A stretch of 32,409 nt of DNA, taken from positions 1 through 32,409 of the forward strand of contig CAOKPU010000038.1 of assembly GCA_948470755.1 (NCBI GenBank), in the 5' to 3' direction. Both the position numbers and the translations under genes were made by a program. A model generated the notes under the pieces. It was not told the DNA's origin. It saw only the letters and a program-made list of their open reading frames with translations, and made no database searches. Origin of the DNA: an uncultured Lachnospiraceae bacterium. Its GTDB lineage: Bacteria; Bacillota; Clostridia; Lachnospirales; Lachnospiraceae. This document shows positions 1 through 32,409 of the stretch, piece by piece. How positions within the stretch are numbered: position 1 is the first letter of the stretch; the number at the start of each line of letters is the position of its first letter.

Positions 1-35
1 ATTTTGCATATAAATCTAAGGAGGATAAGGGAATT

Positions 36-845
36 ATGCTGAATGAGTATGAAATCAAAAAAGAAATGTGTGAAATCGGCAAGAGAGTGTACAACCGCGG
101 GATGGTTGCAGCCAACGACGGCAATTTCTCCGTCAAACTCAATGACAATGAATTCCTCTGCACGCCGACAGGCGTAAGCAAAGGCTTCATGACGCCGGAA
201 TACATCTGCAAAGTGGATGCGGAAGGGAAAGTGATCCAGGCAAACAAAGGATTCAAGCCTTCTTCCGAGATTAAGATGCATATGAGAGTATATAAGGAAA
301 GGCCGGACGTGCAGTCTGTCGTACACGCTCATCCGTTGTATGCTACCAGCTTTGCGATCGCAGGGATCCCGTTGACGCAGCCGATCATGCCGGAAGCGGT
401 TATCTCTTTAGGATGCGTCCCGATTGCGGAATACGGCACGCCTTCCACAAATGAAATTCCCGATGCGGTTTCCAAATATTTACAGTATTATGATGCGGTG
501 CTTTTGGAAAACCACGGTGCATTGGCATATTCCGATTCCCTTTTAAGCGCATATCACAAGATGGAGTCCGTAGAATTCTATGCACGTTTATTATATCAAT
601 CCAAAGTCCTTGGCGGGCCGAAGGAATTGTCCCAGGCGCAGGTTGAGAGATTGTATGAAATCAGAAGGCAGTTCGGCATGACCGGCAAACATCCGGCAGA
701 TTTATGCCCGAACGCAAAAGCAGGCAAACCCAGTTGCCATAGCTGCGGAGGATCCTGCCATGGCGGAACATGTTCCGATGGCAAAGCGGACGCTGACCTG
801 GTAGCTTCTATCACAAAAAAAGTAATGGAGCAGCTCGGCCTTTAA
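36..845 (+). CDS. fucA: Class II aldolase, L-fuculose-1-phosphate type, BMC cargo with C-terminal targeting tail
   Basis: Cleaves L-fuculose-1-phosphate (possibly also L-rhamnulose-1-phosphate) to DHAP and L-lactaldehyde. Residues 1-215 are the class II aldolase/adducin domain. The zinc site is visible as H97 and H99 (VVHAHP) and H160 (ENHGAL), with the catalytic acid at E78 (PSSE). The protein has 269 residues, against about 215 for E. coli FucA. The extra 50 or so residues form a linker with five Cys and two His (C224, C234, C237, C241, C246; H235, H242), then an amphipathic helix, DADLVASITKKVMEQLGL, which looks like a BMC encapsulation peptide. The AGGAGG at 20-25 sets the ATG at 36. It is the first gene seen in a BMC operon, which places the aldolase inside the compartment. 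Fuculose and rhamnulose phosphate specificity cannot be separated by eye; fucI downstream favours fuculose. Confidence 0.9.
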   Translation: MLNEYEIKKEMCEIGKRVYNRGMVAANDGNFSVKLNDNEFLCTPTGVSKGFMTPEYICKVDAEGKVIQANKGFKPSSEIKMHMRVYKERPDVQSVVHAHPLYATSFAIAGIPLTQPIMPEAVISLGCVPIAEYGTPSTNEIPDAVSKYLQYYDAVLLENHGALAYSDSLLSAYHKMESVEFYARLLYQSKVLGGPKELSQAQVERLYEIRRQFGMTGKHPADLCPNAKAGKPSCHSCGGSCHGGTCSDGKADADLVASITKKVMEQLGL

Positions 846-885
846 AAACGGTTGAAAGTTACATAGTGCAGAAATGAGGGAAGCC

Positions 886-1353
886 ATGAATGAACAGTTG
901 ATCTGTCAGGTAGTGGAGCAGGCGGTAAAGGAAGCCGGCCGGGCCGTGATGACGTTGGATACGGCGAAAAAGCTCATTGAAAAAGTGGAAGGAAAAGCAC
1001 GGGAAATGGGGATTGCCGTCATCATAGCGGTGGCCGACAAGGCGGCGAGGCCGGTGGCTGTCCATTGTATGGATGATGCGTATATTGCCAGCTTCGATAT
1101 CGCGTTGAACAAGGCTTATACTTCTGCCGGGCTGAAGATGTCCACGGCTGCGCTTTCCAAGCTCAGCGGCCCCGGGCAGCCCCTTTATGGCATACAGCAT
1201 ACCAATGAAGGGAAAATCGTTATCTTCGGCGGCGGGGAAGTGCTTGAGGTAAATGGGAAAACAGTAGGCGCATTGGGCGTCAGCGGCGGGACGTTGGAAC
1301 AGGATGCTTTTTTGGCCGCATATGGCCGAGAGGTATTCGGACAAATCATATAA
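886..1353 (+). CDS. GlcG/HbpS-like (PduO C-terminal domain-like) protein, probable BMC cargo
   Basis: A single GlcG/HbpS/PduO-C type domain of about 135 residues, recognisable from the pattern TLDTAKKLIEKVEGKAREMG, AVADKAARPVAVHCMDDA, and the glycine-rich GGGEVLEVNGKTVGALGVSGG near the C terminus. Members bind haem or cobalamin, or have no known ligand; the role in BMCs is unknown. Ahead of the domain lies about 20 residues of amphipathic helix (EQLICQVVEQAVKEAG) that resembles the targeting helices on the neighbouring enzymes. I chose the ATG at 886 because GAGGG at 876-880 is correctly spaced for it; an ATG at 874 in the same frame would add four residues. It lies between the aldolase and the aldehyde dehydrogenase in the same operon. 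Confidence 0.8.
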   Translation: MNEQLICQVVEQAVKEAGRAVMTLDTAKKLIEKVEGKAREMGIAVIIAVADKAARPVAVHCMDDAYIASFDIALNKAYTSAGLKMSTAALSKLSGPGQPLYGIQHTNEGKIVIFGGGEVLEVNGKTVGALGVSGGTLEQDAFLAAYGREVFGQII

Positions 1354-1391
1354 GCCATAGAATAGCCATAGGAGAAAGGGATGATAAAGCG

Positions 1392-2780
1392 GTGGCAGTA
1401 AATGAAAAGCTGGTGCAGGACGTGGTAAGGGAAGTAGTTGCCAAACTTCAGATCAATGCTGACGTAAGCGGAAGCAAAGGCGTGTTTGCCGATATGAATG
1501 CGGCGATCGAGGCGGCGAAACGGGCGCAGAAAAAAGTGCAGTCCATGTCCATGGATCAAAGGGAAAAAATTATTACGATTATAAGAAGAAAGACGAAAGA
1601 AAATGCCGAAATCCTTGCACGTATGGGAGTACAGGAAACGGGTATGGGGAATGTAGGGCATAAAATATTGAAACACCATCTGGTAGCGGAAAGGACGCCC
1701 GGCACCGAAGATATTACGACGACGGCCTGGTCGGGGGACAGGGGCCTTACTTTGGTAGAGATGGGGCCTTTTGGAGTTATCGGCGCGATCACTCCGTGTA
1801 CGAACCCGACGGAAACCATTATCTGCAATACCATTGGTATGCTGGCAGGCGGGAATACGGTAGTGTTCAATCCTCATCCGGCGGCAATAAAGACCTCTAT
1901 CTTCGCAGTGAATATGCTCAATGAGGCATCGCTGGAAGCAGGAGGGCCGGATGCAATCGCATGTACGGTAGAAAAACCTACATTGGAAACAAGCGCGGTC
2001 ATGATGAAGCATAAAGATATTTCACTGCTTGTGGCAACCGGAGGCCCCGGGGTGGTAACGGCAGTCCTTTCCTCCGGGAAGAGAGGCATCGGGGCAGGGG
2101 CGGGCAACCCGCCGGCGCTGGTGGATGAAACGGCGGATATCAGAAAAGCGGCGGAAGACATTGTAAACGGATGTACATTTGACAACAACCTTCCCTGCAT
2201 CGCTGAAAAGGAAATCGTGGCGGTGGACAGCGTAGCGGACGAATTGATGCACTATATGGTCAGCGAACAGGGCTGCTATAGGATTGACAAAGAAGAACAG
2301 GATAAGCTGGCCAATGTCGTACTTACGCCGAAGGGGTTGAACCGGAAGTGTGTAGGGAGAAGCGCAAAAGCCCTGCTTGCCATGATAGGGATTGATGTTC
2401 CCGATAATATCCGTTGTATCGTATTTGAAGGCGAGAAAGAGCATCCCCTTATTTCAGAAGAACTGATGATGCCGATCCTGGGAATGGTAAGGGCGAAGGA
2501 TTTTGAGGATGCGGTGGAAAAAGCGGTCTGGCTGGAGCATGGCAACAGGCATTCGGCGCATATCCATTCCAAGAACGTGGATAATATCACCAAGTATGCG
2601 AAAGCGATTGATACGGCTATCCTCGTTAAAAATGCACCTTCCTATGCTGCTTTGGGTTTTGGGGGCGAAGGATACTGCACCTTTACCATTGCCAGCAGGA
2701 CGGGCGAAGGGCTGACGAGCGCCAGCGCATTTACGAAGAGAAGACGTTGTGTTATGTCTGACAGTCTTTGCATCAGATAG
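1392..2780 (+). CDS. pduP: CoA-acylating aldehyde dehydrogenase (PduP-like), BMC cargo
   Basis: Oxidises propionaldehyde with CoA and NAD+ to propionyl-CoA in the compartment lumen. The 462 residues match the PduP/EutE family length. The nucleophile is C269 in FDNNLPCIAEKE; the NAD-binding region contains PFGVIGAITPCTNPTET, and GGPGVV lies near residue 218. The first 20 residues (VNEKLVQDVVREVVAKLQ) form an amphipathic helix like the N-terminal encapsulation peptide of PduP, so the start must lie at the GTG at 1392. The GGAGAAAGGG at 1371-1380 is far from this GTG but ideally spaced for an ATG at 1381 that opens a six-codon frame, ending at the TAA at 1399-1401 and overlapping the GTG. Start may therefore depend on coupling. 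The end overlaps the spacer before the alcohol dehydrogenase, which follows at 2795. Confidence 0.92.
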   Translation: MAVNEKLVQDVVREVVAKLQINADVSGSKGVFADMNAAIEAAKRAQKKVQSMSMDQREKIITIIRRKTKENAEILARMGVQETGMGNVGHKILKHHLVAERTPGTEDITTTAWSGDRGLTLVEMGPFGVIGAITPCTNPTETIICNTIGMLAGGNTVVFNPHPAAIKTSIFAVNMLNEASLEAGGPDAIACTVEKPTLETSAVMMKHKDISLLVATGGPGVVTAVLSSGKRGIGAGAGNPPALVDETADIRKAAEDIVNGCTFDNNLPCIAEKEIVAVDSVADELMHYMVSEQGCYRIDKEEQDKLANVVLTPKGLNRKCVGRSAKALLAMIGIDVPDNIRCIVFEGEKEHPLISEELMMPILGMVRAKDFEDAVEKAVWLEHGNRHSAHIHSKNVDNITKYAKAIDTAILVKNAPSYAALGFGGEGYCTFTIASRTGEGLTSASAFTKRRRCVMSDSLCIR

Positions 2781-2794
2781 GAAAGGGAGAAAAT

Positions 2795-4003
2795 ATGAGC
2801 AATATAAACACAATTGATGTGGAAGCGGTAGTAAAGCAAGTGCTGGAAAGCATGATAGGAAGCGCGCCGGCCGCAAACACAGGAACGTCTGCGGGGCAGA
2901 TACCGAAGACGGCAAGGGTTGCTATGCTGACCGCATTGGAGAAATATGAAGTAAAAGAATTCCCGATTCCGGAAGTGGGGGACGGGGATATCTTGGTAAA
3001 AGTGGAAGGCTGCGGCATCTGCGGCACCGACGCCCACGAATTTAAGAAAGACCCCTTCGGCCTTATACCGGTGGCGTTAGGACATGAGGGTACCGGCGAG
3101 ATCGTAAAAATGGGCAAGGACGTAAAGAAAGACAGTGCGGGGAAACCGTTAAAAGTCGGGGATAAAGTTGTTACTTGTATGATCTTCAAAGATAATCCGG
3201 ATATTACAATGTATGATCTGAACAAACAGAACGTAGGCGGTGCGGACGTATACGGGCTGCTTCCGGATGACGATATCCATTTGAACGGCTGGTTTTCCGA
3301 TTACATATTGATTAGGGAAGGTTCTACGGTTTTCAATGTCAGCGATCTGGATTTGAAATCAAGGATTTTGATCGAGCCTTGCGCCGTATTGGTCCATGCG
3401 GTAGAACGTGCGAAGACGACCGGCATCCTGCGTTTTAACAGCAGGGTAGTCGTACAGGGCTGCGGGCCGATCGGCCTTATCTGCATTGCCGTCCTGCGCA
3501 CTATGGGGATCGAGAATATCGTGGCGGTGGACGGAGAGCAGAAGCGCCTTGATTTTGCAAAAGAAATGGGTGCGGGGAAATCCGTAAATTTCAAAGACCA
3601 TAAAGGCATTGAGGCTTTAACTAAGGCAGTGGAAGATGCATTCGGCGGTTATCCGGCTGATTTCGCATTCCAGTGTACAGGTTCCCCGGCAGCGCACTCT
3701 AATATTTATAAATTTATCCGTAATGGCGGTGGTTTGTGCGAGCTTGGATTCTTTATTAATGGAGGCGATGCGACGATCAACCCTCACTTTGATATCTGCT
3801 CCAAAGAAATCACTACGGTGGGTTCCTGGGTCTATACTTTGAGGGATTATGCAACTACCTTTGATTTCTTAAAGAGGGCGAAGGGGATCGGGCTTCCGAT
3901 GGATAAGCTGATTACCCATGAGTTCCCGTTGGATCAGATTAACGAAGCCCATGTAACGAACCTGAAAATGGAAGGGCTGAAAATAGCGATTATCAATAAG
4001 TAG
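2795..4003 (+). CDS. Zinc-dependent alcohol dehydrogenase, BMC cargo
   Basis: Medium-chain zinc dehydrogenase (402 residues) predicted to reduce propionaldehyde to 1-propanol and recycle NADH inside the BMC; lactaldehyde reduction is an alternative. Catalytic zinc region: C76 in GCGICGTDAHE, then H97-E98 in ALGHEGTGE. The Rossmann motif is VVVQGCGPIG, with a following acidic residue in VAVDGE that fits NAD. The usual four-Cys structural zinc lobe is missing; the sequence goes through DNPDITMYDLNKQNVGG instead. Residues 1-40 are an added helix and linker (IDVEAVVKQVLESMIGS, then Ala/Thr/Gly-rich), which looks like an encapsulation peptide. The ATG at 2795 has GGGAG at 2785-2789. This is not the PduQ iron-type enzyme; a zinc enzyme in this role is known from fucose/rhamnose-type glycyl radical BMC loci. 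Confidence 0.88.
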   Translation: MSNINTIDVEAVVKQVLESMIGSAPAANTGTSAGQIPKTARVAMLTALEKYEVKEFPIPEVGDGDILVKVEGCGICGTDAHEFKKDPFGLIPVALGHEGTGEIVKMGKDVKKDSAGKPLKVGDKVVTCMIFKDNPDITMYDLNKQNVGGADVYGLLPDDDIHLNGWFSDYILIREGSTVFNVSDLDLKSRILIEPCAVLVHAVERAKTTGILRFNSRVVVQGCGPIGLICIAVLRTMGIENIVAVDGEQKRLDFAKEMGAGKSVNFKDHKGIEALTKAVEDAFGGYPADFAFQCTGSPAAHSNIYKFIRNGGGLCELGFFINGGDATINPHFDICSKEITTVGSWVYTLRDYATTFDFLKRAKGIGLPMDKLITHEFPLDQINEAHVTNLKMEGLKIAIINK

Positions 4004-4018
4004 AAGTGGAGTTAAGGT

Positions 4019-4333
4019 ATGGGAGAAGCAGTAGGGATTATAGAGGTCTTCGGGCTTGCGACGGCATTCGCGGCAGCGGACGCGGGATGTAAAGCAGCCA
4101 ATGTAACGATTGAGAATTTCGATAAGAATAAACCGGCCAATGCGGATGCGCTCCCAGTGCCGCTTATCGTAATGATAAAATTCCGCGGTTCCATATCGGA
4201 TGTAAGGGCAGCCGTAGCGGCGGCGAAACAAAGGGCCGAAGGGCTGGCCGGCGTGGTAGCGACCCATGAAATCGCAAGCCCCGAAGCGGATACGGAAAAA
4301 ATGCTTAGACTTAGCGGTATGGATAAGGTATAA
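4019..4333 (+). CDS. BMC-H shell protein, divergent, with altered pore loop
   Basis: Single-domain BMC hexamer protein of 104 residues, beginning MGEAVGIIEVFGLATAFAAADAGCKAANV, the standard BMC fold entry (GIIE, then AAADA, then AANV). The region that normally reads KIGSG and lines the hexamer pore is replaced by a longer segment with NKPANADALPVPL. The C-terminal half (FRGSISDVRAAVAAAKQ, VVATHEIASPEADTEKML) is typical. It starts 16 bases after the dehydrogenase stop. The altered loop implies a pore with different size or charge from its PduA-like neighbours; this is inference. A 16-bp repeat array follows. Confidence 0.9.
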   Translation: MGEAVGIIEVFGLATAFAAADAGCKAANVTIENFDKNKPANADALPVPLIVMIKFRGSISDVRAAVAAAKQRAEGLAGVVATHEIASPEADTEKMLRLSGMDKV

Positions 4334-4366
4334 TAAAAAGAAGAAAAGAAACAGGCAGTTTGTGAT

Positions 4367-4450
4367 TAACATGTATGACATGTAACATGTATGACATGTA
4401 GCATGTATGACATGTAACATGTATGGTATATAACATGAAATACATGTAAC
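4367..4450. repeat. 16-bp tandem repeat array, five units plus a partial sixth
   Basis: Units of consensus TAACATGTATGACATG begin at 4367, 4383, 4399, 4415 and 4431, with TAAC of a sixth at 4447. Units 1 and 2 are identical, unit 3 differs by one base, and units 4 and 5 drift. Each intact unit contains CATGT-ATG-ACATG, an inverted repeat with a three-base centre. The array ends directly against the AGGAGGG ribosome binding site (4451-4457) of the next shell gene. Confidence 0.93.
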
Positions 4451-4464
4451 AGGAGGGTAAGAAG

Positions 4465-4740
4465 ATGACACAGTTGGCTTTGGGCATGATAGAAACGAGA
4501 GGCCTTACGGCGGCTATTGAAGCATCGGATGCGATGATAAAGGCAGCGGAAGTGACATTGATCGGAACGGAAAAAATCGGTTCCGGGCTGGTGACGGTAA
4601 TGGTGCGCGGCGACGTAGGAGCCGTAAAAGCGGCGGTGGAGGCCGGAAGCGTCAGGGCGGCAAGCCTTGGTGAATTAGTAGCTACTCATGTAATACCGAG
4701 ACCTCACAGCGATGTAGAAAAGATTTTACCGCTGATTTAA
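4465..4740 (+). CDS. pduA: BMC-H shell protein, PduA/EutM-like
   Basis: Canonical 91-residue hexameric shell protein, very close in pattern to Salmonella Pdu[21 protein letters not shown], the pore segment [17 protein letters not shown], and the C-terminal [15 protein letters not shown]. Hexamers of this type tile the facets and pass small polar metabolites such as 1,2-propanediol through the GSG pore. AGGAGGG at 4451-4457 gives a strong start. Its upstream leader consists of the 16-bp tandem repeats. It is a near duplicate of the core encoded at 5221-5499. Confidence 0.95.
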
Positions 4741-4764
4741 GGGAAGGGAAAGGGTGAAAGAATC

Positions 4765-5082
4765 ATGGGAAATGCATATGGGTTCTTTGAGATTCCAAGC
4801 ACGACGGCAGCGATAGACGCTCTCGATATCATGTGCAAGACGGCAGATGTGGAATTTATCACATGGGAGAAAAAGCTGGGCGGCAGACTGGTTACGATAA
4901 TCATACGGGGAAGCGTATCGGATGTAAAACAGGCGATAGAAGCTGCTGCGCATAGCGCGATCAAAAAGCCGGCAGCCACAGTGGTAATTGCCAATCCCCA
5001 TGAAGAAATCATTAAATTGGTGAAAAAGAGCGCCAGCCGGTTGACGAATGTATCAACGGCCTGGAACGACGAAATGGAGTAG
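4765..5082 (+). CDS. BMC-H shell protein, divergent pore (GGR) and C-terminal tail
   Basis: Single BMC domain protein of 105 residues: NAYGFFEIPSTTAAIDALDIM, pore segment KKLGGRLVTIIIRGSVSDV, then ANPHEEIIKLVKKS. The pore motif reads GGR rather than GSG, which would put an Arg near the hexamer opening. About 18 residues follow the fold (ASRLTNVSTAWNDEME), an acidic tail of unknown role. The stop lies only three bases before the next gene start, so the two are probably translationally coupled. Confidence 0.9.
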   Translation: MGNAYGFFEIPSTTAAIDALDIMCKTADVEFITWEKKLGGRLVTIIIRGSVSDVKQAIEAAAHSAIKKPAATVVIANPHEEIIKLVKKSASRLTNVSTAWNDEME

Positions 5083-5085
5083 CAT

Positions 5086-5499
5086 ATGGCGGAAGTAAAA
5101 AACGCGGCAAGGAAAACTCCGGCGAGAGCCGAAGAAAATAAAGCTAAAAAAGCAGAAACAGTGAAAACAGAAACAATAAAACCTGAAACAGTAAAAGCAG
5201 AGCCAAAGGAGGAAAAAAGGATGGCACAGGAAGCATTAGGTATGGTGGAAACAAGAGGTCTGGTAGCATCGATTGAGGCAGCGGATGCAATGTTAAAGGC
5301 AGCAAATGTAACATTAGTTGGAACAGAGAAAATCGGTTCCGGCCTGGTAAGCGTTATGGTGCGCGGCGATGTAGGCGCAGTAAACGCAGCAGTGGAAGCA
5401 GGAAGCGCAAGCGCATCAAGGCTTGGCGAATTAGTGGCTACACACGTAATCCCCAGGCCTCATACGGATGTTGAGAAGATTCTTCCCGTTTTAAAATAA
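5086..5499 (+). CDS. BMC-H shell protein with Lys/Glu-rich N-terminal extension and probable internal start
   Basis: 137 residues. Residues 46-137 are a standard PduA-like hexamer domain ([52 protein letters not shown]). Residues 1-45 are a disordered-looking Lys/Glu/Ala/Thr segment with an ETVK/ETIK repeat. The first ATG at 5086 has only a weak GGAG at 5077-5080 overlapping the stop of the preceding gene. An in-frame ATG at codon 46 (5221) is preceded at ideal spacing by AAAGGAGG (5205-5212), so a 92-residue short form is very likely made as well. The arrangement recalls PduB/PduB', where a long and a short shell protein come from one gene and the extension touches the enzyme core. Here it is on a BMC-H, not a trimer. 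Confidence 0.9.
5205..5223 (+). promoter_or_regulatory. Internal ribosome binding site and alternative start inside the extended BMC-H gene
   Basis: AAAGGAGG at 5205-5212, eight bases before an in-frame ATG at 5221. It is a better site than the one serving the upstream start at 5086. Initiation here yields a normal-length PduA-like protein. Confidence 0.75.
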
Positions 5500-5511
5500 G
5501 CAGCTACAGTG

Positions 5512-5547
5512 AAGATGGGGCGGGCCATGCCCGCCCTTCCATCTTTT
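5512..5547 (+). terminator. Strong intra-operon hairpin, partial terminator or mRNA-stability element
   Basis: Two 7-bp stems stack: AAGATGG (5512-5518) with CCATCTT (5539-5545), and GGCGGGC (5519-5525) with GCCCGCC (5529-5535), with loop CAT and a three-base bulge at 5536-5538. Only TTTT follows, so readthrough to pduL is expected. It would set lower expression for downstream enzymes or protect the shell-gene mRNA. Confidence 0.6.
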
Positions 5548-5570
5548 AAAGATTCTGGAGGAAACGGACC

Positions 5571-6233
5571 ATGGATAAAAATAGTATGGCTGACAGCCAG
5601 GTAGAGCTGATTGCCAGGATGGTAATGGAAGCAATGAATCAAAAGCAGGATACGGGCAAGGGCTATATGGTTCCGGTAGGCGTATCCGCAAGGCATGTAC
5701 ATTTGACACAGGAGCATGTGGAAGCCCTTTTTGGGGAAGGTTATCATTTGACGAAGAAAAAAGAGCTGATGGGCGGACAGTTTGCATCCAACGAACTGGT
5801 GACGATTGTCGGTTTAAAGCTTAGAGCGATAGAAAATGTAAGGATATTAGGCCCGGTAAGGAAAAAATCCCAAGTGGAGATATCGTCTACCGATGCCATT
5901 AAACTGGGGGTGAAAGCCCCGATCCGCGAGTCAGGCAATGTAGCGGGCAGCGCGCCGATTGCTGTGGTAGGGCCAAAAGGGGCCTTGTACTTGAAGGAAG
6001 GCTGTATTGTTGCCAAAAGGCATATCCATATGTCGCCGAAGGACGCTATGGCGGCGGGGGTTCATGACGGGGATGTAGTATCCGTAAAAGCGGACAACGA
6101 AAGAGGCGCCGTATTTGATCATGTACAGGTCAGGGTAGACGAAAGCTTTACGCTGGAAATGCATATTGATACGGATGAAGCGAATGCAGCGAAGATTGCG
6201 ACAGGGGATACCGTAAGAATCATCAATGGATAG
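5571..6233 (+). CDS. pduL: BMC phosphotransacylase PduL
   Basis: Converts propionyl-CoA and phosphate to propionyl-phosphate, releasing CoA for the aldehyde dehydrogenase. The 220 residues form the two-part PduL fold. Metal-binding histidines are visible as H42 and H44 (SARHVHLT), H151 and H153 (KRHIHMSP) and H198 (EMHIDTDEAN), with E103 likely also involved. Residues 6-24 (MADSQVELIARMVMEAMNQ) form an amphipathic helix followed by a short linker, as expected of the N-terminal encapsulation peptide in BMC-associated PduL. GGAGG lies about ten bases before the ATG. It follows the strong hairpin, so its expression may be lower than that of the shell genes. Confidence 0.95.
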   Translation: MDKNSMADSQVELIARMVMEAMNQKQDTGKGYMVPVGVSARHVHLTQEHVEALFGEGYHLTKKKELMGGQFASNELVTIVGLKLRAIENVRILGPVRKKSQVEISSTDAIKLGVKAPIRESGNVAGSAPIAVVGPKGALYLKEGCIVAKRHIHMSPKDAMAAGVHDGDVVSVKADNERGAVFDHVQVRVDESFTLEMHIDTDEANAAKIATGDTVRIING

Positions 6234-6289
6234 GGCAATACGGCGGAGGATGGGAACCGCACAGATTGCAGAAAGGCATGGTTGTACAT

Positions 6290-6562
6290 ATGCTTATAGG
6301 AAAAGTAGTAGGAAGCGTAGTTTCCACAAGGAAAAGTGAAAAACTGATAGGAAATAAATTTATGGTGGTTGAGCTGGCGGAGAAAATGAGCAACGGCACG
6401 AACCAGATGATTGCCATTGACAATATCGGTGCGGGAATCGGTGAATTCGTATTGATCGCTACAGGCAGTGCGGCAAGAATTGGGTGCGATGTGGAGAATG
6501 CACCGATCGATGCGGCGATCGTAGGCATCATTGATGACGGAAGGCAATGGATGCAGGAGTGA
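6290..6562 (+). CDS. pduN: BMC-P vertex shell protein, PduN/EutN/CcmL-like
   Basis: Pentameric shell protein that caps the vertices of the icosahedral compartment. MLIGKVVGSVVSTRKSEKLIGNKFMVV is the typical EutN/CcmL start, followed by IDNIGAGIGEFVLIATGSAAR and the closing AIVGIIDD. The start at 6290 (90 residues) is chosen because family members begin with this sequence. In-frame alternatives are an ATG at 6278 and a TTG at 6266, and GAAAGG at 6271-6276 is the only nearby ribosome-binding-like sequence. It is the only BMC-P in view, which is enough to close a shell. Confidence 0.9.
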   Translation: MLIGKVVGSVVSTRKSEKLIGNKFMVVELAEKMSNGTNQMIAIDNIGAGIGEFVLIATGSAARIGCDVENAPIDAAIVGIIDDGRQWMQE

Positions 6563-6629
6563 TTTCCGCGGGCAAGATATACAGGCGGCCGGGATATGGC
6601 CGTATTTGGAAAGGAACGTGGTTATAAGC

Positions 6630-7988
6630 ATGAGTAAAGCAAACAATGCCGGTTTTGTGGAAAATATTGGAATAGAGGAATTAAGCGGCATCCTGCGGCA
6701 AAGCGGCGTCGTAGGCGCCGGAGGCGCCGGATTCCCTACTTACGCTAAGCTGGATAAAAGGGCGGATACGATTATCATGAATTGTGCGGAATGCGAACCT
6801 CTTTTGAAGCTGCACCGGCAGCTTTTGGAACGCAACGCCCATGAGATCGTCAAGACGTTCCATATGATAGCGCAGTGTGTAGGGGCAAAAGAAGCGGTAA
6901 TTGGAATTAAAAAAGCTTATAAGAGGACAGTGGACGCTTTGCTTGGCTGTATCGGGGAATATCCGGAGATAAGGCTTGGGCTTTTGGATGAAGTGTATCC
7001 TGCGGGGGACGAAGTAGTCCTCATATATGAAGTGACAGGAAAAGTAGTTTCGCCCGGAGGGCTTCCGATCGAGAGCGGGGTTGCGGTGTTCAATGTGGAA
7101 ACGGTATACAATGTATACCGGGCGGTGGCGCTTGGATGCCCGGTGGAAGATAAGCTGGTATCCATTGTCGGGGAAGTGGAGAACCCGGTAACGGTAAGGC
7201 TGCCTTTGGGATGCACGATAGAGGAAGCAGTACGGCAGGCAGGGGAGACAACGGTAAAGGATCCGGTTTATTTCATTGGAGGCCCCATGATGGGATTTGA
7301 AGGCAGCGGGACCCTGCCGGTGACAAAGACAACCAATGCAGTGCTTGTATTGCCGGAAGATCATCTTTTGATCCAAAGAAAGAGGCGGAAGGCTTCCATA
7401 GATTTAAAGCGTGCGGCGGCGTCCTGCTGTCAATGCACGATGTGTACGGATTTGTGTCCGAGGCATCTTCTGGGGCATCCGATCGAGCCTCATAAGTTCA
7501 TGAGGGCGGCAACCTGTAAGGATATACAGGATACGGATATTTTCCTGAATACTATGTTCTGTTCTTCCTGCGGGCTATGTGAAAATTTTTCTTGTATGCA
7601 GGGGCTTTCCCCGCGCTCGTTGATTGCGGATTATAAGGCTGGGCTGAGGGTGCACGGGATTAAGCCGCCTAAAGTGGAAGCGGCTCCTGTATCGGGGGAA
7701 AGGCCGTTCCGGAAAGCCCCGATGGAACGTCTGATGGCAAGGCTGGATTTATCAAAATACGACAAGCCGGCGCCGATTGCGGAAATGTCGGGGGAAATAA
7801 AAAAAGTGAAATTAATGTGCAGCCAGCATATCGGCGCGCCGGCAATCCCCGTCGTAAAAGAAGGGGATGCGGTGGAAAAGGGGCAGGAGGCGGCGAGGCC
7901 CGCAGATGGGTTAAGCGTAGCCGTCCATGCCTCTATCAGCGGAAAAGTAGTGGAAGTAACCGATAAATATGTTATAATTCAAAGGTAG
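6630..7988 (+). CDS. pduS: PduS-like flavo/Fe-S protein (RnfC-like), BMC electron carrier
   Basis: From the ATG at 6630 the protein has 452 residues, essentially the length of Salmonella PduS. N-terminal FMN/NADH region: GVVGAGGAGFPTYAKLD (near residue 26). Two 4Fe-4S motifs follow: C266-x2-C269-x2-C272-x3-C276 (QCTMCTDLCPRH) and C311-x2-C314-x2-C317-x4-C322. A C-terminal beta-rich domain (HASISGKVVEVTDKYV) completes the RnfC/SLBB-like layout. In cobalamin BMCs PduS reduces cobalamin; with no B12 enzyme in view, a role in moving electrons across the shell, probably with the adjacent PduT, is more likely. The frame is open upstream to 6531, overlapping pduN, but that stretch does not resemble PduS. 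Confidence 0.9.
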   Translation: MSKANNAGFVENIGIEELSGILRQSGVVGAGGAGFPTYAKLDKRADTIIMNCAECEPLLKLHRQLLERNAHEIVKTFHMIAQCVGAKEAVIGIKKAYKRTVDALLGCIGEYPEIRLGLLDEVYPAGDEVVLIYEVTGKVVSPGGLPIESGVAVFNVETVYNVYRAVALGCPVEDKLVSIVGEVENPVTVRLPLGCTIEEAVRQAGETTVKDPVYFIGGPMMGFEGSGTLPVTKTTNAVLVLPEDHLLIQRKRRKASIDLKRAAASCCQCTMCTDLCPRHLLGHPIEPHKFMRAATCKDIQDTDIFLNTMFCSSCGLCENFSCMQGLSPRSLIADYKAGLRVHGIKPPKVEAAPVSGERPFRKAPMERLMARLDLSKYDKPAPIAEMSGEIKKVKLMCSQHIGAPAIPVVKEGDAVEKGQEAARPADGLSVAVHASISGKVVEVTDKYVIIQR

Positions 7989-8004
7989 GAAGGTTTTACA
8001 TAAT

Positions 8005-8553
8005 ATGAGTAAGGCAATCGGAATGGTGGAATACAAAACGGTTTCTTCAGGGGTGACGGCAGCGGATGCTATGGTGAAGACCTCGGAAGTGGATATTATA
8101 GAAGCGCAGACGGTATGTCCGGGCAAATACATTGCGGTAATCAGCGGCGATCTGAGCGCGGTAAGAGCGGCGGTGGATACGGCAAAAACGGCTTACGGGA
8201 AGCATCTGATCAACAGCTTTGTATTGGGAAACCCTCATGAATCTATCTTTCCCGCCATTTACGGGGCAACGGAAGTGGAGGAAATCAGCGCCCTTGGCAT
8301 ATTGGAAACCTATGATGCGGCGTCGATCATCGTAGCGGCGGATATCGCAGCGAAAACGGCGATTGTAACATTGATCGAACTTCGTATTGCCAGAGGGATG
8401 TGTGGGAAATCTTATATGATGCTGACCGGGGAAGTAGCGGCTGTAAACGCCGCCATAGAAAAGGCGAGAGAAGAGATTGGGGCCGACGGCATGTATTTGG
8501 ATTCCACAGTCATCGCTCATCCCGATGGGAAGATACGCCGTGCAATATTGTAA
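8005..8553 (+). CDS. pduT: BMC-T trimeric shell protein, PduT-like with Fe-S cysteine
   Basis: Tandem BMC-domain protein of 182 residues (PduT is 184). Domain 1: AIGMVEYKTVSSGVTAADAMVKTS. Domain 2: ALGILETYDAASIIVAADIAAKTA. C38 (AQTVCPGKY) sits where the 4Fe-4S-binding cysteine of Salmonella PduT lies, at the pseudo-hexamer pore, so the trimer probably holds a cluster. It starts 16 bases after pduS, and the pairing supports an electron conduit through the shell. It is the last gene of the BMC operon, followed by a terminator. Confidence 0.93.
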   Translation: MSKAIGMVEYKTVSSGVTAADAMVKTSEVDIIEAQTVCPGKYIAVISGDLSAVRAAVDTAKTAYGKHLINSFVLGNPHESIFPAIYGATEVEEISALGILETYDAASIIVAADIAAKTAIVTLIELRIARGMCGKSYMMLTGEVAAVNAAIEKAREEIGADGMYLDSTVIAHPDGKIRRAIL

Positions 8554-8672
8554 GGCAGCGTTTGGATATGGCGGGATTGTGATTTCCGGAGGTATTTGTT
8601 CCGGCTGTCTTGCCGTTGACGTTTCACTGGGAATGAAGATATTGGGTTTGTGTTTAACGGACGATGCGAAAG

Positions 8673-8706
8673 TGCTGCAGCAAAAGCATGAGCTGCAGCA
8701 TTTTTT
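8673..8706 (+). terminator. Rho-independent terminator of the BMC operon
   Basis: TGCTGCAGC (8673-8681) pairs perfectly with GCTGCAGCA (8692-8700) around a ten-base loop, followed directly by six T (8701-8706). It lies between pduT and the DeoR gene. The 120 bases between pduT and the hairpin contain no gene I can support. Confidence 0.85.
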
Positions 8707-8741
8707 CCTACGTTTGGGATTGGCAGGGAGGAGATCGGGCT

Positions 8742-9518
8742 ATGCTGGCAATTGAAAGACGGAATGAAATACTGGAAAAACTGCAGAAAGAGAAAAGAGT
8801 GGTGGTCAGTGAACTAAGCAAAGTTTACGGCGTTACCGAAGAAACCATAAGGCGTGATCTGGAAAAGCTGGAAAAAGACGGGTATGTAATCAAAAGCTAT
8901 GGCGGGGCCGTCCTCAATGAGAACATGAATATCGATATGCCATTTAATATCCGCAAGAATACCAATGTGGTAGGCAAGCAGAAAATTGCGGAGATCATAA
9001 GCAGCATGATAAAGGACGGGGAGAGGATCATATTGGATTCCAGTTCTACCGCTGTTTTTATTGCCAAGGCGTTGAAGGAGGAGAAAAGGAACCTGACGGT
9101 TATAACGAATTCGATAGAGATCATCATCGAACTTTTCGATGCCCAGGACTGGCGCGTTCTTTCCACAGGAGGGTTGGCGATGGAAGGGTCTTTAGCGTTA
9201 GTAGGCCCCCAGACGGATCAGATGCTGCGTTCCTATTATGTGGATAAAACTATTATTTCTTGCAAGGGCTTTGATATGGAAAACGGCATTACCGATTCCA
9301 ATGAACTACATGCGAGGAATAAAAAGACAATGCTGGAACGGGCAGGCTGCAGCATCTTGGCGGTGGACAGTTCCAAATTCGGATATACTGCTTTTACCTG
9401 CATCGGAGGGCTGGAGAATATTTCAATGATCATAACGGATGAAAAGCCGGAAGGAAAGTGGCTGCAATTGTTTGAGAAATATAATGTAAAATGTATCTGG
9501 GAAGTGATGGGGGTTTAA
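8742..9518 (+). CDS. DeoR-family transcriptional regulator of the fucose/BMC locus
   Basis: 258-residue DeoR/GlpR-type regulator. N-terminal winged helix: IERRNEILEKLQKEKRVVVS, then VYGVTEETIRRDLEKLEKDG, the classic DeoR recognition region. C-terminal DeoRC sugar-phosphate sensor: DSSSTAVFIAKAL, TNSIEI, then GITDSNELHARNKKTMLERA and AVDSSKFG. Ligands of this family are phosphorylated sugars, here plausibly fuculose-1-phosphate (inference). ATG at 8742 is supported by AGGGAGGAG at 8725-8733; the frame extends upstream to 8664 but that part overlaps the terminator. Likely a repressor of the BMC or fuc genes. Confidence 0.92.
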   Translation: MLAIERRNEILEKLQKEKRVVVSELSKVYGVTEETIRRDLEKLEKDGYVIKSYGGAVLNENMNIDMPFNIRKNTNVVGKQKIAEIISSMIKDGERIILDSSSTAVFIAKALKEEKRNLTVITNSIEIIIELFDAQDWRVLSTGGLAMEGSLALVGPQTDQMLRSYYVDKTIISCKGFDMENGITDSNELHARNKKTMLERAGCSILAVDSSKFGYTAFTCIGGLENISMIITDEKPEGKWLQLFEKYNVKCIWEVMGV

Positions 9519-9547
9519 AGCATCCAAGTGAAAATCGTTATACATTA

Positions 9548-9556
9548 TGCTATAAT
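9548..9556 (+). promoter_or_regulatory. Candidate extended -10 promoter for fucU
   Basis: TGCTATAAT at 9548-9556 is an extended -10 element 70 bases before the fucU start; no good -35 is visible. The gap is AT-rich, so this is tentative. Confidence 0.4.
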
Positions 9557-9625
9557 CTTCCGATTTTTTGCCGGTATAGCATGATAATATTTTATTATAG
9601 AAGGAAAAGGATTGGAGGGATTGTA

Positions 9626-10066
9626 ATGTTAAAAGGCATTCCGGGGATCTTATCCCCCGAATTATTGAAGGTATTGTGCGAAATGGGACATAGCGACAGG
9701 CTGGTAATTGCAGACGGCAATTTCCCGGCGGAATCCATGGGAAAAGACGCAATCGTCATCCGTATGGACGGTCATGGGATCCCGGAAATATTGGACGCTA
9801 TCCTGCAAGTATTCCCGTTGGATACTTATGTGGACAAGCCGGTAAACCTGATGGAAGTAATGCCAGGGGATACGGTGGAGACGCCGATCTGGGGGACTTA
9901 TGAAGAAATTACGGCTCGTCATGACGAACGCGGGGCGCAGGCGATCGGTCAGATTGAACGCTTTGCTTTTTATGAAGAAGCGAAAAAGGTATACGCTATC
10001 ATAGCTACGGGGGAAACGGCTCTTTATGCAAACATTATGCTTCAAAAAGGCGTTGTTGTCGATTAA
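9626..10066 (+). CDS. fucU: L-fucose mutarotase, FucU/RbsD family
   Basis: Interconverts alpha and beta anomers of L-fucose so that the isomerase gets its substrate. 146 residues, the usual FucU size. Recognisable family segments: LSPELLKVLCEMGHSDRLVIADGNFPAES (His and Asp of the active site), then DGHGIPEILDAILQVFPLD, and the C-terminal ERFAFYEEAKKVYAIIATGETALYANIMLQKGV, where the Tyr and Asn residues are conserved. GGAGGG at 9614-9619 is correctly placed before the ATG at 9626. Its position next to the DeoR regulator and away from fucI is unusual but still within the same locus. Confidence 0.92.
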   Translation: MLKGIPGILSPELLKVLCEMGHSDRLVIADGNFPAESMGKDAIVIRMDGHGIPEILDAILQVFPLDTYVDKPVNLMEVMPGDTVETPIWGTYEEITARHDERGAQAIGQIERFAFYEEAKKVYAIIATGETALYANIMLQKGVVVD

Positions 10067-10109
10067 GGACCGGAAGGTTTTCCAGCAACCTGGATGAAGC
10101 GGCAAAATG

Positions 10110-10172
10110 AAATGCAGTATTTTCCTTTTGTGGAATACTTATAAAGGGGAATACTGCATTTAGATTTTTGTG
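10110..10172. terminator. Terminator hairpin after fucU
   Basis: AAATGCAGTATT (10110-10121) pairs perfectly with AATACTGCATTT (10150-10161), giving a 12-bp stem; T-rich sequence AGATTTTTG follows. The loop is 28 bases long. It separates fucU from the two-component genes. Confidence 0.7.
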
Positions 10173-10197
10173 CGGTAAGCATTATAAGGAGGAAATG

Positions 10198-11811
10198 ATG
10201 TATCGGATTTTGCTTGTGGATGATGAAGCCCTGATCCGTGAGGCTGTCAGTGACAATGTGAAGTGGGAAGAGTACGGATATGAACTGGCCGGCAGTTGTG
10301 AAAACGGAAAGGAAGCTTTGGAATTTATAGAGAAAAATCCTGTGGACGTGGTCCTTACGGATATCTGTATGCCTTATATGGACGGGATGCAGTTAAGCGA
10401 AAAGCTATGTGAAGATTATCCGTCGGTGAAAATCATCATTTTGAGCGGGTATGATGATTTTGACTATGCAAAAAAAGCGATACGCTATGGGGTAAAGGAA
10501 TATCTTCTCAAGCCGATTACGGCAGAGGAAATGGGGGATGTATTGCTTGCCTTAAGAGAGGAAATGGATAAGGAGCGGAGAGCGGAGCGGAAAATATCGG
10601 AACTGGAATCCGCCTATCGGAAAGGCCAACAGCTTCTGTATTCCGAAGCCTTGCTGCAGTTGATCAGGGGAAGCAGGGCTGATGAAGAAATACGAAGGGA
10701 ATTAAGGAAGATAGGGTTGGATTTCCAATCCGCCGTATACCGGGTAGGAGTGGTGGAACTGGATATTTACGCCCGTTCCAATAAACTGGATGAAAAGAGG
10801 AAGCGGGAGAGCGCCCTCATGGCCTTTGTCCTTCATAATATCAGCCAGGAAATCGTACAAAGGAATAAGGCGGGCGAGGTATGCCAGGGGAAAGACCACC
10901 GTACTTATATGCTGCTGCATTCCAACCGCCCGGTGGAACTGCGCCAGACAGTGAAAAACATTTGCAGCGAGATTATTGCCCAGATGAACCGGATCATGCA
11001 GCTTGCCGTGAATATCGGTTTAGGAAGCTGCGTGACGGAGACGGAAAAAATATATATTTCTTATGAGGAAGCGGAGGAAGCATTGGAATACCATTATGTG
11101 ATGGGCGGCAATCATGTGATGGAGATAGAGGCGATCCGGGAAGAAAAGAAGCAGGCGGATGTGGATAAGATGCTGGATGAAATTATCCTCCATGTAAAAG
11201 GCAATGACGTATCCGGGATAAAAAATGATTTTGCCGCTATGGAAGAAGAATTGAGGGAATGCCGGTATGACAGAAGGAGCGCGGGCGTTATCCTGCAGCG
11301 GGTTGTGGATATGCTGGATGAGCTGTGCAAGTTATCGGAGATGGAGAACGGGCAGCGGGAGGCATCCAAGGAAGAGATCTTAGAGAGCGTGTTAAAAGCG
11401 GAAGGGTTAAGGGAAGCGGTGGATATTTTAAGCTCCTATTGCCGGGAAGTCGGGGGATGGCTGGACAGCCAGAGGAATGTGGGCGGTAAAAAATATGCGG
11501 TATTGGCGATGGATTATATTGAAAAAAATTACGGCGACTGCGATCTGAACCTGCATTCCGTCTGTTCTTACCTGAATATCAGCGCCAGCCGGTTCAGTAC
11601 GATATTCAAGCAGGCGACAGGGACTACTTTTATGGATGTGCTGATTGGGCTTAGGATGCAGAAGGCTAAGGAGCTGTTAGAGCATACGGATATGAAAAAT
11701 TATGAGATTGCGGAAAGGGTAGGATTCAACGATTCCCATTATTTCAGTATTGCCTTTAAGAAGATAACAGGGAAGACGCCTACCGAATATGCAAAGGAAA
11801 TGAGGAAATAA
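10198..11811 (+). CDS. AraC-type response regulator (YesN-like)
   Basis: 537 residues. N-terminal receiver domain with acidic pair D8-D9 (LLVDDEALIREAV), phosphoacceptor D55 (VVLTDICMPYMDG) and Lys in EYLLKPIT. A middle region of about 280 residues resembles the linker of YesN-type regulators. The C-terminal AraC/XylS double helix-turn-helix includes YIEKNYGDCDLNLHSVCSYL and GFNDSHYFSIAFKKITGKTPTEY. AAGGAGG at 10187-10192 precedes ATG codons at 10195 and 10198; the second has the better spacing. The stop abuts the start of the kinase gene, so the two are coupled. It probably activates the ABC importer or fucI genes. Confidence 0.92.
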   Translation: MYRILLVDDEALIREAVSDNVKWEEYGYELAGSCENGKEALEFIEKNPVDVVLTDICMPYMDGMQLSEKLCEDYPSVKIIILSGYDDFDYAKKAIRYGVKEYLLKPITAEEMGDVLLALREEMDKERRAERKISELESAYRKGQQLLYSEALLQLIRGSRADEEIRRELRKIGLDFQSAVYRVGVVELDIYARSNKLDEKRKRESALMAFVLHNISQEIVQRNKAGEVCQGKDHRTYMLLHSNRPVELRQTVKNICSEIIAQMNRIMQLAVNIGLGSCVTETEKIYISYEEAEEALEYHYVMGGNHVMEIEAIREEKKQADVDKMLDEIILHVKGNDVSGIKNDFAAMEEELRECRYDRRSAGVILQRVVDMLDELCKLSEMENGQREASKEEILESVLKAEGLREAVDILSSYCREVGGWLDSQRNVGGKKYAVLAMDYIEKNYGDCDLNLHSVCSYLNISASRFSTIFKQATGTTFMDVLIGLRMQKAKELLEHTDMKNYEIAERVGFNDSHYFSIAFKKITGKTPTEYAKEMRK

Positions 11812-13605
11812 ATGACTGGAAAGAAAAACCATTTTACGGTTTTATCCTTGTTTAAGAGCGTAAGGGCGACGATGCTTTGCCTGTTTTCACTGCTGATTGT
11901 CATTACAATGGTTATTTTTCTTGTAATATCCGTAGATTATACAAAAAAGACGGTGCTGGAGAATTCTACGGATTATACCTCGCGGCTGGTCCGCCAGGTC
12001 AATCGGGATATCGATTCTTATATCGATTATATGGAAAATATTTCTTCCATGATCATACAAGGCGGGGATGTACAGAAATACCTGTTTATGGATATGCCCA
12101 AAGCGGACGAACAGGAGGCGTACAGCCGTATTGTGACCCAGTTCAATACTGTCGTGGAGACAAGGCAGGATATTTCCAATATTGCAGTGGTGACGCCGGA
12201 GAGGGATTATATTATTAATAACGGGATGGACGCCCTGAACGAGAATGTTTCCCTGCAGGATGTAGGATGGTATAAAGAGGCTTTGGAGGGAGAAGGCCGT
12301 ATCCTTACCTCTTCCCATGTCCAGCATGTGATACGCAACAATTATAAATGGGTAGTTACACTTAGCAAGGGGATCAAGAATCCGAAGACGGGAAAAAACG
12401 AGGCGGTTTTTTTTATTGATTTAAATTATAAATTGTTAAAGGATTTGTGCGAGAATAACAGCCTTGCCACTAACAGCTATGTATTTATCATGGATGGGTC
12501 CGGAAAAATTATTTACCATCCGAAACAACAGCTTCTTTACAACGGGCTGACGAAAGAACGGACGGAGGAAGTGCTTGCCTGCGGTTACGACGGATATTTT
12601 ATAACGGACGAAGACGGAACGGAAGACGGAAAGCTCTATACCGTATCGGTATCGGATAAAACCGGATGGAGGGTTGTGGGCGTAGCGGATATTTCCGAGC
12701 TGATGAAAAACAAAAAGGAGACGGAATACCTCTATATGCTTACGGCAGCGGCACTGCTTTGCGTGGCTATGCTTCTGGCGATTTTTTTTGCCACGGCTAT
12801 TACAAAGCCTATCAAAGAGTTGAAGGATTCCATGAAAGAAGTGGAGAAGGGGAATTTTGAAAATACGGATGTAGTAGTTGGCCAGGGCAGCGAAATAGAT
12901 AGTCTTGGGAATTCGTTCAACCTTATGACGGCGCGGATCCGGCAATTGATGGAGCAGAATATTTATGAGCAGGAAGAAAAGCGCAAAAGCGAGATGAAAG
13001 CGCTGCGCTCCCAGATCAACCCTCATTTTTTGTATAATACGTTGGATTCCATTATCTGGATGGCGGAAGGGGGGAAGAACCGGGAAGTCGTCCGTATGAC
13101 TTCCGCCCTTGCCAGGCTGCTGCGTCAAAGCATCAGCAATGATAATGAAAGGATCCCTTTGGAGAAGGAAGTGGATTATGCGGGGAGCTATCTGACGATT
13201 CAGAAGATGCGTTATAAGGACAAACTGGAGTATGAGATAGAGGTTGCCGAGGATATCAGGAAAGAGGAGATCATCAATCTGATCCTGCAGCCATTGGTGG
13301 AAAATGCGATTTACCATGGCATTAAATATAAGGGTTCCAAAGGCCTGATCCGGATCGTGGGATATGGGGAAGCGGACAGGATCATCCTGAAAGTGATCGA
13401 TAACGGAATCGGGATGGATGAGAGTACATTGCAGGGGATTTTTGACAAATCCAAAGCCGGCGAGGGCAAAAACGGAGTAGGGGTTTATAATGTACAGACG
13501 CGTATCCGCTTATATTATGGGGCTGATTACGGGCTCCATTTTGAAAGCACTTTGGGGGAGGGGACTACGGCGACCATTTCAATACCGAGGCATTTCCGGG
13601 AGTAA
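11812..13605 (+). CDS. Membrane sensor histidine kinase, LytS/YesM-like
   Basis: 597 residues. Membrane segments at about 19-41 and 305-330 enclose an extracytoplasmic dCache-like sensor domain of about 260 residues. A HAMP domain follows (AITKPIKELKDSMKEVEKGNFE, to residue 380). The phosphorylated His is H405 in LRSQINPHFLYNTLDSI, the His_kinase motif of the YesM/LytS class. The ATPase domain carries LQPLVENAIYHGIKYKG (N box) and VIDNGIGMDE (G1 box). The ATG directly follows the regulator stop. The binding-protein gene follows with no gap, which suggests that sugar-loaded binding protein signals to this kinase. Confidence 0.93.
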   Translation: MTGKKNHFTVLSLFKSVRATMLCLFSLLIVITMVIFLVISVDYTKKTVLENSTDYTSRLVRQVNRDIDSYIDYMENISSMIIQGGDVQKYLFMDMPKADEQEAYSRIVTQFNTVVETRQDISNIAVVTPERDYIINNGMDALNENVSLQDVGWYKEALEGEGRILTSSHVQHVIRNNYKWVVTLSKGIKNPKTGKNEAVFFIDLNYKLLKDLCENNSLATNSYVFIMDGSGKIIYHPKQQLLYNGLTKERTEEVLACGYDGYFITDEDGTEDGKLYTVSVSDKTGWRVVGVADISELMKNKKETEYLYMLTAAALLCVAMLLAIFFATAITKPIKELKDSMKEVEKGNFENTDVVVGQGSEIDSLGNSFNLMTARIRQLMEQNIYEQEEKRKSEMKALRSQINPHFLYNTLDSIIWMAEGGKNREVVRMTSALARLLRQSISNDNERIPLEKEVDYAGSYLTIQKMRYKDKLEYEIEVAEDIRKEEIINLILQPLVENAIYHGIKYKGSKGLIRIVGYGEADRIILKVIDNGIGMDESTLQGIFDKSKAGEGKNGVGVYNVQTRIRLYYGADYGLHFESTLGEGTTATISIPRHFRE

Positions 13606-14613
13606 ATGGAAGGGGGCATGGCTGTTAAGATGAAAATACAAAGAAAAAAGCTGCTGTTATGGATAGCCGTAGGCCTGGCGGTTGCAGCGGCAGGGATCTT
13701 TTTTATAACGGGCGGCAAAAAAGAAGATGAAAAGAGACATGTGATTTATATTCCTAAAGTCATAGACGAGGACAATGATTTCTGGAAGCTTCTGATCGAA
13801 GGGGTGGAAATGGCGGCTGCCGAATATCATGTGGACCTGACAATCGTTGCGGCTAAGACGGAGGACGATTATGAAGAGCAGAATGCATTGATCGAGTGGG
13901 CCGTTGCCCAGGGACCGGATGCGATCTTATTGACGCCATCCAGCTATACGGAAACAACCCCTTATGCAAAAAAAGTAAAAGAAGAAGGGATTCCTTTGAT
14001 ATTGGTGGATTCGGAGGTAGATGAGGATATTGCGGATACTGTGATCGCTACGGATAATGTAAAACTGGGGGAGGTGGAGGGCAATTATATGAAACAATAT
14101 GCCACAAAGGATTCCCAGATTGCCGTTATCGGCCATGTGGAGGGTTCTTCCACCGCCATTGAAAGGGAAAAGGGGGTGCGCAAAGGCTTAGGGGAGTATG
14201 AAGACAGGATTGTGGATGTTGTGTTCTGTGATTCCGATTATGATAAAGCCTACCTTCTGATGATGGAACTGATAGAAAAATATCCGGGGATCGACTTGGT
14301 GGCCGGGCTGAATGAATATTCGGCGGTAGGAGCGGCTAGGGCGATTAAAGAAAAAGGCCTGCATGAACGGATCCGGGTGGTGGGGATCGACAGTTCTTTG
14401 GAAGAGATCCAGTTTTTGGAGGAGGGTATTTTTGAGATCATTGTAATCCAGAACCCCTTTAAAATGGGGTATATGGGAATAGAGGCCGCCGTCAGGATAT
14501 TGGACGGAGGGAAAGTGTTAAAGCATATTGATTCGGGATGCGAACTGATCAGCAATGACAGCGTCTATACGGAAGAGAATCAGAAGCTGCTGTTCCCGTT
14601 CCGGGAAGAATAG
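13606..14613 (+). CDS. Membrane-anchored periplasmic-type sugar-binding protein, probable kinase co-sensor
   Basis: 335-residue ribose/galactose-type (Peripla_BP_4) binding protein. Residues about 13-35 form a hydrophobic anchor (LLLWIAVGLAVAAAGIFFI) with no lipobox Cys, so it stays membrane-tethered. Binding-domain signs: VIYIPKVIDEDNDFWKLLIEGV, IEWAVAQGPDAILLTPSS, IPLILVDSEV, IGHVEGSSTAIEREKGVRKG, VAGLNEYSAVGAARAI and VVGIDSS. It begins right after the kinase stop; later ATGs at 13618 and 13630 are possible starts. Because the importer has its own binding lipoprotein at 23607, this one more likely presents ligand to the kinase. Confidence 0.88.
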   Translation: MEGGMAVKMKIQRKKLLLWIAVGLAVAAAGIFFITGGKKEDEKRHVIYIPKVIDEDNDFWKLLIEGVEMAAAEYHVDLTIVAAKTEDDYEEQNALIEWAVAQGPDAILLTPSSYTETTPYAKKVKEEGIPLILVDSEVDEDIADTVIATDNVKLGEVEGNYMKQYATKDSQIAVIGHVEGSSTAIEREKGVRKGLGEYEDRIVDVVFCDSDYDKAYLLMMELIEKYPGIDLVAGLNEYSAVGAARAIKEKGLHERIRVVGIDSSLEEIQFLEEGIFEIIVIQNPFKMGYMGIEAAVRILDGGKVLKHIDSGCELISNDSVYTEENQKLLFPFREE

Positions 14614-14646
14614 CAAAACCTTAAAAGAAGAAGGAGGAATGATAAA

Positions 14647-15084
14647 ATGTTGGAAGGGATAGAAAAAATATTTGATGGAATGCAGCCGATGATGAAAAAG
14701 CTAAAGAAAGCTTCTTATGAAAAAAATATGGAAGGTTTCCGGGAAGCACATGGGCGTTATTTTTCGGAAATGGCCGATTATATGGAGAAGGCCGGGGAAA
14801 AAGAAGCGGCGGCCAAAGAGATTGGGATATCATTTGTGGATCAGGTGGAGGCTCATTTTAAGGTGAATGGGAAGATAGGCGGCCGGGTGCAGGCGGATCT
14901 GAACTTCTTTATGATTTATTATGTCTTCCCCGCCATCCTGTTGTCAGGAGGGGAATATGGGAAAATGACGGCGGACGCCATATGCAGCCAATGGGGGGAG
15001 CGTTTTAAGGACAGTAAAATAGGATATGCGGATTATGATACTATTTATAAAGGGTTCCGGGAAAAAATATTCGGGATCTTCTGA
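14647..15084 (+). CDS. Conserved-looking protein of unknown function
   Basis: 145 residues with a strong ribosome binding site (AAGGAGG then ATG at 14647). I do not recognise the family. The sequence is mostly helical and charged: MLEGIEKIFDGMQPMMKKLKK, a basic and acidic middle, then FFMIYYVFPAILLSGG, a short hydrophobic stretch that is probably a buried helix rather than a membrane segment, and GFREKIFGIF at the end. No signal peptide and no Cys-rich motif. It follows the kinase/binding-protein genes by 33 bases and converges on the AraC gene, so it is probably the last gene of the sensor operon. Confidence 0.75.
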   Translation: MLEGIEKIFDGMQPMMKKLKKASYEKNMEGFREAHGRYFSEMADYMEKAGEKEAAAKEIGISFVDQVEAHFKVNGKIGGRVQADLNFFMIYYVFPAILLSGGEYGKMTADAICSQWGERFKDSKIGYADYDTIYKGFREKIFGIF

Positions 15085-15096
15085 TCAAAGCCGACG

Positions 15097-15969
15097 TCAG
15101 GCCATAGGGGGGAACTGCTTCCGGTAAGAAGAGGCGCTTTGGCCATAGTAGCGTTTAAAGGAAGCGGAAAAATGCTCAATGCAGGAATAACCGGTATCCT
15201 CGGCGATTTTGGTAATGGATAAATCCTGGTTTTGTAAAAGAATGGAGGCGGCAGACATGCGGGCTTCCGTTTTTTTCTGTAGAAAAGTTTTCCCGTAATG
15301 ATCTTTCAGGAGACGTTCTGTCTGGCGGATGCCAAGCCCAAGGCGGGAGGAGAGCATGTCAAGGCTTAGGGTGCGGTACTCGTAAAGAAAACATTCCTCG
15401 ATGATGAGATATTTATTTTCAATTAAATTAGGGGCGTTTGTATGGGGATTGGTTTCTATCTGGCCTTCATAATTCCTGATCATTTTTATGATAAGCTGCT
15501 TAAGCATGATTTCAGCCTGTATGGAATAGCCGGTATAATGGTGTTCCAGTTCGGAAAAAAGCTGTTTCATTAATGTATGGACATCCTGGCTGTCCTGCCC
15601 GAACCAGAAACTGGTCTGTCGGAAGATCCTGGCAAGGGATTTTTCTTCCAAAGAAGAGGAAAGGGCGGGACTATGCCCGGTTTTCAGATAAATACAATAT
15701 TCCCACATAGGATCTTTTTTATCAGGGATCTGGGAGTGTTCGATAAAAGGGCCGGTGACGAAAAGCGTATTAGGGATGATCTCATAAGGATCCCCGTCAA
15801 TAACAGCCCTTCCGTAGCCAAAAGGGATATAGTGGATTTCAAAACTGTTTTTGCTATGGCTATGCTTAGGGATGGAGCGTTCAAAACGTTCCAGGACGAT
15901 GTTGGAAATATGGAAATCATATTCACCCAGAGTAAAATGCAAATCAAAATGATCGAGCCGTTTGAGCAT
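15097..15969 (-). CDS. AraC-family transcriptional regulator (cupin plus HTH)
   Basis: 290 residues from the start at 15969. N-terminal part has a cupin-like ligand domain (IPKHSHSKNSFEIHYIPFGYGRAVIDGDPYEI). C-terminal AraC double HTH: SLDMLSSRLGLGIRQTERLLKDHYGKTF, then ITKIAEDTGYSCIEHFSASFKRYYGQSASSYRK. The frame is open to 16044, but the upstream part is basic and AT-rich and overlaps promoter elements, so the shorter start is preferred. It is divergent from the zinc dehydrogenase/aldo-keto reductase pair and probably controls it. Confidence 0.9.
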   Translation of the reverse strand: MLKRLDHFDLHFTLGEYDFHISNIVLERFERSIPKHSHSKNSFEIHYIPFGYGRAVIDGDPYEIIPNTLFVTGPFIEHSQIPDKKDPMWEYCIYLKTGHSPALSSSLEEKSLARIFRQTSFWFGQDSQDVHTLMKQLFSELEHHYTGYSIQAEIMLKQLIIKMIRNYEGQIETNPHTNAPNLIENKYLIIEECFLYEYRTLSLDMLSSRLGLGIRQTERLLKDHYGKTFLQKKTEARMSAASILLQNQDLSITKIAEDTGYSCIEHFSASFKRYYGQSASSYRKQFPPMA

Positions 15970-15993
15970 AAAAATAACCAACCTTTTTAATTT

Positions 15994-16022
15994 AATATAC
16001 TTCTGTTTTAGAAAGATTGCAA
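15994..16022 (-). promoter_or_regulatory. Promoter of the AraC gene
   Basis: On the minus strand, TTGCAA (16017-16022), 17 bases, then TATATT (15994-15999), about 25 bases before the AraC start. Good match to a sigma-A promoter. Confidence 0.6.
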
Positions 16023-16043
16023 CAAATATTCGAGAACACGACA

Positions 16044-16101
16044 TAAAAATGTTAAAAATGTCAAAGGAATCCCTTACAGAATAAAAGGAAAGGATTATAA
16101 T
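16044..16101 (+). promoter_or_regulatory. Promoter and possible activator repeats of the dehydrogenase/reductase pair
   Basis: TTACAG (16074-16079), 16 bases, then TATAAT (16096-16101). Immediately upstream is a perfect tandem 9-mer, TAAAAATGT twice (16044-16061), at the position expected for an AraC-type activator. Confidence 0.55.
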
Positions 16102-16197
16102 AGAATCAGAAAGAAAAAACGTCAGGGCCGGAGGACAGGAGACGGCGGATAAAGTAAAAAAGAAAACGGCAGACCGGAGAAAAGGAGGAAAAGCAGC

Positions 16198-17250
16198 ATG
16201 AGTAAGATGATGGGGGCGATTTTGCCCGGAAACAGCACGGTGGAACTAAAGGAATTCGATATCCCGAAGCCGGGCCACGGACAGGTCTTGGTACAGACAA
16301 AGGCAACTACGATCTGCGGGAGCGATATCCGGTGCATTTACAGGGAACATGTTGGAAAGGGGCCGGAGGGATATATACCGGGCATGATTGCAGGTCATGA
16401 GCCTTGCGGCGTTATTGTAGAAGAAGGGGAAGGGCTGAAGCGTTTTAAAAAAGGCGACAGGGTAGTTGTATATCATATTTCCGGATGCGGCGTCTGCAAC
16501 GACTGCAGGCGGGGATATTACATTTCCTGTACGAGCGAACACAGGCAGGCTTACGGCTGGCAGAGGAACGGAGGTATGGCCCCTTACATATTGGCGGAAG
16601 AAAAGGATTTGATCGCACTGCCTGATGAACTGACTTATAAGGACGGCGCACAGGTAGCCTGCGGGTTCGGCACAGTATATGAAGCAATCGAAAAAATCGG
16701 AGTCTGCGGGAATGACGCGGTGCTTGTTACAGGCCTTGGGCCGGTAGGGCTTGCCGCTTTGATGCTGGCTAAATGCATGGGGGCAAATAAGCTCATTGGA
16801 GTGGAAATGAACGATTACCGTATTGGCCTGGCAAAGAAATTGGGCCTGGCGGATTATGTATTTAAGCCGGGGGATGACGCTTTGGAAAAGATTCTGGAAG
16901 TGACAGGAGGCAAAGGAGTGGAAAGGGCGATTGACGCCAGCGCAAATGATGCAGGCAGGCAGCTCGCCATAAGGGCAACAAGGGAATGGGGGAAGATCGC
17001 ATTTGTCGGCGAAGGCGGCACCTGTACTTTTAACCCCAGCCCGGATATCATCCATGGACAGAAAACCATTTATGGCTCATGGGTAACTTCATTATGGAAA
17101 ATGGAAGAACTGGTGGAACGCCTGGTAAGATGGGGGATCCATCCGGAAGATTTGGTAACTCATGAATTCCCGTTGGAAAAAGCGGATGAGGCATATGCTT
17201 TGATGGCAGGCGGGCAATGCGGTAAAGTTGCGGTTACTTTTGAAGATTAA
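16198..17250 (+). CDS. Zinc-dependent dehydrogenase (sorbitol/threonine dehydrogenase-like)
   Basis: 350-residue medium-chain dehydrogenase. Catalytic zinc: C40 (TICGSDI), H67-E68 (AGHEPCG). Structural zinc lobe present: C97, C100, C103, C111 (GCGVCNDCRRGYYISC). NAD-binding motif GLGPVGLAALMLAKCMG. No targeting helix, unlike the BMC enzyme at 2795, so it should act in the cytosol. Substrate unknown: in this setting a sugar, sugar alcohol, lactaldehyde or propanediol are candidates. GGAGG precedes ATG at 16198. Forms a two-gene unit with the aldo/keto reductase under the divergent AraC regulator. Confidence 0.88.
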   Translation: MSKMMGAILPGNSTVELKEFDIPKPGHGQVLVQTKATTICGSDIRCIYREHVGKGPEGYIPGMIAGHEPCGVIVEEGEGLKRFKKGDRVVVYHISGCGVCNDCRRGYYISCTSEHRQAYGWQRNGGMAPYILAEEKDLIALPDELTYKDGAQVACGFGTVYEAIEKIGVCGNDAVLVTGLGPVGLAALMLAKCMGANKLIGVEMNDYRIGLAKKLGLADYVFKPGDDALEKILEVTGGKGVERAIDASANDAGRQLAIRATREWGKIAFVGEGGTCTFNPSPDIIHGQKTIYGSWVTSLWKMEELVERLVRWGIHPEDLVTHEFPLEKADEAYALMAGGQCGKVAVTFED

Positions 17251-17270
17251 ATGGACGGAAAGGAAGAAAA

Positions 17271-18281
17271 ATGGAAAATAAAATAAATCCAGCCGATGTG
17301 CCGAAAAAGAAGTTATATACGGGAGAGGAAATCCCTTCTGTCGGCCTTGGGACTTTTGGGTCGGATAAATATACGCCGGAACAGGTCAGCAATGCCGTAT
17401 ACGGGGCGATCTTAAGCGGTTACCGCCTGATTGATTGTGCATCCGTATATCAGAATGAAGACAGGATCGGCGAAGTGCTGCAAAGAGTGTTTTCTAAGAC
17501 GGATATTAAGAGGGAAGAATTGTTTATTACCTCAAAAGTATGGAATGATATGCACAGGGAGGTTTTAAAATCTTGTGAAAAAAGCCTAAAAGACCTGCAG
17601 TTGGATGATATCGACTTATATTTTGTACACTGGCCGTTCCCTAATTATCATGCGCCCGGCTGCAGCGGGGATTCCAGGAACCCGGACTCAAAGCCGTTTT
17701 CCGTTGACGAATTTATGGATACGTGGCGCCAGTGCGAAGAATTGGTGGAAAAGGGTATGGTGAGGCATATCGGGATGTCCAATATGACGATCCCCAAATT
17801 GGAGGCGGTCTTGCCGTTATGCAAAATCAAACCGGCGGCCCTTGAACTGGAATGCCATCCTGGCTTCCAACAGCCGGAATTGTTTGAATATGCGGTAAGC
17901 CATGGGATACAGCCGATTGGCTATTGCCCGATCGGATCCCCGTCCAGGCCGGAGAGGGATAGGACCAGCGAGGATGTAGCGGATACCCAGATGCCTGAAA
18001 TCGTTGAGATTGCCGAAGCGCATCGGGTACATCCGGCCCTGATATGCCTGAAATGGGCGGTGCAAAGAGGACAGATACCGATTCCCTTCTCCGTGAAGGA
18101 ACCGCAATATATCAGTAATCTGAAATGTGTAACGGAGGATCCTCTTACGGAAGAGGAAATGGGAAGGATCCAAAAGGCGGATAAAAACTGCCGGTTGATC
18201 AAAGGACAGGTGTTCTTGTGGCAGGGGGCTGCCGGTTGGGAAGATTTGTGGGATCTGGGCGGAGAAATAACAGGGGCTTAG
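17271..18281 (+). CDS. Aldo/keto reductase
   Basis: 336-residue NAD(P)H-dependent aldo/keto reductase. The catalytic tetrad is complete: D55 and Y60 (RLIDCASVYQNE), K89 (FITSKVWND) and H120 (YFVHWPFP). Further family motifs: VRHIGMSNMTI, PAALELECHPGFQQ and PIPFSVKEPQYI. It begins 20 bases after the zinc dehydrogenase and shares its operon. Possible roles are lactaldehyde reduction to 1,2-propanediol or reduction of a keto-sugar; the sequence alone does not decide. Confidence 0.9.
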   Translation: MENKINPADVPKKKLYTGEEIPSVGLGTFGSDKYTPEQVSNAVYGAILSGYRLIDCASVYQNEDRIGEVLQRVFSKTDIKREELFITSKVWNDMHREVLKSCEKSLKDLQLDDIDLYFVHWPFPNYHAPGCSGDSRNPDSKPFSVDEFMDTWRQCEELVEKGMVRHIGMSNMTIPKLEAVLPLCKIKPAALELECHPGFQQPELFEYAVSHGIQPIGYCPIGSPSRPERDRTSEDVADTQMPEIVEIAEAHRVHPALICLKWAVQRGQIPIPFSVKEPQYISNLKCVTEDPLTEEEMGRIQKADKNCRLIKGQVFLWQGAAGWEDLWDLGGEITGA

Positions 18282-18287
18282 ATTAGA

Positions 18288-18332
18288 TTGATAAAATCAG
18301 CTTGATGGCTGATTTTATCAATCGGCGTTTTT
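18288..18332 (+). terminator. Terminator after the aldo/keto reductase
   Basis: TTGATAAAATCAGC (18288-18301) pairs perfectly with GCTGATTTTATCAA (18308-18321) around a six-base loop; T5 follows a short spacer at 18328-18332. Confidence 0.75.
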
Positions 18333-18410
18333 CATCCGGATTTGCGCCGCTGTAAGGCTGCGGTATGGGGGCAGGATTGTCTGATTGTACGAAGCTGTCA
18401 GGTAAATAAT

Positions 18411-18463
18411 GAAATAGAATAATCCGCCCGGGGCAGGAAGCCTCGGGCGGATTATTCTATTTC
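18411..18463. terminator. 24-bp inverted repeat, probable bidirectional terminator
   Basis: Arms 18411-18434 and 18440-18463 are complementary over all 24 positions except one G-T wobble, with loop AGGAA. The base is A/T-rich and the top is GC-rich (CCGCCCG). It lies in the 328-base gene-free gap (18282-18609) between converging genes; the rest of the gap (18464-18609) shows nothing I can identify. Confidence 0.6.
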
Positions 18464-18609
18464 AGGGAAAATCCAACAGGAGATTTTTAACCCTTTTCTG
18501 TAAGATTTTCAATTTAAAAAACTTTCGGGTATTCATATAATAAAGTTGTTAGATAGGGTCGAAAACCGTTGCAGGGATTGGCCCTTGCCCGTATAGGGAA
18601 ACGATAGGG

Positions 18610-19143
18610 CTATTCCTTGGGCGGGCTGGATACATCGGGGTGGAGATAGGCATACTGAAGAGCTTTTAAATCTGAGGTTATCATAAGGCTTAGGATGATA
18701 TTCCCTTCTTCCCGGTACCATACGCGTCCTGCGTTGGTTGGCTGATCTGTTTCCGGGGCATCCCCATTGACGATTGCATCCACGGATTCTTCAATAACGT
18801 TATAGAAGTTGTAGAGTTCCTGTTCTTCATCTGCGGAGCAAGTCCAGGCGATGCACATCAGGCGTCCTTCTCCATCGAACATATATTTAATTGTTCCTTG
18901 GCGTTCCTGATAAGTTTTAGGGTAGGTATAACAGGTCCCGCCGTATACGGAAGCATATGTGGAATAACCTTCCCCCTCGGAAGAGAGGATGTCTTCGAGC
19001 GTATCATCCCAGGAAGCGTCGCTAAAGGGGGCGGCGGGGGTTTTGGGATTAGCTTTTCCACAGCCTAAGGGCAGCAAAAGGGCGGGAAGCAGAAGGAAAA
19101 AGAATAGTTTTTGCAATTTTGTTATTTTGATTGATGGTTTCAT
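18610..19143 (-). CDS. Predicted lipoprotein of unknown function
   Basis: 177 residues from the ATG at 19143, which has AAAAGGAG upstream on the minus strand. Signal peptide KITKLQKLFFFLLLPALLLPLGC ends in a lipobox, with C28 as lipidation site; a Pro/Ala-rich spacer follows. The mature domain contains EGEGYSTYASVYGG, YMFDGEGRLMCIAW and GRVWYREEGNIILSLMI. I do not recognise a family. It lies alone on the minus strand, divergent from the DUF4867-like gene, so a link to fucose uptake is uncertain. Confidence 0.8.
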   Translation of the reverse strand: MKPSIKITKLQKLFFFLLLPALLLPLGCGKANPKTPAAPFSDASWDDTLEDILSSEGEGYSTYASVYGGTCYTYPKTYQERQGTIKYMFDGEGRLMCIAWTCSADEEQELYNFYNVIEESVDAIVNGDAPETDQPTNAGRVWYREEGNIILSLMITSDLKALQYAYLHPDVSSPPKE

Positions 19144-19180
19144 ATAAATTCTCCTTTTGACAGTGAATGGGACAAAGAAC

Positions 19181-19209
19181 ATTATAAAGATATTTTTTCA
19201 CATTGGCAA
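19181..19209 (-). promoter_or_regulatory. Promoter of the lipoprotein gene
   Basis: Minus strand TTGCCA (19204-19209), 17 bases, TATAAT (19181-19186); start codon about 38 bases downstream. Confidence 0.65.
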
Positions 19210-19236
19210 GAGGGATCGGCAAAGGTGTTTTATCAT

Positions 19237-19860
19237 ATGAAAATATATAGTGTAGAAGATGCAAGGTTTAAAAAATATGGGAAAATAGTAAAGGGCATTG
19301 ATTTTTCAGGGCTGGTAGAGGCGCTGGAAGAACATACCCCTCTTCCGGAAGGAGTGGAATATGTCCCGGGGCTGGAGATCCTGGAGGCGCTTCCGGTCAG
19401 AAGGGAGCTGGTTTCCAAAAGCTTTGGGGAAATGGAAATCCAGATTGGCTATTGCAATGGACATAATTCTATGCTGAATGCATTGGAATATCATAAAAGT
19501 TCCGAGATTAACGTGGCTGCAACGGATGCAGTCCTGCTGTTAGGAAGTGAGCAGGATATGAAGGATGATTTTACTTATGACACTTCCCTGGCGGAAGCAT
19601 TTTTGCTGCCAAAAGGTACTGCGGTGGAAATTTATGCCACGACGCTTCATTACGCCCCCTGCGGTGTGGGGGATGATGGGTTCAAAGTGGCGATTGTGCT
19701 GCCAAAAGGTACGAATCTGGACTTGGATGATGCACATGCAAAAGGAGAGGATGGCCATCTTACGGCGAAGAACAAATGGCTGCTCGGGCATCCGCAAGGG
19801 AACCTTCCGGAAGGCAGCCCTATGGGGCTGGTAGGGGAAAACTTGTGCGTCAACCGGTAA
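19237..19860 (+). CDS. DUF4867-like protein, sugar-locus associated
   Basis: 207 residues beginning MKIYSVEDARFKKYGKIVKGIDF, which I recognise as DUF4867-like, a family of unknown function often near sugar-use genes in Firmicutes. Segments such as NGHNSMLNALEYHKSSEINVAATDAVLLLGSEQDM and PKGTAVEIYATTLHYAPC suggest a cupin-type beta fold, with H in CNGHN and LHYAPC as possible metal ligands (inference). ATG at 19237 with AAAGG at 19222-19226; an in-frame GTG at 19225 is less likely. It directly precedes the ABC importer genes, so it may process or isomerise the imported sugar. Confidence 0.75.
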   Translation: MKIYSVEDARFKKYGKIVKGIDFSGLVEALEEHTPLPEGVEYVPGLEILEALPVRRELVSKSFGEMEIQIGYCNGHNSMLNALEYHKSSEINVAATDAVLLLGSEQDMKDDFTYDTSLAEAFLLPKGTAVEIYATTLHYAPCGVGDDGFKVAIVLPKGTNLDLDDAHAKGEDGHLTAKNKWLLGHPQGNLPEGSPMGLVGENLCVNR

Positions 19861-19920
19861 ATGCATCCATGCATGGGAAATGTTATGTTAACAAACGAAA
19901 TATGGTTGGGAGGAAGAAAG

Positions 19921-20892
19921 TTGGAAAAGATTAAAGAAAATCCAATTGTAAAAAAAATTGGTATTAACAGAATTGTATTATGCGGCGTTCTTTTACTGAT
20001 GTATGCGGTTTTTTGTATGCTTAGCGATAAGTTTGTCGGGATGCAGAGAATTATGAGCGCATTGAATTATGCGTATTTCCTCGGGTTTTTGTCTCTTGGC
20101 GTTACATTCGTAATCGCTACTGGCGGTATTGATTTCTCCATCGGGCCGGTTATGTTCTGTTCCGCGTTGATTTCCGGCTATTGCCTGACAAGTTATGGCG
20201 TCCCGCTTGCATTAAGCCTTGTCATCAGCATTCTGGTGGGCGCTTTGTTTGGCGTATTTAACGGATATTTTGTAGCCTATTGGACGGTGCCGCCGTTTAT
20301 TATTTCCATGGCGAGCATGAATATTGCAAAAGGGCTTGCGTCTGTATTTACCAAAACCCAGTCCGTAAGCTGGCCGCAGTCGGTAGATGCAAACGGCTGG
20401 TATAGAAGTTTTGTCAAAGTAGGGAATTTCCCGGTAGGGCTTGTTATTTTTCTTGTATTTGCGGTTCTTTGCTCCATATTATTGAACCAGACAAAAGCAG
20501 GACGTTACATATTAAGCCTTGGAAGCAATAAAGAAGCGGTGCGCCTTTCCGGGGTCAATGTGAAAAAATGGGAGATGCTGGCTTATGTTATCTGCGGGAC
20601 TTTGGTCGGTATTGCGGCTATTTTCTTTGTGGCGGCGTATACTACAGTCCAGCCCGGATATGGGGATCAATATAATAATGAAGCCATTGCAGGATGCGTA
20701 ATGGGCGGTACATCCATGGTCGGCGGGCTTGCTTCCATTAGCGGTACCGTAATCGGCGTGTTTATCATTGCTCTTTTGCAGGAAGGTATCTTAGCTCTTG
20801 GATTCAGCAAGGACTATCAGCTCATTATTACCGGTATCATCGTTATCGTGGCGGTTTATGCGGATGTTGCCACAAGGCGTAGGAAAAATTAA
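19921..20892 (+). CDS. ABC sugar importer permease 1 (RbsC/BPD_transp_2 family)
   Basis: About 323 residues with 8-10 membrane segments. Family signs: LGFLSLGVTFVIATGGIDFSIGPVM, VPPFIISMASMNIAKGLASV, and GSNKEAVRLSGVNVKKWEMLAYV, which is the cytoplasmic loop that contacts the ATPase. The likely start is TTG at 19921, preceded at normal spacing by GGGAGGAAG (19908-19916). The in-frame ATG at 19861 directly follows the preceding stop but lacks a binding site. It pairs with the second permease at 22480. Confidence 0.9.
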   Translation: MEKIKENPIVKKIGINRIVLCGVLLLMYAVFCMLSDKFVGMQRIMSALNYAYFLGFLSLGVTFVIATGGIDFSIGPVMFCSALISGYCLTSYGVPLALSLVISILVGALFGVFNGYFVAYWTVPPFIISMASMNIAKGLASVFTKTQSVSWPQSVDANGWYRSFVKVGNFPVGLVIFLVFAVLCSILLNQTKAGRYILSLGSNKEAVRLSGVNVKKWEMLAYVICGTLVGIAAIFFVAAYTTVQPGYGDQYNNEAIAGCVMGGTSMVGGLASISGTVIGVFIIALLQEGILALGFSKDYQLIITGIIVIVAVYADVATRRRKN

Positions 20893-20947
20893 CGTTTGGG
20901 CAATCGGAATATAACTATGGGAAATATGGAAAGGTGAAGGTAAAGAA

Positions 20948-22441
20948 ATGGGCGATACAATCTTAAAAATGAAAGAAATAGATAAATCTTTCCCCGGCGT
21001 ACATGCGTTGGATCATGTAAACTTTGAAGTAAGGAAAGGGGAAGTCCATGCGCTGATGGGAGAAAACGGCGCAGGCAAATCCACTTTGATGAAAGTCCTT
21101 ACAGGGATTTATACAAAAGATTCCGGAAGTATTATGTTTGAAGGGAAAGAAGTGGAATTTCATAATACAAGGGAAGCGCAGGATGCAGGTATTGTTATTG
21201 TGCATCAGGAACTCAATATGCTTGGGCATTTAACGGTAGCGCAGAATATTTTTATTGGCAGGGAGTTTAAGAAAGGCATCCGTATTGACGATAAGAAGAT
21301 GAATGAAGAAGCAGCCAAACTATTCGGGAAGCTTCATATCGACATCGATCCTGCGGAAACCATGAGCAACCTGACGGTCGGGAAGCAGCAGATGTGTGAA
21401 ATTGCAAAGGCAATCTCCCATGAAGCAAAGGTGATCATTTTTGACGAGCCGTCGGCGGCTTTGACGGAAACGGAAATAGAAGAACTCTTTAAAATAATCA
21501 GGGATCTGCGTAAACAGCAGTTAGGCATCGTTTATATCTCTCACCGTATGGATGAAATCAAAGTCATTACGGACAGGGTGACGGTGATGAGGGATGGCGG
21601 TTATGTCGGCACTTTGATTACGAATGATTGTACAAAAGACGATATCATCAATATGATGGTTGGCCGTGTGATTTATGAAGATCCGAAGACGGAAAGCACA
21701 GTGCCAAAGGGCGCCCCGGTAGTGCTTAAGGTGGAGAACCTGAATGCGGGCAGGATGGTGCAGGACGTCAGCTTTGAGCTTAGAAAAGGGGAAATCCTTG
21801 GATTCTCCGGCTTGATGGGGGCAGGAAGGACGGAGACGGCGAGAGCGATTTTCGGCGCAGACCCTAAGACGGGCGGAGATATCTATATTAACGGGCAGAA
21901 AGTGGAAATCAACTCTCCTGAGGACGCCGTAAAGTGCGGCATTGGATATTTGTCGGAAGACCGTAAGCGTTTCGGCATTGTCGTACAGAAATCAGTGGCG
22001 GAGAATTCGACGATGGCAGCGCTGGAAAATTTTGTAAAAGGGCTGTTTATTGATAAAAAGACGGAAAATAAAGTGGCTCAGGATTATGTGGAATCTCTGG
22101 CGACGAAGACTCCCGGCGTAGACCAGTTGGTGGTAAACCTTTCCGGCGGGAACCAGCAGAAAGTAGTTATTGCGAAATGGCTGATCCGCAACTGCGATAT
22201 CCTGATTTTTGATGAGCCTACCAGAGGTATTGACGTAGGCGCTAAAAATGAAATTTATAAACTGATGAACCGCTTGGCGGAAGAAGGCAAATCCATCATT
22301 ATGATTTCTTCGGAAATGACGGAGATTTTAAGGATGAGCGACCGTATCGTTGTTATGTGCGAAGGCAGGAAGACCGGGGAAATAGATATTTCCGAAGCAT
22401 CGCAGGAAATCATAATGAATATGGCAACACGGGAAATATAG
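20948..22441 (+). CDS. ABC sugar importer ATPase, RbsA/MglA type
   Basis: 497-residue double ATPase. First half is complete: Walker A GENGAGKST, signature LTVGKQQMCEIAKAI, Walker B VIIFDEPSAAL, and the switch His in VYISHRMDE. Second half has a degenerate Walker A (GLMGAGRTETARAI) but normal LSGGNQQKVVIAKW and ILIFDEPTRGID, as usual for this class. It energises import through the two flanking permeases. It starts 55 bases after permease 1. Confidence 0.96.
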   Translation: MGDTILKMKEIDKSFPGVHALDHVNFEVRKGEVHALMGENGAGKSTLMKVLTGIYTKDSGSIMFEGKEVEFHNTREAQDAGIVIVHQELNMLGHLTVAQNIFIGREFKKGIRIDDKKMNEEAAKLFGKLHIDIDPAETMSNLTVGKQQMCEIAKAISHEAKVIIFDEPSAALTETEIEELFKIIRDLRKQQLGIVYISHRMDEIKVITDRVTVMRDGGYVGTLITNDCTKDDIINMMVGRVIYEDPKTESTVPKGAPVVLKVENLNAGRMVQDVSFELRKGEILGFSGLMGAGRTETARAIFGADPKTGGDIYINGQKVEINSPEDAVKCGIGYLSEDRKRFGIVVQKSVAENSTMAALENFVKGLFIDKKTENKVAQDYVESLATKTPGVDQLVVNLSGGNQQKVVIAKWLIRNCDILIFDEPTRGIDVGAKNEIYKLMNRLAEEGKSIIMISSEMTEILRMSDRIVVMCEGRKTGEIDISEASQEIIMNMATREI

Positions 22442-22479
22442 GTAAAAACGGAGAATGAGAAAGGAGCAAGATTATAAAG

Positions 22480-23490
22480 ATGAATAAAACGGTTGTGAAA
22501 ACCCCGGAAGAGAAAAAAAGGTCTTTTTTTTCCAGGCCGGGAAGTCAAAAATTTATCGTTCTTCTGGTAGTGGTCTTTTTGTTTATATTTTTTAGTATAT
22601 TCAGTGAGAATTTTAGGAAGTATACGACGATACTTAGCATTATGGATTACTCTTATTACATAGTGTTGATGGCAATTGGCGTAACTTTCCCGCTGATTAC
22701 CGGAGGGGTTGATTTGTCCATAGGTACAGGGCTTATCTGTTATTCCCTGGCGGGAGGTTATCTGGTGGTTCACTGCGGGTGGCCGACATGGGCGGGGATG
22801 ATTGTATCGGTATTGTTTGGCATACTGATCGGTATGTTGAATGGAGTACTGGTATCTATCATGAGCCTGCCGCCGTTTCTGGCAACGCTTTGTACGTGTA
22901 TGATTACCAGGGGCCTTGGTTCCATATGTTCTAAGAGCTTTGGGATTTCCTGGCCTACAAGCGGTTCCGAGGGGAGCTGGTTTCGGGACATCTTTAAGAT
23001 TACGATCGGTGATACCAAATATCCGTTAGGTTTCGTTTGGGTATTGCTTTTAGTACTGTTGATGGCGTTTGTGCTGAACCACACAAAGATCGGGAGATAT
23101 ACCATTGCGATCGGCAGTAATAAAGAAGCTACGATTTTATCCGGTATTAACGTAAGATTTTATCATATTATGGCGTATGTGATCTCCGGGCTCTTTGCAG
23201 GCTTGGCGTCTATCGCATATTCCGCAGTATTTTCGACTGTACAGCCCGGCACGGGAGCCGGATTTGAGCTGGAGGCGATCGGCGGGGCAATCATTGGCGG
23301 GGTTTCTGCTTCCGGGGGTTCCGGAAGCGTAGGCGGTTCGCTGCTCGGCGTATTTGTTATCTGTTTATTAAAGACAGGGCTTCCGTATATTGGGCTGCAG
23401 GCAAACTGGCAGCAGATTATTACCGGCCTGGTATTGATCGGCGCAGTAATGGTGGATATCTTAAAAAAGAAGAAAGCGGCGACGGTATAA
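22480..23490 (+). CDS. ABC sugar importer permease 2 (RbsC/BPD_transp_2 family)
   Basis: 336 residues, hydrophobic throughout, with IVLMAIGVTFPLITGGVDLSIGTG, LPPFLATLCTCMITRGLGS, and the loop GSNKEATILSGINVRFYHIMAYV. Clearly paralogous to permease 1. Importers of this family usually have one permease type as a homodimer; two genes either side of the ATPase point to a heterodimeric channel. AAAGGAGC lies before ATG 22480. Confidence 0.93.
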   Translation: MNKTVVKTPEEKKRSFFSRPGSQKFIVLLVVVFLFIFFSIFSENFRKYTTILSIMDYSYYIVLMAIGVTFPLITGGVDLSIGTGLICYSLAGGYLVVHCGWPTWAGMIVSVLFGILIGMLNGVLVSIMSLPPFLATLCTCMITRGLGSICSKSFGISWPTSGSEGSWFRDIFKITIGDTKYPLGFVWVLLLVLLMAFVLNHTKIGRYTIAIGSNKEATILSGINVRFYHIMAYVISGLFAGLASIAYSAVFSTVQPGTGAGFELEAIGGAIIGGVSASGGSGSVGGSLLGVFVICLLKTGLPYIGLQANWQQIITGLVLIGAVMVDILKKKKAATV

Positions 23491-23529
23491 TAGCTGCGGC
23501 AGGCTGAAATTGGTATGGAGCCGGGCAAA

Positions 23530-23556
23530 ACAGCCTTCTGCTTTATAGAAGGCTGT
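23530..23556 (+). promoter_or_regulatory. Intercistronic hairpin before the binding-protein gene
   Basis: ACAGCCTTCT (23530-23539) pairs perfectly with AGAAGGCTGT (23547-23556), loop GCTTTAT. No T run follows, so it is more likely an RNA processing or stabilising stem that lets the binding-protein message outlive the permease message. Confidence 0.55.
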
Positions 23557-23606
23557 GAAGCAAAACGGCATCATATAGATAACCAAATATTTTAGGAGGA
23601 AAGAAA

Positions 23607-24797
23607 ATGAAAAAGAGAATTTTAGCAGTACTTATGTGTGCAGCTATGGCGGCAACCGTTTTGGCAGGCTGCGGCAACAGCACACAGGAAGCGGCAGCTC
23701 CGGCTAAAGAAGAAGCAGCTCCCGCAGAAGAGGCGGCTCCGGCAGAAGAAGCAGCTCCCGCTGAGGAAGCAGCTCCGGCAGAAGAAGCAGCTACAACGGG
23801 CGGCGACTATACTTTTGAAATCATCGTAAAGAGCTACCAGTCTTCTTACTGGCAGGCGGCCGTTACAGGCGTTAATCAGGCAGCAGCAGACTTAGGCGTT
23901 AAAGCAAACTGTACAGGTCCTAATGCAGAATCCGATATTGCAGATCAGGTTAATATGCTCAACAGCGCAATCAACAACGAGCCTGACGGCATCGGCCTTG
24001 CAGCTTGCGATCAGGATGCATGTCTTGACGCATTGCAGACAGCTATGGACAAAGGTATTCCGGTAGTATGTTTTGACTCCGGTATTCCGAAGGCTCCCGC
24101 TGGATCCGTTCTTTCGACAATCGCTACAGATAACTACGGTGCAGGCGCAACGGCAGCAGATAATCTTTATCCTGCATTAAAAGACGTGATTGCAAATGCA
24201 ACCGCTCCTGTAAGGATTGGTGAAGTAAATCAGGAAGCAACTTCCGAATCCATTACAAGCCGTGGCCTTGGCTTCATTGACAAATTCAGTGAACTGGCAG
24301 CAGCAGATGGAAAGACAGTTGCAGTTATCGGTAATGAATATTATGTAAACAACTGTAAAGACAAAGGTGATGAAGCCAGCGCTGATATCATCATTGAAGT
24401 AGCAGTTCCTGCTCAGACAACGGTTGAACTTTGCGCAACAGAAGCTTCTGCTATCTTGAACAAAGCAGATACGATCGGTATGTTCGGTTCTAACCAGGTT
24501 GCAGCGGAAGGTATTTTGACAGCAAACGGCAACCTGAGCGTATTGGGTACCGATGCGGCTGCAGGCGATATCCTTGCAGCAGGCTTTGACGCAGGTTCCG
24601 TTATCAAGGGCGCGATCAAAGACGGTACAATGTTCGGCGCGGTTACACAGTCTCCGTTAGCTATGGGTATTAAGACAGTTGAGACATTGACAGCAATTGC
24701 AAACGGTGAAACAGTGAGCGATATTCCTACAGAAGGCTACTGGTATGACAGCACAAATATGGAAGATGATTCCATCGCTCCTAACCTTTATGACTAA
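23607..24797 (+). CDS. ABC sugar-binding lipoprotein (ribose/galactose class)
   Basis: 396 residues. Lipoprotein signal MKKRILAVLMCAAMAATVLA with lipid site C22 (LAGCGNS). Residues 28-62 form a low-complexity linker with four EEAAPA repeats. The mature Peripla_BP_4 domain starts near 67: YTFEIIVKSYQSSYWQAAVTGV, VNMLNSAINNEPDGIGLAA, IPVVCFDSGIP, and MGIKTVETLTAIANGE. It probably binds L-fucose (inference from context). TTTTAGGAGGAAAG precedes the ATG at 23607. Codon use is notably regular (many GCA and GAA), which suggests high expression. Confidence 0.95.
   Translation: MKKRILAVLMCAAMAATVLAGCGNSTQEAAAPAKEEAAPAEEAAPAEEAAPAEEAAPAEEAATTGGDYTFEIIVKSYQSSYWQAAVTGVNQAAADLGVKANCTGPNAESDIADQVNMLNSAINNEPDGIGLAACDQDACLDALQTAMDKGIPVVCFDSGIPKAPAGSVLSTIATDNYGAGATAADNLYPALKDVIANATAPVRIGEVNQEATSESITSRGLGFIDKFSELAAADGKTVAVIGNEYYVNNCKDKGDEASADIIIEVAVPAQTTVELCATEASAILNKADTIGMFGSNQVAAEGILTANGNLSVLGTDAAAGDILAAGFDAGSVIKGAIKDGTMFGAVTQSPLAMGIKTVETLTAIANGETVSDIPTEGYWYDSTNMEDDSIAPNLYD
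23709..23792 (+). repeat. 18-bp degenerate tandem repeat coding the EEAAPA linker
   Basis: Four full six-residue units plus a partial fifth, residues 35-62 of the binding lipoprotein. The third codon positions vary, so the protein pattern is preserved more strictly than the DNA. Confidence 0.85.
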
Positions 24798-24863
24798 TCC
24801 ATAGAGAAGGTATGAGAATATAAAGTCACATAAAAGTGAAAATTAAAATTTGGTTATCAATAG

Positions 24864-24893
24864 AAGGAACAGGGAGTATCCCCTGTTCCTTTT
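24864..24893. terminator. Terminator after the ABC operon, probably shared with the converging AraC gene
   Basis: AAGGAACAGGG (24864-24874) pairs perfectly with CCCTGTTCCTT (24881-24891), six-base loop, then TTTT. It sits between two converging genes. Confidence 0.85.
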
Positions 24894-24908
24894 AAATGTG
24901 CGGGACCC

Positions 24909-25781
24909 CTATGTTGCCTGCATGGGGGCTTTGACTTGGAGCTGGTATTGTTTTGGGGTAATATGTTTATATCTTTTAAACAGCTTGATAAAATAACTGC
25001 AATCGTTGAAGCCGCAGTCATAAGCGATGGCAGTGATGGGGGAATCGGTAGTGCAAAGCAGGGTGCAGGCGCGTTCTATACGGTAGTAATTCAGGTAATC
25101 CATGGGAGTCCTGTGAGCGATGGCCTGGAAATACCGGCAGAAATATTTGGGCGACATGCCGGAAATCTGCGATAACTGCTGCAGGCTGATGCCGGAAGAA
25201 TAGTGGTTTTCAATGTATTCAAAGACCGGCTTAAGCTGCTCCATATGGCGGAAAGGGGATTCATGGCCGGAGACGTTGTTGGTATAGCATTCCTTCCGGA
25301 AGATAAGCCCAAACAGTTCAAACAGGATGCCGATGACGGTTAGCTCGTATCCTATATCCCTTCCGGACATGGCGGAGAAAAGCTGGTCGATTGCATCCGA
25401 TATAGATGGGTCGCGGGCGGTGATAATGGGATGTATGATAATGTCCTGATGCTTTATTTTTTTTAAATAGCTGCGGCAGACATCGGCATGGACAAAAAGA
25501 AGGTCTAAATCGAAAACAAGGCACTCATAAATGCAGTTTTCGGGCGTCCCGCCGTGGAGGGCGCCGCTGGGGATGAAAAAGCTTTCTCCCGGTTTGGCGA
25601 TAATTTCGGTATCTGCCAGCATAAGACGGAATTGACCTTTTAATACCCTGACGATTTCATATTCTTTGTGCCAATGGAAGGGCATTTCATAGCGGGGATG
25701 GTTGCTGTCTACATGATAAAAAGCTATAGGGAAGTCCTTGGTTCCGTGCATTTGTTTTTCATTGTAATCCAAATAAAGCAT
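24909..25781 (-). CDS. AraC-family regulator, likely controlling fucI and kinase
   Basis: 290 residues. N-terminal cupin: MPFHWHKEYEIVRVLKGQFRLML, PGESFFIPSGALHGG. C-terminal AraC double HTH: GISLQQLSQISGMSPKYFCRYFQAIAH and ITAIAYDCGFNDCSYFIKLFKRYKHITPKQY. Good AAGGAG before the ATG at 25781. Divergent from fucI with an operator-like palindrome in between, so it probably activates fucI-kinase in response to a fucose-related ligand and controls itself. Confidence 0.93.
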   Translation of the reverse strand: MLYLDYNEKQMHGTKDFPIAFYHVDSNHPRYEMPFHWHKEYEIVRVLKGQFRLMLADTEIIAKPGESFFIPSGALHGGTPENCIYECLVFDLDLLFVHADVCRSYLKKIKHQDIIIHPIITARDPSISDAIDQLFSAMSGRDIGYELTVIGILFELFGLIFRKECYTNNVSGHESPFRHMEQLKPVFEYIENHYSSGISLQQLSQISGMSPKYFCRYFQAIAHRTPMDYLNYYRIERACTLLCTTDSPITAIAYDCGFNDCSYFIKLFKRYKHITPKQYQLQVKAPMQAT

Positions 25782-25830
25782 AGGGTTTCTCCTTATCGCG
25801 CAAAAAGTGAATATTGTTATATTTTATGCC

Positions 25831-25866
25831 ATTATATCACAATGCGATTCGCAATACGAGTGATAT
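25831..25866. promoter_or_regulatory. Operator-like nested inverted repeat in the fucI-araC intergenic region
   Basis: Outer arms ATATCAC (25834-25840) and GTGATAT (25860-25866), inner palindrome TGCGA-T-TCGCA (25843-25853). The outer left arm overlaps a minus-strand TATAAT (25831-25836) preceded by TG in an extended -10, which should drive the AraC gene. Binding here could repress araC and activate fucI. Confidence 0.55.
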
Positions 25867-25946
25867 TATTATATTAGGTGCAACTATAGTATGATAAGTT
25901 ATAACAAGAAGATTATAACGTTTTCATGAAAAGGAGGTATTGCTAA

Positions 25947-27740
25947 ATGGCAGAGAACAGAATGATTGGGGATTATCCGGTAATTGGCATCAGGCCTACC
26001 ATTGACGGGAGAAGAGGGTACTTGAAGGTAAGGGAATCGCTGGAAGACCAGACGATGAATATGGCGAAGGCGGCGGCGAAGCTGTTTACTGAAAACCTGA
26101 AATATTCCAATGGTGAGCCTGTAAAAGTGGTAATTGCGGATACGACGATCGGACGCGTGGGTGAGACGGCGGCGTGTGCGGAGAAATTCAAAAAAGAAGG
26201 GGTTTCCATTACTTTGACGGTAACGCCTTGCTGGTGCTATGGTGCGGAGACGATGGATATGGATCCTATGACCATCAAAGGAGTATGGGGCTTTAATGGA
26301 ACGGAGAGGCCGGGTGCGGTTTATCTGGCAAGCGTCCTGGCTACCCACGCACAGAAAGGCCTTCCGGCTTTTGGTATTTATGGACATGATGTGCAGGATG
26401 CCGACGCTACGGATATTCCTGCGGATGTAGAGGAAAAATTGCTGCGTTTTGGCCGCGCTGCAGTAGCGGCGGCTACGATGAGAGGCAAATCTTATCTGCA
26501 GATCGGTTCGATCTGTATGGGCATCGGCGGTTCTATCATTGATCCCGCATTTATTGAAGAATACCTGGGGATGCGCGTAGAATCCGTGGATGAAGTGGAA
26601 ATCATCCGCCGTATGACGGAAGAGATTTATGACAAGGCTGAGTTTGAAAAGGCTTTGGCATGGACAAAGGAAAAATGTAAGGAAGGCTTTGACAAGAACC
26701 CGGAAGCCGTTCAGAAATCCGCAGAGGAAAAAGAAAAGGATTGGGAATTTGTCGTAAAGATGATGCTCATTATCAAAGATCTGATGAACGGCAACAAGAA
26801 TCTGCCGGAAGGAAGAGAAGAGGAAATGGTGGGACACAATGCCATTGCGGCAGGATTCCAGGGCCAGAGGCAGTGGACGGATTTCTATCCGAACTGCGAT
26901 TTCCCGGAAGCATTGCTGAATACTTCTTTCGACTGGAACGGTGCAAGGGAGCCTTATGTCCTGGCAACGGAAAATGACGTCCTCAACGGCCTTGGCATGA
27001 TGTTTATGAAGCTGCTCACCAACCGCGCACAGATCTTTGCGGATGTACGTACATACTGGAGCCCGGAAGCGGTAAAGAAAGCGACGGGATATGATATTGA
27101 AGGCGTTGCAAAAGAAGCGGGCGGATTCATCCATCTGATCAATTCGGGCGCGGCATGCCTGGATGCTTGCGGACAGGCAAAGGATGCGGACGGCAACGGC
27201 GTGATGAAGCCTTGGTATGAAGTGACAAAAGAAGATCAGGAAGCGATCCTGAAAGCTACCACATGGAATGCGGCAGATTTCGGTTATTTCAGGGGCGGCG
27301 GCTTCTCTTCCCGTTTTGTGACGGAAGCGGAGATGCCGGTAACCATGATCCGCTTAAATCTTGTAAAAGGCCTTGGCCCCATGCTGCAGATTGCAGAAGG
27401 CTGGACGGTAAAACTTCCTGAGGAAGTAACGGATGTACTTTGGAAGAGGACGGACTATACATGGCCTTGCACATGGTTCGCGCCAAGGACGACAGGCGAA
27501 GGCGCATTTAAAACAGCATATGACGTGATGAACAATTGGGGCGCTAACCACGGAGCGATCAGCTATGGGCATATTGGGGCTGATCTGATCACTATGTGTT
27601 CTATGTTAAGGATCCCCGTTGCTATGCATAATGTCCCGGAAGAAAAGATATTCAGGCCGGCGTCATGGAATGCTTTCGGTATGGATAAAGAAGGCCAGGA
27701 TTTCAGGGCTTGCCAGACATATGGGCCGCTGTATAAATAA
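25947..27740 (+). CDS. fucI: L-fucose isomerase
   Basis: Converts L-fucose to L-fuculose, the first step of catabolism. 597 residues, close to E. coli FucI (591). Hallmarks: [21 protein letters not shown] at the N terminus, [40 protein letters not shown] (catalytic Glu and Asp region), [13 protein letters not shown], and [14 protein letters not shown] near the C terminus with the active-site His. AAAAGGAGG at 25929-25937 precedes the ATG at 25947. Transcribed with the kinase 17 bases downstream. Family members also act on D-arabinose. Confidence 0.97.
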
Positions 27741-27757
27741 GAGACGGAGGAAATAGG

Positions 27758-29245
27758 ATGGATGTAGCCAAAAAAGAAACAAAGGTCCTTGCGGTGGACT
27801 TTGGCGCTTCCAGCGGCAGGGTGATGCTGGGAACTTATGACGGAAATAAGATTACGGTCGAAGAAATCCACCGTTTTTCCAATGACCCGGTTATTTTAAA
27901 CGGCACGATGTACTGGGATGTGCTTCGCCTCTTTCATGAGATTAAGCAAGGACTGATTAAAGCAAAGGCTTATGGCGACATAGACAGTATTGGCGTCGAT
28001 ACCTGGGGCGTGGATTTCGGTCTTTTGGACGAGAAAGGTTATCTGTTGGAGAATCCGGTGCATTACCGTGATAGCAGGACGGAAGGGATTTTGGAAAAAG
28101 GTTTTGCGCTGATCCCAAGGGAACGTTTCTATGAAATGACAGGGAACCAGTTTATGGAAATCAATACGGCATTCCAGCTTTTAGCATTAAAAGAGCAGCG
28201 CCCGGAGCTTCTTGGCCGGGCGGACTGCCTGCTGCTGATGCCGGATTTATTCAATTATTTTCTGTCGGGCGTTAAAAAAAGCGAAAGGTCTATCGTATCT
28301 ACGACTCAGATGAGCAATCCTTTAAAACCTGGCTGGGTGATGGAAGTGGCGGAGAAATTCGGCATTCCGGAGAAGATCCTGACGGAAGTAGTGCCTACGG
28401 GAACGCTTTTAGGGCCGGTCCGGAAGGAAATACAGGAAGAGTTGGGCATAGGGGCTATGGATGTGGTTGCTGTGGCAGGGCATGATACCCAATGCGCCCT
28501 TACGGCAGTGCCGGCAAAGGATGATGATTTTATCTTTGTAAGCTGCGGTACATGGTCTTTGTTCGGGACGGAACTGGAAAAGCCGGTTTTGACAAAGCAG
28601 TCGGAAGAGTTGAATATTACGAATGAAACAGGGACGGACGCAAAGACTTCCTTCCTGAAAAATATCATCGGCCTGTGGCTGATCCAGGAGAGCAGAAGGC
28701 AATGGATCCGGGAAGGGAAAGAATATAGTTTTTCCGAATTGGAGAAACTGGCGGAAGAAGCAAAGCCATTCCAATGTTTCATCGATCCGGATGAGCCGGA
28801 ATTCAGCCCTGCGGGCAATGTGCCAAAGCGCATCAGGGAATATTGTGAACGGACCGGTCAAAAGGCGCCGCAGACGGAAGGCGAGATCGTACGCTGCATT
28901 AACGAAAGCCTGGCTTTGAAGTACCGCTATGCTTTGGAAGAAATCAAAGCATGTACAGGCAAAGATTACCATGCAATCCATATGGTAGGCGGAGGGATAC
29001 AGAGCAAGCTTTTATGTAAATTCACGGCATATGCCAGCGGCGTCCCTGTGATTGCAGGGCCGGTGGAAGCTACGGTATTCGGCAATATTGCCATTCAATT
29101 GATGTCCAAAGGCGTGATCAAGGATCTAAAGGAAGCAAGGAAAGTCATTGCTGATTCGGAAGGGCCCAAGGTGTATGAACCAATGGATAAAGAGGAATGG
29201 GATAAGGCATATGCTTTCTATAAAAAAAATATTTTAAAGAAATAG
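27758..29245 (+). CDS. FGGY sugar kinase, RhaB-like, probable L-fuculokinase
   Basis: Phosphorylates L-fuculose (inferred) to L-fuculose-1-phosphate. 495 residues with FGGY folds: VDFGASSGRVMLGTYD at the N terminus, SIGVDTWGVDFGLLDEKGYL, NPVHYRDSRTEG, AGHDTQCAL, and the second-domain motifs SCGTWSLFG, NIIGLWLIQE and HMVGGGIQSKLLCKFTAYASGVPVIAGPVEA. These patterns match rhamnulokinase (RhaB) more closely than E. coli FucK. With fucI immediately upstream and no rhamnose isomerase in view, fuculose is the likely substrate, though dual fuculose/rhamnulose use is possible. The start has GACGGAGGA upstream. Confidence 0.9.
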   Translation: MDVAKKETKVLAVDFGASSGRVMLGTYDGNKITVEEIHRFSNDPVILNGTMYWDVLRLFHEIKQGLIKAKAYGDIDSIGVDTWGVDFGLLDEKGYLLENPVHYRDSRTEGILEKGFALIPRERFYEMTGNQFMEINTAFQLLALKEQRPELLGRADCLLLMPDLFNYFLSGVKKSERSIVSTTQMSNPLKPGWVMEVAEKFGIPEKILTEVVPTGTLLGPVRKEIQEELGIGAMDVVAVAGHDTQCALTAVPAKDDDFIFVSCGTWSLFGTELEKPVLTKQSEELNITNETGTDAKTSFLKNIIGLWLIQESRRQWIREGKEYSFSELEKLAEEAKPFQCFIDPDEPEFSPAGNVPKRIREYCERTGQKAPQTEGEIVRCINESLALKYRYALEEIKACTGKDYHAIHMVGGGIQSKLLCKFTAYASGVPVIAGPVEATVFGNIAIQLMSKGVIKDLKEARKVIADSEGPKVYEPMDKEEWDKAYAFYKKNILKK

Positions 29246-29252
29246 ACTAAGG

Positions 29253-29276
29253 CTGGCCGGGATATTTTCCGGCCAG
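29253..29276 (+). terminator. Weak terminator-like hairpin after the kinase
   Basis: CTGGCCGG (29253-29260) pairs perfectly with CCGGCCAG (29269-29276), eight-base loop, but no T run follows. It may act with the palindrome at 29321-29346. Confidence 0.45.
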
Positions 29277-29320
29277 TAATCATTGGCCCCGGCAGCATTG
29301 CTGTCAGAGTGATGTATGTA

Positions 29321-29346
29321 AAATGAAACATTTCAATGTTTCATTT
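29321..29346. repeat. Perfect 12-bp palindrome ahead of the tRNA promoter
   Basis: AAATGAAACATT (29321-29332), TC, AATGTTTCATTT (29335-29346): a perfect inverted repeat with a two-base centre. It ends 13 bases before the -35 of the tRNA promoter. Either an operator or the end of the fuc transcript. Confidence 0.8.
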
Positions 29347-29359
29347 CCGTGATAATTTA

Positions 29360-29388
29360 TTGACAGGAAAGTATGGAAATGTTAAGAT
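29360..29388 (+). promoter_or_regulatory. Promoter of tRNA-Leu
   Basis: TTGACA (29360-29365), 17 bases, TAAGAT (29383-29388); the tRNA begins about 45 bases later. Confidence 0.7.
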
Positions 29389-29433
29389 ATCATACGTGGG
29401 TATATCCAAAGAGGTAAAGGATATCGGTTATAG

Positions 29434-29513
29434 GCGGAATTGATGGAATTGGCAGACATGCAAGATTTAGGTTCTTGTGGGCGACCGTGTGGGTTCAAGT
29501 CCCACATTCCGCA
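29434..29513 (+). tRNA. tRNA-Leu (anticodon UAG)
   Basis: 80 bases. Acceptor GCGGAAT pairs with ATTCCGC (29506-29512), then discriminator A. Anticodon stem CAAGA/TCTTG encloses loop TTTAGGT, giving anticodon TAG (Leu, CUA). The T arm GTGGG-TTCAAGT-CCCAC is perfect. The variable region is 11 bases (TGGGCGACCGT), short for a class II tRNA but consistent with Leu. CCA is not encoded. Confidence 0.95.
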
Positions 29514-29571
29514 TTTCAAAAATCAGAAAATAAAAAAAATAAAAAAAAGACTAGCTTTTTATGTGAAATGG

Positions 29572-29653
29572 TGATATACTATAAATGGGTCGAGAGACCC
29601 ATGTAAAATTCCCCTTTTACATTGTGGGCATCCATCTTTGATGGATGCCTTTT
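29572..29653 (+). ncRNA. Candidate small structured RNA with its own promoter and terminator
   Basis: An extended -10 (TGATATACT, 29572-29580) would start transcription close to 29587. Three stems follow: ATGGGTC/GACCCAT (29585-29602) with loop GAGA, a GNRA tetraloop; TGTAAAA/TTTTACA (29602-29621) with loop TTCCCC; and GGCATCCATC/GATGGATGCC (29627-29649) followed by TTTT, a rho-independent terminator. The transcript would be about 65-70 bases. It could alternatively be an attenuator for the hydrolase gene 160 bases downstream. No known family recognised. The flanks (29514-29571, A-rich; 29654-29813) show nothing else. Confidence 0.5.
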
Positions 29654-29813
29654 GCGTGTGCTGAATTTGTATAGGAAAGATATGCCTGCTTAAAAAATGG
29701 ATTTCCGGCTTGCTGCATAAATATAGAAGACAACGCAGGGATTATCTGGTATAATAAAAATGTTTCTTAGTTTTTTATAAAGTATGCATAACGTAAAAAG
29801 GAGCAAGAGGAAA

Positions 29814-30854
29814 ATGAAAAGAAGAGTGATAATGCTGACCATCATTTTATCGCTGGCCTTTGCAGGACGCGGGAGCGGGACGGATGGAAGTGGACAGGCA
29901 GAAGGAGTACGGAAGACGGATGGGAATATAACGGAGGAGAAGGCAGCAGGGGAAGATGCGGAAGAATATAAATGGAATGTCATTACGGAAAAACGTTTGA
30001 TGGCAAAAGCAGAAGGGAAGAACCAAAATACGGAAGAAATGGGAACGGTGGAAAAAAGCGCGGAAGGGAGCGGCGAAGAAACAGGACTGTTGGAGTATGC
30101 GGTAAACAGTTTTGAAGAAGAGAAAGCAATGTATGCTACAAGCGCGGTAAATGTCAGGAAGGGGCCTTCCACCAGTTTTGAACGAATAGGGGGATTGGCG
30201 CGTGGGCAGGAAGCTGCAGTGGTAGGGCAGGCGGATACGGGATGGTATCAAATCAGATACGGCGAAGATATAGCCTATGTCAGTGACAAGTATCTGCAGG
30301 AAGAAAAACCGGCAGCTCCTGCAGCGGGACCGGAGGTCCAGGCGCAGCAGCCGGCAGCGGAGGTAAAAAACGTTTCGGGAGTTATTCTGGTGGGGGATTC
30401 CAGGTTTGTGCAGATGCAGTCATATGCCGGCGAAAATAGCTGTACATGGATTGCGGAAAGCGGAAAAGGATATCAATGGTTAAACGATAATGCGATAGCG
30501 CGTATTGATGGCTGTGTAGGGAAGGGGTCTAAGATCTTGATTAATCTTGGGGTAAATGACCCGGGAAATATCAACCATTACCTGGAGCTGATCAATGCGA
30601 AGGCGGCGGAATGGATAGGAAAAGGGGCGAAAGTATATTATGCTTCTGTCAATCCGGTATGGGATAACCCATATGTGACGGAGGAACAGGTGCAATACTT
30701 CAACAGCCAGATGCAAAGCGGTTTGATCGGCGATATACAATGGATAGACAGCCATAGCTACCTTAATTCGATCGGATATAAGCTGGTGGACGGGCTTCAC
30801 TTTAATGCGGAGACTTACCAGAACTTGTACGCTTATTATATGGGCTGCCTGTAA
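29814..30854 (+). CDS. Secreted SGNH-type hydrolase with SH3 domain
   Basis: 346 residues from the ATG at 29814 (AAAAGGAGC upstream). N-terminal signal MKRRVIMLTIILSLAFAG, then a long charged disordered stretch to about residue 95. A bacterial SH3-type wall-binding domain follows (ATSAVNVRKGPSTSFERIGGL, GWYQIRYGEDIAYVSDKYL), then a Pro/Ala linker and an SGNH/GDSL hydrolase domain: VGDSRFVQM with the nucleophile Ser, INLGVND with the oxyanion Asn, and DGLHFN with the Asp-His pair. Probable esterase on cell-wall or glycan acyl groups. After the signal, AGRGSG stands where a lipobox Cys would be expected. No functional link to fucose is visible. Confidence 0.85.
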   Translation: MKRRVIMLTIILSLAFAGRGSGTDGSGQAEGVRKTDGNITEEKAAGEDAEEYKWNVITEKRLMAKAEGKNQNTEEMGTVEKSAEGSGEETGLLEYAVNSFEEEKAMYATSAVNVRKGPSTSFERIGGLARGQEAAVVGQADTGWYQIRYGEDIAYVSDKYLQEEKPAAPAAGPEVQAQQPAAEVKNVSGVILVGDSRFVQMQSYAGENSCTWIAESGKGYQWLNDNAIARIDGCVGKGSKILINLGVNDPGNINHYLELINAKAAEWIGKGAKVYYASVNPVWDNPYVTEEQVQYFNSQMQSGLIGDIQWIDSHSYLNSIGYKLVDGLHFNAETYQNLYAYYMGCL

Positions 30855-30879
30855 GCAAGAGGAAGCGCGAGAAAAGAAC

Positions 30880-30944
30880 TTGTGCTTGTACTATGAATCT
30901 GCTATAATTTTGTGTGGTAATTGGCTGTACGTTAAAAAGTACAG
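30880..30944 (+). promoter_or_regulatory. Promoter and leader hairpin of the phosphofructokinase gene
   Basis: TTGTGC (30880-30885), 17 bases, TATAAT (30903-30908) with extended TG. The leader contains a small stem, CTGTAC/GTACAG (30925-30944). Confidence 0.65.
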
Positions 30945-30986
30945 TTGGAATAATAAAGTAATAATTAAGAAAAAGGAGAGATAACG

Positions 30987-32216
30987 ATGAAAGGAAACAT
31001 TGTTGTTGGACAATCCGGCGGGCCTACGGCCGTAATTAACTCATCGGTAGCTGGCGTATATGCAGCGGCAAAGAAGCTGGGCGTAAAAAAAGTATATGGT
31101 ATGGTGCATGGTATCCAGGGCTTTTTACAGGACAACCTTTGCGATCTGGATGAATATCTTGCAGATGAGACTGGCGTTGAATTATTGAAAAGGACTCCTT
31201 CCGCATTTTTAGGCTCCTGCCGTTTTAAAATGCCTAAAATCGAAGGCCATGAAGAAGTATATGAAAAAGTATTTGAAATTATGGAAAAGCATGACATTGA
31301 ATGCCTGTTTTATGCAGGGGGCAATGACTCCATGGATACAGTGAAAATGCTGTCCGATTATGCGGCGGCTCATAATAAGCCGCAAAGGTTTATGGGCGTC
31401 CCGAAGACGATTGACAACGATCTTCCGATTACAGACCATTGCCCGGGATATGGTTCCGCAGCAAAATATATCGCTGCCAGCCTGAAAGAAATTATCCGCG
31501 ACAATGAATCCTTTGGCGTAGAAAAACCGACCGTATGCCTGGTAGAAATCATGGGCCGTCATGCAGGATGGCTGACGGCTGCTGCGGCTTTGGCAAAAGG
31601 AGAGGACTGCAGCGGCGTAGATGCGATATATCTGCCTGAAGTAACCTTTGACGTAGATAAATTTATGGCAAAGGTAAAAGATCTGGCTGCAACAAAACAT
31701 TCCGTAGTGATTGCGGTATCGGAAGGCGTATCCTTGGCGGATGGACGTTTCGTATGCGAATTGGCGGATGCGGATAAAAAGGTAGACGCATTCGGCCACA
31801 AACAGTTATCCGGTACGGCGGCTTATCTTGCTTCTCTGGTAGCGGCAGAAACAGGGCTTAAGACCCGCGCGGTGGAATTCTCCACTTTGCAGCGTGCAGC
31901 AACCCACCTTGCTTCATTAACGGATATTAACGAAGCATTCCAGGTTGGTTATGATGCGGTAGTAGCAGCGGAAGAAGGCAAGACAGGAATGATGATTACC
32001 CTTGACAGGAATGGCGACGATCCGTACCAGTGCGGCACGAGCGCGTATGATATCCACGCGATTGCCAATGTGGAAAGGCCGGTTCCGGCGGAATGGATTA
32101 CAGAGGACGGCTGCGGGCTGAACGAAGGTTACGAGAAATATGCAAGGCCGCTGATCATGGGCGAATTACAGCCGCTTTTCGTGAACGGGCTTCCGAGACA
32201 TCTTGTAAGGAAATAA
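30987..32216 (+). CDS. pfp: 6-phosphofructokinase, pyrophosphate-dependent type
   Basis: Phosphorylates fructose-6-phosphate in glycolysis, probably with PPi. 409 residues. Motifs: GQSGGPTAVINSSVAGV, AGGNDSMDTV (ATP enzymes usually have GGDGS), PKTIDNDLPITDHCPGYGSAAKYIA with Lys in PKTIDND, a mark of the PPi class, and EIMGRHAGWLTAAAAL. The Asn in GGNDS replaces the Asp typical of PPi enzymes (GGDDS). A good AAAAAGGAGAG binding site precedes the ATG. It has its own promoter and terminator; DHAP from fucose would feed the same pathway, but clustering may be incidental. Confidence 0.93.
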   Translation: MKGNIVVGQSGGPTAVINSSVAGVYAAAKKLGVKKVYGMVHGIQGFLQDNLCDLDEYLADETGVELLKRTPSAFLGSCRFKMPKIEGHEEVYEKVFEIMEKHDIECLFYAGGNDSMDTVKMLSDYAAAHNKPQRFMGVPKTIDNDLPITDHCPGYGSAAKYIAASLKEIIRDNESFGVEKPTVCLVEIMGRHAGWLTAAAALAKGEDCSGVDAIYLPEVTFDVDKFMAKVKDLAATKHSVVIAVSEGVSLADGRFVCELADADKKVDAFGHKQLSGTAAYLASLVAAETGLKTRAVEFSTLQRAATHLASLTDINEAFQVGYDAVVAAEEGKTGMMITLDRNGDDPYQCGTSAYDIHAIANVERPVPAEWITEDGCGLNEGYEKYARPLIMGELQPLFVNGLPRHLVRK

Positions 32217-32257
32217 TATGTAATTTTTAGGCATAAAAAAGTGATTTCCTATAAGGT

Positions 32258-32291
32258 AAAAAACCGGCATGAATTTTCATGCCGGTTTTTT
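32258..32291 (+). terminator. Rho-independent terminator after pfp
   Basis: AAAAACCGGCATGAA pairs with TTCATGCCGGTTTTT with a two-base centre (real loop AATTTT), ending in six T (32286-32291). Confidence 0.9.
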
Positions 32292-32305
32292 GTATCATAG
32301 GATCC

Positions 32306-32409
32306 GGGTGTCAAAAGGCCCATCCGGCGGCCCCGCCTGGCAGATGGCACCCAACAAAGTGATAGCAGACCGTAGGGGGGTCCGTGAATGGATACCCCGG
32401 ACAGAAAAA
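32306..32409. other. Non-coding tail with nested complementary segments
   Basis: No gene is seen to the window end. GGGTG (32306-32310) can pair with CACCC (32348-32352), CCATC with GATGG, and GGCGG with CCGCC inside it, a nested fold over about 47 bases. A second candidate stem, GTCCG with CGGAC, lies near the end. It is cut by the window edge; a structured RNA or a repeat element are both possible. Confidence 0.35.

Follow-up and report, generated by a model that had tools for sequence, protein, structure and literature searches.

A BMC-H shell protein gene with two in-frame starts in a fucose/rhamnose microcompartment locus of a Lachnospiraceae bacterium, and its predicted plain and tailed products

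A gene for a hexameric shell protein (BMC-H) in a fucose/rhamnose-type microcompartment locus of an uncultured Lachnospiraceae bacterium carries two in-frame start codons, both of which, judging by their conservation among homologues, are very likely used. Taken as a whole, the reading that we somewhat favour is that the gene would provide an abundant plain tile together with a minority of tiles bearing an N-terminal tail on the exterior of the organelle. The window analysed was the whole stretch of 32,409 nucleotides from contig CAOKPU010000038.1 (GenBank assembly GCA_948470755.1), and the features discussed are listed below.

4465..4740, + strand: unextended BMC-H paralogue, 91 aa, 76% identity in the matched part
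4765..5082, + strand: preceding BMC-domain gene, 105 aa, stop TAG at 5080–5082
5076..5079, + strand: GGAG, putative Shine–Dalgarno (SD) sequence of the long start, within the 3′ end of the BMC-domain gene before it (sequence)
5086..5499, + strand: long-form BMC-H gene, 137 aa, consisting of a 45-aa extension and a PF00936 domain (translation, Pfam)
5086..5220, + strand: extension, codons 1–45, rich in K/A/E/T and predicted to be disordered (translation, composition, AlphaFold2)
5148..5201, + strand: 15-bp tandem repeat, 3.6 copies, spanning the ETVK/ETIK units
5205..5212, + strand: AAAGGAGG, putative internal SD sequence, in frame across K41 (AAG), E42 (GAG) and E43 (GAA) (sequence)
5221..5499, + strand: putative short form of the BMC-H protein, 92 aa, beginning at the internal ATG with a canonical PduA-like N terminus (translation, homologues)
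5571..6233, + strand: pduL (phosphate propanoyltransferase), the next gene (profile match)

The gene and its two starts

The 137-aa protein matched PF00936 at residues 50–125 (Pfam; E 4.5e-30, 103.9 bits against a cut-off of 24.5). This was the only such stretch in the protein, where a BMC-T protein would have two fused BMC domains, and all 35 members of an alignment picked from the 75 extended homologues described below likewise matched PF00936 only. LKAANV and IPRPH in the translation correspond to KAAN and (P/A)RPH, which are described as BMC-H interface motifs (PMC8217296), so that the interface motifs of a basal BMC-H are present. The GGAG precedes ATG5086 with a spacer of 6 nt and AAAGGAGG precedes ATG5221 with a spacer of 8 nt; the calculated duplex energy with the anti-SD sequence was −11.8 kcal/mol for the internal start versus −5.9 kcal/mol for the long start. 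The initial annotation had described a weak, overlapping long-start site, a strong and well-spaced site before an in-frame ATG at 5221, ETVK/ETIK repeats in the extension and, from these, two in-frame starts on a PduA-like hexamer with the internal one the stronger. Each of these points was borne out at the level of sequence, the GGAG falling within the 3′ end of the BMC-domain gene before it and the repeats lying inside the 15-bp tandem repeat.

For a chance test, 283 in-frame internal ATGs from 31 genes of the window, delimited by hand, were scored. ATG5221 was the only one preceded by eight matching SD bases at a spacing of 4–11 nt; at least six SD bases were found at 4/283 (ATG5221 counted), and a duplex energy of −11 kcal/mol or lower at 3/283. 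The single-gene case for an internal start in the window is thus suggestive, and it is the comparative evidence that carries the argument. A crude scan of the + strand between 5000 and 5221 gave no promoter-like match, so a separate short mRNA is without support. The TAG of the preceding BMC-domain gene ends 3 nt before the long ATG and is in frame with it, with a single codon between them (5080–5086); read-through of this stop would therefore fuse two shell proteins.

The surrounding locus

The locus comprises genes for a class II aldolase, an aldehyde dehydrogenase (AldDH), an alcohol dehydrogenase, BMC proteins, PduL, an EutN/CcmL-type pentamer (BMC-P), PduS-like and PduT-like proteins and a DeoR-type regulator, with FucU, fucose isomerase and an FGGY-family kinase farther along. 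By this set of enzyme and shell genes, it is a GRM5-like (fucose/rhamnose) microcompartment cluster. An 845-aa glycyl radical enzyme and its activase were found on another contig (C92), and the contig of the locus starts at window base 1. The gene order is close to that given for Cphy_1177–1187 of C. phytofermentans (PMC3557285), from which the window differs by an extra HbpS-like gene and one more BMC gene; the HbpS-like gene (PF03928, 874–1353) lies between those for the aldolase and AldDH, a place where the published list of Cphy_1177–1187 has none.

Several further features of the locus were recorded. A 16-bp tandem repeat with the consensus TAACATGTATGACATG (5.3 copies, 4367–4451) takes up a large part of the space upstream of the unextended BMC-H gene, and three promoter-like matches fall inside it. 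A GC-rich hairpin with a T-rich tail is located between the extended BMC-H gene and pduL (5517–5537), and the 90 nt past the stop had a folding z-score of −2 or lower against mononucleotide shuffles at 42 of the 57 extended pre-pduL loci. Such a hairpin could reduce expression of the downstream genes; two numeric columns of Table 1 of Petit 2013 (PMC3557285), taken here as induction, drop from Cphy_1182 to Cphy_1183. A DUF4867 gene (PF16161, E 3e-85, 19225–19860) stands just upstream of transporter-like genes.

Homologue collection and distribution

Frames matching a BMC core pattern were gathered from 80 loci on genome contigs and from loci returned by genus and family searches, which gave 299 distinct frames, 114 of them before pduL. 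A frame was called extended if the core was preceded by 30 or more open codons and, at least 25 codons ahead of it, by an ATG with an SD energy of −4 or better. This rule was passed by 77 rows, namely 75 extended BMC-H genes with an internal Met, L061 and one row of another BMC type; L017_5693 (the other BMC type) and L061 (no internal Met) were left out of the counts, and 75 rows, window included, were kept. Their extensions are 27–114 residues long (median 49). The requirement for an ATG plus SD excluded another 20 rows whose open stretch reached 30 codons or more, some of them being unextended copies with chance open frames; the apparent extensions without ATG of L012, L152 and L176 may begin at another start codon. 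The collection is partly biased, as the scan used query peptide patterns (including KAEPKEEK) and long-frame rows were chosen, and the homologues are related rather than independent.

For the family census, 397 genomes of the same family were searched, 117 matched, and the 76 with a best E of 4e-42 or lower were counted, the cut being read off the result table and genomes being matched to loci by hand; the census covers stretches of about 3–5 kb round the matches, so that copies elsewhere would be missed. Within the stretches read, 43/76 genomes had a qualifying extension (ATG, SD, 15 residues or more) and 33/76 lacked the tail, L152 and L176 with their ATG-less long open frames among the latter. 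Beyond the family, a phylum sample (398 genomes, 103 matching; 29 loci from 29 genomes read) and one class (59 genomes, 13 matching; 20 loci, 19 scanned, L219 being a stretch already covered as L202) were included. Extended copies with an internal SD were found there at L184, L185, L202 and L220, which belong to three families (f74, f106 and f72). Over the SD these four have the codons AAG GAG GAA or CAG GAG GTA, and their tails are unlike that of the window in sequence. The L184–L185 pair gave pS 0.40 and pN 0.09 for the tail; for L202–L220 (pS 0.49, pN 0.52), constraint was not detected. As judged from these samples, the trait is common but not universal in the family and is also found in three other families.

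Homologues lacking either the extension or the internal start had been named beforehand as evidence against the two-product reading. Extensionless homologues are indeed common (33/76), so the extension is inessential to such shells; loss of the internal start, the other half of that objection, was hardly encountered, an internal ATG being present in 75 of the 76 extended genes. On a 291-row, poorly resolved tree (12 starred of 254 inner branches), the label extended/unextended changes 20 times, at least four of these changes being forced by starred branches, which suggests that the extension was gained or lost repeatedly.

Conservation of the internal start

Among homologues, extension and internal site were conserved together, a point that the initial annotation had proposed to check, with L061 the sole exception among the extended genes. 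At L061 (about 2570–3610), two unextended tandem copies lie alongside the extended gene, so that the short form could come from a gene of its own in this case. Elsewhere, an internal GGAGG stands in the frame NNG-GAG-GNN in 70/75 rows, the remaining five having AGGAG. The peptide over GGAGG varies (KEE 51, KEV 8, KED 3, REV 3, TEV 2, PEV 1, TEE 1, MEE 1); the residues over the internal SD are thus K/R/T/P/M, then E, then E/V/D, and the bases are constant.

Codon choice was compared at positions counted from the internal Met and not selected on the motif. Glu at −4 (72/75 rows) was encoded by GAG in 72/72 cases versus 132/477 elsewhere in the extensions, and Lys at −5 (65/75 rows) by AAG in 64/65 versus 249/758. 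Among 60 conserved positions of the BMC domain, no codon was fixed (top share 0.96), and of its eight conserved E/K positions seven were mixed (top share 0.65 or lower) and one was GAA in 70/75. In 11 close pairs, the six codons at the end of the extension had changed synonymously at 2 of about 31 sites, versus 127/366 in its remainder (p 6e-4). GC3 after the internal Met is low (0.19 for codons 1–16, then 0.33), after the sole start of 44 unextended pre-pduL genes it is likewise low (0.24–0.25, then 0.41), and after the long Met it stays at 0.34–0.36 with no drop. Per-gene synonymous shuffles, weak singly, reached p<0.05 in 14/75 genes, with a combined p of 3e-17 on related sequences.

Judging from these patterns, joint retention of the two starts goes far beyond the expectation from codon usage, and both are under selection. 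A chance open frame or a chance internal start was rejected on the fixed SD codons, the suppressed synonymous change and the coding-type extension. In 71/75 rows the SD of the internal start is the stronger of the two (the weaker in 3), and in 56/75 the internal site lies in less folded surroundings than the long site; the short form is therefore predicted to exceed the long one.

Coding constraint on the extension and nature of the tail

Pooled over the same 11 close pairs, the extension gave pN 0.107 and pS 0.347, a ratio of 0.31 (Fisher p 2e-24 with sites treated as independent), and the BMC domain a ratio of 0.04; all 12 indels in the long-ORF alignments of these pairs were multiples of three. 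Across eight within-genus sequences, dN/dS was 0.39 in the extension, compared with 0.01 in the domain. Constraint on the tail was absent in two of the closest pairs, with few changes in each (dN/dS 1.61 for the window and L087, 0.97 for L091–L092). The extension shows the substitution pattern of coding sequence, and both frames appear to be translated.

The tails (4193 residues in total) consist largely of K (19.6%), A (17.2%), E (13.1%) and T (11.4%) and are poor in Leu (0.9%) and in F, Y and W (together about 0.2%). Their net charge is positive in 67/75, zero in three and negative in five, ranging from −4 to +12; that of the window tail is +4 and that of the L202 tail, from outside the family, +21. 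This wide variation implies no single electrostatic partner. AlphaFold2, run with an alignment of 35 sequences, placed residues 1–38 at a pLDDT below 50 without secondary structure and most of the domain at about 90; the tail is accordingly predicted to be disordered. A search with the tail alone against solved structures gave no match at E up to 1.

The tails were also scanned for 14-residue proline-free stretches with at least four I/L/V/M/F. The window tail has none, and a role of it as an encapsulation peptide (an amphipathic helix of 15–20 residues plus linker) was rejected for want of a candidate stretch. All six termini of same-operon enzymes that were tested contain one, with helical moments of 0.41–0.71. 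Such a stretch occurs in 25/75 tails, eight of which have a moment of at least 0.41, the lowest control value; compared with composition-matched shuffles, the helical moment was not in excess (6/75 tails at p<0.05).

Discussion

We propose that one gene would give two versions of a major hexameric facet protein of a fucose/rhamnose (GRM5-type) microcompartment. Strong initiation at the internal site would yield an abundant plain tile, and weaker initiation upstream a smaller number of tiles whose Lys/Ala/Glu/Thr tail is hydrophilic and disordered; from the relative strength of the two sites, accumulation of both proteins with the short form in excess is probable. Both termini of the non-permuted BMC-H fold are described as lying on the concave face (PMC5534457), which is called cytosolic (PMC10902431), and in GRM2 particles the convex faces are directed towards the lumen (PMC6971018); the N terminus of PduA is treated as cytoplasmic in a source that also notes contrary, luminal-concave reports (PMC6109187). 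By analogy with these shells, the N terminus of the fold on the concave face places the tails most likely on the outer, cytoplasmic surface, an orientation we hold with fair confidence; they would be sparse there, standing alone or within mixed hexamers. An outward tail might act as a spacer or contact layer by which organelles are held apart, shell overgrowth is limited or a cellular partner is touched, a role to which we give a little less than an even chance. It would not be a cargo clamp.

A clamp of that kind had been put forward in the initial annotation, with the extension as a PduB-like link in which the tail reaches the lumen and ties the shell to the enzyme core. PduB/PduB′, for which shell–core binding is described (PMC9132943), is the closest precedent, the tailed protein is encoded beside cargo genes, luminal concave faces are given in some reports (PMC6109187), and the candidate helix stretches in 25/75 tails, eight with a moment of at least 0.41, would fit; however, an excess of amphipathic helices over shuffles was absent (6/75 at p<0.05), the window tail has no candidate stretch where 6/6 operon enzyme termini have one, Leu and aromatic residues are very scarce in the tails, the published position of the N terminus is on the concave, generally outward face, and the tail is missing in 33/76 genomes within the stretches read. 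Composition, helix tests and published topology thus oppose the claim, and we regard a cargo link as quite unlikely.

Other explanations dispense with one of the two proteins. Translation of the extension could chiefly aid expression, through an A-rich, open approach to the internal start and coupling to the preceding gene, with the long protein a tolerated by-product. The 60 nt before the internal ATG have a median A content of 50%, the internal site is the less folded one in 56/75, the distance from the upstream ORF stop to the long start is between −10 and 20 nt in 50/74, and amino-acid constraint is absent in some close pairs; a leader would, however, hardly account for the pooled pN/pS of 0.31 with 12/12 in-frame indels or for lengths of up to 114 residues with strongly biased composition, and it would not need to be fused in frame to a shell domain, so this account appears unlikely, though less so than the cargo link. 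That only the long protein matters, the internal site being a relic of an ancestral ribosome site, could be imagined from the many unextended genes whose SD coincides in position and frame, an existing start having possibly been swallowed by the extended frame; yet third positions within the SD are fixed (GAG in 72/72) while others vary, synonymous change is suppressed and the GC3 fall after the internal start persists. A relic start was rejected on these three grounds and is considered very improbable. The converse, with only the short protein made and the upstream open frame left untranslated as a leader, draws on the weaker SD of the long start (71/75; only GGAG in the window), but in-frame indels, substitution of the coding type and the 27–114 codons over which the frames, equipped with ATG and SD, stay open all speak against it. 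So does Cphy_1182, whose similarity to PduA is given as restricted to residues 73–161 (PMC3557285), i.e. the gene was annotated long, and with similarity beginning at residue 73 the extension is already annotated in at least one genome. We consider this short-only account scarcely credible.

The plain-and-tailed arrangement preferred here has parallels in known shells. In the Salmonella Pdu system, overlapping genes encode the shell isoforms PduB and PduB′, of which the longer carries a 37-aa N-terminal extension (PMC9132943). The window gene shares this scheme of in-frame starts, each with its own ribosome site, as far as can be read from the DNA. It differs in that PduB is a BMC-T protein (PMC10902431) and the window protein a single-domain BMC-H. 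Residues 1–22 of PduB are a predicted amphipathic helix that acts as a signal sequence (PMC12108088), whereas the window-type tail is variable, disordered, without a helix in the AlphaFold2 extension and probably on the opposite face. Extensions of BMC-H proteins are described as most often C-terminal (PMC8217296); PduK, EutK and CmcE are BMC-H proteins in which a C-terminal extension puts an extra tail on the facet hexamer (PMC12058022), but the window tail is at the other end, and a second start is not reported for them in the passages cited. Cphy_1182 of the C. phytofermentans GRM5 locus occupies the same pre-pduL position, and the text cited on it mentions no second start and leaves the extension undiscussed (PMC3557285). 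L055 (Lachnoclostridium phytofermentans) and L129 have extensions of 71 and 72 aa together with an internal start. CcmM and CsoS2 are Rubisco-binding scaffolds, unlike facet tiles. These two carboxysome proteins are likewise cases of two forms of one microcompartment protein (PMC10902431). In the open-licence literature, no description of a two-start BMC-H and no metabolosome surface-contact or spacing system of the tailed-tile kind was found.

Conclusions

A gene caller that settles on one start overlooks the second product, so both should be covered in searches of proteomes. The two-form trick known from PduB would be extended to a major hexameric tile, in a common bacterial family. For shell engineering, the gene would be a useful instance from nature in which the dose of a tail on a microcompartment shell is titrated, and it may offer a handle on the contacts of the metabolosome outer face. 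Tentatively, and as a possibility that we hold with considerable doubt, many Lachnospiraceae-like bacteria and some other Firmicutes may decorate their fucose/rhamnose organelles with a dosed, fast-evolving, disordered outer brush borne on the main facet tile, for which the two-start gene would be the dosing device.
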